Origin: Haloarcula pelagica
Lineage (GTDB): Archaea > Halobacteriota > Halobacteria > Halobacteriales > Haloarculaceae
DNA length: 64,000 nucleotides
Direction of reading: 5' to 3'
Assembly: GCF_030127105.1 (NCBI RefSeq)
Contig: NZ_CP126161.1
Coordinates: forward strand, 310,001-374,000
A program made the translations under genes and the position numbers. Position 1 is the stretch's first letter. Each line of letters begins with the position of its first letter. The notes beneath the pieces are model-generated. The model saw nothing but the letters and a program-made list of their open reading frames with translations, did no database searches and was not told where the DNA came from. Positions 1 through 64,000 of this stretch are shown here, in pieces.

Positions 1-39
1 AGCGAAAGCGTTTTTCACGCGACCGGAGACACCCCGATA

Positions 40-113
40 GGGCGTGTGGCCTAGTGGATCAGGGCGAGAGGTTCCTAACCCCTAGATCGCGGGTTCGAAT
101 CCCGCCACGCCCG
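40..113 (+). tRNA. tRNA-Arg (anticodon CCT)
   Basis: A complete cloverleaf can be folded. The acceptor GGGCGTG (40-46) pairs fully with CACGCCC (106-112), with G113 as discriminator. The D-stem is GCCT/GGGC (49-52/62-65). The anticodon stem AGAGG/CCCCT (67-71/79-83) has one A-C mismatch, its loop TTCCTAA places CCT at 74-76, and the T-arm is GCGGG-TTCGAAT-CCCGC (89-105). There is no intron and no encoded CCA. The anticodon reads AGG arginine codons. The T-arm/acceptor half recurs twice downstream, as expected when a tRNA gene has served as an integration target. Confidence 0.95.
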
Positions 114-184
114 TTCTGCGACGAACGTGAGAAGCGAACGGGCACGGAGACTCGAAGCACGGAACGAGCGAACGAAGTTCAGGC

Positions 185-206
185 GGTTCGAATCCCGCCA
201 CGCCCG
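185..206 (+). repeat. Second copy of tRNA-Arg 3' end (att-like)
   Basis: These 22 bases are identical to bases 92-113, the last 22 bases of the tRNA-Arg gene (T-loop through discriminator). The copy is 93 bases downstream and no tRNA 5' half precedes it, so it is not a tRNA gene. The flanking sequence (gcgac...gagcgaac..ggca) also resembles the flank of the first copy, so a unit of about 90 bases seems to have been duplicated. A degenerate inverted copy of the T-arm (tggcgggattctaatc) lies at 235-250. Attachment-site scar is an inference. Confidence 0.8.
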
Positions 207-274
207 TGCAGCGACCGCAGGGAGCGAACCGGCATGGCGGGATTCTAATCAGGGAGGGGCTTTGCTCCAAGCGT

Positions 275-296
275 GGTTCGAATCCCGCCACGCCCG
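275..296 (+). repeat. Third copy of tRNA-Arg 3' end (att-like)
   Basis: This is another exact 22-base copy of the tRNA-Arg 3' end, 90 bases after the second copy. No integrase or element gene lies between the copies. The stretch 114-355 holds only these repeats and gagcgaac-type degenerate sequence, and I see no credible gene in it. The copies are either nested attachment scars left by elements that have gone, or tandem duplications of the tRNA end. Confidence 0.8.
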
Positions 297-355
297 GTTT
301 CCGAGCCACGGGCTCGCGCGACCAACGGCTGTACTGCGAGAAGCGAGCCGTCGGC

Positions 356-745
356 TCAGACCCGGTCTCGGACGGTGAGGAAGGCCACGTTCAACAGCGC
401 CACCCAGAGGAAGGCGACTGTCTCGACGGCCAGCCCGGACAGCGGGAGGAACTGCCGACAGACGAGGACGAGCGCGACGAATTCGGCAGTGACCACACAA
501 CTGGCGACGGCGACCCAGCCGACGGCTCGCGCGGGGCCGCCGTCGACCGGACTGTACTCGTCGTACGCGGTCGGGACGCCCACGCCGACCAACAGCAAGA
601 GGAGGACGAGTCCGTCGCCGAGAGCGACGACGGTCTGTGCGAGATACGACAGCGGGGCCGCCAGACAGATCCCGGTCAGGATCGTCAGCGTTCGCTCGTC
701 TCGGAGGCGGGACCAACGGTGTGCGGGCGATGTGGAGGAGGGCAC
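356..745 (-). CDS. Small four-helix membrane protein, unknown function
   Basis: This 129-residue protein has about four hydrophobic segments (around residues 20-38, 42-60, 72-98 and 105-125) and a charged N-terminus, so it should sit in the cytoplasmic membrane. No catalytic motif or known family is recognised. It lies downstream of, and on the same strand as, the secreted nucleotidase, 57 bases away, but nothing ties the two functionally. The start is the first ATG of the frame. Codon use (G/C in third positions) matches genuine neighbours. Function cannot be assigned. Confidence 0.6.
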   Translation of the reverse strand: MPSSTSPAHRWSRLRDERTLTILTGICLAAPLSYLAQTVVALGDGLVLLLLLVGVGVPTAYDEYSPVDGGPARAVGWVAVASCVVTAEFVALVLVCRQFLPLSGLAVETVAFLWVALLNVAFLTVRDRV

Positions 746-802
746 GTTCGGAACGTCGGTACCGACGACAAAAAAATCTCGGGGGACGTAAGCGCCAGTG
801 TG

Positions 803-3451
803 TCAGACCGCCTCTTCGGCGTTGTAGGCGACGACGAGGTCCAGGATATTACGGGTCGTGACGGGCTGTCCGCCGACCTGGCCCTCGGCGTTGAACGCGA
901 CGATCGCTGCCCGGAGTTCCGGGAGTTCGATCCCGCCGTTGTCGTCGGTGTCGAAACGGGCGAGCGACGAGTTCGTCCCAAGCGTCGCGGTCACGTCGGC
1001 GTTGAGCACGGAGTGGTCGAAGCCGTTGCGCTGGGTGTCGAGCGCGCCGTCGGTGTAGCCGGCGTACAACTGGAGCGTGTCGCTGGACCGGTCGAGTTCG
1101 GTGAGGGCCTGGCTCTCGAAGCGGACGGTGAGCGTGTCGTTCGAGACGCTGGCACCGGACGCGCGGACGACGCCGTCGGACGCGTTCTCGATACGGACGG
1201 TCGAGGCGTTGACCGACTCCACGGTGTCGGGGACGCCGATCGAGAGCCGCGTCGTCCCGTCAGTTTCGGTCGCCGAACCGCCGGAGACCGTCCGGGTGAC
1301 GCGTCGGATACGGTCCTCGCCGTCGGGCGAGATGGGCGAGGTGGCGTTGATGTACTCGGCTGTCGCCGTCCCGTAGAGCGTGTAGTCCGAGTCGACGGTC
1401 TGCAGTTCGCTCATGTTCCAGCCGTACCGCTGGCCGAACGTCCACCCGGCCATGTAGGAGTTGACCGTGACGCTGTAGGTAGCGGTCGGATCGAGGGGCT
1501 CGCCCTCGACGGCGACATCACGGACAGTGGTCTCTGCGCCGGGTCGGTCGACGAACTCGTAGGTGACGCCGCTGACCTGGAGTTGGGCCTGCGCGCCGTA
1601 CTGTGCGTCCAGTCGCGTGACTTGGCTGGCGAGCAGTTCCCGCAGTTGCTCGCCGGTCATCGCCTTCGTGACGAGGTAGTTCCCGAACGGCAGCGAGGTG
1701 TAGACATCGTTGTAGGTGACCGGTCCGCGGTCGATGACGAAGTCCCCGCGGATGCCGCCGGCGTTGGTCGCGGCGACATCGGCGCCGGTGCGGTTACGGA
1801 AGGCGTCGGTGACCGTGTTGCCCCACGCCGTTTCGTCGGCGTAGTTCGAGGAGAACGTCGAGTCGAGCGGGACCGTCGTCCGGCCCGCGACCGTCGAGAG
1901 GTACTGTCCGCGGGCGTCGGCGACGGTGTCGTTGGCCGTCTCGTTGATCGGATAGCCGTTAGAGCCGTCCAGGGTGATGAGTCGGCCGCTGTCCAGCGTC
2001 GTGTCGGTCCCGCCGACCGAGAGGTTCGCCTCGCCGAGGTAGGCGGCACGGGCCTGGGCCTCCATGACGACGGTGCCGTCGACGGTCTTCGGACCGAAGG
2101 TCCGTTCGTCGTCACCGGTGACGACGACATCGATGTTCTCGGTGTTGCGCGCGAGCGTCTTCGACTCGGGGACGCCGATGTGTGCCGCCGCGACGACGAC
2201 ATCGACGTTCTCGTCCTCCTTGAGCGTCGTGGCGACCTGGCTTCCGGCCGAGACGTAGTCGGTGACCTCGTACCCCTCCTCGTCGAAGTCGACCGCGGTC
2301 TTGGACCTGATCGCGTCGTCGACCAGCCCGACGATGCCGACGGTCACGTTCCCGCGCTGGACGACGGTGTAGTTTTTCGTCCCCGGGATGTTCCCGCCGT
2401 TCTCTTGCTGAATGTTCGCGACGAGCCACGGGAACGCCGAGTTGTCGCTGTAGTCCTCGACCGCCCCGAAGCCGTAGTCGAGGTCGTGGTTCCCGACGAC
2501 TTCCGCGGCGGGGTCGAGCGTGTTCAGCGTCTTCACGGGGACGGTGTGGTTGCTGACCGGCGAGAGCGAACTCGGACTGACCTGGTCGCCGCCGCCGACG
2601 ACCACGGTCGGGTTGTCGATGGCCGCTTTACGGCTGTTGACCGCGCCGACGAGTCGCCCCATCTTCGTCGGGTTCGAAGCCGCGGTCTGGATGTCGTTGT
2701 ACGAGAGGACCGTCAGCGTCGTCCCGTCGGCCGGCGTCGACGGGCCGCTGTCTGTCGGTGCCGTGTAGTTGGTCACGGCGGTCGGCTGGATCTTGAACGC
2801 GCCGAAGGAGTAGTGGACCGGCCCGGAGAGGCTGTCGATGCTCCCCCCGGTCTCGTTGGGAACCGTGACGGCCGCGTGTGTGACATCGTCGACGGCGATC
2901 TCGCCGCTGCCGTCGTCGACGGCCCACTCGCCGTACTGGCCGGGCGTGGCGGTCACCGAGAGGTTCGAGACGGTGACGAGCACCCCCTCGTAGGCCTCCG
3001 TCGCCGCGTCGGCGGTGCTGACCCGGCTCTCGTCGGGCACCGGTGCGGTGCCGGTGACGGCGACCGACGCGCGATCGGTGCTCACGTCGATCTCGGTGAC
3101 GCCGTTGTACTCTTTGACGAGGCCGGTGACGGTGACCGCCTCGCCCGCCGAGACGGTACTGTTCCCGTAGACGTAGACGCCGCTGTAGGGACCGGTCCCG
3201 TTCTGGAGGAAGAACCCGCTGCCGGTGACCGCGGTGACGGTGCCGGAGGTGGTGACGTTCTGTCCGTCGTAGGGGGAATCGTCACCGCTCCCGTCGGGCG
3301 TCTGTATCTCGCTGATCGCGACTGTGCGTTCGGTCGCTCCGGTCTGTCCCGCCGCCGCTACCCCTGCCGGGACGGTGGCCAGGACGACAAGCAGCGCGAC
3401 TGCCAGTGCTGTGATCGATCGTCTCGGTGTCCGCGATGGATCTGCCAGCAT
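803..3451 (-). CDS. Secreted 5'-nucleotidase/metallophosphoesterase with OB-fold and dockerin-like end
   Basis: This 882-residue protein should be exported and hydrolyse extracellular nucleotides or nucleotide sugars to nucleoside and phosphate. Residues 1-34 form a signal peptide (basic start, ALAVALLVVLA core). Residues about 45-165 look like the OB-fold found in extracellular nucleases of the YhcR type. A calcineurin-like phosphoesterase follows, with GNHD at 320-323 and a second metal site VVAAAHIG. The 5'-nucleotidase C-terminal domain contains NAGGIRGDF from residue 563. The end, about residues 833-880, has an EF-hand/dockerin type DxDxNGxI..EL loop, probably binding Ca2+. No membrane anchor or sortase signal is seen, so it is either released or bound through the dockerin-like part. 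Confidence 0.85.
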   Translation of the reverse strand: MLADPSRTPRRSITALAVALLVVLATVPAGVAAAGQTGATERTVAISEIQTPDGSGDDSPYDGQNVTTSGTVTAVTGSGFFLQNGTGPYSGVYVYGNSTVSAGEAVTVTGLVKEYNGVTEIDVSTDRASVAVTGTAPVPDESRVSTADAATEAYEGVLVTVSNLSVTATPGQYGEWAVDDGSGEIAVDDVTHAAVTVPNETGGSIDSLSGPVHYSFGAFKIQPTAVTNYTAPTDSGPSTPADGTTLTVLSYNDIQTAASNPTKMGRLVGAVNSRKAAIDNPTVVVGGGDQVSPSSLSPVSNHTVPVKTLNTLDPAAEVVGNHDLDYGFGAVEDYSDNSAFPWLVANIQQENGGNIPGTKNYTVVQRGNVTVGIVGLVDDAIRSKTAVDFDEEGYEVTDYVSAGSQVATTLKEDENVDVVVAAAHIGVPESKTLARNTENIDVVVTGDDERTFGPKTVDGTVVMEAQARAAYLGEANLSVGGTDTTLDSGRLITLDGSNGYPINETANDTVADARGQYLSTVAGRTTVPLDSTFSSNYADETAWGNTVTDAFRNRTGADVAATNAGGIRGDFVIDRGPVTYNDVYTSLPFGNYLVTKAMTGEQLRELLASQVTRLDAQYGAQAQLQVSGVTYEFVDRPGAETTVRDVAVEGEPLDPTATYSVTVNSYMAGWTFGQRYGWNMSELQTVDSDYTLYGTATAEYINATSPISPDGEDRIRRVTRTVSGGSATETDGTTRLSIGVPDTVESVNASTVRIENASDGVVRASGASVSNDTLTVRFESQALTELDRSSDTLQLYAGYTDGALDTQRNGFDHSVLNADVTATLGTNSSLARFDTDDNGGIELPELRAAIVAFNAEGQVGGQPVTTRNILDLVVAYNAEEAV

Positions 3452-3540
3452 TCTTTCCGAACCACGGCCTGTCCGGTAAAAAGTCGTTATATTGTTGTGA
3501 TATACCGCTCGCGTGTGAACGGTTCGGATATATAGACGCA
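3452..3540 (-). promoter_or_regulatory. AT-rich promoter region of the secreted nucleotidase
   Basis: This is an AT-rich island in GC-rich surroundings. On the minus strand it offers two TATA-like elements, tatatatcc near 3525-3533 and ggtatatcac near 3498-3507, plus an aatataac element near 3486-3493, about 35 bases before the start codon. Which of them is used cannot be told. The remaining bases up to 3628 are GC-rich with no visible feature. Confidence 0.45.
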
Positions 3541-3628
3541 GGCGGGCGGGGGCCGGGAACCGGCCGGGCGAACTGCTGGAGGGCCGTGGGGGACCGGGCG
3601 AGCGAAGGGGCTTCCGAGGGGAGGTGCC

Positions 3629-4531
3629 TTACTCGACGATGATCGCGCCGCGCTGGCCGAGCGCGCGGTGGGGGGCACAGGCGTACCGGTAGATACCGTC
3701 GGACTCGAACGTGTGTTCGAACGTCGTCGAGGGTTCGTGGTCGACCTGCCCCGACCGGATGTCGTGGTCCTCGAAGACGACGTTGTGCGCGCCACCCTCG
3801 CCGGTCCAGTTCCAGCGGACCGTCGTCCCCGGGCTGATCCGGAGGACCGTCGGCGAGAACGCGAAGTGCCCGCCGTTCCCCTCGGCACCGACGGTGACCG
3901 TCGCCGGGCCGCTCCCGTCGTGGTCGGTGACGGTCCCGTCGAAGGAGCCGGAGGCCGCGAGCCACTCGTCGACCGCCTCGTAGCCGGTCGACGGCGGCTC
4001 CCTGACGAAGACGGCGCCTTTCATCCCGTCCTCGCGGTGGGGTTCGGAGACGTAGGGGTAGACGCCCGTCTTCTCGAAGAAGTACTTGTAACAGGTCCCG
4101 TCCTGTGCGTTCGTGCGCCCGCTGTCGAAGGTGCCGTCCAGTGCGACGACGTTGTGCTGGCCGCCGTGACCCGTCCACTCCCAGGCGACCGTCGTCATCG
4201 GCGGGACCTCGATCACCGGGTGCGTGAACGCGAGGCCGTCGTCGGTCGGGTGTCCGACGCCGATAGTCGGGCGGGCACGGATACCGTATCTGCGGCGTTC
4301 CCCGTCGTAGCCGTTGGCATCGGTGAGCCACTCCGAGACCGACTCCGGCGGTGTCTGTTCGGGCGTCGGAGTCGCAGTCTCCGTCGTCGAGGGCGCCGCA
4401 GTCGTCTCGGAGTCGGGAGTCGCACCGGCCGCCTGTGCCGTCTCGTCCGTCGATGTGCAACCGGCCACTGCCGTCAGGCCAGCCAGGGCGGTACACTGCA
4501 GGAACCGTCGCCGAGTAGAGGGCTGTCGCAT
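3629..4531 (-). CDS. Twin-domain halocyanin-like Tat lipoprotein with altered copper ligands
   Basis: This 300-residue protein begins with a Tat motif (RRRFLQ) and a lipobox ending at Cys25, then a Thr/Pro-rich linker, so it should be a lipid-anchored protein on the outer face of the membrane. Two plastocyanin-like domains follow (about 65-180 and 185-300). Halocyanins are type-1 copper electron carriers with ligands His-Cys-His-Met. Domain 1 has H126, H165 and M170, but Ser162 stands where the Cys should be. Domain 2 has H249, C285 and H288, but Gln293 replaces the axial Met. I checked both substitutions at the codon level. Domain 1 should not form a blue-copper site; domain 2 resembles the Gln-ligated site of stellacyanin. 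It is transcribed away from the regulator gene at 4771. Confidence 0.85.
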   Translation of the reverse strand: MRQPSTRRRFLQCTALAGLTAVAGCTSTDETAQAAGATPDSETTAAPSTTETATPTPEQTPPESVSEWLTDANGYDGERRRYGIRARPTIGVGHPTDDGLAFTHPVIEVPPMTTVAWEWTGHGGQHNVVALDGTFDSGRTNAQDGTCYKYFFEKTGVYPYVSEPHREDGMKGAVFVREPPSTGYEAVDEWLAASGSFDGTVTDHDGSGPATVTVGAEGNGGHFAFSPTVLRISPGTTVRWNWTGEGGAHNVVFEDHDIRSGQVDHEPSTTFEHTFESDGIYRYACAPHRALGQRGAIIVE

Positions 4532-4770
4532 GACAGTATGAAGGTTGGTACCAGGGGATGCAAAAGCCCGGGTCCGCTTTCCAGAATCTGGAAATCAACA
4601 GTACCCCTTTCTATACAGGTCATTTATTACCGGGTGGACGGACCCGAACCCCCCTCGTGACCGACATCTTGAAACCCGTACCGTGGGACAGCTACCACGA
4701 CGGTCACGTCCGTCCACCGTCACGTCGGCGTCGCAGACTCCCATAGCCCCCTGACAGGAGGTCCACGGTC

Positions 4771-5133
4771 GTGAGACGAGACGAGGAACTCGACACCCAG
4801 GCGGTGTTCGACGCGCTGGCCGACCCGGACTGCCGTGCGATCCTGGCGACGCTCGACCAGCCACGGCCGGCAAAACAGGTCGCGGACGAGTGTGACATGG
4901 CACAGACGAGCACGTACCGGAAACTCGAACAGCTCAGCGAGGCCGACCTCGTCTCCGAGGAGACCGAGGTCCGTTCGGACGGACACCACGCGACGCGGTA
5001 CGTCCGGGACTGCTCGGGCGTCTTCGTCACGTTGACGGACGAGGACCGCTTCGACGTTGATGTCTTGCGGGACCAGGAGACGCCGGACGAACGCCTCGCG
5101 AGCCTCTGGACGCGGATCAGTGAGGAACTATGA
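4771..5133 (+). CDS. ArsR-like winged-helix transcriptional regulator
   Basis: This 120-residue protein carries an N-terminal winged-helix fold: AVFDALADPDCRAILATL, then AKQVADECDMAQTSTYRKLEQL as recognition helix, then a wing. This resembles ArsR-type regulators of haloarchaea. The start is GTG at 4771, supported by a Shine-Dalgarno sequence (ggaggt, 4758-4763) at good spacing. The stop overlaps the ATG of the next gene (ATGA at 5130), so the two are translationally coupled. No metal-binding Cys cluster is visible and the effector is unknown. The divergent intergenic stretch 4532-4770 contains AT-rich elements (ctatacaggtcatttatta) suited to promoters in both directions. Confidence 0.75.
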   Translation: MRRDEELDTQAVFDALADPDCRAILATLDQPRPAKQVADECDMAQTSTYRKLEQLSEADLVSEETEVRSDGHHATRYVRDCSGVFVTLTDEDRFDVDVLRDQETPDERLASLWTRISEEL

Positions 5134-5429
5134 ACGAAACGATTCCAGTCGTCGTCCTCGGTTTCAAGACAGTGACGCTGCTGCTGGGCGGACTCATCAC
5201 CTACTTCGCGGCGAAAGCGGCGCGCAAGAGCGGTTCGGACGGGTTGACCTACCTCGCGCTCGGGTTCGCGACGGTCACCTTCGGCTCGCTCCTGGCGGGT
5301 ATCGGCGACCAGGCGTTCGGGCTGGGGACCGGCGCCGCCTTGATCTTCGAGAACGCGCTCACCGCGGTCGGGTTCGCCGTCATCGCCTACTCGCTGTACG
5401 TGACGAGTGGGTCGACGGGGCGGCCGTAG
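5130..5429 (+). CDS. Small three-helix membrane protein coupled to the ArsR-like regulator
   Basis: The 99 residues form three hydrophobic segments (about 7-25, 40-60 and 66-90) with short polar loops. The protein starts inside the stop of the regulator gene (ATGA overlap), so the pair is one operon. As I recall, haloarchaeal genomes often pair a small membrane protein of this kind (possibly DUF7521) with a winged-helix regulator; the membrane partner may sense or sequester something for the regulator, which is inference. Its stop abuts the convergent halocyanin gene with no gap (5429/5430). Confidence 0.65.
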   Translation: MNETIPVVVLGFKTVTLLLGGLITYFAAKAARKSGSDGLTYLALGFATVTFGSLLAGIGDQAFGLGTGAALIFENALTAVGFAVIAYSLYVTSGSTGRP

Positions 5430-5990
5430 TCACTCGACGACGATGGCGCCTTTCATCCCCAGGCCCTTGTGGGGCAGACAGTAGTACTGGTAGACGCCGC
5501 TCGACTCGAAGGTGTGCGTGAACTCGTGGCCCTCCTCGGTGACGGTCTCGCTCTCGAAGGCGCCGCCCTCGTCGACGACGTTGTGCCCGGCGCCCTGCCC
5601 GGTCCACGTCCAGGTGACCGTCGTCCCGGTGCTGACGCGGACCGCCGCGGGGGCGAACGCGTAGTTGCCGCCGTTGCCCTCGGCGCCGACCGTCACCTCA
5701 ACGGAACTGCTCCCGGTCTCGTCGACGACGGAGCCGTCGAAGTTCCCGACGTTCGAGAGGTAGTCGCTGACCTCGGCGGGAACCTGGCCGCCGGACCCGC
5801 CGTCGCCGGAGCCGCCGGAAGTCGTCTCGGTCGAACTACCGTCGCCGGCATCCCCGTCCGACTCGCCGCCGGACCCGCCGTCGTCAGCGCCGCCGTCCCC
5901 ACTGGAGCCGCCACACCCGGCCAGCAGGCCGACACCGGAGACGACTGCGGTACTACGGATGAACGTCCGCCGATTCAGGTCGTCTGACAT
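5430..5990 (-). CDS. Halocyanin, membrane-anchored blue copper protein
   Basis: This protein of 186 residues starts at the ATG at 5990, chosen because the Tat motif RRTFIR and the lipobox LLAGC (Cys26) follow at once; upstream in-frame codons do not look like protein. A long Gly/Ser/Asp linker (about 27-90) leads to one cupredoxin domain. All four type-1 copper ligands are present: His136, Cys171, His174 and Met179, in the usual YYCLPHKGLGMKG context. Halocyanins carry electrons between membrane redox complexes on the outer face. It contrasts with the twin-domain protein at 3629, whose ligands are changed. A gtatac element at 6011-6016 could be its TATA box, giving a leaderless or very short leader. 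Confidence 0.9.
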   Translation of the reverse strand: MSDDLNRRTFIRSTAVVSGVGLLAGCGGSSGDGGADDGGSGGESDGDAGDGSSTETTSGGSGDGGSGGQVPAEVSDYLSNVGNFDGSVVDETGSSSVEVTVGAEGNGGNYAFAPAAVRVSTGTTVTWTWTGQGAGHNVVDEGGAFESETVTEEGHEFTHTFESSGVYQYYCLPHKGLGMKGAIVVE

Positions 5991-6240
5991 ACGTTCCGAA
6001 CGAGGGACTGTATACTGAAAAGTGAGTCGATCGTGACAGTAGCGCCCGAACGATAATTGAGGTTCTCGACCCGTTATATCGCGGCATTTGGACGCGAACG
6101 GGTAAACCAATCACCGAACATGTAAGCCATCTTTTGCCGAAACCGACTGGAGTCTGACGACCGACTACCAACACAGTTCGGAGGGGGCTTCTTTGTGTGT
6201 CGGACCCTGTGAACGAGCAAATGAGCGCGAGGTGTCTTCC

Positions 6241-7767
6241 GTGACTGTCTGGGTGCGTGGCGACCACTTGGTCCGGCAGCGGGGCCCGCTGGCCCGCCGG
6301 CCGGACGAGCGGGCGCTCCTGATCGAAGCCGAATCGTTCGGTCGGAAACTCCCGTATCACCCGCACAAGCTGACGCTGGTGTTCAGCGCGATGCGACAGT
6401 TCCGTGACGCCCTCCGGGAGGACGGGAGACGCGTCGACTACCGGCAGGTCGACACGTTCGCCGACGGGCTGGCGGCCCACTTCGAAGCCCACCCCGACGA
6501 CACGCTCGTGACCACGGAGCCCCAGGCCCACGGCGGGCGAGATCGCATCGAAGCCCTCGTCGCCGAGGCTGGCGGCGAGCTGGAGTTCGTCGCCGACGAG
6601 CGCTTCTGCTGTTCGCCCGACCAGTTCGACGCGTGGGCCGACGAGGGGCGGTACCGCCACGAGGACTTCTACCGGTTCATGCGCCGCGAGACGGGGTATC
6701 TGATGGCCGACGGCGACCCGGTCGGCGGGGAGTGGAACTACGACGACCAGAACCGCGAGACGCCGCCCGAAGACTGGACACCGGCCGACCCGCCGACCTT
6801 CGAGCCCGACGGGACGACCGCGGAAGTCGCCGAGTGGGTCGAGGCGACGTTCGACGGCGGCTACGACGACCCCCCCTACGGCGGGTCCTGGGCCGATCCC
6901 GAGCCGTTCCGCTGGCCGGTGACCCGCCGGCAGGCCGTCCGCGCGCTTGACCACTTCGTCGAGCACCGACTCGCCGAGTTCGGTCCTTACCAGGACGCCA
7001 TGCTGGGCGAGGAGTGGGCCATGAGCCACAGCCTGCTGTCGACCTCGCTGAACCTCGGGCTCCTCCTCCCCGAGGAGGTGATCGAGCGGGCGATCGCCGC
7101 CTACGAGGACGGCGAGGCCCCGCTGAACAGCGTCGAGGGGTTCGTCCGGCAGGTCCTGGGCTGGCGGGAGTTCCTCCGGCACGTCTACCGCCGGGAGATG
7201 CCCGACCTGGCGACGGCGAACCAACTGGGCGCCGAGGCCGACCTGCCGGAGTTCTACTGGACCGGCGAGACCGACATGGCCTGTCTCTCGGACGTGGTCG
7301 AGGGCGTCCGCGAGCGGGGCTACTCACACCACATCGAGCGGCTGATGGTCCTCTCGAACTTCGGCTTGCTGTTCGGCGTCGAGCCGGCACAGCTCAACCG
7401 CTGGTTTCACGCCGGCTACGTCGACGCCTTCCACTGGGTCACGACGCCCAACGTGGTCGAGATGGGGCTGTACGGCGCCGGCGTCTTCGCCACCAAACCG
7501 TACGCCTCGTCGGCGAACTACGTCGACAAGATGAGCGACTACTGTTCGGGCTGTCCCTACTACAAGACCAAGACCACGGGCGAGGGCGCCTGCCCGTTCA
7601 ACACGCTGTACTGGGAGTTCCTGACACGTAACGAGGACGACCTCCGGTCGAACCACCGGATGGGGCTGATGTACAACCACGTCGACAACAAGGACGACGA
7701 GGAGTGGGCAGCGATCCGCGAGCGAGCCGAGGAAGTGCGGGCGATGGCAGACCGGGGCGACCTCTGA
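6241..7767 (+). CDS. Iron-sulfur photolyase/cryptochrome (FeS-BCP, PhrB/CryB type)
   Basis: This flavoprotein of 508 residues belongs to the deoxyribodipyrimidine photolyase-related family. Characterised members repair (6-4) photoproducts with FAD and carry a 4Fe-4S cluster. The N-terminus TVWVRGDHLVRQ opens the antenna-binding Rossmann half; the helical FAD-binding half contains EFLRHVYRREMP and TRNEDDLRSNHRMG. Four cysteines, C348, C435, C438 and C451, have the same 3- and 13-residue spacings I recall for the cluster ligands of Agrobacterium PhrB. The start is placed at GTG 6241 because homologues begin at this point; a TTG at 6193 would add 16 unlikely residues. The 250-base upstream gap (5991-6240) has AT-rich patches (gttatatcgc) but no gene. 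Confidence 0.88.
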   Translation: MTVWVRGDHLVRQRGPLARRPDERALLIEAESFGRKLPYHPHKLTLVFSAMRQFRDALREDGRRVDYRQVDTFADGLAAHFEAHPDDTLVTTEPQAHGGRDRIEALVAEAGGELEFVADERFCCSPDQFDAWADEGRYRHEDFYRFMRRETGYLMADGDPVGGEWNYDDQNRETPPEDWTPADPPTFEPDGTTAEVAEWVEATFDGGYDDPPYGGSWADPEPFRWPVTRRQAVRALDHFVEHRLAEFGPYQDAMLGEEWAMSHSLLSTSLNLGLLLPEEVIERAIAAYEDGEAPLNSVEGFVRQVLGWREFLRHVYRREMPDLATANQLGAEADLPEFYWTGETDMACLSDVVEGVRERGYSHHIERLMVLSNFGLLFGVEPAQLNRWFHAGYVDAFHWVTTPNVVEMGLYGAGVFATKPYASSANYVDKMSDYCSGCPYYKTKTTGEGACPFNTLYWEFLTRNEDDLRSNHRMGLMYNHVDNKDDEEWAAIRERAEEVRAMADRGDL

Positions 7768-7768
7768 C

Positions 7769-9487
7769 TCACTGCTCGCTGCGGTCGTCCCGGCGCTGGC
7801 GCATCTCGTGGCGGGTGAACTGCGGGGTCCCGAACTGCGGCCCGCCCCGCCGACGGAACGACCACGCCAGAGCGCCGGCCACCACCGTCGTCGCACCGGC
7901 GGCGACAGCCGCCGGCTGGACACCGCCGGCCAGATAGAGGAAGGCGACAAGGGGGACGCCGGCCGCGACGGCGATCCCCAGCAGGAGTCGACGGGCCATC
8001 TGTCTGAGCAGGTCGTCGCTGTCGGCCAGTACCGTCCGCAGGTGGAGGTTCCCACGGTCGGCCCGCTCCAGCGCCTCTTCCGCACGCGGCCCGCCGGTCA
8101 CGAGCGATCGACCCCCTTCGACGATGGCGTCGCGGATCTCCGCGCCGATGGCCTTGCCGGCCTCGGTCCGCTGCTGGTCGGCGACGTAGTCGGTGATGAC
8201 CTCGATGAAGTCGAACTCCGGATCGAGCGTGCGACAGACCCCTTCGAGTACCGTCGAGACGCGGACCACGAGCGCCAGGTCCTGCGGGAGCCGCATCGGG
8301 AACGCGTACAGTTGGCTCTCGAACTCACCGACCAGTTGCTCGATGCGGAGGTCGCTGATGTCCTCGCCGCGGAACTGATCGATGACGATTTCGAAGGCCT
8401 CCCGCATCACCTCGCGGTCGGCAGCAGGGTCGAGCGCGCCCATGGCGACGAAGGCGTCCATCACGCGGTCCACGTCGTCGGCCGCCAGCGCGACGTAGAA
8501 CTCCAGTAACTGCTCTCGGGTCCCGGGACCGAGAGAGCCGGTCATCCCGAAGTCGTAGAAGACGATGGTCCCGTCGGGCTGGACCGCCAGGTTGCCGGGG
8601 TGTGGGTCCGCGTGGAAGACCCCGTCCTCGACGATCATCTGGATGTACACCTCTTCCAGCCGCTGGACGAGTTCGCGCCGGTCGACGCCGAGTTCGTCCA
8701 GGCGCTCCACGTCGTCGATCTTCACCCCGTCGACGTAGCTCATCGTCACCACGCGGTCGGTCGAGTGGCTCTCGACGACCGTCGGAATCGCGATCCGGTC
8801 GTCGTCGGCGAAGTTCCGGCCGACCTCGGTGAGCATCCGGGCCTCGTGGGCGTAGTCCATCTCACGGCGGATGGTCGCGGCGAACTCCTCGGTGAGGTTC
8901 TCCAGGGTGAAGGCCTGGGCTGGCTCGGCCCCGCGGACCAGAATCGGCGTCAGCGTCTCCAGGACTCGCAGGTCGGACTCGACGCGAGCACGGATGTTCG
9001 GCCGGAGAACCTTGACGGCGACGCGCTCGCCGTCGAGCTGTGCGGTGTAGACCTGTCCGAGCGAGGCGCCGCTGATCGGCGTCCGGTCGAAGCTGTCGAA
9101 CTGCTCGTCGATAGGCCCCAGTTCCGCCTCCAGTGCCGGCCCGATCTCGTTCCAGTCCTCGGGCGGGACCTTGTCCTGCAGTTCCGAGAGGACCTCCGTG
9201 TACTCGATCGGGAGGGCGTCGGGCCGGGTCGAGAGCATCTGCCCGAGTTTGATGAACGCCGGGCCGAGCCTGACGAACGTCTCCTTGAGGAACTCGGCGC
9301 GGCGAGTCCGGTCGGCGCTCGTGACCGAGCGCGAGCGGCCGACGACCAGAAACCGCCGTCTGTCCCGGAGCCACGCGATCACGAGCGGCACGAACTGCCA
9401 GGCGACCACGAGCGCACGCCAGAGCGCACGCAGTCGGACACCGAGGCCCGAGGGCTGGCGCCGCCGGAGCGGCTGGGACTCACTCAC
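7769..9487 (-). CDS. ABC1/UbiB (AarF) family atypical protein kinase
   Basis: This 572-residue protein carries the family signature KLGQMLSTRPD near the N-terminal end of the kinase-like core, a Lys-containing VAVKVLRP strand, the catalytic-loop HADPHPGN and the metal-binding YDFGMTGSL. Two hydrophobic helices near the C-terminus (LLLGIAVAAGVPLVAFLYLAGG and the next) anchor it in the membrane. UbiB-type proteins bind and hydrolyse ATP and support isoprenoid-quinone lipid handling; haloarchaea use menaquinone, so a lipid-related role is likely but inferred. It converges on the photolyase gene with one base between stops. Confidence 0.85.
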   Translation of the reverse strand: MSESQPLRRRQPSGLGVRLRALWRALVVAWQFVPLVIAWLRDRRRFLVVGRSRSVTSADRTRRAEFLKETFVRLGPAFIKLGQMLSTRPDALPIEYTEVLSELQDKVPPEDWNEIGPALEAELGPIDEQFDSFDRTPISGASLGQVYTAQLDGERVAVKVLRPNIRARVESDLRVLETLTPILVRGAEPAQAFTLENLTEEFAATIRREMDYAHEARMLTEVGRNFADDDRIAIPTVVESHSTDRVVTMSYVDGVKIDDVERLDELGVDRRELVQRLEEVYIQMIVEDGVFHADPHPGNLAVQPDGTIVFYDFGMTGSLGPGTREQLLEFYVALAADDVDRVMDAFVAMGALDPAADREVMREAFEIVIDQFRGEDISDLRIEQLVGEFESQLYAFPMRLPQDLALVVRVSTVLEGVCRTLDPEFDFIEVITDYVADQQRTEAGKAIGAEIRDAIVEGGRSLVTGGPRAEEALERADRGNLHLRTVLADSDDLLRQMARRLLLGIAVAAGVPLVAFLYLAGGVQPAAVAAGATTVVAGALAWSFRRRGGPQFGTPQFTRHEMRQRRDDRSEQ

Positions 9488-9539
9488 GACCGGCGTTCAG
9501 TGTCCAGCGCAAATGAACGTACTGGATACGCGGCGTCGC

Positions 9540-9845
9540 CTATCCGGTCACGAGGTCGGGGGCGAGAACGATGGCGACGATCAGACAGACGAACGTGAGG
9601 ACCGCTGTGAGACGGAGCGCGCCGGCTATCTTCCGGCGGTGTATCGGCAGGGACTCCGCGATGCCCGAGAGCGTCGTCGCGAACGCCATCACGAGTACCC
9701 AGCTGCCAGACGTACCCCTGACCCCCAGGTACACGTAGAAGTACCCATAGATCGATAGGAAGGCGACCGCGCTGGCGAACTGCACCAGCGAGTTCGGTCG
9801 GCCGGCCGGCTCTCCGAAGAACACGTCGTCGACGGTGGAGGGCAT
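9540..9845 (-). CDS. Small three-helix membrane protein, unknown
   Basis: The 101 residues have three hydrophobic segments (about 20-42, 47-62 and 75-97). No motif is recognised. It lies between the UbiB-type kinase and the copper ATPase, on the same strand as both, with gaps of 52 and 44 bases, so it could be co-transcribed. The C-terminal ITG-type end and basic loop (HRRK) suggest a cytoplasmic loop between helices 2 and 3. Confidence 0.55.
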   Translation of the reverse strand: MPSTVDDVFFGEPAGRPNSLVQFASAVAFLSIYGYFYVYLGVRGTSGSWVLVMAFATTLSGIAESLPIHRRKIAGALRLTAVLTFVCLIVAIVLAPDLVTG

Positions 9846-9889
9846 CGTCCGGCGTGACGCCCGCGATTGACAAATATCTCGGGGTCGGT

Positions 9890-12478
9890 CTACGGCCGCC
9901 CCCGGCCCAGCAGGCGGTAGTCGCTGTCGGGGACGTACCTGCGGAAGGCGAGGCTGTTCGCCAGCACCGACACCGAGGAGGCCGCCATCGCGCCCGCGGC
10001 CAGCGCCGGCTGGAGCAGGCCCAGCGAGGCCAGCGGGATCATCACGGTGTTGTACCCAAGCGCCCAGAAGAGGTTCTGTTTGATCTTCCGGAGCGTGGCC
10101 TCCGAGATGCGGATGGCCTTGAGCACGTCGGCGGGGTCGTCACGCAGCAGCGTCACGTCCGCGGCCTCGATTGCCACGTCGGTACCCGAGCCGATAGCAC
10201 AGCCGACCGCGGCGGCAGCCAAGGCCGGCGCGTCGTTGACGCCGTCCCCGACCATCATCGCCCGGCGACCGTCGGCCTGGAGGTCGTCGACGGCGTCGGC
10301 CTTGTCCTCGGGCAGGACGCTCGCCTTGACGTTGTCGGGGTCGATGCCGACCTGTTCGGCGACCGCGCGGGCGGTCCGCTCGTTGTCGCCGGTGACGAGC
10401 CACACGTCAGTGCCTCGCTCGCGCAGTTGCGAGACGGCGTCCGCGGCGGTCTCCTTGACCGTGTCGGCGTCGGCCAGGACGCCCAGCAGCCGGTAGTCGT
10501 CGTCGCCGTCGGCCCGAAGCGCGACGAGCATCGCCGTCTTCCCCTCGCGTTCGAGTTCGTCCAGCCGTTCCTCGGCGGGGTCGACATCGACCCCGTGGTC
10601 GGCGAGCAGCGTCCGGTTCCCGACCAGTACGTCGCCGTGGCTCGTGGTCGCCTTGACGCCCTGTCCGGGGACGTTCTCGAAGGACTCGGGGTCCTCGACA
10701 TCGATCCCGCGCTCGCGGGCGCCCTCGACGATGGCCTCGGCCAGCGGGTGCTCGCTGCCGGACTCGGCGCTGGCGGCGACTTCGAGGACGAACTCGCTGG
10801 TCCGTTCCCGTTCCGACCGGAGTTCCCCGCCGTCGGTAGCCGGGCCGACGACCGCCACGTCGGTCAGTTCCATCTCACCCTCGGTCAGCGTGCCCGTCTT
10901 GTCGAAGACGACGGTGTCCACGTCGCGGACCCGTTCGAGGATGTCGCCGCCCTTGAACAGGACGCCGTTGCGCGCGCCGATTGCGGTCCCGACCATCGTC
11001 GCCGCCGGCGTCGCGAGCCCCAGCGCACAGGGACAGGCGATCAACACCGCGGAGGCGAACACGACGACGGCGAACTCGGTGACCCCGACGGCGGCGGGAC
11101 CGCCGGCCGCCAGCCCCCAGATCGGCAGGCCGGAGACGAACGACGCCAGCAGATCCGGCGCGAGCGCCCAGACGGCCGCCCACAGGACGGCGTTGGCGAT
11201 GACCGCCGGGACGAAGTACGCCGAGATGCGGTCGGCGACGTTCTGGATGTCGGGCTGGCGCGACTGGGCAGCCCGCACGCGCTCGGCGATCTGCTGGATT
11301 GCAGTCTCCTCGCCGACCTTCGTCGCCTCGACGACGAGGACGCCGTTCTGGTTGACCGTCGACCCGACGACCTCGTCGCCGGGTTCCTTCTCGACGGGGA
11401 CGGACTCGCCGGTGACCATCGACTCGTCGACCGCCGAGGAGCCGTCCCGGACGACCCCGTCGGTCGGGACCTTCTCGCCAGGCCGGACCTTCAGGCGGTC
11501 GCCGACCTCGACTTCGGAGAGTTCGACCTCCTCCTCGCTGCCGTCCTCGCGGACGACCGTCGCCGTGTCGGCCTCCATCTCCAGCAGTTGCTGGATTGCG
11601 GCGCCGGCCTGGCTCTTCGAGCGGGCTTCGAGGTAGTTCCCGAGCGTGATGAACACCAGAATGAACGCCGCGGTGTCGAAGTACAGCCCGGTCGAGGCGA
11701 TCAGGTCGAACAGGGCCGCCACGGAGTAGAAATATGCTGTCGAGGAGCCGAGCGCGATCAGTACGTCCATGTTGGCCCGGCGGTTCTTCACGAGTGCCTT
11801 GTAGGCGTTCTCGTAGAACGGCCGCCCGAGTAGCGCCTGGACCGGCGTCGCAAGCAGGAAGGCAACGATTCCCTGGTACTGGCCGACGACGGTCCCCGAG
11901 AGGAGGCCGAGCCCGAGCAAGTGGTCGGCCATCATCACGAGCAGAGGCAGCGAGAACACCGCACCGAACAGCGTCAGTCGGAGCTGTCTCCGGGTCTCGG
12001 CGTCGCGGGCAGCGTCCCGGCGCTCGCTGGACGACTGGCCGTCCTCGCCGTCGTCGTCCTCGCGGACCGGCGTGTAGCCCGCCGACTGGATCGCGTCGTA
12101 GAGGTCCGACAGCGAGGCGTCGGCCGGGTTGTAGGTGACCTGTGCCTCGTCGGTGGCGTAGTTCACGTCGGCGCTGACGACACCGGGCGTCGACTCCAGA
12201 GCCTCGGCGTTGATTTCCGCGCAGTTGGCACAGGACATGTCGGTGATGCCGATGGTAACCGTCTCCGTGACGACGCCGTAGCCCGCGTCCTCGACGGCAG
12301 CGAATATCTCGGCGAGCGTCACCCGGTTGGGGTCGTACTCGACCGACCCCTCGTCGGTGGCGTAGTTGGCGTCGACGTGACTGACCCCCTCCAGTTCGCC
12401 GACCCGCTCCTCGATGGTCGCCGAACAGTTCGCACAGCTCATGCCCGTCAGCTCCAGCCGGGCCGTTCGAGTCGTCAT
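9890..12478 (-). CDS. copA: Copper-exporting P-type ATPase (CopA)
   Basis: This 862-residue P1B-ATPase pumps Cu(I) out of the cell at the cost of ATP. Two N-terminal heavy-metal domains carry MSCANC (Cys15/18 and Cys83/86). Eight membrane helices follow, with the transport motif CPC at 482-484. The actuator domain has the TGES phosphatase loop ([15 protein letters not shown]). The phosphorylation site DKTGT starts at D526, and [12 protein letters not shown] is the hinge motif. The length fits the family. The gene for a metal-sensing Lrp-type regulator lies just upstream on the same strand, with operator-like palindromes between the two genes, which points to copper-inducible expression. Cu specificity is inferred from CPC plus the regulator. 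Confidence 0.93.
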
Positions 12479-12523
12479 CTCGTGTGCTAGTACGCCCTCC
12501 CGGTTGATGCGGTTTGTGCCTAT

Positions 12524-12594
12524 GATTCGAAGGTCGAATCGACAACGAAGTTTCGAGATTGGGGTGAATTTTAGGCCAGGATATTCGAATCGAA
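12524..12594 (-). promoter_or_regulatory. copA promoter with three dyad repeats (putative copper-regulator operator)
   Basis: The 128-base gap before copA holds three dyads built on TTCGA/TCGAA: GATTCGA-AGG-TCGAATC (12524-12540), CGAA-GT-TTCG (12546-12555) and TTCGA-A-TCGAA (12584-12594). A TATA-like cctaaaattc lies between the second and third on the minus strand (about 12566-12575). The arrangement, one site upstream and two downstream of the TATA element, suits a cooperative Lrp-type regulator such as the adjacent TRASH-domain protein. The binding is inference. Confidence 0.6.
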
Positions 12595-12606
12595 ACTGGT
12601 CGCGAG

Positions 12607-13200
12607 CTAGATCCCGTCTTTCAGCGACTCGTACTGCTCGACGAACCGGTCCGCACAGGACTCACAGCAGAAGTAGTAGGAGTCGCCGTCGAGGCTCTCT
12701 TCGACGCCCTCCTCGTCGACGGTGTTGCCACACTCGGCGCAGTCGGGCGCGAACTCCGGGCCCGCAAGGTCGGGCCGCCACTCGCTGTCGGCCAGTAGCC
12801 GGACCTCGTAGTCGGCCACGTCGCTCACGTTCTCGATCGCCCGCTCCAGCAACGCACCCACCTCGGTCCCCCGGACCGTCGCCGTCACGAGCACGCGGTC
12901 GTCCGCCGTCCGAAAGGTGTGTTCGACGGCGTCGGTGTCGGCCAGGCCGGCGGCGATCGCCTCGCCCCGGCCGGGCGCCGCGTCGATATCGAGCAGGACG
13001 GGGACCCCGGTCCGGAGCAGCGAACGATCCACGTCGAGTGTGAACCCGCGGACGATCCCCATCTCACGGAGTCTGTCGACCCGATCGGAGACGGCCGGCG
13101 CCGAGAGTCCGACCTGGTCGGCGATGTCGCTGTACGGGCGGCGCGCGTCCGCCAGCAGGAGATCGAGGATCTCGCGGTCGGTGTCGTCGAGGCCTCGCAT
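12607..13200 (-). CDS. Lrp/AsnC-type regulator with C-terminal TRASH metal-sensing domain
   Basis: This 197-residue protein starts with an Lrp-type helix-turn-helix ([20 protein letters not shown], then [16 protein letters not shown]), followed by a RAM-like effector domain (about 65-140) and a TRASH domain, a Cys-rich treble-clef fold proposed to sense metals. The TRASH cysteines are C154, C157, C178, C179 and C182. In Halobacterium a protein of this architecture (VNG1179C) is known to activate the copper ATPase gene yvgX. Here it sits just upstream of copA, so it is very probably the copper-responsive regulator of that gene. The start ATG at 13200 fits the Lrp N-terminus. Confidence 0.88.
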
Positions 13201-13245
13201 GGGCCAACAATGTCACAGCCCGGAGAAAGGCGTTTCGTCGGCCGC

Positions 13246-13953
13246 TCAGACCGGGATCGCACTCGCCGCGGTCGTCACCAACTGTTCCCACACGGAGACG
13301 CCGATCGTCACCTTCAGCCCGAAGTCCACGGCGAAAAACAGGAACAGCGCTGCACCCGCGAAGTGGGCCTTCCGGAGGTCGAACGAGTGTGAGAACCGGT
13401 GGAAAAAGAGGGCGTTCGCGAGGCTGACCGGGATGATCGCCAGCATCTCGCCGCTCCAGATCGCCGTCGGGTAGGCGGCGTACTGGGCGGCCAGCGAGAC
13501 GGTGACGAGCTGGGTCTTGTCGCCGAACTCGCCCAAGGCCATCATCGCGAAGATCGGGAGAAAGCCGCCGAGCGCGTTCGGGACCTTCCAGTCGAGGACC
13601 GGGACGCGAACGTCGAGTTCGCCGCCGTCGGTCCGGATCGCGCTGGACGGCGAGGGTTGGTCGGCGTCTTTCCCCGGTGCTGTCCGAACGAGCAGATAGG
13701 CAAACACCAGGAACAACACCGCGGTCAGTGCGTCCAGGACGATTCCCGGGAGGACCTGAAGGACCGTACTCCCCAGCCAAATCTCGACGGCCGTCCAGCC
13801 GGCGAAGGCCGTCCCCGCGGCGGCGACGACGAGGTAGGGGTTGAACCGCGTCGAGAGGCCGGCGATGATGAACTGGACCTTCTCGCCCGGTAACACGGCG
13901 AGTTGGGTGCCAGCGGCGACGAAGACGACCGTCAGCCACGTGGCCTCGCTCAC
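13246..13953 (-). CDS. GDT1/UPF0016 (TMEM165-type) cation transporter, probably Mn2+ exporter
   Basis: This 235-residue membrane protein has two homologous halves of three helices each. The second half carries the family motif E-x-G-D-K-T intact (GEFGDKTQLVTVSLAAQYA). In the first half the corresponding stretch reads LPGEKVQ: the leading acidic residue is lost and Asp is changed to Glu. Family members move Mn2+ or Ca2+ out of the cytosol, and bacterial relatives (MneA type) are Mn exporters. The GTG start overlaps the stop of the DtxR-type regulator gene (GTGA at 13950-13953), so the two are coupled. This strongly suggests manganese homeostasis, although the substrate is not proven. Confidence 0.8.
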   Translation of the reverse strand: MSEATWLTVVFVAAGTQLAVLPGEKVQFIIAGLSTRFNPYLVVAAAGTAFAGWTAVEIWLGSTVLQVLPGIVLDALTAVLFLVFAYLLVRTAPGKDADQPSPSSAIRTDGGELDVRVPVLDWKVPNALGGFLPIFAMMALGEFGDKTQLVTVSLAAQYAAYPTAIWSGEMLAIIPVSLANALFFHRFSHSFDLRKAHFAGAALFLFFAVDFGLKVTIGVSVWEQLVTTAASAIPV

Positions 13954-14645
13954 ACCTTGCTCACTCCGTTTCCGGCGCGTTCGTCCTCGGGGGGCCGGAC
14001 CTGGATCGCGTCGGCGATCCCGTCGGGCAGCGAGACCGACTCGCCGGAGTCGAGCGAGACAGTGACCAGCCCGATCGGCGCCACCTCCTCGATCGTGAGG
14101 ACCGTTCCGGGCGTGATCCCGACCTCGTCGAGGTAGGTGAGTTCGTCCGGTTCGCGGTCCCGCACGCGGGCGACCTCCAGCCGGACGCCCTCGGTGTGGT
14201 CGGAGAGCATCGACGCGGGCACGTCCTCGATCGGCTCCAGGGCGTCGTTGGGGATCGGATCGCCGTGGGGGTCGACATCGGGATCGTCGAGCGCCTCGGC
14301 GACCCGCTGCTCGAACTCCTCGCTGATGTGGTGTTCCAGGATCTCGGCTTCCTCGTGGACCGTCGCCCAGTCGTAGCCCAGTTCCTCGGTCAGAAACGTC
14401 TCCAGCAGCCGGTGGTGACGAATGACCTCCAGTGCGATCGTCTCACCCTCCGGCGTCAGGGTGACGCCCTTGTACTTCTCGCGTTCGAGAAACCCCCGGT
14501 CGGTCAGTTTCTCGATCATACTCGTCGCCGTTGGCGGAGTCACGCCCACCGTCTCGGCGATCGTGGAGGTGGCGACCGGCGCCCCGTCGTCCCGTTCGAG
14601 GCGGTAGATCGCTTTCAGATAGTCCTCCATCTTCGCACTCAACAT
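13950..14645 (-). CDS. DtxR/MntR-family metal-dependent transcriptional repressor
   Basis: This 231-residue protein has the three-part DtxR layout. A winged helix occupies residues 1-65 (MLSAKMEDYLKAIYRL, TIAETVGVTPPTATSMIEKLTDRGFL). A metal-binding and dimerisation domain follows (about 66-140; RHHRLLETFLTEELGYDW, EAEILEHHISEEFEQRV, with Glu/His metal ligands). An SH3-like FeoA domain closes the protein (about 155-225). DtxR proteins repress target genes when loaded with Mn2+ or Fe2+. The coupled downstream GDT1 gene suggests Mn sensing. A 16-base palindrome lies 8 bases before its start codon, which suggests autoregulation of the operon. Confidence 0.9.
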   Translation of the reverse strand: MLSAKMEDYLKAIYRLERDDGAPVATSTIAETVGVTPPTATSMIEKLTDRGFLEREKYKGVTLTPEGETIALEVIRHHRLLETFLTEELGYDWATVHEEAEILEHHISEEFEQRVAEALDDPDVDPHGDPIPNDALEPIEDVPASMLSDHTEGVRLEVARVRDREPDELTYLDEVGITPGTVLTIEEVAPIGLVTVSLDSGESVSLPDGIADAIQVRPPEDERAGNGVSKV

Positions 14646-14652
14646 ACGAATG

Positions 14653-14668
14653 ATTAGACGGGTCTAAT
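14653..14668. promoter_or_regulatory. Perfect palindrome, likely DtxR/MntR operator
   Basis: ATTAGAC-GG-GTCTAAT has perfect 7-base arms around two central bases, 8 bases upstream of the regulator start codon. It resembles the AT-rich TTAG..CTAA operators used by archaeal DtxR-family repressors. If the transcript is leaderless, as the short spacing suggests, the site overlaps the TATA/start-site region, the usual place for autorepression. Confidence 0.75.
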
Positions 14669-14712
14669 TGAAAAGTGTCTTGGAACGAAAGAACGGCTGT
14701 CGGGTATCGCGC

Positions 14713-14862
14713 TCACTCGTCGGCGGCGTACGTCTCTCGCTGGAAGCGGGTGACGAACCAGAGGGCGAAATACCCGATCGCACCGAAGACGAACAGCGTC
14801 GCCGGGATCAAGAACGGTCCGAACGTCCCCACCAGCGTCTCGACGACCGACGTGACTGCCAT
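14713..14862 (-). CDS. Single-helix membrane micro-protein, 49 residues
   Basis: The 49 residues start at ATG 14862 and contain one strong hydrophobic segment (FLIPATLFVFGAIGYFALWFV, about residues 15-36), followed by a basic/acidic cytoplasmic tail ending YAADE. It stands alone between the DtxR operon and a divergent membrane hydrolase gene. No family is recognised. The clear membrane segment, haloarchaeal codon use and acidic C-terminus make it a plausible gene. Confidence 0.55.
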   Translation of the reverse strand: MAVTSVVETLVGTFGPFLIPATLFVFGAIGYFALWFVTRFQRETYAADE

Positions 14863-14937
14863 GGGCGTTCTTCGGGTGGCCCGCTGATAAACGACGGGGA
14901 CGCCAGTTTCAAGCCACTCGGGACGCTCCTGTCGGGC

Positions 14938-15429
14938 ATGTATCGACTCGGTCACTACGGGTCGGCGCTGCTCGTGTACGCGCCGCTCGGGTTCGGACTG
15001 GTGCTCGCCGACCTCCCGGACCTCGCCGTGCTGGGCGGCGCGCTCTCGCTGGGGCTCGCGCCCGTGCCCGACTACGACCAGCAACTCCCGCTCGTGAGCC
15101 ACCGGGGAGTCACCCACACGTTCCTGTTTGCCGGTGTCGTCGGTGGTGTGTTCGCCGGGCTCGGCTGGGCGGTCGGTGCCTCGACGGCGGCCCACTCGGC
15201 GCTGGTCCTCGCGGCGTTCGGCGGCCTCGTCGGAACGACCGGTATCCTCTCACATCTGCTCGCGGATATCATCACGCCGGCCGGGATCGCGCCGCTGTGG
15301 CCGCTCTCGGGCCGGACCCACACGCTCGACATCGTCCGGGCGGACAACACGCTGGCGAACTATCTCCTGCTGGGGCTGGGTGTGCTCGCAGTGACTGCCG
15401 TCGCGGCGACGGCGACGCCGCTCAGATGA
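14938..15429 (+). CDS. YdjM-type membrane-bound metal-dependent hydrolase (DUF457-like)
   Basis: This protein of 163 residues starts at ATG 14938. It has four or five membrane helices and the conserved pattern of this family: PDYDQQLPLVSHRGVTHT (acidic residues and His-Arg-Gly-xx-His) and a later SHLLADIITPAG with WPLSGR. The family is usually labelled inner-membrane metal-dependent hydrolase; the true substrate is unknown, with membrane lipid or envelope roles suggested. Its last 8 bases overlap the convergent MTH865-like gene. Confidence 0.75.
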   Translation: MYRLGHYGSALLVYAPLGFGLVLADLPDLAVLGGALSLGLAPVPDYDQQLPLVSHRGVTHTFLFAGVVGGVFAGLGWAVGASTAAHSALVLAAFGGLVGTTGILSHLLADIITPAGIAPLWPLSGRTHTLDIVRADNTLANYLLLGLGVLAVTAVAATATPLR

Positions 15430-15670
15430 GGTCCTGGTCTTCGAGCGAGGCCATCACGTCGTCGACGAAGTCGTCGACGCTGTCGTAGGGGAACTCCCCG
15501 TCGAGTTTGGTGTTGAGTTCCATCGCAGTCATCGAGAAATCCCCGGACTCGAACTTCGTCGACGGACCGGCCGGCAGCGCCGGTACGAGGTCCATCGGGC
15601 TGGAGATGGGGTAGTCTGCGTCCTGGAACGCCTCGGTGAACTGCTCGCGAAGGTCCGCTTTGTCGGCCAT
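15422..15670 (-). CDS. MTH865-family small protein
   Basis: The 82 residues start at ATG 15670 (MADKADLREQF). Features of the MTH865-like family seen here are an N-terminal helix, the PISSPMDLVPALP turn, a SGDFSMTAMEL segment and a C-terminal acidic helix with DDFVDDVMASL. The family has solved structures but no known function. An upstream tttatgg element about 27 bases before the ATG suggests a leaderless transcript. The 176-base gap 15671-15846 holds this promoter and GC-rich sequence with nothing else recognised. Confidence 0.75.
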   Translation of the reverse strand: MADKADLREQFTEAFQDADYPISSPMDLVPALPAGPSTKFESGDFSMTAMELNTKLDGEFPYDSVDDFVDDVMASLEDQDLI

Positions 15671-15846
15671 GATTCGCTTAGCACTAACGAGACCGATCCC
15701 ATAAACTGTTCGTTTTTCGGCCACTCACAAATTGTTGTAAGTTTATTCGAAGGCGTGGCCGTTCCAGCCCCCGCCTGTGGCGGTGTCGAGGGCCCGCGTT
15801 CGCGGCCGGCGCTGCCCGCGCAGTCGGTCGACCGGTGGAGGCTCCG

Positions 15847-16440
15847 TCAGTCGTCGGCCGCGATGGCCGCGTCGCCGTGGCTCACTTCGTCGCCCAGCAG
15901 CTCCATGAACTGTGCGACCCATTCGGGATGGTCCGGCCAGGCCTGCCCGGTGACGAGGTTCCCGTCGGTCGTCACCTCGTCGACCCACGAACAGCCGGCG
16001 GCTTCACACTCCGCCCGGACGGCGGGATACGAAGTCATCTCGTAGCCGTCCAGCACGCCCGCGGCGGCCAGGATCTGTGGCCCGTGGCACAGCGCCGCGA
16101 CGGGTTTGTCCGCCTCGAAGAAGTGCTGGACCGTCTCGATGACCGACTCGTACGTACGGAGGTACTCCGGGGCGCGCCCGCCGGGAACGACCAGCGCGTC
16201 GTAGTCGGCCGGGTCGATGTCGGCCATCGTCGCGTTCAGTTCGAAGTTGTGTCCCCGCTCTTCCAGATACGTCTGGTCGCCGCGGAAGTCGTGGATCGCC
16301 GTCTTGATCGTGTCGCCGGCCTCCCTCTCCGGACAGACCGCGTGGACCTCGTGGCCCACTGTCTGGAGTGTCTGGAACGGTACCATGATCTCGTAGTCCT
16401 CGCCGAAGTCGCCGACGATCATCAGGATGTTCTTACCCAT
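15847..16440 (-). CDS. DJ-1/PfpI-family protein (class I glutamine amidotransferase-like)
   Basis: This 197-residue protein starts at ATG 16440 (MGKNILMIVGDFGEDYE). It has the DJ-1 fold with Glu14 or Glu17 near the nucleophile and the nucleophile elbow AALCHGPQ, Cys118. Relatives act as cysteine peptidases, protein/nucleotide deglycases, glyoxalases or chaperones. The subgroup with a YEIMVPFQTL N-terminal segment is close to PfpI/YhbO-type stress proteins. A role in repair of glycated or damaged molecules is likely but not shown. Confidence 0.85.
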   Translation of the reverse strand: MGKNILMIVGDFGEDYEIMVPFQTLQTVGHEVHAVCPEREAGDTIKTAIHDFRGDQTYLEERGHNFELNATMADIDPADYDALVVPGGRAPEYLRTYESVIETVQHFFEADKPVAALCHGPQILAAAGVLDGYEMTSYPAVRAECEAAGCSWVDEVTTDGNLVTGQAWPDHPEWVAQFMELLGDEVSHGDAAIAADD

Positions 16441-16511
16441 CGGTATCACCACACACGCCTACGCGGGGCTCCGGCATAAACGTGTAGTCGAGGCGACTGG
16501 AGTCAGTAGTG

Positions 16512-17309
16512 TCAGACCCCGGCCAGGTCCTCGACGATCGGTGTGATCGCCGCCAGGGAATCGACGACGTAGTCCGGCCGGCTGTCGCTGTGTTCGACAT
16601 CGGCGCGATCGGAGACTCCCGTGGTCACCAGCACGGTGGTCATGCCGCTTTGCTCGCCCATCCGGATGTCCGTCTCCAGGCGGTCGCCGACGACGAGACA
16701 GTCCTCGGCGGGACAGCCGAGTCGCTCCAGCGCCGCCGCGACGGCCACCTCCGAGGGTTTCCCGAGGATCCGGTCGGGGTCGCGGTCGAGAACGCCGGCG
16801 ACCGCCCGGATGATCGCCCCCGACCCCGGGACGGGGTCGCCGTTCTCGTCGGGGAACGTCCGGTCGGGGTCGGTCCCTAGAAACGTCGTGTCGTCCCCGA
16901 CGACCCGAAGGGCGTCGACCAGGTCCCGATACCGGAACTCGTCGGTCCAGGAGGCGAGCAACACGTCCGCGGCCGCCGGCTCCTCGATCAGGTCCGCCGC
17001 GGTCTCACGGACCTGGTCGCGGACCGCGTCGCTGCCGATGACGAACACGTCGTCACCGGCGTGTTCGGCGTGGAGATACTCGCTCGTGACCACGCCCGAC
17101 GAACAGGCCTCGCCGGGGCGCGCGTCGACGCCGAGCCCCCGGAGCCGCTGGACGTAGTCGTCGCCGTCGTGGATCGGGTTGTTCGAGAAGAAACAGAGCG
17201 AGCAGTCACGCGCCCGGACGGTCTCGACGAGTCCGTCCACGCCGGGCAACACGTTGTCGCCGTGATACACCGTCCCATCGAGGTCGAGTACGACGCCCCG
17301 GAGTGTCAT
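16512..17309 (-). CDS. HAD-IIA (NagD-type) phosphatase
   Basis: This protein of 265 residues begins at the ATG at 17309; a GTG one codon earlier is also possible. HAD motifs are in order: GVVLDLDGTVYHGD (nucleophile and acid Asp), CFFSNNP, LGKPSEVA with its Lys, and VGDRLETDIRMGEQSG. The cap is of type C2A as in NagD and 4-nitrophenyl-phosphatase-like enzymes. Substrates are small phosphorylated metabolites such as phosphoglycolate, sugar phosphates or UMP. The exact substrate cannot be read from sequence. Confidence 0.87.
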   Translation of the reverse strand: MTLRGVVLDLDGTVYHGDNVLPGVDGLVETVRARDCSLCFFSNNPIHDGDDYVQRLRGLGVDARPGEACSSGVVTSEYLHAEHAGDDVFVIGSDAVRDQVRETAADLIEEPAAADVLLASWTDEFRYRDLVDALRVVGDDTTFLGTDPDRTFPDENGDPVPGSGAIIRAVAGVLDRDPDRILGKPSEVAVAAALERLGCPAEDCLVVGDRLETDIRMGEQSGMTTVLVTTGVSDRADVEHSDSRPDYVVDSLAAITPIVEDLAGV

Positions 17310-17366
17310 CACCGGACCTTGGGACTAGGCAGGCAAAAGTCCGTCTCACGCGGGATCGCCGCCGAG

Positions 17367-18764
17367 TCACGCACCCCGGAGCCGCCGATCCCAGCGGGGT
17401 CCGGCCCGGCGGGTCAGCCACAGACCGACCGCGCCCGCGACCGTCGCGAGCGCCACCGAGCCGACGGGAACCCACGTCGGCGCGACAGTGACGGCCAGGG
17501 CGGCGACGAGCAGCGGGATCGCCAGCGCCGCAAGCGCCGCGCCGAACGCCAGGAAGAGCGGCGTGTCGAACAGCAACTCGTTGGGCGAGAGCCCGGTGAC
17601 GAAGGCCGTCACGCCGAAGACGTACACCGCCACGCCCGGGAGGACGAGGACGCCGACGGCGAGCCGTTCGACCGGGAACCAGACCGACGCGGCCGCCAGA
17701 TACGCGACGCCGGTCGAAAGCGACAGCGCGAGGTAGGCCCGCCGGAGCGAGCGAAAGACGCGACCGTACGCGACCGGGAACCGCAGGTACTCCCGTGGCT
17801 CGTCGAACTGCGTGACCCAGCTGTAGGTCGTAAACGCGCCAAGTCCCAGCAACGTCCCGAAGGCGATGCCCGAGTGTGGCTCGATCCCCGTCGCCAGTGT
17901 CACCTGGCGCAACAGCAGCGCCGTCACCACGACGAGGACGCCCATCGAGAACGCGACCTTCGACACCGACCCCGAAGACCGGGCGACGGCCAGCAGCGAC
18001 CGGCGGGCGAGTGGATCGTCCACGGCAGTGAACAGGCCGTCGAACAGGCGGGAGCCGCCGCCTCCGCCGTCGGGGCTCGGATCGAACAGCAGGACGCCGA
18101 CGACCGCGAGCAGCGCCGTCGGGATGAGTCCGCGGAGGAGCGTCGCCGGGCCGGGATCGGCGTAGAGCGCGTAGGGCGTGTACGCCACCGGGTCGAGGCC
18201 GCCCGCAAGCACTGCGACGGTGCCGACCGCCAGCACCGCGGGCAGCGCCGTCTTCGCCCGGCCGGCGACGGCGATGAGTGTCAGGCTGAGCGACGCACCG
18301 AAGGCGAAGGCCGCGACGACGGCGACCCACAGGAGCGCGACGCCGGCGACGCTCCCGCCTTCGAGGACCGCGACGACGCCGTACCCGGCCACGGCGGGCG
18401 TCAACACGAGCGCGGCGTAGTAGCAGACATCTTTCACCAGAAAGGTCGCGAGCAGGCGACGAAAGGAGAGCGGGAGCGTCCGCGCGGAGAAGACCAGCAG
18501 GGTCACGTCACCGAGCACGTCCCGTAGAGCGTCGCGGCCGACGAGGCCGATGGTGCCGACCTGGAGCCCGAAGAAGGCCACCAGCGCGACCAGCCCGCCG
18601 GCGACCGTTTCGGCGTCGGTGCCCGTCGCACCCAGCAGCCACGTCGCCAGTCCCGTCAGCGCCGCGATCGCGACCGGGAACGCGCCGAAGCGGCCGCCGC
18701 CGAAGAGGTCGCTGTGGAGGCGCCACTCCTCGCGCACCATCCAGCGGAAGACGGTGGCGGTCAT
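17367..18764 (-). CDS. ABC exporter membrane protein
   Basis: This 465-residue protein has about twelve hydrophobic helices and no soluble domain. A Gly-rich loop (GGGGGSRLFDG) lies about residues 230-245. The N-terminal MVREEWRLHSDLFGG and the amphipathic RRLLATFLVKD resemble the coupling helices of ABC-2-type permeases. Its ATG overlaps the stop of the upstream ATPase gene (ATGA at 18761), so the two form one transporter. The substrate is unknown. Confidence 0.72.
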   Translation of the reverse strand: MTATVFRWMVREEWRLHSDLFGGGRFGAFPVAIAALTGLATWLLGATGTDAETVAGGLVALVAFFGLQVGTIGLVGRDALRDVLGDVTLLVFSARTLPLSFRRLLATFLVKDVCYYAALVLTPAVAGYGVVAVLEGGSVAGVALLWVAVVAAFAFGASLSLTLIAVAGRAKTALPAVLAVGTVAVLAGGLDPVAYTPYALYADPGPATLLRGLIPTALLAVVGVLLFDPSPDGGGGGSRLFDGLFTAVDDPLARRSLLAVARSSGSVSKVAFSMGVLVVVTALLLRQVTLATGIEPHSGIAFGTLLGLGAFTTYSWVTQFDEPREYLRFPVAYGRVFRSLRRAYLALSLSTGVAYLAAASVWFPVERLAVGVLVLPGVAVYVFGVTAFVTGLSPNELLFDTPLFLAFGAALAALAIPLLVAALAVTVAPTWVPVGSVALATVAGAVGLWLTRRAGPRWDRRLRGA

Positions 18765-19483
18765 GCGGTGGCCTCCGGCCGGGCGCCCACCTCCGCGATG
18801 AAGTAGTCCAGCAGTTCGTCCTCGGACATCCCGCGGGGGTCACACTCGGCGACGAGTCGACCGCCGTCGAGGATCGCGACGTGGGTACAGAGTTCGGCCG
18901 CCACGTCGACGTAGTGTGTCGAGAGGAAGACGGTGTTGCCCGCCTCGCAGTAGGCCGCCAGCTGCTGTTTGACCTGCTCTTGCATGATCGGGTCGAGGTT
19001 GACGAGCGGCTCGTCGATGAACACGAGGTCGGGATCGTGGAGGAACGCGGCCGCCAGCATCACCCGCTGTCGTTCGCCCTCCGAGAGCCCGGTCGAGAGA
19101 GCGTCGAGCACGCCGCCGAACTCCAGGCGCTCGGCCCACTCCTCGATCCGGGCCTCGATGTCGTCGACCTCGCGGACCTCGCCGACGAACGTGAGGTACT
19201 CTCGGGGTGTGAGAAAACTGGGCGGGTCCTCGCGCTCGGGGAGGATACCGATCGCCCGCCGGACGGCGAGCGGATCGGTGGCGGGGTCCTCCCCGACGAC
19301 CCGGGCGCTCCCGTCGCTGGGCTCGCGCTGGCCGGTCAGCAGTTCGATCGTCGTGGTCTTTCCGGAGCCGTTCGGGCCGAGCAGCCCGAACAGCGCGCCC
19401 TCCTCGACGGTCAGCGTGAGGTCCGCCAGCGCCGTCACGTCGCCGAACCGCCGGGCGAGGCCCGTCGTCTCGATGGCAACCAT
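18761..19483 (-). CDS. ABC transporter ATP-binding protein
   Basis: The 240 residues contain Walker A LLGPNGSGKTTTIELL, the signature LSEGERQRVMLAAAF (an LSEGE variant of LSGGQ), Walker B DPDLVFIDEPL and the switch His in STHYVDVAAELC. The sequence type (CcmA/NatA) is typical of ABC-2 exporters of drugs, lipids or polysaccharides. It is translationally coupled to the membrane gene at 17367. No solute-binding protein is nearby, supporting export. Confidence 0.88.
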   Translation of the reverse strand: MVAIETTGLARRFGDVTALADLTLTVEEGALFGLLGPNGSGKTTTIELLTGQREPSDGSARVVGEDPATDPLAVRRAIGILPEREDPPSFLTPREYLTFVGEVREVDDIEARIEEWAERLEFGGVLDALSTGLSEGERQRVMLAAAFLHDPDLVFIDEPLVNLDPIMQEQVKQQLAAYCEAGNTVFLSTHYVDVAAELCTHVAILDGGRLVAECDPRGMSEDELLDYFIAEVGARPEATA

Positions 19484-19520
19484 GGCAGTGTTTCCCGATA
19501 CCGCGCCACGAACTTAGCGT

Positions 19521-20159
19521 TCACTGTCGCGGGCCGGAACCAGATGCCGACTCGCCCGTGTGTGGCCGCAGTGACAGCCGGTGTGTCGTCGCGACCAGAC
19601 CGATCCAGCCGGCGACGATGGCCGCGCCGACGGCCTCCGGAATCGCCAGCCCCGCCCGGAACACCGGGCCGCCCGTGACCCAGCCGTACCAGACGCCGAC
19701 GTGGAGCGCGGTCAGCGCGAGCGTGACGGCGGCGTACCGCCGCTCCCCGGCGACGACTCCGCCGACACCGGACAGGGCCATCGTCACCATCGACAGCAGG
19801 TAGAACCCGATGGCGACCGGGGCGTGCAGTGGCTGGGACTGCGGGAAGACGCCGATCCCGGCCATCGCGACCATCGCCGCGACGAACGCGGGGACTGCGG
19901 CCTTCCCGACCGTCCCGCTACCGGTCCAGAGCGCGTACGCGAAGCCCAGGCCGAGCAGTCCACCGACGACGAGGCCGCCGTCGAACAGCAGCGTCGTCAG
20001 CGGCGTCGCGACGGCGTGGCCGGGCTGTCCGAGGTTCGAGAGCGCGTGTCCGGTCCAGCGGAACCCCGGCGACGCGAGCGCCGCCGAGAGGATGGCGGCG
20101 TTCGTCACTACCACCGAGACGACGCCCGCCCACAGACTCGCCCGTTCGCGCTCAACCAT
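19521..20159 (-). CDS. DUF998-family membrane protein
   Basis: This protein of 212 residues starts at ATG 20159; a GTG at 20177 could add six residues. It has six membrane helices. The segment LSNLGQPGHAVATPLTTLLFDGGLVVGG and the later GVFPQSQPLHAPVAIGFYLL match the conserved core of DUF998, a family of unknown function common in archaea and actinobacteria. It is not obviously linked to the ABC genes downstream of it. Confidence 0.75.
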   Translation of the reverse strand: MVERERASLWAGVVSVVVTNAAILSAALASPGFRWTGHALSNLGQPGHAVATPLTTLLFDGGLVVGGLLGLGFAYALWTGSGTVGKAAVPAFVAAMVAMAGIGVFPQSQPLHAPVAIGFYLLSMVTMALSGVGGVVAGERRYAAVTLALTALHVGVWYGWVTGGPVFRAGLAIPEAVGAAIVAGWIGLVATTHRLSLRPHTGESASGSGPRQ

Positions 20160-20204
20160 ATCCGATAAACTGACCACGGAGTAATAGTTGTACCCGTCCG
20201 TTGC

Positions 20205-20891
20205 TCAGTCAAACTGCGCCGGCACCGGCGGTGCGAGGGTGATCGAGCCGCCGGGACTGGCGTGGACGAGCGGGTCGGTCTCGGGGGTCGGAAGTCCCAG
20301 CCACGACAGGAGTTGCTGTCGGCAGGTCCCCGCTCCGGCCCGGAGCTTCCAGGTCGGCTGGCCGACGCTACAGACCAGCGGTCCGCCCGGGGAACTGTCG
20401 AGGAAGTACCGCTCGCGGTCGGCCAGAAAGCCCGACAGTGAGTCCGGCGGCGCGGTCGCCGCGGCGTCGAGATCGGTGTCGTGCTCGGCGGTCAGCAGGT
20501 GTCGGCCGCCGACGGTGACAGTCCGTCGGAGCCGCCCGTCCACGGTCGACCGATCGACGGCCGACGGTTCGATCGGGAACGAAAACAGCGAGAGCGCGTT
20601 CGAGAGAGAGCCACGCTGGCAAAAGACCGCGAGCGGGTAGGCCCCCCGCTGGTCCGTCGGCCCCCGGACGGGGACCTGGACGGTCACGACCTCCGTCGGG
20701 CCGCCGACGGACCGGCCGAACGCCCGGACCGACTCGACGGTGTAGCCGACCGCCGTCACCCAGGCGGTGTCGTCGGCCGTCTCGACCGCGGCCCACTCGG
20801 GCACGCTCCCGGCGACGCTCGCTCGGTCGACCGGCCAGTGACAGAACGACACCGGCCCGAGCGTCGCCGACAGCGGGGTGAGCGAGAACAC
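20205..20891 (-). CDS. DUF2071-like protein, diverged paralogue
   Basis: The 228 residues have the overall plan of DUF2071/YqjF proteins: an N-terminal FCHWPVDRASVAGSVPEW, like HWAVDPGTVAATLPDR in the neighbour, and a C-terminal TDPLVHASPGGSITL, like GDPLVHVSDGIEV. The middle has drifted and lost the AYLGVVPF core. It lies 39 bases after the other DUF2071 gene on the same strand, so the two arose by tandem duplication and are probably co-transcribed. The function of DUF2071 is unknown; the fold is related to acetoacetate decarboxylase. Confidence 0.65.
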   Translation of the reverse strand: MFSLTPLSATLGPVSFCHWPVDRASVAGSVPEWAAVETADDTAWVTAVGYTVESVRAFGRSVGGPTEVVTVQVPVRGPTDQRGAYPLAVFCQRGSLSNALSLFSFPIEPSAVDRSTVDGRLRRTVTVGGRHLLTAEHDTDLDAAATAPPDSLSGFLADRERYFLDSSPGGPLVCSVGQPTWKLRAGAGTCRQQLLSWLGLPTPETDPLVHASPGGSITLAPPVPAQFD

Positions 20892-20930
20892 GGTCGATCT
20901 GGGTGGCGCCCGGCAATCAGTCTGCCGGCC

Positions 20931-21611
20931 TCAGAGCCGATGGAGCCGGCCGGCGGTGACCTCGATCCCGTCGCTGACGTGGACGAGAGGGTCGCCGCCG
21001 GGTGCCTCGAAGCCGTTCGCCGAAAAGAGATCGTTCCGCTCGACCGTCGCGCGTCCGGGCCGGAGCGGCCAGGTCTCGTGGTCGATGTCGGCGTAGTAGA
21101 GCCGGCCGGCGTCGCTGTCGGCGTAGAACCGGTACCGCTCGACGAGGAAGGCGGGCAGCGAGCCCGGTTCGGGCGTCGCCGCGGGACCGTCCGGCTCGTA
21201 GGTGGCGTCGAACCGGGCGGGGGCGACGCCGTCGTGGGTCCGTCGGCTTCGGAACCGTACCGCCCCGTCCCGCCGATCGACCCGCATCCGGGCGCGGTAG
21301 TAGGGCAACTGGAACAGCCGCCGGGCGACGCCGACACCGAGCGCGTCGTCGGCGTCGAGGTTGTAGAAGTACACGCCCGGGACCCCGTCGGCCTCGACGT
21401 AGGTCCGGAGGTTCAGTTCGCCGAACGAGCGTCCGATGGGGCTCCCCCGGGGTCGGATATCGGCCATCCGGAAGGGGACGACACCGAGGTAGGCCTCGCC
21501 GTCGTAGGTGTCGACCGACAGCCGGTCGGGCAGCGTCGCCGCGACCGTCCCGGGGTCGACCGCCCAGTGCAGAAACCCCACGTCACGCCAGTCCATACGC
21601 AACAGGTCCAT
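20931..21611 (-). CDS. DUF2071/YqjF-family protein
   Basis: This protein of 226 residues starts at ATG 21611 (MDLLRMDWRDVGFLHW). Family hallmarks are visible: WRDVGFLHWAVDP at the N-terminus, EAYLGVVPFRM, the LNLRTYVE...GVYFYNLDAD segment and LPYYRARM. YqjF proteins are uncharacterised cytosolic proteins with an acetoacetate-decarboxylase-like fold. It is the first gene of a two-gene tandem with the paralogue at 20205 and is divergent from the macrodomain gene 96 bases away. Confidence 0.8.
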   Translation of the reverse strand: MDLLRMDWRDVGFLHWAVDPGTVAATLPDRLSVDTYDGEAYLGVVPFRMADIRPRGSPIGRSFGELNLRTYVEADGVPGVYFYNLDADDALGVGVARRLFQLPYYRARMRVDRRDGAVRFRSRRTHDGVAPARFDATYEPDGPAATPEPGSLPAFLVERYRFYADSDAGRLYYADIDHETWPLRPGRATVERNDLFSANGFEAPGGDPLVHVSDGIEVTAGRLHRL

Positions 21612-21707
21612 GGTTGTTGGGAGGGACTGGAGCGGGTTCGGGGTTTCGTGAGAGGGCGTCACAGGATCGCCAGTAGCTCTTTTTGTCCCCGTATCCAGCC
21701 TCCATAC

Positions 21708-22208
21708 ATGGAGTTCGAGGTCATCCAGGGCGACATCGCCCAGCAATCGGCCGACGCACTGGTCAACGCCGCGAACACGAGCCTGCGGATGGGCTCGGGC
21801 GTGGCAGGCGCGCTCAAGCGGGCCGCCGGATCGGGGCTGCCCGACGAGGCCGTCGCCAAAGGCCCGGTCGACCTCGGGGGCGTGGCGACGACCGAGGCCT
21901 ACGACCTCGACGCCGAGTACGTGATCCACGCCGCCGCGATGCCGCCGGGCGGGCAGTCGACGGCCCGGAGCATCCGCGACGCGACGCGGAACGCGCTCGC
22001 GGAGGCAGACGCGCTGAACTGTGAGTCGGTCGTCCTCCCCGCGATCGGCTGTGGGATCGCCGGCTTCGACTTCGAGCGCGGCGTCGAGATCATCTGTGAG
22101 GTCATCGACGCCTTCGAGCCCTCGTCGTTGACCGACGTGCGCCTCATCGCGTACTCGGACGACGACTACGAGACGATACAGCGGGTCGCGGCGGAGGGAA
22201 AGCAGTGA
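21708..22208 (+). CDS. Macrodomain protein (ADP-ribose binding/hydrolysing)
   Basis: The 166 residues form a stand-alone macrodomain: VIQGDIAQQSADALVNAANTSL, then the GSGVAGALKRAAG loop, the substrate loop VIHAAAM and the phosphate loop LPAIGCGIAGF. Macrodomains bind ADP-ribose and may remove it from proteins, nucleic acids or O-acetyl-ADP-ribose. The last is the product of Sir2 deacylases, one of which is encoded at 34727. The stop overlaps the GTG start of the next gene (GTGA, 22205-22208). Confidence 0.88.
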   Translation: MEFEVIQGDIAQQSADALVNAANTSLRMGSGVAGALKRAAGSGLPDEAVAKGPVDLGGVATTEAYDLDAEYVIHAAAMPPGGQSTARSIRDATRNALAEADALNCESVVLPAIGCGIAGFDFERGVEIICEVIDAFEPSSLTDVRLIAYSDDDYETIQRVAAEGKQ

Positions 22209-22483
22209 CCGGCGACGCGGACGCGACGACGGAGGCGGACACGGAGACGGACGGAGACGCGGGTGTCGAAGCCGACGAGCCGGTCGTCTGCCCGGTCTGT
22301 GGCAGCGCGTTCGCCTCGGCCTCGCTCCACGACGAGGGGTTGTTGGTCGAACTGGGCGACGACAGCCGGTTCGATCGGGTCTGTGTCCAGCCGGTCAGCA
22401 CCGAGGACGGCACGCCGCTGGTACGGCTGTTCCAGCATCCGGGCCGGGACGAGCCGGGTACCCCCGGTGGACGGATTCCCTGA
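22205..22483 (+). CDS. Small acidic CxxC protein coupled to the macrodomain gene
   Basis: The 92 residues begin with a very acidic Asp/Glu/Thr stretch (about 1-25), followed by VVCPVCGSAF, one CxxC knuckle, and a later single Cys (RVCVQPV), so at most three Cys are available for zinc. The GTG start lies inside the macrodomain stop. No family is recognised. Coupling suggests it works with the macrodomain protein, perhaps as a nucleic-acid or protein adaptor, but this is inference. Confidence 0.6.
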   Translation: MTGDADATTEADTETDGDAGVEADEPVVCPVCGSAFASASLHDEGLLVELGDDSRFDRVCVQPVSTEDGTPLVRLFQHPGRDEPGTPGGRIP

Positions 22484-22487
22484 GTGC

Positions 22488-22766
22488 TCAGCCGCCGAAC
22501 AGCCGTCCCGCTCGCCACTCCCAGACGATTTCGAGGAGCCCCCAGAACGCGATCCAGAGCCCGATGAACAGGAAGATGACGGCCGTCGACGAGAGGTACT
22601 GGAGCGGTTCGGCCATCGCGACGACCGAGGAGTACGCCGCCAGCGCGACGACGAACGTCACCGCCAGGCCCACCAGCCCGGTCAGCCAGTGCTCGAAGCT
22701 ACTGGCCGACTGGCAGAGCGGTTCCGAACTACGACCGTCGGTCCCGTTCGACTCGGGGTTGTGCAT
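22488..22766 (-). CDS. Two-helix membrane protein, unknown
   Basis: The 92 residues have a polar N-terminus and two hydrophobic helices (about 30-50 and 58-80), the second Trp-rich (LWIAFWGLLEIVWEWRAG). No family is recognised. It converges on the CxxC gene with four bases between stops. The upstream stretch 22767-22862 contains AT-rich promoter-like sequence (gtgtaataaatg). Confidence 0.55.
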   Translation of the reverse strand: MHNPESNGTDGRSSEPLCQSASSFEHWLTGLVGLAVTFVVALAAYSSVVAMAEPLQYLSSTAVIFLFIGLWIAFWGLLEIVWEWRAGRLFGG

Positions 22767-22862
22767 TGGTACCGGCCACCGTACTAGATAGTCGTCGACG
22801 CAGTGTAATAAATGTAGGCTCGTAAATGTTTCTCGGAAGCGAGTGAAACCGTCCAGATCGGG

Positions 22863-23288
22863 CTACGTGGCGGCCAGGAGCGTGGTGATCGCGGTCGCCG
22901 CGTCCTCGAAGGCGTCCACGTCCATCGAGTCGGTCGTCAGGATGACGCCGGCGTCGCCTTCGAGGACGCGAACGACGAACCCGTCCCGGTGGAACCGGAC
23001 CGTGAACTCGTAGGGGCCGATCCCCGACGGATCGTCCGGCACCGAGAGGACGGTCCTGACAGGTGCCTCGGCGAACCCGCCGCGTTCGAACTCGACGAGG
23101 CGGGACTTGACCTCCAGGGCGCCCTGCCTGGACTCGTAGAGGTCCCGGCGGACGTACAGGAGGTCCATCTCCGAGGGGGTGAAGTAGATGACGCTGCGGA
23201 GCGTGTCGCCCAGACTCGTCCGCGCGGCGCTGATCACGCTGTCGGCGAAGGGGGTCTCGATTCCGGTGTCGAACGGTACGTCGTACAT
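22863..23288 (-). CDS. Uncharacterised haloarchaeal cytosolic protein, 141 residues
   Basis: The 141 residues show alternating strands and helices, with the segments SVIYFTPSEMDLLYVRRDLY, GPYEFTVRFHRDGFVVRVLEG and a C-terminal helix. There are no membrane segments, Cys or catalytic motifs. I recognise it as a type of haloarchaeal protein found widely, but not as a named family. In the 97 bases upstream, AAACG-AA-CGTTT forms a short inverted repeat around 23347-23358 that may be part of its promoter or of a terminator for the gene before. Confidence 0.55.
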   Translation of the reverse strand: MYDVPFDTGIETPFADSVISAARTSLGDTLRSVIYFTPSEMDLLYVRRDLYESRQGALEVKSRLVEFERGGFAEAPVRTVLSVPDDPSGIGPYEFTVRFHRDGFVVRVLEGDAGVILTTDSMDVDAFEDAATAITTLLAAT

Positions 23289-23385
23289 ACGACGAGTTGG
23301 CGCCCCAGGAGCTTAACTGTGCGCAGAATGTTCGGAAAAACGAGATTAAACGAACGTTTTGAGCGTTCTATTGCCGTTCTCCGAC

Positions 23386-24363
23386 CTATTCGTGACCCGA
23401 GACGCGGACGGGTTCGTACGGCGCTTCCAGCCACTCGATGTCGCTGTCCGAGAGGTCGATCTCCAGGGCTTCGACGGCTTCCTCCAGGTGTTCCAGACTG
23501 GACGTGCCGACGATGGGCGCGTCGACGACATCTTTGGAGAGGACCCAGGCCAGCGCGATCTGTGCCATCGAGGCGTCGTACTCGTCGGCCAGTTCCTCGA
23601 CACGCTCGTTGACCTCGCGGCCGCCGCCCTCGAAGTACGGGTGTTCCCGGGCGTAGTCGTCGGTCTCGCCGCGCGTGGTCGCCTCGAACTCCTCGTGCGG
23701 ACGGGTCAGATAGCCACGAGCGAGCGGGCTCCAGGGAATCACACCGACGCCCTCCCGGTCACAGAGGGGCAGCATCTCGCGTTCCTCCTCCCGGTAGAGG
23801 AGGTTGTAGTGGTTCTGCATCGTCTCGAACCGTTCGAGGCCCTCGCGCTCACTGATCCGCTGGGTGCGAGTGAACTGGTGGGCCCACATCGAGGAGGCAC
23901 CGACGTACCGGGCCTTCCCCCGCCGGACCGCGTCGTCCAGGGTCCGCATCGTCTGTTCGACCGGCGTGTCGTAGTCCCACCGGTGGGTCTGGTAGAGGTC
24001 GACGGTGTCCATCCCCAACCGATCGAGGGAGTTGTCCAGTTCCTGTTCGAGGGCCTTCCGGGAGAGGCCGCCGGAGTTGGGGTTGTCGTCGTCCATCTGG
24101 AAGTAGCCCTTCGTGGCGACGACCTGGGAATCGCGGTCGTAGTCGTCGAGGACGGTCCCCAGCACGCGCTCGGACTCGCCCATCGAGTACATGTTCGCGG
24201 TGTCGAAGAAGTTGATCCCCAGGTCTATGGCCCGCTCGATGACCTCGCGGCTCTCGTCCTCGTCCAGCACCCACTCGCGCCAGTCGGGGGTCCCGAAGCT
24301 CATACAGCCCAGGCAGAGGCGGCTGACTTCCATCCCGGTCGAACCGAGTGTCGTGTACTCCAT
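23386..24363 (-). CDS. Aldo/keto reductase
   Basis: This 325-residue TIM-barrel oxidoreductase uses NADPH. Motifs are GINFFDTANMYSMGESERVLG (catalytic Asp and Tyr), VVATKGYFQM (catalytic Lys), DLYQTHRWDYDTP (His), and the cofactor segment ending GTSSLEHLEEAVEAL. The length and the LCLGCMSFG start match the YajO/PhrA-like AKR subgroup. The physiological carbonyl substrate is unknown. It is followed by the ABC-2 operon upstream on the same strand, 30 bases away, but is unlikely to be functionally linked. Confidence 0.88.
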   Translation of the reverse strand: MEYTTLGSTGMEVSRLCLGCMSFGTPDWREWVLDEDESREVIERAIDLGINFFDTANMYSMGESERVLGTVLDDYDRDSQVVATKGYFQMDDDNPNSGGLSRKALEQELDNSLDRLGMDTVDLYQTHRWDYDTPVEQTMRTLDDAVRRGKARYVGASSMWAHQFTRTQRISEREGLERFETMQNHYNLLYREEEREMLPLCDREGVGVIPWSPLARGYLTRPHEEFEATTRGETDDYAREHPYFEGGGREVNERVEELADEYDASMAQIALAWVLSKDVVDAPIVGTSSLEHLEEAVEALEIDLSDSDIEWLEAPYEPVRVSGHE

Positions 24364-24393
24364 ACCGGACCGCCGGCCGGCGAGGACAAAAAG

Positions 24394-25479
24394 CTACAGC
24401 GTCTCCGGTTCGACGGTCCGGACGTACCGCCGGACGGCCAGATAGCCGGCGACCGCCACCGCCGCCAGCAGCGCGACGTGGGCGTAGGTCAGCGCCGTCG
24501 GGCTGTCGACGGCGAGTTTCGCCATCGTCGTCGCCGGGTGTTCCGGCAGCACGACCGCGCCACCGAAGACCACCAGCGTCAGCACCGAGTACAGCAGTTG
24601 CGCCGGCCGTCGTCGCCCCATCGTGACACCGAGCACGAGGCCGATGGCGACGACGACGACGGTGATCGCCGTCACGAACAGCAGGATCGGGAGGACGTTG
24701 CTGACGGCGATCCCGTTGGCAGACAGCAGTCCGATCCACAGCAACGCCTGTGCCGGCGCGATGGCAGTCATCCCCAGGGCCTTCCCCTCGACGATGTCCA
24801 GCAAGGAGACGGGCGCGACCCGCAGTAGCTCCAGCGTCCCCCGCTCGATCTCCTCGGTGATCGTGTCCACGGCGACGGAGCCGCTGATGAACGGCGGCAG
24901 GAACAGCAACAGCGGGATCAACACGGTGTAGGTGAACCCGAAGTACGGGCTGGCGCCGATCTCCGGGGGCAGGGGGACCGGCGGTTCGTCGAGGTACCCC
25001 GTCCGTTCGAGCCGTTCCTGGCGTTCGAGCGTGCCCAGGAGCTGTCGGACCTGGACGACGATCAGCGTCGAGCGGATGCTCCCCTCGGGGATCGTGGCCG
25101 TCACCCCGATCACCCGGCCGTCGCTGCCCTCCCGGGCCTGATAGTCGGCCCGCAGTAACGCGTCCACCTCCCCGCGCTCGAACTGCCGCTGGGCCTGTTC
25201 GGCGTCGGCAAAGGCGACCACGCCGGTCTCGGGGTGTTCCCGGGCCGCACCGACGAGTTCGGCCCGAGCGTCGCCGGTGACGCCGACCTCGACCTCGCTG
25301 GTCGCGACCGAGCCGGGGTCGTACAGCGACGTGAGGCCGACGACCAGAAACGAGGAGAAGCCGGCGACGAACAACTGGATCAGAAGGGCCAGGACGATCG
25401 TCTTCTCACGTGAGAGCGAAGCCACGTCCCGTCGGGCGATCCGAAGCCGGGCGTCCGAGAGCAAGGAGCGGTCAGACAT
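24394..25479 (-). CDS. ABC-2 type permease with large external loop
   Basis: The 361 residues start with a cytoplasmic DARLRIARRDVASLSREKT, one helix (about 28-52), a large extracytoplasmic domain (about 55-185) and five more helices, the ABC-2/NatB layout. The motif EEIERGTLELLRVAPVSLLDIVEGKALG is the conserved cytoplasmic loop of this exporter type. The start overlaps the end of the preceding permease gene by 8 bases, so it forms the last gene of an ATPase-permease-permease operon. Substrate unknown; NatAB relatives export Na+ or antibiotics. Confidence 0.83.
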   Translation of the reverse strand: MSDRSLLSDARLRIARRDVASLSREKTIVLALLIQLFVAGFSSFLVVGLTSLYDPGSVATSEVEVGVTGDARAELVGAAREHPETGVVAFADAEQAQRQFERGEVDALLRADYQAREGSDGRVIGVTATIPEGSIRSTLIVVQVRQLLGTLERQERLERTGYLDEPPVPLPPEIGASPYFGFTYTVLIPLLLFLPPFISGSVAVDTITEEIERGTLELLRVAPVSLLDIVEGKALGMTAIAPAQALLWIGLLSANGIAVSNVLPILLFVTAITVVVVAIGLVLGVTMGRRRPAQLLYSVLTLVVFGGAVVLPEHPATTMAKLAVDSPTALTYAHVALLAAVAVAGYLAVRRYVRTVEPETL

Positions 25480-27352
25480 AGGCGCTCACCACCGTGAAGT
25501 TGTAGGCGAAGTGGACGGCGATCGCGGCGCCGATACCGAGCAGGTAGCCCCGCCGTCCGCGGAGCGCCCCCACCGACGAGATGGCCGCCGTGACGGTGTG
25601 TAACGCCAGCGGGAGGAACAACAGCACCCCCGCCAGCCAGAGCGGGACATCCGCGGGTGCCGACGCCCCCTGGAGCGCCGCCTGGCCGATCGGCAGCGTA
25701 TCGAGGTTCGCCAGCCGAGCGATGAGCAGCCCCTTCTCGGCGACGAAGAAGCCCAGTCCCGAGAGGAATCCGAGTCCGAGCGCCGACCGGAGCGTCGCCT
25801 CGTAGTCGGCGTTCGTGTAGCCGGCGTAGACGTGGAGGCTCTTCGCCAGTTCCTCGACGACGGCGACGACGACGAGGATCAGGACGATCCCGAGCGTCTG
25901 GTTCGTCCCGAAGACGTTCAGCGACACCGAATCCAGCACGAACAGGAACGCGATGGCGACGAGCTCAGCGACGATGACCAGCGGCAGGAGGATCACCGTG
26001 ATCTTGAACGCGCTCCGGCGGGACTTGATCCGGCCCGACAGCGTGTCGAGCACCTTCAGCGGGATCGGCCGCTGGGTGAACATGTCCTCCTCGCGGTAGA
26101 GCCCGGCACCGAGCCCGAACAACAGCAGGGCGGTCAACAGCGGCGGCGTCGTCGAGAACACGAACTCCGCGAGGCTGATCGACTGGCCGGTCAGGTCCAT
26201 CACCACGAGCGTCAGCGGCGAGATGAGCGCGATCGGCGTCACGTCGGTGAAGATCGCCGGCACGAACGCGTACGAAGTCAGCGTGACGGTGATCGTGACG
26301 GTGACGAACGTGAGTTCCTTGAACGAGCGGGCGAACATCGCCCCCAGAAACGTCGCCGAGAGGAAGAGCAAGGCCACCGGCGCGACCGCCAGCACCGCGA
26401 TGGGACTCCCGCTCGGCGCGATCCCGGTCAGCCGGAGCGCCGCGGTGATGACGCCCGCGACACCGACCGCGCCAAGGAGATACGGCAGCGTCTTCCCGCC
26501 GACGATGTCGGCCCGCGAGGCCGGCGTCACGAGCAGGAGTTCCCCCCGCCGGTTCAGCCGCTCGGAGAGCATCGACGAGCCGTAGGCCTGGATCACGAAG
26601 TTCATCGGGACGATGTAGAGGAAGGCCAGCACGAGCGACTCGAAGGGGAACGGCGGCGAGATGTCGCCGGGCGTCCCGCCCTCGACATCACCCGAGAGAC
26701 GCGCACCGAGGCTGCCGAGGTTCGCGCCGCCACCACCGCTTGCAGTCCCGTCGCGGCCGCTCGCACCGTCACCGCTTCCGCCGTCGCTCGCTCCGTCGCC
26801 GTCCCCGCCGGTCGTGCCTCCGCCGGCGGCTCCGTCCCCGTCGGCCGCTCCGTCACCACTCGCGCCCTCGCCCGTCCGCGGGTCGACCAGGCTGGGGCCG
26901 TCCTGTTCGGCGTACCGGAGCGTCACCGTCACCGGGAACGCCGCCGTCCGGTTGTCGTCCCGGCCCAGTCGGGCGTCGTTGTACCGCTCGGTGGACTCGC
27001 CGAACTCAGCCAGCGCGGCCCGCTGTTTTGGCGTCCGTGGCGTGTTCTGGAGCGTCGTCCCCTCGAACCACAGTTCCTGACGGTTTCTCGCCATCTCTCC
27101 GGGGGCGGGCTCGCGGACCTGGAACGTCGAGTCGCTGGCCGCGACGGCGTAGTACGGGCTTGACTGCTCGACGCCGACCCGGTAGATCCCCTGGTCGAGC
27201 GCCGCGGCGCCGCCACCGCCGACGGCCGTCGCGGCGACGACCCCCATCGCCAGGATGGCGAGCGCCATCACGACGATGGTCCGCTTGTCGACGCCGCCGG
27301 CGTTTTTCGTCACCTCCCACTTGGCGATCCGCAGGAGCTTCCGCGGGTGCAT
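25472..27352 (-). CDS. ABC-2 permease fused to a PrsW-like intramembrane protease domain
   Basis: This 626-residue protein has two parts. Residues about 1-420 look like an ABC-2 permease: one helix, an external domain, a Gly/Asp/Ser-rich low-complexity stretch (160-211), then helices with the loop SERLNRRGELLLVTPASRADIVGGK. Residues about 440-626 form a second membrane domain with the glutamic/metal-type protease pattern of the PrsW family: EE at 500-501 in VVEELAKSLHVY, E539 in FFVAEKG, H585 in LHTVTAAISS and H614...N618 in VHFAYNF. PrsW proteins cut membrane proteins such as anti-sigma factors. It lies between the ATPase and the second permease, so the protease would be physically tied to an exporter. 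Confidence 0.8.
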   Translation of the reverse strand: MHPRKLLRIAKWEVTKNAGGVDKRTIVVMALAILAMGVVAATAVGGGGAAALDQGIYRVGVEQSSPYYAVAASDSTFQVREPAPGEMARNRQELWFEGTTLQNTPRTPKQRAALAEFGESTERYNDARLGRDDNRTAAFPVTVTLRYAEQDGPSLVDPRTGEGASGDGAADGDGAAGGGTTGGDGDGASDGGSGDGASGRDGTASGGGGANLGSLGARLSGDVEGGTPGDISPPFPFESLVLAFLYIVPMNFVIQAYGSSMLSERLNRRGELLLVTPASRADIVGGKTLPYLLGAVGVAGVITAALRLTGIAPSGSPIAVLAVAPVALLFLSATFLGAMFARSFKELTFVTVTITVTLTSYAFVPAIFTDVTPIALISPLTLVVMDLTGQSISLAEFVFSTTPPLLTALLLFGLGAGLYREEDMFTQRPIPLKVLDTLSGRIKSRRSAFKITVILLPLVIVAELVAIAFLFVLDSVSLNVFGTNQTLGIVLILVVVAVVEELAKSLHVYAGYTNADYEATLRSALGLGFLSGLGFFVAEKGLLIARLANLDTLPIGQAALQGASAPADVPLWLAGVLLFLPLALHTVTAAISSVGALRGRRGYLLGIGAAIAVHFAYNFTVVSAYV

Positions 27353-28270
27353 CTACGCGTCGTCCTCCGCTTGCCCGCCCTCGCCGACGTAGCGGGTGCC
27401 GCTGGTCCCCGACTCGGCGACGTTGAGGAACACCTCCTCCAGACTCGACTCCTCGGTCCGGATGTCAACGACTTCGCCGCCCCGGTCCTGGGCCTGCGAA
27501 CGGGTCTCCTCGACGGCGTCCATGCTCCCGACTTCCCGGACGAAGTGGCCGTTCTGGCGGGCCGCGTCGGGCACCTCGACGGTCGTGTAGACGTGATAGC
27601 GCGTCTCGCCGTAGTCGCGCTGGAGGTCCGCCAGTTCGCCCCGGGCGACGATCTCGCCCTCGTTCATGATGGCGACCCGGTCACAGATCGACTCGACGTG
27701 AAAGAGGTTGTGCGCAGAGAAGACGATCGTCTTGCCCTCGGCGGCCAGTTGCTCGGTGAACTCGATGACGTAGTTGGTCGTCAGCGGGTCCAGTCCCGAG
27801 GCCGGTTCGTCGTAGATGAGCACGTCCGGGTCGTTGATCAGCGAGCGGGCGATGGCGACCTTCCGTTTCATCCCCTTGGACATGTCGCCGAGTTTCCGAT
27901 CGCGGTGTTCCAGATCGAGTTCGTCCAGCGTCTCGTGCATCCGCTCGTCGGCGACCTCGGTCGGCACGTCGTACAGGTCCGCGAAGAACCGGAGATAGGA
28001 GACCGGCGTCATCTCCTCGTACAGCGGGGACTCCTCGGGGAGAAAGCCCAGGCGCTGGCGCATCTCCGTCGTCTCGGTGTCCAACCCGGCGATCTCGGCC
28101 TCGCCGTCGGTCGGGTCCAGCAGGCCGGCGAGCATCTTCAGCGTGGTCGTCTTGCCGGCACCGTTGGGGCCGATGATGCCGAAGACCTCGCCGCGGTCGA
28201 CCGAGAACGTACTGCCCTCGACAGCGACGAAATCGCCGTACTCCTTCCGAAGGTCCCGGGCGTCGATCAT
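27353..28270 (-). CDS. ABC-2 exporter ATP-binding protein
   Basis: The 305 residues include Walker A GPNGAGKTTTLKML, the signature DMSKGMKRKVAIARSL (a SKG variant), Walker B DVLIYDEPASGLDP and switch His in FSAHNLFHVE. A C-terminal extension of about 80 residues (VYTTVEVPDAARQNG...) is typical of NatA-type ATPases. Its stop is directly followed by the permease-protease gene (27353/27352). It is the first gene of the three-gene operon and energises both permeases. The 60-base divergent gap to the SRPBCC gene carries a cctatacc TATA-like element. Confidence 0.88.
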   Translation of the reverse strand: MIDARDLRKEYGDFVAVEGSTFSVDRGEVFGIIGPNGAGKTTTLKMLAGLLDPTDGEAEIAGLDTETTEMRQRLGFLPEESPLYEEMTPVSYLRFFADLYDVPTEVADERMHETLDELDLEHRDRKLGDMSKGMKRKVAIARSLINDPDVLIYDEPASGLDPLTTNYVIEFTEQLAAEGKTIVFSAHNLFHVESICDRVAIMNEGEIVARGELADLQRDYGETRYHVYTTVEVPDAARQNGHFVREVGSMDAVEETRSQAQDRGGEVVDIRTEESSLEEVFLNVAESGTSGTRYVGEGGQAEDDA

Positions 28271-28330
28271 TCGGTCGGGGGTTGTGACCGGACCAACCTA
28301 TACCTTGGCTCCGCCCTATCTCTGCTGATA

Positions 28331-28768
28331 ATGTGGGCACCATACGGCGCGACCGCAGACATCGAACAGACTCCCGACGGCCGCCGGATCGTCGTCCGGC
28401 GGGACGTGGACGCTCCCGCCGACGCGGTGTGGGATGTCCTCGTCGACACCGAGCGATGGTCCGAGTGGGGGCCGTCGGTCTCGGCAGTCGACTGTGAGGA
28501 CCGCTACATCGAGGCCGGGACGACCGGCCGAGTCCGGGTCGCTGACACGGCGTGGCTCCCGTTCGAGGTGACCAGTTGCGAGAGCTACCGCTGGACGTGG
28601 ACCGTCGCGCGGCTTCGGGCGACCGGCCACCGCGTCGAACCGGGTCCCAGCGGGACCGTCGTCGCCTTCGAGATCCCCCCACTCGCTGCCGGCTACGTGC
28701 CGGTGTGTGCGCGAGCCTGCGCTCGCATCGGTGAGCTGGTCGAGGAGAGAGAACGACAAAGAGAGTGA
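28331..28768 (+). CDS. SRPBCC (START-like) family protein
   Basis: The 145 residues form a polyketide-cyclase/START-like fold: RRDVDAPADAVWDVLVDTERWSEWGPSVSAVD at the N-terminus is the classic opening, followed by an antiparallel sheet (TTGRVRV, YRWTWTVARL) and a C-terminal helix. Such proteins bind hydrophobic ligands; some are enzymes or chaperones. The start ATG at 28331 is followed at once by the conserved region. No ligand can be named. Confidence 0.75.
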   Translation: MWAPYGATADIEQTPDGRRIVVRRDVDAPADAVWDVLVDTERWSEWGPSVSAVDCEDRYIEAGTTGRVRVADTAWLPFEVTSCESYRWTWTVARLRATGHRVEPGPSGTVVAFEIPPLAAGYVPVCARACARIGELVEERERQRE

Positions 28769-28789
28769 GTCGAGTCGGGACGGCGCCGG

Positions 28790-29023
28790 TCAGTTGGTGA
28801 TCCGCGCGTCGGAGACGTTGTGGATGTCCTCGCCGATCCCGGTGCCGTCACAGTCCTCGTTCGGGCATCGATAGTGCCAGCCGTCCTCTGTAGCGGCCCG
28901 CTCCGAGAACCGGTCGCCACACTCGTCACAGTACAGCTGCCCGTCCGAGCATACGTCGAGGTGGAGTTCGAGTTCGAGCTCTGTGCTGAACGCTCGTTTG
29001 CAGTTCCGGCAGGTATGGGGCAT
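28790..29023 (-). CDS. Small double zinc-finger protein
   Basis: The 77 residues carry two zinc sites. The first, HTCRNCKRAFSTELELELHLDVC, is C2H2-like (C-x2-C-x12-H-x3-C). The second uses YCDECGDRF and YRCPNEDC (C-x2-C...C-x4-C). A short acidic tail follows. Micro zinc-finger proteins are numerous in haloarchaea and some affect stress, biofilm or growth, but none is assigned here. The 132-base gap before the next gene shows no other feature. Confidence 0.75.
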   Translation of the reverse strand: MPHTCRNCKRAFSTELELELHLDVCSDGQLYCDECGDRFSERAATEDGWHYRCPNEDCDGTGIGEDIHNVSDARITN

Positions 29024-29155
29024 AGTCGAGAGTACCTATGCCTCTGTAATAACTACACCGGAATGTTCACGTCACCCGTTCGCCAGGGGTGAGAACGTCA
29101 GGTTTTCGGCCGACCCGGTTGCCGTCTGTCAACTCTCTCGGTCGGTTCGGTCGGC

Positions 29156-30139
29156 TTACTGGCGCACTCGTCGCGTCCGAACGTCGATCCGTGCACCGCC
29201 CGTCTCGCTCTCGACGGCGTCGACCGTCCAGCCGTGGGCGTCGGCGATCCGTTTGACCACGTACAGCCCGTACCCTTCTCCCTCACGGGTAGTCCCGTAG
29301 CCGCCCTCGAACACCCGCTGTCGGTCGTCGTCCGGGATCCCCTCGCCGTCGTCGGCCACGTAGAACCCGTCGGCCGTCTCGCCGACCTCGACGGCGACGG
29401 CGTCCCCGCCGTGTGTGACGGCGTTCTCGAAGAGCCGCTCGAACAGCTCGCGGAGCCGCCCGTCCTCGGCGGGCACGTCGCCGGTCGCCGTCACCGAAAG
29501 CGTCGCGTCCGGGACGTTCATCCGGCCCCACACGTCGGTCGCAACCGCCTCGATGGAGGTCGGCTCGGGGTCGACGACCGGCCGCGACAGCTTCCCGACC
29601 GTCGAGAGGTCGTCCAGAAGCGTCCCCACACGGCTCAGCGAGCGGTCGATCGCGTCCTCGTGTGTCGAGTCGACATCGAGCAGTTCCAGTCGACCGGTGA
29701 CGACGTTCAACGGGTTCTTGGCGTCGTGTGAGAGCCCGCTTCCGAACTCGGCGTACTCGGCGGCCTGCGCGTAGGGGTCCAACATCGGCCTGGCCGCGTA
29801 GCCCCGGACACGGGCGGCCAGCGAGGGGCCATCCGTCCAGGGGAGATAGTCCGTGACGCCGGCGGTGACTGCCGCTTCGATCCGGTCGGGAGTGGGGTCG
29901 ATTCCGACCAGGAGGACCGGGACGGACGACTTCGCCCGGGCCGACAGGAACAACTCGACACCGTCGCGGTCGGGTGGGTCGTCGTGAACGATCACGACAT
30001 CACCGTCACCCGATCCCAGTCGGTCCGCGAGCGCGTCGCCGTCGACCCCCTCGACCGCGACACCGTCGGCGGCGTCCAGCGCCGACCACACAGTCCCACC
30101 CTCGTCGTCCACTACGAGACACACCACCGTATCGGCCAT
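29156..30139 (-). CDS. Sensor histidine kinase with N-terminal pseudo-receiver
   Basis: The 327 residues have an N-terminal receiver-like fold (about 1-115) with acidic residues D11/D12 and D53, but the usual switch Lys is absent (YLPWTDG instead of YL.KP), so phosphoryl switching may be lost. The kinase part has H-box GSGLSHDAKNPLN (phospho-acceptor H138), N-box LFENAVTHGG, G1 VADDGEGIP and G2 GEGYGLYVVKRI. No membrane segment is present, so it is cytosolic. No cognate response regulator gene adjoins it. Confidence 0.85.
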   Translation of the reverse strand: MADTVVCLVVDDEGGTVWSALDAADGVAVEGVDGDALADRLGSGDGDVVIVHDDPPDRDGVELFLSARAKSSVPVLLVGIDPTPDRIEAAVTAGVTDYLPWTDGPSLAARVRGYAARPMLDPYAQAAEYAEFGSGLSHDAKNPLNVVTGRLELLDVDSTHEDAIDRSLSRVGTLLDDLSTVGKLSRPVVDPEPTSIEAVATDVWGRMNVPDATLSVTATGDVPAEDGRLRELFERLFENAVTHGGDAVAVEVGETADGFYVADDGEGIPDDDRQRVFEGGYGTTREGEGYGLYVVKRIADAHGWTVDAVESETGGARIDVRTRRVRQ

Positions 30140-30229
30140 GCTCTCGACCTACGAAAACAGGGGATAAGAAACCGTCGGCAGTATCGGGAATCCGAGGGTG
30201 AGCGGGGCGCTCGCTCTCGGAGCGGACCG

Positions 30230-31102
30230 TTACAGCAGGTCTTCGACGTGGTCCGCGACCTCTTCCGGCGTGTCGCCCACCGGCACACCGTTGTTCTCTA
30301 GAGCGTTGATCTTGGACTCTGCGGTCCCGGTGCCGCTCCCGGAGACGATGGCGCCGGCGTGGCCCATACGCTTGCCCGGCGGGGCCGTCCGGCCGGCGAT
30401 GAAGCCCACGACCGGCGTGTCCATGTGCTCGCCGATGAAGCGGGCGGCCTCTTCCTCGTCCTCGCCGCCGATCTCGCCGCACATCGCGACGGCGTGGGTG
30501 TCGGGGTCGGCCTCGAACAGTTCCAGGGCGTCGACGAAGTCGGTCCCGATGATCGGGTCCCCGCCGATGCCGATGGCGGTCGTCTGGCCGATCCCGCGCT
30601 GGGTGAGGTTGTCGACGACCTGGTAGGTCAGGGTCCCCGAGCGGGACACCAGGCCGACGTTGCCAGACGAGAAGATGTTGCCCGGCAGGATGCCGAGTTT
30701 GGCGACGCCGGGCGTGATGACGCCGGGGCAGTTCGGTCCGACCAGGTGGGTGTCGGTCTCCTGGAGTTTGCGGTAGACGCGGCTCATGTCCTGGGTCGGG
30801 ACACCCTCGGTGATCGCGACCACCAGATCGAGTCCGTCGGCGTCCAGCGCCTCGAAACAGGCGTCGGCGGCGAACGCCGGCGGGACGAACACCACGGAGG
30901 CGTTGGCGTCTTCCTCGCGGGCGGCCTGCTGGACCGTGTCGTACACCGGAACACCGGCGACTTCCTGGCCGCCGCGGCCCGGCACCGCGCCGGCGACGAC
31001 GTTGGTGCCGTACTCCAGCATCTGCTCGGTGTGGAACTTCCCTTCGCCGCCGGTGATACCCTGCACGACAACGCGCGTATCCTCGTCTACAAGAACACTC
31101 AT
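30230..31102 (-). CDS. sucD: Succinyl-CoA ligase, alpha subunit
   Basis: The 290-residue alpha subunit binds CoA and is phosphorylated on a His in the cycle that turns succinyl-CoA into succinate while making ATP or GTP. Visible are the CoA-binding Rossmann start ([19 protein letters not shown]), [10 protein letters not shown], and [16 protein letters not shown] with the phospho-His. The start ATG overlaps the stop of sucC (ATGA at 31099-31102). This is a core citric-acid-cycle gene. Confidence 0.96.
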
Positions 31103-32247
31103 GCTTCCACCTCCTTCGCGTACTCGACCGCACGCTGGACGGCGTCCTCCAGCGTGTGCTCGACGGTCACGAGTTCTTCGTTCAGAATCTCCATCCCCTC
31201 CTCGGCGTTGGTCCCGGCCAGCCGGACCGTCACCGGCTTGGGAATCTCGTCGAACTGTTCGAGGGCCTGGTTGATCCCCTGTGCGACCTCGTCACCGCGG
31301 GTGATGCCGCCGAAGATGTTGAACACGACCGAATCGACGTTGTCGTCGGAGAACACCATATCGAGCGCGTTGGCGATCCGCTGGGCCTTCGCGCCGCCCC
31401 CAACGTCGAGGAAGTTGGCGGGTTCGCCGCCGTAGTAGTCGACCAGATCCAGCGTCGTCATCACGAGCCCGGCGCCGTTGCCGATGATCCCGACGTTGCC
31501 CGAGAGGCGGACGTAGTCGAAGCCGTACTCGTCGGCCTTCTGTTCGAGTTCGTCGCCCTCGCTTGCCTCTTCGGCCATCTCGGACAGTTCCGGCTGGCGG
31601 AACAGGGCGTCGTCGTCGATGTTCATGACGGCGTCGGCCGCCACGACCTCGTCGTCGCTCGTGATCATCAGGGGGTTGACCTCCACGTCGCTGCCGTCGC
31701 GGTCGTCCCAGAGCTGGTACAGCGTCGTCAGCACCGACGCCACGTCGTTTGCCACGTCGCGGTCGACGCCGGCCTCGTAGACGACTTTCCGGGCCTGGAA
31801 GGGATGCATCCCGAACGCGGGGTCGATGTGCTCGCGGGCGATGGCGTCGGGGTCTTCCTCGGCGACCTCCTCGATGTTGACGCCACCCTTTGTCGAGACC
31901 ATGGCGACGGGCTCGCCCTCGCCGCGGTCCATCGTCACGCCGACGTACAGCTCGTTGACGAAGTCGACCGCCTCCTCGACCAGCACCGTCGAGACGTGGT
32001 AGCCCTTGAGGTCCATCCCGATGATATCCTCGGCGGCCTCGCGGGCCTCCTCCGTGTTCTCGACGAGCTTGATGCCGCCGGCCTTCCCGCGGCCACCGAC
32101 GTGTACCTGTGCCTTGATCGCGACCGGGTAGCCGATCTCTTCGGCCGCGTCGACGGCCTCGTCCACCGTTTCGGCCAACTGCGAAGCGGGTGTGGGGACT
32201 CCCGCGTCGGCGAAGACTTGCTTCGCCTGATATTCGTGCAAGCGCAT
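31099..32247 (-). CDS. sucC: Succinyl-CoA ligase, beta subunit
   Basis: The 382-residue beta subunit starts at ATG 32247 ([20 protein letters not shown], the conserved opening of the family; upstream in-frame codons are not conserved). It has an ATP-grasp domain (about 1-240; [19 protein letters not shown]) and a C-terminal flavodoxin-like domain with [15 protein letters not shown]. It determines nucleotide specificity and forms a heterodimer or heterotetramer with SucD. It is transcribed divergently from the GT87 gene. Confidence 0.96.
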
Positions 32248-32375
32248 GTCATACGGAAGGGCGAGCGGTGACGGTTTAAATCCGTCTTTCTCCGACGGCC
32301 GTTGGCCCACCCGGCGGGAAACTGGCTGTCAGAAGACATTTACATCCCCACCGAGAGTCAGCGATTACCGAACAG

Positions 32376-33635
32376 ATGTCCACTGCCGCCCGACTGTGGT
32401 CGCTCCGGCGGCGGCGGCCGGTGTTTGTCGTCGTCGTCGCGATCACTGCCCTCTCGCTGTTCGTCTATCCCCTCGTCGACTGGTGGCTCCGATCGATCGA
32501 AGTCGCGCCGAAGTTCGTCTACTGGGACTTCGGTGCTTTCAGCGGCGCCGTCGACCGCTGGGAGGCCGGGAAGTCGCTGTACGTGCAAAACGAGGACGGC
32601 GGCTACCACGGCTCGTACCTCTATCCGCCACTGGTCGTGGTGCTGTTCGTCCCGTTCACGGAACTGGGCGCCGAAGCCGCGACGGCCTGGAACATCGCCA
32701 GTGTCGCCTTCCTCTGGTTCTCGTTGCAGGCGCTCGTCACCGGGCTGGGCTACCGGCTCCGGTGGTGGGAGTCGAGCCTCATGCTCCCCCTGCTCGTCGG
32801 GTTCCAGCCGCTGCTCATCTCGCTGAAACTCGGCCAGATGGCGCCGTTTATGGCCGGACTGCTCACGCTCTCGGCCGCCGTGATGGTCCAGTCGGACGGC
32901 CGGCTGAAACAGGGCGTCAGTGGCGCAGCGACGGCGGTCGTCGGCCTCGTGAAGTTCGCGTACGCACCGGTCGGCGCCCACCTGCTCCGCAGTCGGACAC
33001 GCCTTCTCGGGGCCGTCACAGCGGGCGTCGTCTTCGTCGGAGCGTCGGTCCTGCTCGTCGGCGTCGAGGCCCACCGGACGTACATCGACGTGCTCGCCTG
33101 GGGAGTCGGTCAGGGCGGCGGCACTCGCCCGCCGACACTGTGGTTGCCGCCGTACTATCGCCCGATTCACTGGCTCCCGGGCGCCCAGGCACTGCGGCTC
33201 CTCGGGAGTTTCGCGATCATCGCGGTCGCCGGCCTGACCGACTGGGGCTCGGACAGGACCCTGTTCGCGCTGGGTGTGAGCGCGTTCGCGCTGTTGACGC
33301 CGCTGCCCTACACCTACTACTTCGTGGCGCTGTTGCCAGCGGTCGTCCTGCTCGTCGACGAGGAGCTAACCGCGGACGGCTATCCGGCGCTGCCGGTGCT
33401 GGGACTGCTCTGTGTCCACCTGCACGCGTACGGGCTGAACTTCCTCGCGAACCATCTGCCGTCGATGCTCCCGCCGGTGCAGGTGCTCCGGCCGTACTTC
33501 GTCCTCCAGCCGGGCCTGTGGGGGACGCTCCTGCTCGTCGGAACGGCGACACTCCAGGTCGCCCGTGACGCGGAGCGTCCCGACGCGCTTCGGACCGGCG
33601 CCGAGGAGCCGGAGTCGGCTTCGACCGACGACTGA
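32376..33635 (+). CDS. Polyprenol-phosphate-sugar dependent glycosyltransferase, GT87-like
   Basis: The 419-residue integral membrane protein has about ten helices and the features of GT87/DUF2029: an acidic motif at the first external loop (YWDFGAFSGAVDRWEAGKSLY), YPPLVVVLFVPF, and KLGQMAPFMAGLL. Relatives in actinobacteria add mannose or arabinose from lipid-linked donors outside the membrane. In an archaeon it may modify glycolipids or S-layer glycans. It stands apart from the main glycosylation locus. Confidence 0.78.
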   Translation: MSTAARLWSLRRRRPVFVVVVAITALSLFVYPLVDWWLRSIEVAPKFVYWDFGAFSGAVDRWEAGKSLYVQNEDGGYHGSYLYPPLVVVLFVPFTELGAEAATAWNIASVAFLWFSLQALVTGLGYRLRWWESSLMLPLLVGFQPLLISLKLGQMAPFMAGLLTLSAAVMVQSDGRLKQGVSGAATAVVGLVKFAYAPVGAHLLRSRTRLLGAVTAGVVFVGASVLLVGVEAHRTYIDVLAWGVGQGGGTRPPTLWLPPYYRPIHWLPGAQALRLLGSFAIIAVAGLTDWGSDRTLFALGVSAFALLTPLPYTYYFVALLPAVVLLVDEELTADGYPALPVLGLLCVHLHAYGLNFLANHLPSMLPPVQVLRPYFVLQPGLWGTLLLVGTATLQVARDAERPDALRTGAEEPESASTDD

Positions 33636-33642
33636 GACGGCG

Positions 33643-33921
33643 TCACGCGGACGGCACGTCGGCCTCGCCAGAGCGGGCGCGGGCTCGCTGGACGAGCGTC
33701 CCGACGGCGAAGAGGCCCTGGTGCAACACCGCTCCGAGCACGACGGCACCGAGCGTGCTGGCGGCGACGAGCCACGGTGGGGCGCCCTCGAACACGAGGA
33801 CCGCCAGGACCATCACACCGGCGAGGGCACCGTTGCGGAGCGCACACCGTAGTTCCGACCGGAGCAGGTCCGGAAGCCTCGTCTCGACCACGTCGTCCTC
33901 GACGAGTCGGTCGTAGCACAT
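33643..33921 (-). CDS. Two-helix membrane protein, unknown
   Basis: The 92 residues have a charged N-terminal segment (about 1-27) and two hydrophobic helices (about 32-46 and 50-75), ending in a basic tail. No known motif. It converges on the GT87 gene with 7 bases between. The 136-base AT-rich stretch beyond its start (33922-34057) contains the palindrome gacgatcgtc (33966-33975) and a gtatatta element that probably serves the zinc-ribbon gene at 34058. Confidence 0.55.
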   Translation of the reverse strand: MCYDRLVEDDVVETRLPDLLRSELRCALRNGALAGVMVLAVLVFEGAPPWLVAASTLGAVVLGAVLHQGLFAVGTLVQRARARSGEADVPSA

Positions 33922-34057
33922 ACCTCCCCTGCGGACTGGACCCTGTTAAATCGTCACCCCGACTGGACGATCGTCAACTAGAATGACATTATCATAGTTA
34001 GTGTATATTACGTGTTTTAGGGCCGACTTCACACATACCGACTGCGTAGATGCATTT

Positions 34058-34198
34058 ATGCGACCAAACGAAGCTTCCGAATCCGCAGAAGTGTACGAAT
34101 GTTTCGAGTGTGGGTCGCGGACGAAGGCGCCCAGTGCCCGCGTCTGTCCCGACTGTGGCGGGACGCTCCAGAACCTCGGCCGGGGCCGTGACCTCTGA
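34058..34198 (+). CDS. Rubrerythrin-like zinc-ribbon micro-protein
   Basis: The 46 residues are a single zinc ribbon: YECFECGSRT and RVCPDCGGTL, two CxxC knuckles separated by about 16 residues, the rubredoxin-like part found at the end of rubrerythrins. Proteins of this exact size are common in haloarchaea. The start is ATG 34058, directly before the conserved acidic lead. It is followed 7 bases later by another micro zinc ribbon, so the two form a tandem. Confidence 0.75.
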   Translation: MRPNEASESAEVYECFECGSRTKAPSARVCPDCGGTLQNLGRGRDL

Positions 34199-34205
34199 GC
34201 GTGTG

Positions 34206-34316
34206 ATGATCGAGTACGAGTGCCAGCGCTGTCAGGAGCAGGTGACCGGGAGCCCGCTCCGACACACGTGTCCGCACTGCGGCGGCTCACTCGTGTCGAG
34301 ACACCAGTCGGACTAG
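34206..34316 (+). CDS. Second zinc-ribbon micro-protein, 36 residues
   Basis: The 36 residues consist almost entirely of one zinc ribbon (YECQRCQEQV and HTCPHCGGSL). The reading frame begins at ATG 34206, seven bases after the stop of the first zinc ribbon, and the same strand order suggests one transcript. Very short, but both CxxC knuckles and the haloarchaeal pattern support a real gene. Confidence 0.65.
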   Translation: MIEYECQRCQEQVTGSPLRHTCPHCGGSLVSRHQSD

Positions 34317-34342
34317 TCGGTCGCCCGCGTCTCCCAGCCGGC

Positions 34343-34636
34343 TCAGAACAGCGAGCCGAGCCGGTCGAACAGCGACGACGTGTCGGTGTACGGCGAGGGA
34401 CGGGAGACGACCTGGCCGGGTAGTTTCAGCAGCGGTTCCCGGGTTTCATCGCTCGTTTCGTACTCGACGACGGCGGCGACGAGGTTCCCGACGGCCTCGC
34501 GTTCGACGGTCCCGACGCCGGAGCAGTCAGTCACCGGGTCCTCCGCGATCCACATCCTGTCGGCGTCGAGTCGTCCCGGGGGCCGGCGGCGCTCGACGAT
34601 CGCTCGGTCGACGATCTCGTCCGGGCTCGAATCCAT
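34343..34636 (-). CDS. Uncharacterised haloarchaeal protein, 97 residues
   Basis: The 97 residues contain MDSSPDEIVDRAIVERRRPPGRLD, then a segment DPVTDCSGVGTVEREAVGNLVAAVVEY, then SLFDRLGSLF at the end. It is soluble, has one Cys, and shows no known catalytic motif. It is transcribed divergently from the Sir2 gene, with 90 bases between start codons. I do not recognise a named family. Confidence 0.5.
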   Translation of the reverse strand: MDSSPDEIVDRAIVERRRPPGRLDADRMWIAEDPVTDCSGVGTVEREAVGNLVAAVVEYETSDETREPLLKLPGQVVSRPSPYTDTSSLFDRLGSLF

Positions 34637-34726
34637 ACCCGTCGTACGGTCGACACGGTAATAGTCGTGGGGCCGCCGGACAGGCGAGCCACAACAGCCA
34701 CCAGGCTCGGGCGCCTCGGTTCAGAC

Positions 34727-35506
34727 ATGCCCACCGACCGAACCGAGACAGCGGCTGTCGCCGAGTCGGAGCTGGACGCGCTCGCTGACCACATCCGGAG
34801 CGCGTCCTCGACCGTCACGCTGACCGGTGCCGGCGTCTCGACGGCGTCGGGGATCCCGTCGTTCCGGGGCGAGGACGGGCTCTGGGACCGATTCGATCCG
34901 ATGGCCTTCCACCGGCGGCGGTTCGACGCCGACCCCGAGGGGTTCTGGCGGGACCGCGTCTCGCTGCGCGAGGCGATCGACGGCGACCGCGACCCCGAAC
35001 CGAACGCCGCACACCGGGCGCTCGTCGACCTGGAAGCCGCCGGCCACCTCGACGCCGTGGTCACGCAGAACGTCGACGGCCTCCACGGCGACGCGGGTAG
35101 CGAGCGAGTCCTCGAACTGCACGGCACCAACCGCCGGGTGGTCTGTGACGACTGCGGCGAGCGGGCCGACGCGACGCCCGTCTTCGAGCGAGCAGCGACG
35201 GACGAGGTGCCCCCTCGCTGTCCGTGTGGCGGTGTCTACAAGCCCGACGTGGTCCTCTTCGGCGAGTCGTTGCCCGAGGAGACGCTGTCGGAGGCACAGC
35301 GGCTCACTCGGGAGTGTGACCTGTTGCTCGCGGTCGGTTCGTCGCTCTCGGTCAGGCCGGCCTCGCTGCTGCCGAAACTGGCGGTCGACGCGGGCGGGCG
35401 GCTGGTCGTGCTCAACTTCGACCCGACCGAACGGGACGAACTGGCTGACCTGGCCGTCAGAAGCGACGTGACGGCGGTCCTCCCGGCCGTCGTCGACCGG
35501 CTCTAG
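34727..35506 (+). CDS. Sir2-family NAD-dependent protein deacylase
   Basis: The 259-residue sirtuin starts at ATG 34727. It has GAGVSTASGIPSFRG (NAD binding), TQNVDGLH, catalytic His132 in LELHGTN, and a zinc site C140, C143, C165, C167 (spacing CxxC...CxC, with a short second knuckle), followed by PDVVLFGE. Sirtuins remove acetyl or longer acyl groups from Lys using NAD, giving O-acyl-ADP-ribose. In archaea Alba is a known substrate. Its last bases overlap the convergent gene by 4. Confidence 0.93.
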   Translation: MPTDRTETAAVAESELDALADHIRSASSTVTLTGAGVSTASGIPSFRGEDGLWDRFDPMAFHRRRFDADPEGFWRDRVSLREAIDGDRDPEPNAAHRALVDLEAAGHLDAVVTQNVDGLHGDAGSERVLELHGTNRRVVCDDCGERADATPVFERAATDEVPPRCPCGGVYKPDVVLFGESLPEETLSEAQRLTRECDLLLAVGSSLSVRPASLLPKLAVDAGGRLVVLNFDPTERDELADLAVRSDVTAVLPAVVDRL

Positions 35507-35925
35507 AGTTCGACGCCGCCGGGGATCAGACTCCGCTGGCGGAGGAGGCTCCCGTCGGCATCGTAGACCAGGAGCGTCCGTTTCTCGTAGACGCGGGACT
35601 TGCCGGTGCTGTCGGTCAGCCTGACCTCGTAGCGGCCGTCGTCACGGTCTTCTGCCGCGTCGACCAGGGAATCGACGAGCTCCATGGTGACGTTCGCTTC
35701 GAGGACGTACTCGCCGGTCAGTCGGTTCGTCAGCGAGAGGACCCCGTTCGGGGCGTCGGGCTGTCGGCGGAAGGTCACGTCGATCTCGCTGGCGTCGAGT
35801 ACGTCGTCGGCTGTCGTGAGGCGCTCTTGAAGCTCGCCGTCGGGGCCGTCGTAGTCGATTCGTACGGTCGGCGTACCGTCGGGGGACTCGCTCTCGATGT
35901 CGACGGTGAAGTAGTCGCGCCTCAT
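35503..35925 (-). CDS. DUF5793-like haloarchaeal protein
   Basis: The 140 residues start at ATG 35925 (MRRDYFTVDIESESPDG). It is a soluble, beta-rich acidic protein with GVLSLTNRLTGEYVLEANV in the middle. As I recall, haloarchaeal proteins with this opening are grouped as DUF5793; function unknown. The start was placed here, not at an upstream in-frame codon (36024), because the conserved part begins here. The gap 35926-36071 holds GC-rich sequence with no clear feature. Confidence 0.6.
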   Translation of the reverse strand: MRRDYFTVDIESESPDGTPTVRIDYDGPDGELQERLTTADDVLDASEIDVTFRRQPDAPNGVLSLTNRLTGEYVLEANVTMELVDSLVDAAEDRDDGRYEVRLTDSTGKSRVYEKRTLLVYDADGSLLRQRSLIPGGVEL

Positions 35926-36071
35926 CTCGGTACGGTACGCTTTGGCGTGTGGCGCAATGAACGTAACGGCGCCGGAGGCCGAACCGGGCCGGAGTATAGA
36001 GCGCCCCGCAGCGACGGCGGCCACTCCCGGACCGGTAGCTTTTCTTCGGCGCCCGTCGCCTCTGGAGGTAG

Positions 36072-36572
36072 ATGGTGTGGGTCAAATCAGAGTACGCTGG
36101 CGAACTCGCGGTGCTTTCGACGTGGTTGGTCGGGCTGGCGCCGTGGTCGATCTCGACGTTCTCCGTCTCGGGGTTGACCGTCGCCGCGTTCCGGTTTCTC
36201 CCCTTTCGCGTCCAGTACATCTTCGGTGGGACCGTTCCCGGTGAGCGCCCGTTTCTCTGGGTCTGGAACGTTGGAGCGTTCCAGGAGTCTGCCGAGCTGA
36301 CACTCGCCGGCCAGTTCGGGACCGCCGCGTTCGTCTGCTACCTGTTCCCGTTCTGGCTCAGCCTCTACTACTACTACGAGGAAGAGCGAGTCACGGCACT
36401 GTTGCCGGTCGACCCCGTCGGGCTGTTCGCCGGCCTGCTGGGACTGGTCGGGCTCCTCTCGCTGGCCGCGAGCGTCCTCTTCGTCCGCTATTTCGCGGGC
36501 ACGACGATCCCTGTCGGCTCCGTCCTGGCGCTCGTGCTCGCGTTCCTGCTGGCGACAGTGGACCGAACCTGA
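36072..36572 (+). CDS. Haloarchaeal four-helix membrane protein
   Basis: The 166 residues have an N-terminal helix after MVWVKSEYAGELAVLSTWL, then a loop with RFLPFRVQYIFGG, then three further helices (about 85-100, 115-138, 145-162). The MVW(V)xSEYAGELAVLS opening is conserved among haloarchaeal proteins that I believe are called DUF7549. It precedes the pil genes on the same strand but has its own distance (95 bases), so a link is not certain. Confidence 0.6.
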   Translation: MVWVKSEYAGELAVLSTWLVGLAPWSISTFSVSGLTVAAFRFLPFRVQYIFGGTVPGERPFLWVWNVGAFQESAELTLAGQFGTAAFVCYLFPFWLSLYYYYEEERVTALLPVDPVGLFAGLLGLVGLLSLAASVLFVRYFAGTTIPVGSVLALVLAFLLATVDRT

Positions 36573-36598
36573 CCGGTCGTTCTCAGCGATTGTTACTG

Positions 36599-36627
36599 GC
36601 GGAGCGAATTTAAGTAGGTGGCTCCGC
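36599..36627. promoter_or_regulatory. pil promoter flanked by a perfect 7-base inverted repeat
   Basis: GCGGAGC (36599-36605) and GCTCCGC (36621-36627) form a perfect inverted repeat around a 15-base spacer that contains the TATA-like atttaag (36608-36614). The pilB ATG lies 40 bases after the repeat. A protein bound here would cover the TATA box, so the repeat may be an operator; in RNA it would not be included if transcription starts about 27 bases after the TATA box. Confidence 0.5.
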
Positions 36628-36667
36628 AACGACAGACAAGCGACGGCAGTCCACGTCGACTCTCTCT

Positions 36668-38290
36668 ATGTCCAACCCAGAGACACCCGACGCAGGCGAC
36701 GACGTTCGGAATCCGCTGGGCCGGATCCGGGCCTGGCTCTCCCAGACGGCGACGCTGCTGGGAGGCGGCGCGATCCCCGAGTCCAAATACGATCCGAGCC
36801 GACACCAGCCCCTCGTCGAGTTCGACGGCCTCGACGGCTACGAGGAGATCGATCGCTACTGGCTCAACACCCCGTTCGCGTTCGTCTCGATCAACCGCGA
36901 CCACGAGCGGGACGAACACCGGTACCACGTCGTCGAACCACAGCTCGACGAGGTCGAGGAAGAGCTACTCGATCGGCTGTTCGAGGACATCCGCGGCCCG
37001 CTCATCTACCGGGATGTCGTCGACGACGACCCGGAAGTCGCGCTCCACGAGGAGCTGCGCGCCCGCCTGGAGGAGTACGGAGTCGTCGTCGAGCCCGAGA
37101 CGTACTACCGGCTGTTCTACTACCTGTATCGGTCGTTCCAGGGGTACGGGCACATCGACCCCCTGATGCACGATCCGAACATCGAAGATATCTCCTGTGA
37201 CGGGGCGAGCCTGCCGATCTTCGCCTACCACGACGAGTACACCGACATCGAGACGAACATCGTCTTCGAAGAGGAGGAGCTGAACAACTTCGTCATCCAG
37301 CTCGCACAGCGGTCCGGGCGACACGTCTCGGTCGCCGATCCCGTCGTCTCGACGACACTCCCGGACGGCTCGCGGATCGAACTGGCGCTCGGCGAGGAGG
37401 TGACCCCGCGGGGCTCGGCGTTTACGATCCGGAAGTACGCCGACGAGCCGTTCACGCCGATCGACCTGCTGGAGTACGGGACCTTCTCACTGGAGATGCT
37501 CGCCTATCTCTGGCTCGCGATCGAGTCCAACCGCTCGCTCATCTTCGCCGGCGGGACCGCCGCTGGCAAGACCACCTCGATGAACGCCGTCTCGATGTTC
37601 ATCCCGCCCCGCTCGAAGGTGCTGACCATCGAGGATACCCGCGAGCTATCGCTGTACCACGACAACTGGCTCTCCTCGGTGACCCGCGAACGGCTGGACG
37701 ATTCAGACATCACGATGTACGATCTGCTGCGGTCCGCGCTGCGCCACCGGCCCGAGTACATCATCGTCGGCGAGGTCCGGGGCGAGGAGGCGATCACGCT
37801 GTTCCAGGCGATGAACACCGGCCACACCACGTTCTCGACGATGCACGCCGACTCCGTCCAGACGGTGATAAATCGCTTAGAGAACGAGCCGATCAACGTC
37901 CCGCGGCCGATGGTCCAGAGCCTCGATATCCTCTGTGTCCAGGTGCTGACCCGCTCGGGCGACGAGCGTGTCCGTCGGGCGAAGACCCTGGCCGAGATTG
38001 AGGGGATCGACCAGCGGACGGGGGAACTGGACTACTCGAACACCTACGCCTGGGAGGCGACCGAGGACCGGTTCCGCGAGAACAACAGCGAACTGCTCGA
38101 CGAGATCCGGAACGAGCGCGGGTGGAGTCAGTCACAGCTCCTGCGGGAACTGAACAACCGTCAGCAGTTCCTCCAGTACCTCCAGGACGAGGGGATCAGG
38201 GACTACCGTCGGTTCACCGCGATGGTCAACAAGTACTACGCCGACTCAGAGGCCGTCATGGAACGCATCCAGTCGGCGGCGACGGTCTGA
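36668..38290 (+). CDS. Type IV pilus assembly ATPase (PilB/GspE-type)
   Basis: The 540-residue ATPase powers pilin assembly. It has an N-terminal domain (about 1-200), Walker A FAGGTAAGKTTSMN (K301), the Asp box IEDTREL, Walker B ..YIIVGEVRGEEA and the His box MNTGHTTFSTMHAD. The C-terminal extension is typical of haloarchaeal PilB proteins. The stop is one base before the pilC ATG, so they are coupled. Haloarchaeal genomes encode several PilB-PilC pairs; those with pilins make adhesion pili. No pilin or prepilin peptidase gene is in this window. Confidence 0.9.
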   Translation: MSNPETPDAGDDVRNPLGRIRAWLSQTATLLGGGAIPESKYDPSRHQPLVEFDGLDGYEEIDRYWLNTPFAFVSINRDHERDEHRYHVVEPQLDEVEEELLDRLFEDIRGPLIYRDVVDDDPEVALHEELRARLEEYGVVVEPETYYRLFYYLYRSFQGYGHIDPLMHDPNIEDISCDGASLPIFAYHDEYTDIETNIVFEEEELNNFVIQLAQRSGRHVSVADPVVSTTLPDGSRIELALGEEVTPRGSAFTIRKYADEPFTPIDLLEYGTFSLEMLAYLWLAIESNRSLIFAGGTAAGKTTSMNAVSMFIPPRSKVLTIEDTRELSLYHDNWLSSVTRERLDDSDITMYDLLRSALRHRPEYIIVGEVRGEEAITLFQAMNTGHTTFSTMHADSVQTVINRLENEPINVPRPMVQSLDILCVQVLTRSGDERVRRAKTLAEIEGIDQRTGELDYSNTYAWEATEDRFRENNSELLDEIRNERGWSQSQLLRELNNRQQFLQYLQDEGIRDYRRFTAMVNKYYADSEAVMERIQSAATV

Positions 38291-38291
38291 T

Positions 38292-40754
38292 ATGGCGCTG
38301 AACCCGCTCGGGGCACTGAACCCGCTCGGTCTCGCGCCGCTTGCTGGCCTCGTCCTGATCGTCGGAGTCGTCGTACTCAGCACCGTCAACGAGTCCGTCG
38401 ACCGGCGGATGACGCGGTACGCCCGGCGCGTGTTCGGTCGGTACGTCTCCGAGTCGAACGAACGCAAACGCCAACTGGAGGCGGCCTACATCGGCCAGAG
38501 CTACCGCAGTTACGCCGCCCGGACGCTGCTGTTTACGGGACTGAGCGCGATCGGCGGCGCGCTGGCGGGCGCGTATCTGTTCGGCGGACTCCTACTGGCG
38601 ATCCCGACGATCGTCGACCTCGCGATGGGGTTGCCACGGACGATGGTCAACGCGCTGGGTATCCGCGGGTTCGAACTCGTCTTACGGCCCCAGCAGACCC
38701 TCGCCGTCCTCGTCGCTGGGGGGGTCGTCTCCGGGCTCGCGGCCGCGAGCATCACGTACACGATGCGCTGGGAGCTCCCCAAAAGCGACGCGGAGGTCCG
38801 AAAGCGCAGCATCGACGAGGGGATGGCCCGGACCATCGCGTTCATGTATGCCCTCTCCCGCGGCGGAATGTCGTTCCCCGAAGTGATGGACGTGCTGGCC
38901 CGGAACGAGGAGATCTACGGCGAAGCCGCCCGGGAGGTCGGCGTCGCCGTCCGCCAGATGGACCTGTTCGGTCGGGACATGATCACCGCGCTCCGTCACG
39001 TCTCCCACCGGACGCCCAGCGAGACGTTCAAGACGTTCTCCGAGAACCTCTCCAGCGTCCTCCAGAGCGGGCAGTCGCTGTCGTCGTTCCTCCACGACCA
39101 ACACGAGCGCCACCACGAGGAGGCCGCCGAGCGCCAGGCGGAACTGCTTGAACGCCTGGCGACGATCGCCGAGGCGTACGTCACGCTGTTCGTGGCGGCC
39201 GTCCTCTTTCTCATCACGATCCTGCTGGTGTTCGGGCTCACGACGACGGACACGCTCTGGATCCTCCAGCTGCTGGCGTACCTGGTGATCCCGCTGGCCA
39301 ACGCCGGCTTCATGGTGTATCTCGCCCAGAAGCTCGAAGCCCTGGGGATCGGCGGGACAGGGTCCAGCAGCGTCCTCGACCGGTATCAGACGGCGACGTT
39401 CGGGAAGCCCTCGACGACCGCCGCGCGGTCGAAACTCACCGACGGCGGCGTGACCGCTTCGGTGAACGACAATCTAGAGCGGCTCCGGACCTACGATCGG
39501 TTCAAGTCGATCAAACGGATGGTTCGCTCGCCCGTCGAATCCCTGCTGTGGAACCCAGACCGCGTGCTGTATCTCGCCGTCCCGATTGCCGTCGTCATGT
39601 TCGCCGTCAGGGTCCCGGCCGCGTTCCAGACCACCGCCGTGAACATCAGGCTGCTCGACGATCTGGTCATCCAGTCGCTGTTGCTCGTGTTCGGCTCTTT
39701 CGCCCTCGTCCGGTACAGTTACACGCGCCGGATCCAGCGCATCGAGGACGCGACTCCGGAGTTGCTCGAACGGCTGGCGAGCCTCAACGAGGCCGGGATG
39801 ACCGTCGTCGAGAGCCTCCGCCGGCTCCGGGGCAGTGACATCGGCGTCCTCACCCCGGAGGTCGAGCGCATCTGGGCCGACATCAAGATGGGGGCCAACG
39901 TCGACGACGCGCTGGTCCGGTTCGGGCGGCGCATCCGGACGACCGCCATCACCCGCGTCGTGACGCTGCTGACCAACGCGATGCACTCCTCCGGCCAACT
40001 GGGACCGGTGCTCCGGATCGCGTCCAAGCAGGCCCGTGCCGACACCCGGCTCCGGAAGCGGCGCCGCCAGCAGATGTTCACCTACCTCGTCGTCATCTAC
40101 ATCTCCTTTCTCGTCTTCCTGGTCATCATCGTCGCCGTTCAGGAGGTGCTGGTCCCGGCCCTGCCCTCGAACATCGCCACGCCGGATTCGAGCCGGCTGG
40201 GTGTCAACGCCGACCAGTTCGCCCGCTTTGGCCGGGTCGACAAGGCCGCCTACACCCTCGTCTTCTTCCACACGGCGATCATCCAGGCCGTCCTGACCGG
40301 GTTCATCGGCGGCCAACTCGGCGAGGGGACGCTGAAAGACGGGGCCAAACACGCGGCGATCCTCCTGGGCGTCGCCTACGTCGCCTTCCTGCTGTTGTCC
40401 TCGCCGGTCGCGTCGCTGACCGTCGACCAGCCGACGGCGACCGGGGGTGAACTGACCGTCGACTCGGTGTCGCTGTCCTCGGGTGGGTTCGTCGTCGTCC
40501 ACGCGCTGGAGGCCGACGGGGAAGTCATCGGTACCTCCCGGTACCTCGAAGCGGGGACCCACAAGGATGTCTCGATCCAGTTGTCTCGGACACCGGGCGC
40601 GAACAGGGACGTTGTGCTCGTCCCGCACCGGGATACGAACGGCAACGAACGCTTGGACTACCCCTTCGACGGGCCGCCGGGCGACACCGACGCGCCGTAT
40701 CCGGCCGCGGGTCAGGGCGAGTTCGTCACGGTGACGGTCCAGTTGGAGTCGTGA
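38292..40754 (+). CDS. Pilus assembly membrane protein (PilC/TadC) with extra C-terminal domain
   Basis: The 820-residue protein has two T2SSF (GspF/TadC-like) repeats, about residues 150-350 and 490-640, each with an amphipathic coil (GGMSFPEVMDVLARN; LASLNEAGMTVVESLRRL) and membrane helices. It is the membrane platform for pilin assembly with PilB. After the last helix (AAILLGVAYVAFLLLSS), residues about 710-820 form a beta-rich domain with GGFVVVHALEADGEVIGTSRYLEAG, resembling DUF7282 domains of secreted haloarchaeal proteins. This addition is uncommon in PilC proteins as far as I know. Membrane topology would place it outside the cell. Confidence 0.85.
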   Translation: MALNPLGALNPLGLAPLAGLVLIVGVVVLSTVNESVDRRMTRYARRVFGRYVSESNERKRQLEAAYIGQSYRSYAARTLLFTGLSAIGGALAGAYLFGGLLLAIPTIVDLAMGLPRTMVNALGIRGFELVLRPQQTLAVLVAGGVVSGLAAASITYTMRWELPKSDAEVRKRSIDEGMARTIAFMYALSRGGMSFPEVMDVLARNEEIYGEAAREVGVAVRQMDLFGRDMITALRHVSHRTPSETFKTFSENLSSVLQSGQSLSSFLHDQHERHHEEAAERQAELLERLATIAEAYVTLFVAAVLFLITILLVFGLTTTDTLWILQLLAYLVIPLANAGFMVYLAQKLEALGIGGTGSSSVLDRYQTATFGKPSTTAARSKLTDGGVTASVNDNLERLRTYDRFKSIKRMVRSPVESLLWNPDRVLYLAVPIAVVMFAVRVPAAFQTTAVNIRLLDDLVIQSLLLVFGSFALVRYSYTRRIQRIEDATPELLERLASLNEAGMTVVESLRRLRGSDIGVLTPEVERIWADIKMGANVDDALVRFGRRIRTTAITRVVTLLTNAMHSSGQLGPVLRIASKQARADTRLRKRRRQQMFTYLVVIYISFLVFLVIIVAVQEVLVPALPSNIATPDSSRLGVNADQFARFGRVDKAAYTLVFFHTAIIQAVLTGFIGGQLGEGTLKDGAKHAAILLGVAYVAFLLLSSPVASLTVDQPTATGGELTVDSVSLSSGGFVVVHALEADGEVIGTSRYLEAGTHKDVSIQLSRTPGANRDVVLVPHRDTNGNERLDYPFDGPPGDTDAPYPAAGQGEFVTVTVQLES

Positions 40755-40792
40755 CGCTGGGTTTAGGACGACCCGCGTGGTAGCGTCGGTCG

Positions 40793-42451
40793 ATGGAGTT
40801 CGCCACGTTCGCCGAGCGCGCCGCCGCCATCGAAGCCGAGTCCGCAGACACCGAGATCGTCGCCGCCGTCGCGGACCTCTTTGCGGTCGCCGGCGAGGAC
40901 CTCGGGACGGTCGCGCGGTTCGTCCAGGGTCGTGTCTTCCCGGCCCACGAGTCCCGAACGCTCGATATCGGCCCGCGGCTCTGCTACGAGGCGATCGCTC
41001 GGGCGGCGGGCCGGAACGTCGACGCGGACGCCGTCGAACGGCGGCTTGCCGACCGGGGCGAGATCGGCGCCGTCGCCGCGAGCTACGACTTCGGTGGCCA
41101 GCAGGGACTCGGCGCGTTCGCGGGCGGCGGCCCCGACGGCGTGACGGTCGCCGAGGTCGCCGACCGACTCGCCGAACTCGCGGCCGCCGACGGCGACGGA
41201 AGCCAGGCGACGAAAGTCGACACCCTCTTCGGGCTGTTCAACCGCTGCAGTCCCCAGGAGGCTCGTTTTCTGGCGCGGCTCGTCCTCGAAGAGATGCGGA
41301 TCGGCGTCGGCGAGGGAACCGTCAGGGACGCCACGGCCGCCGCGTTCGATGTCCCGGTCGAAGCGGTCGAACGCGCGCTCCAGGTCTCGAACGACTGTGG
41401 CCGCGTCGCGGTCGTCGCCCGCGAACAGGGTGAATCGGGACTCGACGGGATCGCGCTCGCCGTCGGCCGGCCGGTCAAGGCGATGCTCGCACAGGCCGGG
41501 ACCGTGACCGACGCGCTGGCCGACTGGGACCGAGCCGCCGTCGAATGGAAGTACGACGGGGCGCGGGTCCAGGTCCACTACGACGGGGCGGACGTGCGGC
41601 TGTTCTCGCGGAACATGGAGGACGTGACCGACCCGCTGCCGGAAGTCGTCGAGACGATCGAGACGGCGCTGGACCGGCCGGCGATCCTCGACGGCGAGGT
41701 CGTTGCGGTCGACGACGACGGCGATCCGCTCCCCTTCCAGGAGGTGCTCCGGCGGTTCCGCCGGAAACACGACGTGGCACGGGCCCGCGAGGCGGTGGCG
41801 GTCAGGTTCCACGCGTTCGACTGCCTCCACGTCGACGGCGAGGACTTGCTCGATACGCCGCTCGAACAGCGGCGTGAGCGGCTCGACGGCCTGGTCCCGG
41901 CCGACAGCGACGTGGTCTCGGCGTACTGGCAGACCGACGACCCCGACCGGATCGCCGAGATCGAGCGGGCGGCCCTCGACGCCGGCCACGAGGGGATCAT
42001 GCTCAAAGACCCCGAATCGACGTACACTCCCGGCAAGCGTGGAAAGAACTGGCGCAAGCGCAAACCCGACGTTGAGACGCTCGACTGCGTGGTCACCGGC
42101 GCCGAGTGGGGCGAGGGCCGGCGTGCGAACGTTCTCGGGACGTTCGAGTTGTCGGTCCGGAGCGACGAGGGGTACGCGACCGTCGGAAACGTCGCGACGG
42201 GCGTCACCGACGCCGAACTCGAATCGCTGACCGAACGGATCGAACCCCTGGTCACGGCCGAGGACGGCCAGTCGGTGACGGTGTCACCGGAAGTCGTCTT
42301 CGAGGTCGGCTACGAGGAGATCCAGCCCTCGACGACCTACGAGTCGGGCTACGCACTGCGGTTCCCGCGGTTTCTGGCGGTACGGGACGACACCGGTCCG
42401 GCGGGAGCCGACTCGCTTTCGCGCGTCGAACGCCTCGCGGCGTCGCAGTGA
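40793..42451 (+). CDS. lig: ATP-dependent DNA ligase
   Basis: The 552-residue ligase has an N-terminal DNA-binding domain (about 1-215), the adenylation domain with motif I EWKYDGARVQ (K253 takes the AMP), motif III RLFSRNMEDVTD, motif IV ILDGEVVAVD and motif V GIMLKDPES.Y.PGKRGKNWRKRK, then an OB-fold. It seals nicks in replication (Okazaki fragments) and repair. The length and type are those of the archaeal replicative ligase I family. It is followed by an unrelated MBL gene 46 bases later. Confidence 0.95.
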   Translation: MEFATFAERAAAIEAESADTEIVAAVADLFAVAGEDLGTVARFVQGRVFPAHESRTLDIGPRLCYEAIARAAGRNVDADAVERRLADRGEIGAVAASYDFGGQQGLGAFAGGGPDGVTVAEVADRLAELAAADGDGSQATKVDTLFGLFNRCSPQEARFLARLVLEEMRIGVGEGTVRDATAAAFDVPVEAVERALQVSNDCGRVAVVAREQGESGLDGIALAVGRPVKAMLAQAGTVTDALADWDRAAVEWKYDGARVQVHYDGADVRLFSRNMEDVTDPLPEVVETIETALDRPAILDGEVVAVDDDGDPLPFQEVLRRFRRKHDVARAREAVAVRFHAFDCLHVDGEDLLDTPLEQRRERLDGLVPADSDVVSAYWQTDDPDRIAEIERAALDAGHEGIMLKDPESTYTPGKRGKNWRKRKPDVETLDCVVTGAEWGEGRRANVLGTFELSVRSDEGYATVGNVATGVTDAELESLTERIEPLVTAEDGQSVTVSPEVVFEVGYEEIQPSTTYESGYALRFPRFLAVRDDTGPAGADSLSRVERLAASQ

Positions 42452-42497
42452 GTGCGGGACCGACACGCGTATGACGCCGGTGGCAGTACCGGGACGT

Positions 42498-43244
42498 ATG
42501 ACAGTCCGACACGACGGGCTCACCGCCGAGTGGCTCGGCTACGCGACGCTACGCGTAGAAGGGGACGACACGGTCGTCTACCTCGATCCGGGGCGGTACG
42601 GCGTCCTGACCGGCGAGTGGGAACCAGACACCCCCGGCGTCGGCCATCCGCCCGCCCGGGACTACCGACCGGAAGACGGTGACATCGTCTGTGTGACACA
42701 CGTCCATCACTACGACCCCGACGGCATCCGTCGGGTCGCCAGCGAGGACGCGACCGTCGTCGCCTTCGAGGGGATCAACGTCCACCAGTCCGATCGGGAC
42801 CTCGACCGACTGGCGGACCTGCCCTACGACGTACGCACCGTCTCGATGGAGGCCGATATTCTGGTCGACGACGTACCGATCTGGACGATGCCGGCGTACA
42901 ACCACGAGGACGGCCCGAACACCGACGCCGACGGGACCCCGATCCATCCGAAAGGGATCGGCTGTGGCTTCCTGCTGTCGGTCGACGGCACGCGGGTGTT
43001 CTGGCCCGGCGACTCCGACGTGTTAGAGGGCCACGCGGAACTGGATGTCTCGCTGTTCGTCCCCTCGATTGCACAGAGTTACACGATGGACCGCCACGCT
43101 GCGGCCGACCTCGCCGAGGACCTCGATCCCGACCTCGTGCTCCCGATCCACTACAACACGTTCGGGAATCTGGAAGCCGACTCCGGCGCGTTCGCACAGG
43201 ACGTTGCGAAACGCGGCGTGCCGGTCGTCCTCGACGAGCGGTGA
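42498..43244 (+). CDS. MBL-fold hydrolase, UlaG-like
   Basis: The 248 residues start at ATG 42498 and form a metallo-beta-lactamase fold: AEWLGYATLRVEGDDTVVYLDPG, a metal loop THVHHYDPDGIRR, KGIGCGFLLSVDGTRVFWPGDSD, and VLPIHYNTFG. In most family members the metal loop reads HxHxDH; here it reads HVHHYDP, so the Asp is one place later and the next His is absent. Substrate unknown; UlaG relatives are lactonases or phosphodiesterases. Confidence 0.8.
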   Translation: MTVRHDGLTAEWLGYATLRVEGDDTVVYLDPGRYGVLTGEWEPDTPGVGHPPARDYRPEDGDIVCVTHVHHYDPDGIRRVASEDATVVAFEGINVHQSDRDLDRLADLPYDVRTVSMEADILVDDVPIWTMPAYNHEDGPNTDADGTPIHPKGIGCGFLLSVDGTRVFWPGDSDVLEGHAELDVSLFVPSIAQSYTMDRHAAADLAEDLDPDLVLPIHYNTFGNLEADSGAFAQDVAKRGVPVVLDER

Positions 43245-43326
43245 CCGGTCGGCCCGCTCCCGGACCACCCCGCCCGGACGACCGCCCGGAGCGGTGATTT
43301 ATCCCGGTCGCCCGCGAAAGCCGGGT

Positions 43327-43782
43327 ATGGCACTGGACGTAGCGACGCCGGCCCCGCCGGCGCTCAGCCCGGTCGCCGGGACCGACGAGTACGACGACGT
43401 ATCGGTCGAGGGCGACGACTACCGCCGCGACGAACTGGCGACGGCGCTCGACGAGGGCGCCTGGGCCCAGGCGTTCGAGGAGTGGGCCGCCGAGACGGGG
43501 CTGGACGCCGAGGCGTGGGCCATCGTCCGCGATCTGGAACTGGTCGCGGAGTTCGACTTCTTCTGGGACTCTTTCGCCGGCCGTGTCGGCTACCACGCCC
43601 CCGGACTCCCGGAGAACTGGCGCGAGCGGGACCTCCACCCCGATCTGGACTCCTGGGAGACGGTCTCTGGGATCAACGCCGCGCTGACGGAACTGGGACA
43701 GACCGTCTGTGACGTGTTGGCCGACGACTACCTCGACTGGGAGGCCGAGGACGTGGCCGCCGACGACCTGCCAGACTTCTGA
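43327..43782 (+). CDS. Acidic haloarchaeal protein, unknown
   Basis: The 151 residues are very acidic and Trp-rich (WAQAFEEWAAETGLDAEAWAI; FDFFWDSFAGRVGYHAPGLPENW). No Cys pairs except one Cys, no membrane helix. The start is ATG 43327. The sequence looks like a conserved small alpha-helical cytosolic protein, but I do not recognise its family. It is followed by the HEWD protein gene 116 bases later. Confidence 0.55.
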   Translation: MALDVATPAPPALSPVAGTDEYDDVSVEGDDYRRDELATALDEGAWAQAFEEWAAETGLDAEAWAIVRDLELVAEFDFFWDSFAGRVGYHAPGLPENWRERDLHPDLDSWETVSGINAALTELGQTVCDVLADDYLDWEAEDVAADDLPDF

Positions 43783-43898
43783 GCGGCCCGGTGTCAGGGC
43801 CACCCGAACACCATTTTCCCTCAGCGTGGCCGACGCGGCGGTCGTTCACACGGCCCGTGACCGGCACGCTGATAGTCGCCGCTGTATTGCCACCGTGT

Positions 43899-44078
43899 AT
43901 GGTAGATATCGAGCCACCACGCGAACGGACGTGTGAACGGTGTGGACGACGCGACATCTGGGACGACGAGCTCGTCAGCTGGACCATCGCGAACGACGAC
44001 GGCGAGAAACTGGCCGGAAACCCCTACTGTCTCCACGAGTGGGACATCAACGGCACGTTTAACCCGCTAACGAGCTGA
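43899..44078 (+). CDS. HEWD-family small zinc-binding protein
   Basis: The 59 residues contain one CxxC knuckle (RTCERCGRRDIW) and the family signature CLHEWDINGTFNP near the C-terminus, which gives the name HEWD. The start is ATG 43899. The further Cys and His of the signature may complete a zinc site. The function is unknown; the family is restricted to haloarchaea as far as I know. It converges on aglB, 80 bases away. Confidence 0.78.
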   Translation: MVDIEPPRERTCERCGRRDIWDDELVSWTIANDDGEKLAGNPYCLHEWDINGTFNPLTS

Positions 44079-44158
44079 TCGGGCGGCCGGTCTTTTTCGG
44101 GCGGTCGACAGCGCGGTGTCGACGAGTCGCAACCGGGCGAAAAAGCGGTCAGTCCCGT

Positions 44159-47062
44159 TCAGCTATCGGCCGGCACTGCGGCGGGCGAGAGTGAGCCGGT
44201 ACTGACGGTCTGTGAGGTCTGTGGGCCGGTGAGTTCGACCGTCGAGGCCGTCTCGTTCTCGCCGATTACCTGTCCTTCGGTGACCTGGGTCGTTCCCGAA
44301 ACCGGCGTGAGGCTACGGTTCTGGACCGTGATCGCACGGAACCGGTACGGCCCGTCCGCGCGGACACTAACGTTCGTGTGCCCCTCGGCGGGGCCGTACT
44401 CGTCGTAGCCGGTCGTCGAGTACGGGACCGTCGTCTCGAAGTTCCCGCTGTCGTCGGTCTGGACCGTCTGCCGGTAGGTGAACGTCTCGTTGGTCTGAGT
44501 GTTGCGCATCGGGACAGCGACCTGGACGGTCGTGTTGGCCGGACCGGAGCCTTCGATGGTCGCTCCGGGGACGCGCTCGAAGATCTTCGTCCACGTCGGC
44601 GAGTTCCGGTGCATCACGTTGGCGACCTGATCGGGCGTACAGTAGTTCGTCCCGCTGATCGGCGCGGAGGTCTGGTTGGCCCCACAGGTGCCGTTGACCG
44701 GCCGTGCGGGCAGTCCGAGCCCCTGTGCTTCGGTGAGGGTCGCCCGGTTGTGCTCCGAGGACTCGTAGGCCGTGCGGTTACTGGACCCGACGTAGCGGTA
44801 GTGTTCCAGCGCCGAGACACGCTCGCCCGGCACCATCCCGACACCGCCGACCTGTGCGGTCCCGTCCTGCTGGACGTAGTCCCGTGCGGCGCTCATGTTG
44901 GGGAACGTCCGGAGCGGCGTCTCGGCGGGTATCCGGCGGGCCTGGCCGTTCACCGTCGACGCCTCCCAGTCGACGACGATCGGCTGAGGGCTGACCGCGC
45001 TGCCGTGGAACTCGTAGAGCCGGACGACCGTGCTGTTGTAGTAGTCCTGGGTCCGGTAGTTGAAGAAGTAGTTCCCGCTCTCGGCCACGATCGGCCGGTA
45101 GTAGTCGCTCTGGTTGGAGTCCTCGTCGAACTGCGGCGGCGCGAAGAACTTCCCGCCGTAGCCACGACCGGCCTTGACCTGGGTCATCTTCCAGTCGACG
45201 GCGACGTACTGCGTGCGAGCGTCGTCCTCGTCGTACGTTTCGAGGACATCGTTTGCCTCGCTCTCGTTCTGTGCGAGCAGGAAGTTCGCGGCCACGTCGG
45301 TCCCCTGCTGGAACGGGTTGGCGTTCGGGATCCGCTCGGCGCGGGTCGTGATCCAGTGCCCGTAGTCCCACCACGAGAGGACGCCGTAGTCACCGGTCTG
45401 GTAGTCGAAGTCCTCGCGGTTCTTGTAGGTGCCGTAGTAGTCGAGCGACTGCTCGCCCCCGCTGTCGTAGGTGCCGACGGCAGGGGTGTTACCCTCCATC
45501 CACTGGAGGCTGTCGTCCCAGTTCTCGATGCCCTGGCCCGGGCCGGCAGTGCCGCCGTAGTCCATCGGCGTCGGCGCGACGACGAGCAACGGGGCGACGA
45601 CGACCACGAGCAGGGAGACGACCGTCAACACCTCGTAGGGCGCGATGTCGCCGTCACCCGAGAGATCGACCCAGCTGACCAGCCGGCCGATGAGCAGTCC
45701 GGTGATCGCGGCGATCGGGAACACCAGGTAGTAGTCGAACCGGCCCTGCGTGAACGTCGCGGCAAGCAGGAAGACGCCCCAGACCGCGACCAGCAGTTCC
45801 TCGCCGTCGGGGTCGCTCGCGAGGAACTGCTCGGCGACGATCGCGATGACACCGATCGCCGCGATGAAGACCGTCAGCCCGTACCGCGGATAGAGGCTAG
45901 CGGGATCGAGCGGCTGTGCCTCGCCGACGGTGCCCGCGGTCGGGCTGACCGAGAACCCGATGACACGCAGGATGTTGTCGACGAGGAAGTTGAACAGGCC
46001 CGGCGTCGCGACGGACGCGATACCGGCGATGACGCCGATGATGCCGAAGACGGTCACCGGGTAGAGGGTCGCGTCGAGGGACTCCCGCTCGAAGTAGCGA
46101 GCGAGCCACGCCATGAACGCACAGCCACCGGCGACCGCGAAGGCGAGCGCCGGCTGAAGCAGCGAGTGACGGGTCGCGTTGACCGTCAGCGTGTCCATAC
46201 TGGCGAGCGTGAGCACCCCAGTCGTCGCGAGCGCGATCGTGCCGACGATCGCGGTGTGTTCCGGGCTCTGGCCGCGGACGAACTCGATGATGAGACGCAG
46301 GAGGAAGAAGGTCCCCAGAATACCGACGATGAGGACGCCGGGCGGCCAGGTCCAGAGATAGGTCGCGATCGCGAATCCGGTGAGCACCGACCAGAGGACC
46401 GTCGAGCGGAGGGCGTCGATGTCGCGGTCGGCGAACTGCTCGAACACCGGCTTGTCACGGTCGGCGGCACTGATCGCGACCATCATCCCGAGGACGGCGA
46501 TCGTCTGGAGGAACGCCTCGGCGACGTGGTGGTCGAAGGTGCCAACGAGACTCCGGCCGAGGAACGCACCGGCGGAGAGCGCCAGGACGAGGGCGGCTGT
46601 CACACCGCCCAGCCGGCCGGCCAGGCGCCGTCCCATCACGTACATCGGGATCATCGCGAGCGTCCCGATGACTGCTGGGAAGAACAGCGCCACCATCGCG
46701 ATGGTGTTCTCGCTGGGCGAGCCCAGGCCGACGATCAGTGCGATCGTCGCGGCCACCTGATCGAACAGCGTGCCGAACTGCCCCGGTGACGCGCCGATCG
46801 GGAAGCGAGTCCAGGGATCGAACGGCATCGTCGCCGGCCAGTTCTGGACCGTATACACCGTCGACCGGTAGTGGTACCAGGGGTCGTTGCCCGAGAACAG
46901 CACTTCGCCGTCGACGATGAAGTTCTGCCAGCTACGCACACGATTCCACAGCATGAACCCGAAAAGCGCCAAGAGGACAGGGACGTGGTACCACCGCTCG
47001 ACCTTGTCCAGGGCAGCCTCGAGTTCGGGGTTATCCTCGAATTGGCCCCGCCATTGACTCAT
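44159..47062 (-). CDS. aglB: Oligosaccharyltransferase AglB (STT3 family)
   Basis: The 967-residue enzyme transfers lipid-linked glycans onto Asn of N-x-S/T sites on the outer face of the membrane, above all on the S-layer glycoprotein. The start is ATG 47062. Thirteen or so membrane helices fill the first half; GNDPWYHYR and the HHVAEAF loop carry the acidic/His motifs of the catalytic site. The soluble second half has the hallmark WWDYG at 564-568. The C-terminal 250 residues are beta-rich with Thr-rich repeats. It is divergent from the aglG-like gene (94 bases), and a cataag element suits a leaderless start. Confidence 0.95.
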   Translation of the reverse strand: MSQWRGQFEDNPELEAALDKVERWYHVPVLLALFGFMLWNRVRSWQNFIVDGEVLFSGNDPWYHYRSTVYTVQNWPATMPFDPWTRFPIGASPGQFGTLFDQVAATIALIVGLGSPSENTIAMVALFFPAVIGTLAMIPMYVMGRRLAGRLGGVTAALVLALSAGAFLGRSLVGTFDHHVAEAFLQTIAVLGMMVAISAADRDKPVFEQFADRDIDALRSTVLWSVLTGFAIATYLWTWPPGVLIVGILGTFFLLRLIIEFVRGQSPEHTAIVGTIALATTGVLTLASMDTLTVNATRHSLLQPALAFAVAGGCAFMAWLARYFERESLDATLYPVTVFGIIGVIAGIASVATPGLFNFLVDNILRVIGFSVSPTAGTVGEAQPLDPASLYPRYGLTVFIAAIGVIAIVAEQFLASDPDGEELLVAVWGVFLLAATFTQGRFDYYLVFPIAAITGLLIGRLVSWVDLSGDGDIAPYEVLTVVSLLVVVVAPLLVVAPTPMDYGGTAGPGQGIENWDDSLQWMEGNTPAVGTYDSGGEQSLDYYGTYKNREDFDYQTGDYGVLSWWDYGHWITTRAERIPNANPFQQGTDVAANFLLAQNESEANDVLETYDEDDARTQYVAVDWKMTQVKAGRGYGGKFFAPPQFDEDSNQSDYYRPIVAESGNYFFNYRTQDYYNSTVVRLYEFHGSAVSPQPIVVDWEASTVNGQARRIPAETPLRTFPNMSAARDYVQQDGTAQVGGVGMVPGERVSALEHYRYVGSSNRTAYESSEHNRATLTEAQGLGLPARPVNGTCGANQTSAPISGTNYCTPDQVANVMHRNSPTWTKIFERVPGATIEGSGPANTTVQVAVPMRNTQTNETFTYRQTVQTDDSGNFETTVPYSTTGYDEYGPAEGHTNVSVRADGPYRFRAITVQNRSLTPVSGTTQVTEGQVIGENETASTVELTGPQTSQTVSTGSLSPAAVPADS

Positions 47063-47135
47063 TGGACGGAAAGACTGGCATGGCGCGCATAAGCCTTTTG
47101 ACCTCCGCCGAAGCGGGATGGAAACGCCTAAAACG

Positions 47136-47152
47136 GCAGGTGGCACACCTGC
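47136..47152. promoter_or_regulatory. 17-base palindrome before aglG-like gene
   Basis: GCAGGTG-GCA-CACCTGC, 7-base perfect arms, ends 4 bases before the ATG at 47157. A TATA-like cctaaaa (47127-47133) lies about 27 bases before the ATG, so the transcript is probably leaderless and the palindrome sits between TATA box and start point, where a repressor could act. Confidence 0.55.
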
Positions 47153-47156
47153 GGGC

Positions 47157-48092
47157 ATGCGCGTCTCGGTCGTCGTCTGTACGCACGCGATGGACCGGTA
47201 CACTGACTGTTACGAGGCCGCCCGGAGCGTGCTCGACCAGACCCACGACGATGTCGAACTCGTGTTGGTCTCGGACGGCGACGAGGCCGTCGCCGACCGG
47301 TTCCGGGCCGACTTCGGCGACCGAGCGGACGTTCGGATCCACTGCAACGACGAGAACGTCGGGCTGGCGGTCAGCCGCAACAACGGCGCGGCGGTCGCGA
47401 CGGGTGACGTAGTCGCGTTCCTCGACGACGACGCCATCGCCGATCCGTCGTGGGTGGCCGAACTCGTCGCCGTCTACGAACAGCGGGACGTGCCCGCCGC
47501 CGGCGGTCGGATGGTCCCGGCGTGGGTCGCCGGCCGGCCGTCCTTTCTCCCCGACGAGTTCTACTGGCTGATCGGTGTCACCCACCGTGGGTTCGGTCCC
47601 GACGGCGACCCCGAACAGGCGGGCGAAGTCCGCAACACGTTCGGCTCGAACATCTCCTTCCGGATGGACGTGTTCGAGGCCCTGGACGGGTTCGAGAAGG
47701 AGATCGGCGGCCGGACCGGGGACAAGAACCTCCAGGGCGAGGAGACGGAACTGTGTGCCCGGATGCAAAGCGAGTACGGCCACGGCGTCTACTACACACC
47801 CGCGGCCGTCGTCGCCCACAAGGTCTTCGACTACCGCACGGACCCGGGGTGGCTCGTCGACCGGGCGTTCTGGCAAGGCTACTCGAAACGCGGGATGGAG
47901 GTCCTCGTCCCGGAGTCGACCGGCGACGAATCGGATTTCCTCTCGTCGTTGCTGTTCGAGTCGGTCCCCGACAGACTGGACGGCGTGGTCACGTCCCCCT
48001 CTCTGGCCGGCGTCTTGCAACTCATCTTCCTGTTCGTGCTGACGGCCGCCGTCGGCGCGGGCTATCTCTACGGGGCGACGGTGTGGAGGTAA
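47157..48092 (+). CDS. aglG: AglG-like glycosyltransferase (GT2) with C-terminal helix
   Basis: The 311 residues start at ATG 47157. The GT2 fold has SVVVCTHAMDRYTDCYEA, the nucleotide-binding VSDGDE and the DXD-type motif FLDDDAIADPSW; GRTGDKNLQGEETELC holds the catalytic-base region. One or two helices at the C-terminus (LQLIFLFVLTAAVGAGYL) anchor it. In Haloferax volcanii AglG, about 313 residues and encoded beside aglB, adds the second sugar (a hexuronic acid) to the dolichol-linked glycan. The same size and neighbours support this assignment; the sugar is not proven here. Confidence 0.82.
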   Translation: MRVSVVVCTHAMDRYTDCYEAARSVLDQTHDDVELVLVSDGDEAVADRFRADFGDRADVRIHCNDENVGLAVSRNNGAAVATGDVVAFLDDDAIADPSWVAELVAVYEQRDVPAAGGRMVPAWVAGRPSFLPDEFYWLIGVTHRGFGPDGDPEQAGEVRNTFGSNISFRMDVFEALDGFEKEIGGRTGDKNLQGEETELCARMQSEYGHGVYYTPAAVVAHKVFDYRTDPGWLVDRAFWQGYSKRGMEVLVPESTGDESDFLSSLLFESVPDRLDGVVTSPSLAGVLQLIFLFVLTAAVGAGYLYGATVWR

Positions 48093-48095
48093 CCG

Positions 48096-49235
48096 ATGAC
48101 CGACGAGCTGCCGAACGTCTGTGTCGTCACGCATCCGCTGGCGGCCGCCGGCGAGAACGCCACCCGGAGTCTGCTCGACATCCTCGCCGCGATCACCGGT
48201 GTCGCGCTCGTGACAGCGGATCTCCCGGCGGACTCGGAGATCAGAGAGCGCCGCGAGCTCGTCGAACTCACGCAGAAGGGCGCCGGCGACTCCGTGGTCG
48301 TGGCCGCCGTTCGATTCCTCCTGAACCAACTGCGGATGTGTCGCGTGCTGGCCGACCGCGACGAGGAGGTGGTGCTGTTCTACGGCGCCACGTCGTACGT
48401 GCTCCCGATCCTGGCCGCGCGACTGCTTGGCAAGACGGTCCTCGTCGAGCCACGCGGGGACGTGCCGCTGACGCTCCGACTGACCTGGGAACAGCGGATG
48501 CCGGCGCCGCTGGCCCGGACACTCGCCGGCGCCGTCGGACTGCTCGAACGAACGGGCTTCGCGCTGGCAGACGGCGTCGTCACCTACACGCCCGAGATGG
48601 CCAGACAGCTCGACCTCCATCCCGAAGCACCGACCGTCTATCCCACCGGAGCGCGCTACGTCCGGACCGACGAGTTCGACATCGAGACGCCGTACGCCGA
48701 CCGCGAGCGCGTGGTCGGCTTCCTCGGCCGGCTCGACGAGGAGAAGGGAATCCGCGAACTGGCCGAGGTAGCGCGCTCGCTCCCGGAGGACGTGACCTTC
48801 CGGTTCATCGGCGACGGCGACCTCCGGGCGTGGCTCGAAGCCGAACTCACGGCGGAGATCGCAGCCGGTCGGGTGGAACTGACCGGCTGGGTCGACCACG
48901 ACGACGTGCCCGAGCAGTTGAACGAGCTCTCCCTGCTCGTGTTGCCCTCACAGCCGACGGAGGGACTGCCGACGACCATCCTGGAGGCGCTTTCCTGTGG
49001 GACCCCGGTACTGGCGTCGCCGGTCTCGGGGGTTCCGGACGTTGTTCGGGACGGCGAGACCGGCTTCCTCGTCGAGTCCCGCGAGCCCGCGGCACTCAGA
49101 GACGAGATAGCGGCGATACTGGCACGTGACGACCTCGCGGAGTTCAGTGATCGGGGGAGAGCACTGATCGAGACTGAGTACAGTTTCGAGGCGGCCTGTG
49201 AGCGGTACCGGTCGATCCTGCGGGCCGCCGGGTAG
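48096..49235 (+). CDS. Glycosyltransferase family 4
   Basis: The 379 residues form a GT-B enzyme: an N-terminal Rossmann half with CVVTHPLAAAGENATRS, and a C-terminal half with VGFLGRLDEEKGIRELAEVA, LTGWVDHDDVPEQLNELSLLVLPSQPTEGLPTTILEALSCGTPVLASPVSG, the typical acceptor/nucleotide-sugar binding Ex7E segment. It starts 4 bases after the aglG-like gene and so is co-transcribed. It should extend the lipid-linked glycan; donor and linkage cannot be read. Confidence 0.88.
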   Translation: MTDELPNVCVVTHPLAAAGENATRSLLDILAAITGVALVTADLPADSEIRERRELVELTQKGAGDSVVVAAVRFLLNQLRMCRVLADRDEEVVLFYGATSYVLPILAARLLGKTVLVEPRGDVPLTLRLTWEQRMPAPLARTLAGAVGLLERTGFALADGVVTYTPEMARQLDLHPEAPTVYPTGARYVRTDEFDIETPYADRERVVGFLGRLDEEKGIRELAEVARSLPEDVTFRFIGDGDLRAWLEAELTAEIAAGRVELTGWVDHDDVPEQLNELSLLVLPSQPTEGLPTTILEALSCGTPVLASPVSGVPDVVRDGETGFLVESREPAALRDEIAAILARDDLAEFSDRGRALIETEYSFEAACERYRSILRAAG

Positions 49236-49262
49236 CAGCGACGCGTCGCCAGCCGTCGGGCG

Positions 49263-50612
49263 TTACTCGTTGTACCCCAGCCGGCGGAGCCGCTCTTTGA
49301 CTTCCTCGTTCATGTCCGGGCGCTGGATGTCGTCCCGTTCGGTCGACTTGACGAGCTGTCGGTGGTCGTCGAGATGGCCGCGCAGTTCGGCGACGACATC
49401 GGGGTAGTCGTCGACGACGTTCTCCTGTTCGCCGGGGTCGTCGACGAGGTTGTACAGCTCGTCAGGCGCGTCGGAGTGCTCGATGTAGTTCCACTCCGCG
49501 TTGCGGACGTGGACGTGATCCTCGCCGCTCTCCTCCTCGTAGCTCCCGAAGACGGCGGTGCGGTCCCACTCGCCGTCGAAGACCAGGCGACGGAGGCTCT
49601 CGCCGAAGTAGTTGTCCGGCACCGGCAGGTCGGCGGCGTCGAGCAGCGTCGCGGGCACGTCCGCGAGCCCGACCATCTCGTCGTACTCGCCGGCGTCGTC
49701 CCACCCCTCGACGAACAGCGGGACGTGGGTCTTCACGTCGAGCAGCCGAGCGCCGCCGAAGTAGCCGTGTTCGAGGAAGTGGTCGCCGTGGTCCGCGGTC
49801 AGCGCGAACAGGTAGTCGTCGCCCCACTCCTCCTCGACGGTCTCCATCAGCCGACCGACCTCGGCGTCGTTGAACTTGATCTCGGCGTCGTAGAGGTCGA
49901 TGAACGTCTGGTGTTCCTCCTCGGTGACGTTCTCGGGCTCTTCGAGGAACTTCCGGCGGAGCTGGACCGACTCGCGTTTCGAGACGGGCTCGTCCATGAA
50001 CTCCCGCTGGTACTCCTCGGGCGGCAGGAACGGGTGGTGAACGTCCATGTAGTGGACCCAGACGAAGGAGGGTTCGTCGCCGTTTCGCTCGATGAACTCG
50101 ATAGCGCGGTCGGTCATGTCGTCGGCCGGGAGGTGGTAGTCGCCGACGTTGATCCCCTGGCTGGACTCGACGAAGTCGTACGCTCGCTGGAGGGCGCTCA
50201 GGACGGCACCGTCGAGGTTCGTCTTGGCCCACTTGCGGAGCTTCGAGGTGGCCGACTCGTCCGGTGCCGAGTCGAAGAACTCGTCCCAGCCGCGGTCGTA
50301 GCCGAACTCCCCGGAGACGTAGAGGTTACAGTTGAACCCGCCGGTGTGGAAGCCGGCGTCCTGGAACACTTCCGAGACCAGGGTCTGATCGTCGGAGATC
50401 CGTCGGTGACCCCCGTACATCCCCGTCGTCACGCCGGTGAGGATGCTCGGAAACGAGAAGCGGGTGCCGCCGACGTGGGCGTGGGTGTTCATGAACCGAC
50501 TGCCCTGGCGGGCGTACTCGTCGATGTTGGGCGTCACATCCCGCTCGTAGCCGTGGTAGCCGACGTGGTCCGCACGAAGGGAGTCGATAGTTACGAGAAG
50601 GACCTTATCCAT
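49263..50612 (-). CDS. Sulfatase-fold enzyme with Thr at the nucleophile position
   Basis: The 449 residues start at ATG 50612 (MDKVLLVTIDSLRADH). The fold is alkaline phosphatase/sulfatase: metal site D10, TADHGDHFLEHG and MDVHHPF. True sulfatases have C-x-P-S-R...LTG, whose Cys becomes formylglycine. Here the same 11-residue register reads TRFSFPSILTG, so Thr50 stands at the Cys place and the Arg is Phe. Thr is the nucleophile in phosphodiesterases and phosphotransferases of this superfamily. It ends in RLRRLGYNE. A gttgcgcaac palindrome (50620-50629) lies 7 bases before the ATG. It probably acts on a phospho- or sulfo-modified glycan, but the reaction is open. Confidence 0.8.
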   Translation of the reverse strand: MDKVLLVTIDSLRADHVGYHGYERDVTPNIDEYARQGSRFMNTHAHVGGTRFSFPSILTGVTTGMYGGHRRISDDQTLVSEVFQDAGFHTGGFNCNLYVSGEFGYDRGWDEFFDSAPDESATSKLRKWAKTNLDGAVLSALQRAYDFVESSQGINVGDYHLPADDMTDRAIEFIERNGDEPSFVWVHYMDVHHPFLPPEEYQREFMDEPVSKRESVQLRRKFLEEPENVTEEEHQTFIDLYDAEIKFNDAEVGRLMETVEEEWGDDYLFALTADHGDHFLEHGYFGGARLLDVKTHVPLFVEGWDDAGEYDEMVGLADVPATLLDAADLPVPDNYFGESLRRLVFDGEWDRTAVFGSYEEESGEDHVHVRNAEWNYIEHSDAPDELYNLVDDPGEQENVVDDYPDVVAELRGHLDDHRQLVKSTERDDIQRPDMNEEVKERLRRLGYNE

Positions 50613-50619
50613 AGGCTCG

Positions 50620-50629
50620 GTTGCGCAAC
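50620..50629. promoter_or_regulatory. 10-base palindrome before the sulfatase-like gene
   Basis: GTTGCGCAAC is a perfect palindrome, 7 bases upstream of the ATG at 50612. On the minus strand a gcttaact TATA-like element lies at 50635-50642, about 27 bases before the ATG, so this palindrome, like those of the aglG-like and aglJ genes, falls between TATA box and a leaderless start. Its role is inferred. Confidence 0.4.
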
Positions 50630-50693
50630 TGTCGCAGTTAAGCGTTCTCATACGAACGTGGACTGACGGCCGGCTCAGGCCCGGTACCGGCCG

Positions 50694-52132
50694 TCAGATG
50701 CTGACAGGGAGCAGCCCGGTGACCTTCGTCCGGGCGCGCGTCGAGAGTGCGAGCCAGACGGTGCCGTAGATCGCTGCGCCGAGGGCGACGAGGACGAGCG
50801 TCCCGGGGCGCCCCGCCGGGACCCGGCCGACCACGGGCCAGACTCCGGCTGCCATCGCGAGGCTGGCGAGGAACTGTTTCGCGATCTCGCCGGTCGGAAC
50901 GCTGATCGAGCCCACCAGGCTCCGCAGGACGATGTATCCGCCGACGGTCCGCAACACCGTCGAGATCGCCGTCGCGACCGCGGCGCCGTACCAGCCGACG
51001 CGCCACACGAGGACGACGTTCAACACGGCGTTGACGGCGACGAACACGATGTTGACGCGGAAGGCGGCGTCGGGGCGGTCGATGGCGTTGATGACGTTCA
51101 TCAGCTGGGAGGCGTAGACATCCGCCAGGTAGGCCGTGATGAGGATGAGCAAGATTCCGGTCCCCTGGCCGAACTCCGGGCGGTAGAACCGGAGGATGCG
51201 CTCGCCCAGCACGAGCGCACCGAACAGGCCGGGGATGACGAACACGCCGCTGAACGCGAGCGCCTCGTCGAGGTAGTGGCGGATCTGGTCGAACTGCTCG
51301 GAGCCGCTGATGTCGCTGACCTCCGGAAACAACGTCTTGCTGATCGAGGCGCTGGCCATCGCCAGCATCGACGCGATCCCCCACGCGGCCTCGTAGATCC
51401 CGATGAGCGACGCGCCGACGAAAAACGAGAGGACGATCGTATCCAGCCAGCCGAACACCCGGCCACGGAGCGCCCCTACCCACGCGAACTTCGCGTAGTC
51501 GAGCATGCTCCGGAGTTGGGCGAGACTCGGCAGTGACGGGCGTACGTCGCTGAGCAGGATAGCCGCGAGCGCCGCCAGCACGAGCGAGCCCGCGTGTCCG
51601 AGTGTGATCCCGGCGACTCGAAAGCCCACGTAGAGGACCGCGACCTGGATCACCGTGCGGCCGACCCGTTCGGCCGCCTGGACGCCGCCGCCGAAGGCGA
51701 CGCGCTTTTGCCCTTCGAGGAGGCGACGGCGCTCCGGTAGGCCACGGCGCCGACGAACAGCGCCGCGATCTCAGCGTCGTAGGTGATGAGCACCCGCATT
51801 ATCTCCCGGTTCCGTGAGACGATACCGCCCAGGGCGTCGCCGGCGACGAGGACGACGGCGGCGCCGACCGCGGCGACGGCGGTGTTCAGCGCGAGGCCGC
51901 CGCCGAGAAAGCCCGCGGGGTCCTCGCCCTCGCTCATCCGCTTTTTCATCGCGTTGGCGACTGCGTTGGCCGGGATGACGAGCCAGAAGAAGCCAAGCGA
52001 GAGCGCGACGGCGTACTGGCCGAGCCCGCTGGGGCCGAGAAAGAGGGCGATCAGGAACGTCGCCGCGAAGCCCGAGAGGGTGATGACGACCTGCGAGCCG
52101 AAGTGGAGAGCGGCGGTCTTTCCGAGCTTCAT
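50694..52132 (-). pseudogene. Oligosaccharide flippase (Wzx/AglR-type), interrupted by a -1 frameshift
   Basis: Two adjacent frames make one polysaccharide flippase of about 480 residues. The 5' part (52132-51650, 160 aa) begins MKLGKTAALHFGSQVV and carries the first helices up to FVGAVAYRSAVAS. Then the frame must change: read one base earlier, the sequence continues LEGQKRVAFGGGVQAAERVGRTVIQVAV, the expected cytosolic loop, into the 3' part. The 3' part alone could start at GTG 51653, overlapping the TGA of the 5' part (GTGA). One base is missing near 51715-51725 (gcctcctcgaag). Flippases of this type carry dolichol-linked glycans across the membrane. It follows the sulfatase-like gene at 52137 by 4 bases. 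Sequencing error, true mutation, or coupled two-part translation are all possible. Confidence 0.82.
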
Positions 52133-52136
52133 CCCG

Positions 52137-53513
52137 TCAGATGTACCCCAGGTCCCGGAGCTGATCCTGTACCTCGTCGGAGAACTCTCCCGTCTCGGCC
52201 TCCGTGTCGGGCTGGCCGTGGACCGCGAGCCAGTCGTCGAGGGCCGCCGAGAGCGACGCGAGCGTCTCCGGCTGGGCGTCGGCAACGTCGGTCTCCTCGT
52301 CGGGGAGTTCGAACAGTTCGGGGTCGTCGTCGCTGGTCAGCAGCTTGTGCTCTTTCGTCCGGAGCGCCGTCAGCAGCCCGCTGTGGAACTGGGAGGTGTC
52401 GAAGTCCGGATCGTGTTCGAGGATGGCGTCGTAGCCGACCGACACTCGCTGGGAGACGGCGAACTCGCGGACCTCCTCCCGGAGGTCGACGCCCATCGTG
52501 TCCTCGTGGTCGGCGTCGGCCATCGCGAGCAGCGTCGCCATCACGTCGGCGTGCTGGACGAGGTCGTCGGGACCGGCCGCGAGGTCGCCGATGCCGTCGA
52601 TGACCAGCGGGACCCGCGTGACCGCGTCGTCGAGGACGTACCGGTGGGCCAGGAGCCCGGCCTCACCGAACAGTTCCCCGTGGTCGGCGGTGACGACGAC
52701 GATGGGGTCGTCCATCGGGAGCGAATCGATGTACGACAGGAGCCGCCGCACCATGTCGTCCGTGTAGGCGATCTCCGCGTCGTACATCGCGTGCAGCGCC
52801 CGCCACTCCTCGTCGGTGAGGTTACAGCCGTCCGCGATGATCTCCGCGAAGTCGTAGTGGATCTCCAGGGCGCGCTCGGCGGCGGCCTTGGGCGACATCG
52901 AGAGCCCGTCGGTGTACCGGTCCAGGTACGGCTTCGGCGGGTAGTAGGGGCGGTGGGGCTCGTTGTAGTGGAGATAGAAGAAAAAGGGCTCCTGGCTGGC
53001 GAAGTCGTCGAGCCAGTCCTTGGCGACCTCGTTCATCAGGAACGGCGAGGCGTGTTTTGCGGTGTCGAGGGTCAGGCCCGCCGAGTGCGAGCGGATGTTC
53101 AGCAGGTAGCGCAACAGCGTGCCGACGCCGGCCTCGTAGACGTTGGAGGCGGCGAGCCACTGGAACCGGTCGAAGCCGCGGTCGAGCCCCGTCTCGGGGC
53201 TGACGTAGGAGTTCCGCGAGAGGCAGGCGGTCGTGTATCCCGCGTCAGAGAACCGCTCGGCGATAGTGCGGACCCCGTCCGGGAGGACGTTGCCGTCGAT
53301 CCCGAGCGTGTTCCGGGACGGCGTGTAGCCGGTCAGCATCGCGCCACTGGAGGGCAGTGTCGACTTGCTGTGGGCGATGCACTCGGTGAACTGGTGGCCC
53401 CGACGGCCGATATCGGCCATCGTCGGGGTCGTGTCCCGCTCGTAGCCGTCCATAGAGGTGTGATCGGAGCGGACGCTGTCGAGCGTGATCCAGACGATAT
53501 TCTTGCGAGACAT
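52137..53513 (-). CDS. Sulfatase-fold enzyme, Thr at the nucleophile position
   Basis: The 458 residues begin MSRKNIVWITLDSVRSDHTS (metal-binding Asp12). The nucleophile segment reads TLPSSGAMLTG, with Thr52 in the Cys/formylglycine place and Ser in place of the Arg; other metal-site segments are VTADHGELFGEAGLL and YLHYNEPHRPYYPP. It is 4 bases before the flippase gene on the same strand, so they are co-transcribed. It ends in QLRDLGYI. An inverted pair TTTCGG/CCGAAA (53549-53554, 53568-53573) lies in the divergent gap to the gene at 53610. Confidence 0.8.
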   Translation of the reverse strand: MSRKNIVWITLDSVRSDHTSMDGYERDTTPTMADIGRRGHQFTECIAHSKSTLPSSGAMLTGYTPSRNTLGIDGNVLPDGVRTIAERFSDAGYTTACLSRNSYVSPETGLDRGFDRFQWLAASNVYEAGVGTLLRYLLNIRSHSAGLTLDTAKHASPFLMNEVAKDWLDDFASQEPFFFYLHYNEPHRPYYPPKPYLDRYTDGLSMSPKAAAERALEIHYDFAEIIADGCNLTDEEWRALHAMYDAEIAYTDDMVRRLLSYIDSLPMDDPIVVVTADHGELFGEAGLLAHRYVLDDAVTRVPLVIDGIGDLAAGPDDLVQHADVMATLLAMADADHEDTMGVDLREEVREFAVSQRVSVGYDAILEHDPDFDTSQFHSGLLTALRTKEHKLLTSDDDPELFELPDEETDVADAQPETLASLSAALDDWLAVHGQPDTEAETGEFSDEVQDQLRDLGYI

Positions 53514-53609
53514 ACCCTGTTACGTAGCGTTCATCCCGCCGACTGTCTTTTCGGTTCCGGTTCGTCTCCGAAAGAGATTAATTCGCCCGCGGTGCCTTTC
53601 AACCTACCA

Positions 53610-54584
53610 ATGGTGCTAGTCGTGCTGGGGATCGACGCCCTCGATCCGGAACTCGTCGACGAGGACCGCCATCCGCATCTCACCCTGTCGGCGCACCACG
53701 CCATCGAGACGATCGACTCCGTCGAGGGCGAACCCAGTACGCACGAACTCTGGCCGACTATCATCACCGGGCTCACGCCCGCCGAACACGGCCTCGAACT
53801 CGACGACGGCGTCTCCTGGGACAACCCGCTGTTGAACCTCGGGAGCACCGTCGCCGACTACCTGCTTCCGGGCGGCCTCCAGACCCGCCTGGGCGCCTGG
53901 TTGCTGACCAACACGAGCGAGGACGCCTTCCGGGAGCGGGCGAGCTACTACGCCGACAACGGCCTCACCACCGTCTTCGACGGCCGGGAAGCCAAGCCCA
54001 TCGGCGTCCCGAACTACGTCGTCGACCCCGACTCCGAGGACCGCGAGCACAACCTCCGACGGAACCTCGGTGACCTCTTCGAACGCGACCCCGACGCCAC
54101 GGGCGGACACACCTCCTCGGACCCGGCGGCGTTCTACGAGGAGTGTCTGGAGATGTCGATGGTCCGCATCGCCCGCGCTCGGCGGGGACTCCGGGGCAAA
54201 CGTCACGAACTCGTCTTCGCGTACACGAGCGGCCTCGACCTCGTCGGCCACATCGCCCACAGCCAGCCCGCGATGCAGGAGCGCGCGTACGAAGAACTGG
54301 ACGAGTTCGTCGGCGAACTCCTCGCGGACCTGGACGAGGACGACGAACTCCTCCTCGTCAGCGACCACGGCCTCCAGGAGGGGGTACACACCCACGAGGC
54401 GATGGTCGCGGCCACGGACGAGCGACTCGTCGCGGACATCGAGTCGGTCACCGACGTGCGGGCCGCGATCGACGCCGAACTCGACGCCCACGACCACTCG
54501 CCGTCGCCGCGGGACGACACCGCCGACGTGGCCGCGGGCGGCGAGCGCGTCCAGGAGCAACTGGAAGACCTGGGGTACATGTGA
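53610..54584 (+). CDS. Alkaline phosphatase-family phosphodiesterase/phosphatase (NPP-like)
   Basis: The 324 residues start at ATG 53610 (MVLVVLGIDALDPEL, metal Asp9). The nucleophile segment is THELWPTIITG with Thr44, as in nucleotide pyrophosphatase/phosphodiesterases. YTSGLDLVGHIAH and VSDHGLQEGVHTHEAM complete two metal sites. It ends in QLEDLGYM. It is shorter than the three sulfatase-like neighbours and lacks their C-terminal subdomain. The start has a gattaatt TATA-like element about 30 bases before it. Phosphate-diester hydrolysis or phosphotransfer is likely. Confidence 0.82.
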   Translation: MVLVVLGIDALDPELVDEDRHPHLTLSAHHAIETIDSVEGEPSTHELWPTIITGLTPAEHGLELDDGVSWDNPLLNLGSTVADYLLPGGLQTRLGAWLLTNTSEDAFRERASYYADNGLTTVFDGREAKPIGVPNYVVDPDSEDREHNLRRNLGDLFERDPDATGGHTSSDPAAFYEECLEMSMVRIARARRGLRGKRHELVFAYTSGLDLVGHIAHSQPAMQERAYEELDEFVGELLADLDEDDELLLVSDHGLQEGVHTHEAMVAATDERLVADIESVTDVRAAIDAELDAHDHSPSPRDDTADVAAGGERVQEQLEDLGYM

Positions 54585-54609
54585 CAGTCCCCGAGCAGTG
54601 AGTGATACC

Positions 54610-56052
54610 ATGAACGTCCTACTGATCATTCTCGACAGCGTCCGAGCACGGAACCTGAGCCTGTACGGCCACGCGAACGAGACGACGCCCTTCCTCTCGT
54701 CGTTCGCGTCGGACGCGACGGTGTACGAGCAGGCCCGCTCGCCGGGCGCCCGGAGCGTCACGAGCCACACGTCCATCTTCACCGGCCTCCACGTCGAGGA
54801 ACACAACGTCACCGCCGCGAAGTACCGGATCGACCCCGCCCACACCGTCTTCGAGCAGCTCCGCCGGGACGGCTACGCGACCGGCGTGTTCTCGGAGAAC
54901 AACTGGATCACCGACGTGGATGTCGGACTCAGCGAGGGGTTCGACCACGTCGCTGGCGCCCGGAGCGCGATGTTCCCCGAGGCGATGAACCCCGAGTCGT
55001 TCGTCTCGAACCACGGCCGAGGCGCCTACAGCGAGTATCTCAAGGCCGCACTGCGGAGCGAGCAGCCGCTGAAATCCCTCGCAAACGGCGTCAGCACGAA
55101 ACTCTCCTCGGACTACCCGTCCTACACGCCGGAGTTCATGAAGGCGTCGACCCCAGCGACCACCTACATCGACGAGTTCCTGCACTGGCAGGCCGACCGG
55201 ACGGGCGACTGGGCCGCGTGTCTCAATCTCATGGACGCCCACATCCCCTACGAGCCCCGAGGTGAACACGACATCTGGGGTGGGTCGGAGTGTCAGTCCC
55301 TCCACGACTCCTTCCTCGACCACAAGTGGGACTTCGCCTCGGGCCGGCGCCCCTGGTGGCAGAAGAAAGCCGTCGAAGCGCTGTACGACGGCGCCATCCA
55401 CGAGATGGACGCCGCGCTAGAACTGCTGGTCGAGCGGTTGCGCGAGCGTGGCGAACTCGACGACACGCTCCTGGTCGTGACCAGCGACCACGGCGAGGGC
55501 TTCGGCGAACCCAGCTACGTCCGGAATGACATCCGCGTGGCCGAACACGGCGTGTCGATTCACGACGCCGTGCTCCACGTCCCGCTCGTGGTCCGATTCC
55601 CCGGCGAGGGCAGCGGGGAGCGTATCGCCGCGCCGGCGTCGCTGACCGAGTTCCCCCGCGTCGTCGAGGCCGCCCGGACGGGCGAGGCAGACCGCGACGA
55701 GTTCTGCCCAGACGGTCCCGTGATCGCGTCGGCCGTCGGGCTCGACGAACCGCTCCAGGAGCGGGCCGGCCAGTACGTCGACGACCTCTCGCCGTGGCTC
55801 TCGACCTCACGAGCGGTCTTCGAGCCCGCCCCGGACGGCGAAGTCGACAAGTACTGCACCGGTCGTGACGGGTCCGCGACCGTCCGGGTCCGAGACGCAC
55901 AGACTTCCTACCGCACCGCGACGACAGGTGCCGACGAGGTCGAGTCCGCCTTCGCCGACATCGGCGACGCCGGCCTCCGTGAGGAGGGCGACGGCGTCGA
56001 TGCCATCGAGGGCGACACCTATCAGCGGCTCGAAGACCTCGGGTACGTATGA
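54610..56052 (+). CDS. Sulfatase-fold enzyme, Ser at the nucleophile position
   Basis: The 480 residues begin MNVLLIILDSVRARNLSLYG (metal Asp9). In the nucleophile register, SVTSHTSIFTG puts Ser49 in the Cys place; Pro and Arg of the sulfatase signature (C-x-P-S-R) are also missing, so maturation to formylglycine is unlikely. Other sites: LMDAHIPYEP, VTSDHGEGFGEPSYV and AEHGVSIHD. It ends in RLEDLGYV. It lies 25 bases after the phosphodiesterase gene and before aglJ, in one direction. The reaction is not known. Confidence 0.8.
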   Translation: MNVLLIILDSVRARNLSLYGHANETTPFLSSFASDATVYEQARSPGARSVTSHTSIFTGLHVEEHNVTAAKYRIDPAHTVFEQLRRDGYATGVFSENNWITDVDVGLSEGFDHVAGARSAMFPEAMNPESFVSNHGRGAYSEYLKAALRSEQPLKSLANGVSTKLSSDYPSYTPEFMKASTPATTYIDEFLHWQADRTGDWAACLNLMDAHIPYEPRGEHDIWGGSECQSLHDSFLDHKWDFASGRRPWWQKKAVEALYDGAIHEMDAALELLVERLRERGELDDTLLVVTSDHGEGFGEPSYVRNDIRVAEHGVSIHDAVLHVPLVVRFPGEGSGERIAAPASLTEFPRVVEAARTGEADRDEFCPDGPVIASAVGLDEPLQERAGQYVDDLSPWLSTSRAVFEPAPDGEVDKYCTGRDGSATVRVRDAQTSYRTATTGADEVESAFADIGDAGLREEGDGVDAIEGDTYQRLEDLGYV

Positions 56053-56085
56053 CCCGCCAGACCCAGTGGTTTTTATCGCCGGGGA

Positions 56086-56098
56086 GTGGAGCCTCCAC
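56086..56098. promoter_or_regulatory. 13-base palindrome before aglJ
   Basis: GTGGAG-C-CTCCAC is a perfect 13-base palindrome, ending two bases before the aglJ ATG. A ggtttttatc TATA-like element at about 56068-56077 lies about 27 bases before the ATG, so the transcript is probably leaderless and the palindrome covers the start-site upstream face. Confidence 0.5.
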
Positions 56099-56100
56099 CA

Positions 56101-57114
56101 ATGGCTGACCGCGACGATGTCTGTGTGCTGTTGCCGGCCTACAACGAGTCGGCGACGATCGAGCCGGTCGTCCGCGGGTTCCGCGAGGAAGGGTTCGAGA
56201 ACGTCCTGGTCATCGACGGCGGGTCCGCCGACGACACCGTCGAACTCGCCGAGGCGGCCGGTGCGCGCGTCGTCCAGCAGTCCGGGAGCGGGAAAGGCCA
56301 GGCCGTGCGTGAGGCGGTCCGCCGGTACGTCGACGCGCCGTACGTCCTGATGGCCGACGCCGACGAGACCTACCGCCCGGACGAGGCCGGGCGGATGCTC
56401 GAACCGCTGTTCGACGGCCGGGCCGAACACGTCATCGGGAACCGCTTTGCCGATATGCGGCCCGGCGCGATGAGCCGGCTCAACCAGACCGGAAACAGCG
56501 TCATCAACTGGGCGTTCTCGGTGATCCACGGTCACCAGTACGTCGACATCCTCTCGGGCTATCGCGCCTTTACCCGCGAGTCGTTCGAACAGCTCTCGCT
56601 GTCCTCGGACGGCTTCGGCATCGAGACGGAGATGGCCGTCGAGTGTGTCAAACACAGCGTCCGGGTGACCGTCGTCCCGATCACCTACGAGCCCCGCCCC
56701 GACGAATCGGAGACGAACCTCCACCCGTTCCGGGACGGCGCGACGATCATCCTCACGCTCTACCGGATGGCGAAGACCAACAACCCGCTGTTTTACTTCG
56801 GGAGCGTCGGCTTCGGGTCGATCGGGCTGGGGATCGTGCTTGGCGCCTACGTCGCCTACGACTGGTTCGTCAACAGCATCTCCCACGAGGTCATCGCGAT
56901 GGTCGGCGGCATCGCCATCGTGTTGGGCCTCCAGTTGCTCATGTTCGGCGTCCTCTCGGACATGATCGTCACGGTCAACCGCGAACAGACCCGGCGGCTC
57001 GAAGACATCGCACGGAAGCTCTCGGAGGAGACACAACCGGCCGAGACGGCCGAATCCGACCGCCAGAGCGACGCGGAGACCGAGGCGGTCGCGCCCGGGG
57101 ACGGCGAGGACTAG
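56101..57114 (+). CDS. aglJ: Dolichol-phosphate glycosyltransferase AglJ
   Basis: The 337 residues start at ATG 56101. The GT2 domain has VCVLLPAYNESATIEPVV, VIDGGSADDT, and LMADADETYRPDEAG as DXD. GYRAFTRESFEQLSLSSDGFGIETEM is typical of dolichol-phosphate glucosyl/mannosyltransferase-like enzymes. Two helices follow (about 230-255 and 263-285), then an acidic tail that makes the protein longer than Haloferax AglJ (about 300). AglJ adds the first sugar to dolichol phosphate in haloarchaeal N-glycosylation. Its place at the far end of the locus from aglB agrees. Confidence 0.9.
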   Translation: MADRDDVCVLLPAYNESATIEPVVRGFREEGFENVLVIDGGSADDTVELAEAAGARVVQQSGSGKGQAVREAVRRYVDAPYVLMADADETYRPDEAGRMLEPLFDGRAEHVIGNRFADMRPGAMSRLNQTGNSVINWAFSVIHGHQYVDILSGYRAFTRESFEQLSLSSDGFGIETEMAVECVKHSVRVTVVPITYEPRPDESETNLHPFRDGATIILTLYRMAKTNNPLFYFGSVGFGSIGLGIVLGAYVAYDWFVNSISHEVIAMVGGIAIVLGLQLLMFGVLSDMIVTVNREQTRRLEDIARKLSEETQPAETAESDRQSDAETEAVAPGDGED

Positions 57115-57437
57115 AAGGGGACGAGCGAACGCAGTTGCGAGATGATGCTGTTGCTCGTCGCCTCGCGCTTGCGCTCGAACACCGGGTGTAACGCATCGAG
57201 GAGTTCGTGCTCGTTCTCGAAGTGGTGTGTCCCGGTCTCGCCGAGGGCCTCCTCGACGGTGACGGTGTGGCCGGCCGCGTCGAACGGCACCTCGATGTGG
57301 CCTGCGGTCTCACGGACCTCGTCGGCGGTAGCCGGATACGAGAGCTCGGTCTCGGTCAGTCGAGCGTCGAGGGCGGCGATACCGAACTCGATGACATCGG
57401 GTTCGTCGGTGTCGTCGGCTGGTGGCCGTACTCCCAT
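57111..57437 (-). CDS. DUF5789-family protein
   Basis: The 108 residues include FGIAALDARLTETELSYPATADEVRETAGHIEVPFDAAGHTVTVEEAL, a fold that I recognise as DUF5789 (haloarchaeal; function unknown), then a helix with LLDALHPVFERKREA. It overlaps the end of aglJ by 4 bases (convergent). The start is ATG 57437. Confidence 0.7.
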   Translation of the reverse strand: MGVRPPADDTDEPDVIEFGIAALDARLTETELSYPATADEVRETAGHIEVPFDAAGHTVTVEEALGETGTHHFENEHELLDALHPVFERKREATSNSIISQLRSLVPF

Positions 57438-57513
57438 TACCCCTCGTTAGGACGTACTCGGTGGAAAGTCCTGTGCTGTCGACGCATACTACCGGCAAGC
57501 CAGCCGGCGCCGC

Positions 57514-57858
57514 TCAGTCCGCGCCCGGCGCCAGCCACTCGTCGGCCCAGTCCTCGATCTCCTCGAACACCGGACAGAGCGACCGTCCCTTGTCGGTGAG
57601 TCGGTAGTACGTCGCGACCGGCGCGTCCTCTTCGAGCCGGCGCTCGACGAAGCCCATCTCCTGTAGATCGTCCAGCACGCGGGACAGCGTCCGAGAACTG
57701 GCGTCGGTCGCGCGCTTGAGTTCGTTGAACCGGCGTTCCCCGTCCTGGAGTTCGTGGAGGACGACCAGCCGCCAGCGCGACCCGATCTGGTCGAGCGATT
57801 CGATGACGGCACAGGGACCCTCGTCGGCGTCTGCCTCGTGGCGAAGTTCGGATGACAT
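57514..57858 (-). CDS. HxlR-family transcriptional regulator
   Basis: The 114 residues have the HxlR winged-helix: IESLDQIGSRWRLVVLHELQDGERRFNELKRATDASSRTLSRVLDDLQEMGFVERR and a wing VATYYRLTDKGRSL. The start is ATG 57858. HxlR proteins are often redox- or aldehyde-responsive; here the family's Cys is perhaps Cys16 (EGPCAVIES). It is divergent from doxX and an operator-like inverted repeat lies between. Confidence 0.87.
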   Translation of the reverse strand: MSSELRHEADADEGPCAVIESLDQIGSRWRLVVLHELQDGERRFNELKRATDASSRTLSRVLDDLQEMGFVERRLEEDAPVATYYRLTDKGRSLCPVFEEIEDWADEWLAPGAD

Positions 57859-57885
57859 CGGTGATACCTGGTCACCTCTATGTCC

Positions 57886-57916
57886 GGGAACCGATAAATA
57901 GGTTCGGATACGAACC
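57886..57916. promoter_or_regulatory. Operator-like repeats in the hxlR-doxX intergenic region
   Basis: Three half-sites, ggaacc (57887-57892), ggttcg (57901-57906) and cgaacc (57911-57916), form two overlapping inverted repeats. One, GGTTCG-GATA-CGAACC, has perfect 6-base arms. The TATA-like gataaata (57893-57900) lies between the first and second half-sites, 27 bases before the ATG at 57927. This is a good candidate for HxlR binding and shared control of both genes. Confidence 0.65.
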
Positions 57917-57926
57917 ACGTAACGCA

Positions 57927-57995
57927 ATGAAACCACACCCACAGTTCCGACGGACCGACCCACGATCGACTGCCGGCTCGGCGGTGAGCGCCTGA
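57927..57995 (+). CDS. 22-codon upstream ORF, coupled to doxX
   Basis: ATG 57927 opens 22 codons (MKPHPQFRRTDPRSTAGSAV...) whose TGA overlaps the doxX ATG (TGATG at 57993-57997). The TATA-like gataaata centred 30 bases before this ATG would start the transcript within a few bases of it, so this ATG, not that of doxX, is the leaderless start. It is rich in basic and polar residues and has no recognisable domain. It may be a coupling leader or a small peptide. Confidence 0.5.
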   Translation: MKPHPQFRRTDPRSTAGSAVSA

Positions 57996-58414
57996 TGGCC
58001 TTCGAGACGGCCGGCGCGGCCGAGCTGTTCCTGCTCGGGCGGGTCCTGTTCGGCGGCGTCCTCGCGTTCACCGGGCTGAACCACTTCCTGAACGACGACG
58101 GGATGATCCCCTACGCCGAGGCGAAGGGACTGCCCGCGCCCGCCGCCGCAGTCTACGGGAGCGGGGGGCTGCTCGTCGTAAGCGGCGTCCTGGTGATTCT
58201 CGGGGCGTACCCGGTGATCGCTGCCGGCGCGCTGGCGACGTTCCTCGTCGGGTCCGCGGTGACGATGCACGACTTCTGGGCGGTCCCCGAGGACCAACAG
58301 CAAGACGAGATGACGCAGTTCCTGAAAAACGTCGCGCTGGCCGGCGGCGCGTTCGCGCTGCTTTCGGCCGCCGGGACCGCCTGGCCCTACAGCGTCGGCC
58401 TCGGACTGGTCTGA
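57995..58414 (+). CDS. DoxX-family membrane protein
   Basis: The 139 residues have four helices in the DoxX layout: LFLLGRVLFGGVLAFTGLNHFLN, then GLLVVSGVLVILGAYPV, LATFLVGSAVTMHDFWAV, and a last helix (ALAGGAFALLSAAG). The conserved FTGLNHF and HDFW are DoxX features. Relatives act in oxidative stress or sulfur oxidation. Divergence from an HxlR regulator is a common arrangement and suggests redox-controlled expression. Confidence 0.85.
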   Translation: MAFETAGAAELFLLGRVLFGGVLAFTGLNHFLNDDGMIPYAEAKGLPAPAAAVYGSGGLLVVSGVLVILGAYPVIAAGALATFLVGSAVTMHDFWAVPEDQQQDEMTQFLKNVALAGGAFALLSAAGTAWPYSVGLGLV

Positions 58415-58471
58415 CACCGCTCCGACACGCGTCGTCACGCCTAAGCCGTCACCGCCCACAGATGTGTGTAG

Positions 58472-60136
58472 ATGCTTCAGTCGTTGCCGGTGCCGGCACT
58501 CCCGGGGTGGCTCCCGTTTCGGGAACTCGTCGTCGTGGTCGCGGTGGTGGGGTCGTTCGTCGCGGTCCGGCGGCTCTCGGGCGACCGGCTCGCGGACCCG
58601 CTGCGTCGCAGGCTCGTGCTGGGCGTCCCCTGGGGAACGCTGCTGACGATCACGGGCGTGCTCGCGCTGTATCTGTTCCTCCAGGGCGCGTGGTGGCACG
58701 CCCGCCCGCTTGTGACGCCGTTCCGGACCTGGTCGTACTTCTATCCGCTGGGCATCCTGACCGGGCCTTTCACCCACAGCGGGCAGGGCCACGTCGTGGG
58801 CAACGTCATCGGGACGCTGGTCTATGGCACCGTCGTCGAGTACATCTGGGGCCACTACCCGTCCGAGCGGGGCACACAGACGTTCACCTCGTTGCGGACG
58901 AACCCCTACGCGCGGGTGCTCGCCATCCCCGCCGCGTCGGTCGTCGTCGGCGTCTTCACCGGCCTGTTCTCGCTGGGACCGGTCATCGGCTTCTCCGGTG
59001 TCGTGTTCGCGATGGCCGGGTTCGCGCTGTTGATCCGTCCCTACCTGTTCCTCGGTGCCCTGGTGACCAACCGCGTCGTCGACCTGGTGTTGACCGCGCT
59101 TCGGTTCCCCGAGCCGACGGTGCGGGGCCAGAGCCGCTTCGTCACGCCGTGGTGGTCCGACGTGGCGATCCAAGGCCACGCCATCGGAGTCGTCGCCGGT
59201 ATCCTGCTCGCGGCCATGCTGCTGTGGGCGCGCGGCCGGCGCCCCGACCCCAGGCGGGTGTTCGCCGCCACCGTGGTGTACGCCGCTTTCCAGGGGCTCT
59301 GGGCGGTGTACGTCCCGCTGGGCAACGCCCGGTTTACGCTGTTTCGCTGGCTCGGAACCGCGCTGGTCTTCCTGCTCGCGGCGGTCGTCGCGGCGGCGAC
59401 GGCCGACACGGACGAGCACTTCATCCTGCGGCCGCGGTTCGAGGCGGGCTGGATCGGCTGGGCCGGTGTCGTCCTCCTGATCGTCATGGCGACGCTCAGC
59501 CTGGGCGCCGTGCCGGGGAACCTCACGTCGATCGACGCCGACGACGTGCCGGAAGACGGGATCGAGATCCGGGACTACGTCGTCGCCTACGAGGAGGACG
59601 TGTTGAACCAGTACGCGGCCAACATCCCGACACCGATCGAGACCGAACAGACGCGGGTCAACGAGAGCGGGATCGTCGTCGCCAGCGACGCCAGGGAGAT
59701 CTGGATCGCGCAGGTTCCGAAAGGCCAACTGGCGACCAGCGGCCGGGCGTCGGTGACCGTCGGCGGCGTCGGCTGGCGCGAGACGGTGTTCGCCAACCGG
59801 ACGACCTGGAACGTCGCCGGAAACCGGTCGGTGTACGTCGTCCAGCTGTGGCGCCGGGGCGAGGCCCCCCGGACCAGCTACCGGTCGCCGCCGTCGACCG
59901 CCGACGCGACGATCGGCGGCCGGAACGTGACGCTCCGGCCGGACGGAAGCGGGTTCGAACTCGCGGTTTCGCAAGGGAACGAGACGCTGGCGACCGGACC
60001 CGTACCGGCAAACACCTCTACGCGAGAGATCGGCGGGCTGACCTTCGAACACAACCGCAGCCGCCTGTACGCCGAGTTCGACGACACCCGCGTGCGGGTC
60101 GCGACGGTCCGGGTCCCGCCGGGCCAGCGGACCTAG
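58472..60136 (+). CDS. Rhomboid-family intramembrane serine protease with long external domain
   Basis: The 554-residue protein has a rhomboid core of six or more helices (about 15-330). The catalytic Ser175 lies in IGFSGVVF and His236 in QGHAIGVVAG; the HVVGNVIG segment is the loop HxxxN motif. The C-terminal 200 residues, after LIVMATLSLGAVPGN, are beta-rich and face outside, an addition typical of some haloarchaeal rhomboids. Rhomboids cut transmembrane segments of membrane proteins. Its stop shares the palindrome CTAG with the stop of the convergent methyltransferase gene. Confidence 0.87.
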   Translation: MLQSLPVPALPGWLPFRELVVVVAVVGSFVAVRRLSGDRLADPLRRRLVLGVPWGTLLTITGVLALYLFLQGAWWHARPLVTPFRTWSYFYPLGILTGPFTHSGQGHVVGNVIGTLVYGTVVEYIWGHYPSERGTQTFTSLRTNPYARVLAIPAASVVVGVFTGLFSLGPVIGFSGVVFAMAGFALLIRPYLFLGALVTNRVVDLVLTALRFPEPTVRGQSRFVTPWWSDVAIQGHAIGVVAGILLAAMLLWARGRRPDPRRVFAATVVYAAFQGLWAVYVPLGNARFTLFRWLGTALVFLLAAVVAAATADTDEHFILRPRFEAGWIGWAGVVLLIVMATLSLGAVPGNLTSIDADDVPEDGIEIRDYVVAYEEDVLNQYAANIPTPIETEQTRVNESGIVVASDAREIWIAQVPKGQLATSGRASVTVGGVGWRETVFANRTTWNVAGNRSVYVVQLWRRGEAPRTSYRSPPSTADATIGGRNVTLRPDGSGFELAVSQGNETLATGPVPANTSTREIGGLTFEHNRSRLYAEFDDTRVRVATVRVPPGQRT

Positions 60137-60759
60137 GTCCACTCGACGCGGTACACCTCGACCGTGATCTCGCTGCGGTCGGCCTCGTGGAACTCGAACT
60201 GGCGGGGGAGTTCGAACGCCGTCTGGAAGGCGTGTGTCACCCGTCCGCCGTTGTCCTCGGCGAAGGCCTCGACGAACGACTGGCTGCCCTCGTTGTGGAC
60301 CGAATAGGAGACCGACGAGAGGGCGGCCGCGGTTTCGAGGAACGCCCGGTCGGCGTGTTCGTTGTCGGCCTGTGCGCCGAAGGGGGGATTCATCACGACG
60401 GTCGTCTCCTCGACGGGAGGACACAGCGGCGGGACGGTCGCGTCCGCGCGGACCCACGACACCGAGGTCGTCGATCCGACCTTCCGCTCGTTGTCCCGAG
60501 CGGTCGACAGTGGTGCGGCGTCGATGTCGAGTCCGACCACGGTGTCCGGGCCACGCAACGCGGCCCCGAGCGCGAGCATCCCCGTGCCACAGCCCAGATC
60601 GACGACGGTCCGGCCGTCGAGATCGCCCTGAAGGTCCGCGGTGTGGACGAGGTGGGCGGCGAGGTCCGGCGGCGTCCGATACTGTTCCAGACTGGCGCGC
60701 GGATCGTCGAACCCCGCCACGACGGCGAGTTGCTGGGCGAGGGCGCTCTTCGTGGGCAT
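60133..60759 (-). CDS. METTL5-like N6-adenine methyltransferase
   Basis: The 208 residues start at ATG 60759. The SAM-binding motif VVDLGCGTGMLALGA, VVGLDID, and the catalytic NPPF at 124-127 mark an N6-adenine methyltransferase. The N-terminal KSALAQQLAVVAGFDDPRASLEQYRTPPDLAAHL resembles the METTL5 family, which methylates A in small-subunit rRNA in eukaryotes (with TRMT112) and has archaeal homologues. rRNA is the likely substrate. Confidence 0.85.
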   Translation of the reverse strand: MPTKSALAQQLAVVAGFDDPRASLEQYRTPPDLAAHLVHTADLQGDLDGRTVVDLGCGTGMLALGAALRGPDTVVGLDIDAAPLSTARDNERKVGSTTSVSWVRADATVPPLCPPVEETTVVMNPPFGAQADNEHADRAFLETAAALSSVSYSVHNEGSQSFVEAFAEDNGGRVTHAFQTAFELPRQFEFHEADRSEITVEVYRVEWT

Positions 60760-60803
60760 CGTCGGCGATACACCGCGTTCGTGTAAAGTTGTTGTGCGTC
60801 CGC

Positions 60804-61901
60804 TCACCCCTCGGGGGGCCAGTGGCCGCTGGCGCGCTGGAGATCGGCGACGACCGCCGTCCCGCCGGCGTCGCTCTCCTCGATCCAGACCTCGCCGCCG
60901 TAGCTCTCGATCATCGCGTCGACGAAGTAGAGACCGAATCCGGTGCCACTCGACTCCGCGCCGGTCGCGCCCCGCTCGAACACCGACCGCCGATCCGCCG
61001 GGTCGATCCCGGGGCCGTCGTCCGCGGCCCTGATCGTGACGCGTTGGTCGTCGACGGTGACCGAGATGTCGATCGTGGGGGCCGGGCCGCCGTGTTCGAC
61101 GGCGTTCGTGAGGACGTTGCCGAAGACATCTTCCAGGAGTTCGTCGGCCACGACGGTGGTGTCCGCGGTGTCCTCGACGGTCACCGTACAGCCCTCGGCC
61201 ATCGATCGGGCTCGGTCGGCGGCCGCCTCCAGCGTCGGCCCGAGTTCGACCGCTTCCAGTTCCGCCAGTGACTCGCCCGAGAGCGTGTCCAGGACCGAGC
61301 GGACTTTCCGGGTGAGGTCGATGATGTCGTCGCTCCAGTCGACGATCGTCTCCGCGTACTCCGCCTGTTGCCCGTCGAGATCACCTTCGAGGAGGTCGGC
61401 GCGCGACCGGATGACGTTCATCCCGTTGAGGATGTCGTGCCGGAGGATGCTGTTGAAGAACTCCATCTGTTCGGTCCGGCGCTGGAGCTCCTGTTCCTGC
61501 TCGTGGCGTTCGCGCGCGTACCGGATCGTCCGTGTGAGCAACGCGTCGGTCAGATCGCCCTTGACGAGGTAGTCCTGTGCGCCCTCCCGGATCGCGGCCA
61601 GGGCCAGTTCCTCGTCGTCCAGTCCCGTGAGGACGATCACCGGCACCGAGTCGACCGCGTCGAGGAACGCCTCGAGCGTCGCCAGTCCCGTCGTCCGTTC
61701 GAGCCCGAGATCGAGCAAGACGATGTCGATACCGGCGGTCCGGGCCTGTTCGATCCCCGCGTCGAGCGTCTCCTCGTGGAGCAGCGTCAGCGACGCCTCG
61801 CGGCTCCCGAACTGTCGCTCGAACCGCTTGCGGAGCAGCGTCGCGTCGCCGGGGTTGTCCTCGACGACGAGCACGTCGAGGTCGTGGACGATCTCGGACA
61901 T
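60804..61901 (-). CDS. Receiver-histidine kinase hybrid
   Basis: The 365 residues begin at ATG 61901. A receiver domain (1-130) has D14-D16 acidic pocket (VVEDN), phospho-acceptor D64 (IVLLDLG) and YLVKGD with its Lys. A histidine kinase follows: H155 in ILRHDILNGMN, N-box VFGNVLTNAVEHGG, G1 AADDGPGIDP and G2 GTGFGLYFVDAM. It is cytosolic. Its ATG overlaps the stop of the upstream response-regulator gene (TGATG). It may receive phosphate from the kinase at 62344 and act as a second stage. Confidence 0.88.
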   Translation of the reverse strand: MSEIVHDLDVLVVEDNPGDATLLRKRFERQFGSREASLTLLHEETLDAGIEQARTAGIDIVLLDLGLERTTGLATLEAFLDAVDSVPVIVLTGLDDEELALAAIREGAQDYLVKGDLTDALLTRTIRYARERHEQEQELQRRTEQMEFFNSILRHDILNGMNVIRSRADLLEGDLDGQQAEYAETIVDWSDDIIDLTRKVRSVLDTLSGESLAELEAVELGPTLEAAADRARSMAEGCTVTVEDTADTTVVADELLEDVFGNVLTNAVEHGGPAPTIDISVTVDDQRVTIRAADDGPGIDPADRRSVFERGATGAESSGTGFGLYFVDAMIESYGGEVWIEESDAGGTAVVADLQRASGHWPPEG

Positions 61902-62344
61902 CAGTCTTCGGGCATCTCGACGACGGTCAACCAGAAGTCCTCGATCCGTTCGATCACGTCGATGAACCCGTCGAAGTCGACCGGTTTGGTGAGGTATGCG
62001 TTCGCCCCCAGATCGTAGGACCTGACGATGTCCTCCTCGGCCTCCGAACTCGTCAGCATCACGACCGGAATCCGTGCGAGTTGCTCGTCTGCCTGCATCG
62101 TCTCCAGGACGGTCGTCCCGTCGGTGTTGGGCATGTTGATGTCCAGCAACACCAGGTTCGGCCTCGGAGCGTCCGCGTACTCGCCTTTCTGTCTGAGGAA
62201 GGCCAGGGCCTCGTCGCCGTCGTTGACGACGTGCAGGTTGTTCAACACCCCGCCCTGTTCGAACGCCTTCTCGGTGAGTCGGACATCGCCGGGGTTGTCT
62301 TCCGCGAGCAGTACCTCGACCGGTTCCGTCTCGGTGTCGTCCAT
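61901..62344 (-). CDS. Single-domain response regulator
   Basis: The 147 residues consist of a receiver only: LLAEDNPGDVRL, D68 in LVLLDINMPNTDG, T99/S100 in MLTSSE, K120 in YLTKPVDF. The length is slightly over 120 because of an N-terminal acidic lead and a C-terminal helix. This Rcp1/CheY-like subclass acts in phosphorelays with phytochrome-type or PAS kinases. It is coupled by TGATG to both neighbours (stop/start overlap at 62344 and 61901). Confidence 0.9.
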   Translation of the reverse strand: MDDTETEPVEVLLAEDNPGDVRLTEKAFEQGGVLNNLHVVNDGDEALAFLRQKGEYADAPRPNLVLLDINMPNTDGTTVLETMQADEQLARIPVVMLTSSEAEEDIVRSYDLGANAYLTKPVDFDGFIDVIERIEDFWLTVVEMPED

Positions 62345-64000
62345 CAGTAGGTTCCTCCGTCAGTGTGCTCCGCCGGGAGCGTAAAGCAGAACGCAGCGCC
62401 GTCGCCGGGGGTCGACTCGACCCAGATCTCCCCGCCGTGCCTGGCGACGATGCGCTCACAGACCGCGAGTCCGATCCCCGTCCCCTCCCGGTCGCTGGAG
62501 TGGAAGATCTCGAAGATCCGCTCCTGGCGGTCCGGTTCGATACCCGGACCGTCGTCCGCGACCTCGAACTGGACCATCTCGTCGGCCGGCGTTGCGGTCA
62601 CGTGGACGTGGCCGGCGGAGTCGGCCCCGGCGTGTTCGACCGCGTTCTTGAGCAGGTTCTGGAACAGTTGTCGGAGCTGATCGGGGTCGGCGTGAACCGT
62701 CGGCAGATCCACGTGCTCGACGGCCGTGTCGGTCTCCTCCAGCAGCATCCCCAGGTCCGCGAGCGTCTCCTCGAAGAGCTGGTCGCTGTCGACCGGCTGC
62801 GGTTCGTTCGCCCGGGTGTGGACCCGCGAGTAGTCGAGCAGCGCGTCGATCATCGACCGCATCCGGTCGGCGCCGTCCGTGGCGTAGTCGATGTACTCCA
62901 GTGCCTCCCCGTCCAGATCGTCGGCGTACTCGGTCTCTAGGAGATCGAGGAAGCTGGAGACCATCCGGAGCGGCTCCTGGAGGTCGTGGGAGGCGATGTA
63001 GGCGAACTGCTGGAGGCTCTCGTTGGACCGTTCGAGTTCGTCGCGGTACTCCCGGAGTTCGCGCTGGCGCTCGACGCGATCCAGCGCCGCCGTCGCCGTC
63101 TGGGCCAGGATCTCGAGCAGGAGCCGCTCCGTGTCCTCGAACTCCGCGTCGTCCTCGCCGCCGATACAGAGCATCCCGTGGTCGTCGAGCGGGAGACACA
63201 GGAGCGACCCCAGCGAAGCGTCCCGGAGCGCGCGGTCGTCGAGTCGATCGTAGTCCGAGAGCTGTGTCGTCTCGCCGCTGTCGAAGACCGCCATCTCCCG
63301 TGTCGCGGCGTGTATCGTCGGCAGGTCACTCGCCGTCTCGACGCCGCCCAGCGCCGTGGGGGTCGCCGTCGCACCGACTGGAGACAGCGTCTCCTCCCGT
63401 TCGTCGGCGGCCCACAGCGCGGCGACCGGGCGGTCGATGATCTGGCGTGCGATCGTGGTGACCGTCTCGGCGACATCGTCGACCGACTGGGCGTACAGCA
63501 GTTCCTGCGTGGTGTCGCTCAACCGTTCGACCTGGCGCTGCTGGCGCTTGATGTCGGTGATGTCCCGCGCGACTCCGACTACCTGTGTGAGGTCCCCGTC
63601 GCCGTCGAACACCGGCCGATACCACGTCTCGAACGTCAGTCCGTCGATGTTCTGTGTGACACGGACCTCCGTCCCGTCGAGCGCACGCGCCGCGGCGTCG
63701 GTGATATCGGGGTAGTCTTCGTAGACATCGAACACCGAGGTTCCTTCGAGTTCCCCGGGCTCCAAGCCGAGTGTCGTGAGCCCCTTGCCGGCCGAGTGGG
63801 TGAAGATACCGTCGGTGTCGAGCGTGAACACGACGACCGGGAGGTTGTCGATCAGCGTGCGGAGCTGTTCGTTGCGCTGAGTCTGCTTGCGTTCGCGTTC
63901 ACGGCGCTCCGTGATGTCCGCGATACTGACGACGATCCGCTGGAGGCCGTCGGCCTCGTCGTACAGCCCCGTCGCACTCGTCGAGACGACGACCTGTTCG
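62344..64000 (-). CDS. PAS-GAF sensor histidine kinase (partial, runs off right edge)
   Basis: The reading frame is open to the end of the window, so the N-terminus lies beyond. Seen from the edge: the end of one PAS domain (VSIADITERRERERKQ), a second PAS (LIDNLPVVVFTLDTDGIF... RDITDIKRQQRQ), a GAF domain (QSVDDVAETVTTIARQIIDRPVAALW... LGSLLCLPL), and a kinase with H-box FAYIASHDLQEPLRMV, N-box FQNLLKNAVEHAG, G1 VADDGPGIE, G2 GTGIGLAVCERI. It is a bacteriophytochrome-like kinase architecture. No membrane helix is seen in the visible part. It is the first gene of a three-gene phosphorelay operon. Confidence 0.88.
   Translation of the reverse strand, partial: EQVVVSTSATGLYDEADGLQRIVVSIADITERRERERKQTQRNEQLRTLIDNLPVVVFTLDTDGIFTHSAGKGLTTLGLEPGELEGTSVFDVYEDYPDITDAAARALDGTEVRVTQNIDGLTFETWYRPVFDGDGDLTQVVGVARDITDIKRQQRQVERLSDTTQELLYAQSVDDVAETVTTIARQIIDRPVAALWAADEREETLSPVGATATPTALGGVETASDLPTIHAATREMAVFDSGETTQLSDYDRLDDRALRDASLGSLLCLPLDDHGMLCIGGEDDAEFEDTERLLLEILAQTATAALDRVERQRELREYRDELERSNESLQQFAYIASHDLQEPLRMVSSFLDLLETEYADDLDGEALEYIDYATDGADRMRSMIDALLDYSRVHTRANEPQPVDSDQLFEETLADLGMLLEETDTAVEHVDLPTVHADPDQLRQLFQNLLKNAVEHAGADSAGHVHVTATPADEMVQFEVADDGPGIEPDRQERIFEIFHSSDREGTGIGLAVCERIVARHGGEIWVESTPGDGAAFCFTLPAEHTDGGTY

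Follow-up and report, generated by a model that had tools for sequence, protein, structure and literature searches.

Organization of the locus

The window analysed here, a 64,000-nucleotide stretch of the Haloarcula pelagica genome, contains an N-glycosylation (agl) locus with the oligosaccharyltransferase gene aglB (44159..47203, minus strand; TIGR04154, 862 bits; PF02516, PF22627, PF18079), followed on the plus strand by aglG, encoding a glucosyl-dolichyl phosphate glucuronosyltransferase (47118..48092; NF041394, 484.6 bits, cut-off 440), and a GT4 glycosyltransferase gene (48096..49235; PF00534/PF13692). Four alkaline phosphatase (AP)-superfamily genes, designated S1 to S4, lie between these genes and aglJ (56086..57114, plus strand; TIGR04182, 455 bits, cut-off 325), which encodes the first glycosyltransferase of the N-glycan. 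A first-pass annotation of this DNA had placed the four genes between the glycosyltransferases and aglJ, and the open reading frames are present at the starts it gave. S1 (49263..50651) and S2 (52137..53513) are on the minus strand and encode sulfatase-fold proteins with PF00884 scores of 127 and 133 bits, respectively. S4 (54610..56052, plus strand) is also a sulfatase-fold member as judged by PF00884 and its structure model. The same annotation had aligned all four proteins with sulfatases, which holds for these three, whose PF00884 matches are well over the cut-off. S3 (53610..54584, plus strand) falls outside PF00884 and is of the phosphodiesterase/phosphomutase type (PF01663, 45.8 bits, cut-off 23), resembling nucleotide pyrophosphatase/phosphodiesterase (NPP) enzymes and not sulfatases.

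The genes form two divergent groups, S2-flippase-S1 and S3-S4-aglJ. The flippase gene between S1 and S2 (50694..52132, minus strand; PF03023) is of the MurJ/Wzx type (AglR-like) and is broken by a frameshift near 51720-51735, and its two frames jointly match the orthologues in loci L023 and L017. There are 14 PF00884 genes in the 4.46-Mb genome and three of them are found within the 6.8-kb S1-S4 stretch, which indicates clustering beyond chance (Poisson P ~1.6e-6; 0.0025 such triples expected genome-wide). The family matches of AglJ and AglG fit a glycan that begins with Glc-GlcA, like the sulfated glycan of Hbt. salinarum.

Fold and cellular location

The structure model of S4 (pLDDT 85.7) has the whole S1-sulfatase fold, with its best matches to SpAS2 (4upl, Z 33.8), 6hhm (Z 32.2) and 5g2u (Z 31.0). 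Matches to LtaP (Z 29.7) and YejM (Z 29.6) were also obtained, below the best sulfatases. No transmembrane helix or signal was predicted in S1-S4, as no hydrophobic 19-residue window exceeds 1.6, and no P-loop sulfotransferase domain was matched in them by Pfam or NCBIfam models. The lipid-linked phospho-transferases LtaS, EptA, MCR and GacH share a Thr nucleophile and a sulfatase-like fold with these proteins but are membrane-anchored and act outside the cytoplasm. The analogy with LtaS and EptA that had been drawn for the four enzymes is therefore weakened.

Nucleophile and metal site

The residues at the position of the sulfatase Cys are Thr50 in S1 (TRFSFPSILTG), Thr52 in S2 (TLPSSGAMLTG), Thr44 in S3 (THELWPTIITG) and Ser49 in S4 (SVTSHTSIFTG), exactly as first annotated. 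C-x-P-S-R is absent from all four proteins, and none of these residues is followed by the full Pro and Arg motif. In 86 of 86 relatives the nucleophile position holds Thr or Ser and never Cys, Arg is absent at +4, and the second metal Asp is replaced by Ser, Thr, Ala or Cys, whereas two Cys-type controls have this Asp. The first metal Asp and the Asp-His pair are retained in the same relatives. These results support the conclusion, already reached in the first-pass annotation, that S1-S4 are not formylglycine sulfatases. Formylglycine cannot arise from Thr (PMC5066984), and a formylglycine route from Ser in S4 was ruled out because the Pro and Arg are missing and Thr replaces Ser within the clade of S4 itself (L126). 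Ser and Thr have been exchanged at this position at least three times on the tree, which argues that the hydroxyl acts as such.

These features also bear on the alternative that the enzymes work as hydrolases and remove sulfate or phosphate groups from glycans, either as atypical sulfatases or as phosphodiesterases. Membership of PF00884 and a fold close to those of sulfatases and phosphonate monoester hydrolases would agree with trimming. S4 resembles the formylglycine sulfatases of PF00884 (SpAS2, 4upl; BT1596, 5g2u) over the full length of the fold (Z 31-34), in the first metal Asp and in the Asp-His pair. The formylglycine sulfatases differ, however, in having Cys-x-Pro-x-Arg and the second Asp, whereas S1, S2 and S4 have Thr or Ser, lack the second Asp, carry no export signal and are encoded among biosynthetic genes. 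Hydrolysis is consequently considered very unlikely.

S3, the PF01663 member

S3 has a conserved two-metal ligand set (D9, D210, H214, D252, H253 and H260), and these residues together with T44 are invariant across 13 sequences. Its structure model, which has a pLDDT of only 62, matches iPGM, NPP and AP equally (Z ~14-15). S3 shares the domain match, the Thr nucleophile, the two-metal ligand set and probably the fold with the NPP/phosphodiesterase and iPGM families, but it is short (324 aa), has no signal, ends in an LGY tail and is located in an agl locus. From its residues and the model, S3 looks like a phospho-ester enzyme, alone among the four.

Comparison with Agl30 and Agl31

A 2025 study determined that two AP-superfamily proteins encoded in the aglB cluster of Hbt. 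salinarum, Agl30 (VNG1056C; UniProt Q9HQQ3) and Agl31 (VNG1057C; Q9HQQ2), are needed for N-glycan sulfation (PMC11980604). The sulfated N-glycan fell more than 300-fold upon deletion of VNG1056C and VNG1057C, and expression of Agl30/Agl31 in Hfx. volcanii gave a glycan with a mass assigned to mono-sulfate, although the gain-of-function masses alone cannot tell sulfate (79.957) from phosphate (79.966) (PMC11980604). NMR shows that the glycan made by Hbt. salinarum itself carries sulfate. A third AP-superfamily gene of this cluster, VNG1063H, did not affect the N-glycan of Hbt. salinarum (PMC11980604). Agl30 and Agl31 are the sole experimentally studied AP-superfamily proteins from a haloarchaeal aglB cluster that we found in the literature (PMC11980604). 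In Hfx. volcanii, Agl7 has a part in sulfating the low-salt glycan.

S1-S4 are likewise AP-superfamily proteins encoded in an aglB-anchored cluster. Compared by description and by primer-encoded termini, the two systems agree in superfamily, cluster, the presence of more than one copy, sulfatases as the nearest folds and a C-terminal LGY. The nearest solved folds reported for Agl30/31 are 5g2u and 6hhm, the same PDB neighbours as those of S4, and the C-termini read from the Agl30 and Agl31 primers are HLEDLGYL and LEELGYT, with VNG1063H ending in KELGYIE (PMC11980604). The systems differ in that Agl30 is membrane-bound whereas S1-S4 have no predicted transmembrane helix, and in the additional PF01663-type member in H. 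pelagica.

All four proteins end in LGY, as had been noted (LGYNE in S1, LGYI in S2, LGYM in S3 and LGYV in S4), but the tail is not a property of the locus. It is found in 127 of 133 Thr/Ser-type AP-superfamily enzymes versus 4 of 2105 other ORFs, so that it marks Thr/Ser-type enzymes in general almost perfectly. LGY and the fold are common to many paralogues, which, like the lack of an N-glycan effect of VNG1063H, counts against the assignment to the Agl30/31 type.

Sulfate supply

No recognisable APS kinase (PF01583), ATP sulfurylase (PF01747) or CysD was found over cut-off in the H. pelagica genome, and thus no sulfate donor is in evidence. The genome also has no PF13469 sulfotransferase, and nearly all tested relatives likewise have no recognisable APS kinase, ATP sulfurylase or PF13469 sulfotransferase. 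The APS kinase matches in most genomes are weak, and those inspected were FtsY-like or another P-loop kinase. A Thr-type relative near cysC in Paenibacillus was considered as a link to sulfation and rejected, as the nearby sugar ABC importer, oxidoreductases and other sulfatases fit catabolism better.

The first-pass annotation had preferred phospho-groups to sulfate. In that case phosphate, phosphoglycerol or another phosphodiester would pass to the glycan or to its carrier by way of a phospho-Thr or phospho-Ser. Thr is the nucleophile in NPP, LtaS and EptA, and the missing sulfate-activation enzymes, the matches of S4 to LtaP and YejM and the phospho-type features of S3 are in keeping with this proposal. 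It is opposed by the requirement of the characterised aglB-cluster relatives for sulfation (PMC11980604) and by the extracytoplasmic, membrane-anchored nature of LtaS and EptA. We know of no phosphate-bearing haloarchaeal N-glycan. Phospho-transfer is therefore unlikely as the function of the set, although the suggestion may stand for S3.

Relatives and paralogues

S1 orthologues with Thr are present in the Haloarcula agl loci L023 and L024, and the S2 clade of the tree includes relatives from L015, L023 and L024. A survey of agl loci, as the first-pass annotation had proposed, found S1, S2 and S3 with partner enzymes again in other Haloarcula. About ten more Thr/Ser-type paralogues are encoded elsewhere in the H. 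pelagica genome, and S2 relatives on haloarchaeal plasmids sit in glycan-assembly clusters, a setting in favour of a role in glycan modification, with no aglB nearby. These paralogues and plasmid clusters, together with the lack of an N-glycan effect of VNG1063H, could mean that the enzymes act on other surface targets (sulfated archaeal lipids, capsule or O-glycans) and merely share the N-glycosylation locus. The tight divergent arrangement with the flippase gene and aglJ and the recurrence in other agl loci argue against this, and we consider it quite improbable.

Proposed function

We favour, with a probability of about one half, the assignment of S1, S2 and S4 as glycan sulfotransferases of the Agl30/Agl31 type and of S3 as a separate phospho-type partner. 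The H. pelagica genome by itself does not discriminate between sulfate and phosphate. S1, S2 and S4 would be cytosolic AP-fold transferases that add sulfate esters to a glycan that contains uronic acid and is linked to dolichol phosphate, ahead of the steps of the flippase and AglB. The earlier proposal of a pathway that adds, moves or trims ester groups on the glycan survives as addition, which fits the setting of lipid-linked glycan assembly. A metal-activated Thr or Ser hydroxyl may accept a donor's sulfuryl group and then hand it to a sugar hydroxyl. Such a sulfo-enzyme would have no formylglycine gem-diol and could not release sulfate by elimination, which would favour transfer over hydrolysis. 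S3, a two-metal phosphodiesterase-like protein encoded with S4, may handle the donor, a by-product or a separate phospho-step.

AP-fold N-glycan sulfotransferases were first described in 2025, in one species and without an active site or donor (PMC11980604). It is puzzling that nearly all genomes checked lack the standard genes for sulfate activation and for P-loop sulfotransferases. More speculatively, haloarchaea may sulfate glycans, and perhaps lipids, by a large family of AP-fold Thr/Ser sulfo-enzymes that use a donor other than PAPS from the usual enzymes and whose LGY tail recruits a common partner. Many haloarchaeal genes annotated as sulfatases are probably not sulfatases. The H. pelagica locus and its relatives offer a testable nucleophile for these enzymes, the Thr or Ser at the position where sulfatases have Cys.

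Organization of the agl locus

The window is haloarchaeal, with a G+C content of 67%, and the closest relatives of its aglJ belong to Haloarcula and Halomicroarcula. The gene order of the agl locus is aglB(-), aglG(+), GT4(+), S1(-), flippase(-), S2(-), S3(+), S4(+) and aglJ(+), where S1 (49263-50651, -), S2 (52137-53513, -), S3 (53610-54584, +) and S4 (54610-56052, +) encode alkaline phosphatase (AP) superfamily proteins. S2, the flippase gene and S1 are codirectional with intergenic gaps of a few to ~40 bases, S3, S4 and aglJ, separated by 25 and 33 bases, run in the opposite direction, and the two groups diverge at 53514-53609. The flippase gene (50694-52132, -) is in two reading frames with a break near 51720-51735; its orthologues in two other loci (L017 and L023) are unbroken, and the split is either a sequencing error or a recent lesion.

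Profile searches placed S1, S2 and S4 in PF00884 (sulfatase fold) and S3 in PF01663 (phosphodiesterase/phosphomutase type), and this 6.8 kb holds three of the 14 PF00884 genes of the genome. No membrane anchors were predicted in S1-S4. The S4 model (pLDDT 85.7) matched whole S1-class sulfatases (4upl, Z 33.8 over 361 residues at 3.4 Å; 6hhm, Z 32.2; 5g2u, Z 31.0), with LtaP (Z 29.7) and YejM (Z 29.6) slightly below. S1, S2 and S4 fall in separate clades, each with members from other agl loci, which indicates that they are not recent copies of one another. The S3 model is weak (pLDDT 62) and matched phosphoglycerate mutases, NPPs and alkaline phosphatases all at Z 14-15; across 13 sequences, the two-metal ligands of S3 show no variation. 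S3 is 70-75% conserved in Haloarcula and Halosimplex, where a Thr/Ser-type enzyme follows it in most loci, and on a Halocatena plasmid an S3 homologue within a glycan cluster adjoins a Cys-type sulfatase instead.

Active site

The residues that the first-pass annotation assigned to the sulfatase Cys place, in a segment ending in T-G, were confirmed as T50 (S1), T52 (S2), T44 (S3) and S49 (S4). S1, S2 and S4 were aligned with the other sulfatase-like proteins of the genome and those from aglJ neighbourhoods in other haloarchaea (n = 87, one of which does not reach the active site), and the nucleophile place was Thr in 64, Ser in 22 and Cys in none. The first Asp and a later Asp-His do not vary throughout this alignment; Ser, Thr, Ala or Cys stands where sulfatases have their second Asp, and no sequence has Arg at +4. 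Ser and Thr were exchanged at least three times on the family tree (FastTree), on which placement is only rough. Taken together, the missing Cys and +4 Arg, the Asp/Asp-His pattern and the repeated exchange argue that the Thr/Ser hydroxyl itself would be the nucleophile. Thr is unable to give formylglycine, and many PF00884 members are wrongly named sulfatases (PMC5066984). The genome has two true Cys-type sulfatases, in tandem outside the agl locus (L001 and L002; G000:C2:138586-142161) with the motif C-S-P-T-R, and these are the only canonical ones among its PF00884 matches whose motif was read.

LGY tail

S1-S4 all end in LGY. In aglJ neighbourhoods (L015-L094 and L126-L145), AP-superfamily ORFs with a minimum length of 250 residues carry LGY within their last nine residues in 127 of 133 cases, versus 4 of 2105 other ORFs, an enrichment whose Fisher value overstates independence as the AP ORFs are kin. 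The tail spans PF00884-like, PF01663-like and 300-residue 'DACRYD' proteins; it was found neither in the Cys-type sulfatases of the same genome or Halocatena nor in one bacterial Thr-type relative. The last three residues of the S4 model are of low confidence, as would be expected of a free docking peptide. The 'DACRYD' group of the AP superfamily (motif DWD..(L/V)..DACRYD) is common in agl loci (L018:5022-5846, L023:4418-5287, L045:6597-7460 and others). Its peptide V-H-[FY]-x-Q-P-H resembles one encoded by a primer for VNG1063H of Halobacterium salinarum, which may thus belong to this group.

Sulfate or phosphate

The Hbt. salinarum aglB cluster contains three AP-superfamily genes; deletion of VNG1056C and VNG1057C, now named Agl30 and Agl31, lowered the sulfated N-glycan >300-fold, Hfx. 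volcanii expressing either gave a sulfate-assigned glycan, and VNG1063H was without effect on the N-glycan (PMC11980604). That study mentions neither active site nor sulfate donor. All three proteins end in LGY, as read from the ends encoded by published primers. Since Agl30/Agl31 are needed for sulfation and share these ends, the earlier proposal that phospho-groups rather than sulfate are involved is a possible but less likely reading of S1, S2 and S4.

APS kinase was not found in the window's genome, whose lone PF01583 match is a 55-residue P-loop stretch (comparable matches in relatives, where read, are FtsY-like), and neither were PF01747 ATP sulfurylase, CysD over the cut-off or PF13469 sulfotransferase, the one sulfotransferase family searched. 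The Halobacterium-family genomes tested, a set without Hbt. salinarum, likewise lack these genes, and across this genome and 29 relatives APS kinase, PF01747 and PF13469 are missing from nearly all. Within the window's genus, two genomes (G324 and G396) do have APS kinase, adjoining P-loop sulfotransferases. The donor, if sulfate is moved, may be other than conventionally made PAPS. Separately, a sugar-uptake cluster with several sulfatase-like genes on a Paenibacillus plasmid (L173; NZ_CP045296, 826000-862000) has a Thr-type one two genes ahead of cysC (APS kinase).

Proposed mechanism

The N-glycan of Haloarcula hispanica bears a sulfonated sugar, a linkage that differs from sulfate. In sulfatases, the formylglycine gem-diol permits sulfate loss by elimination. 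By analogy with this chemistry, a sulfo-Thr or sulfo-Ser, having no gem-diol, would be unable to eliminate sulfate and would favor handing it to an acceptor alcohol. A role for S3 is a guess. By extension from Hbt. salinarum, S1, S2 and S4 would act on the DolP-linked glycan as acceptor.
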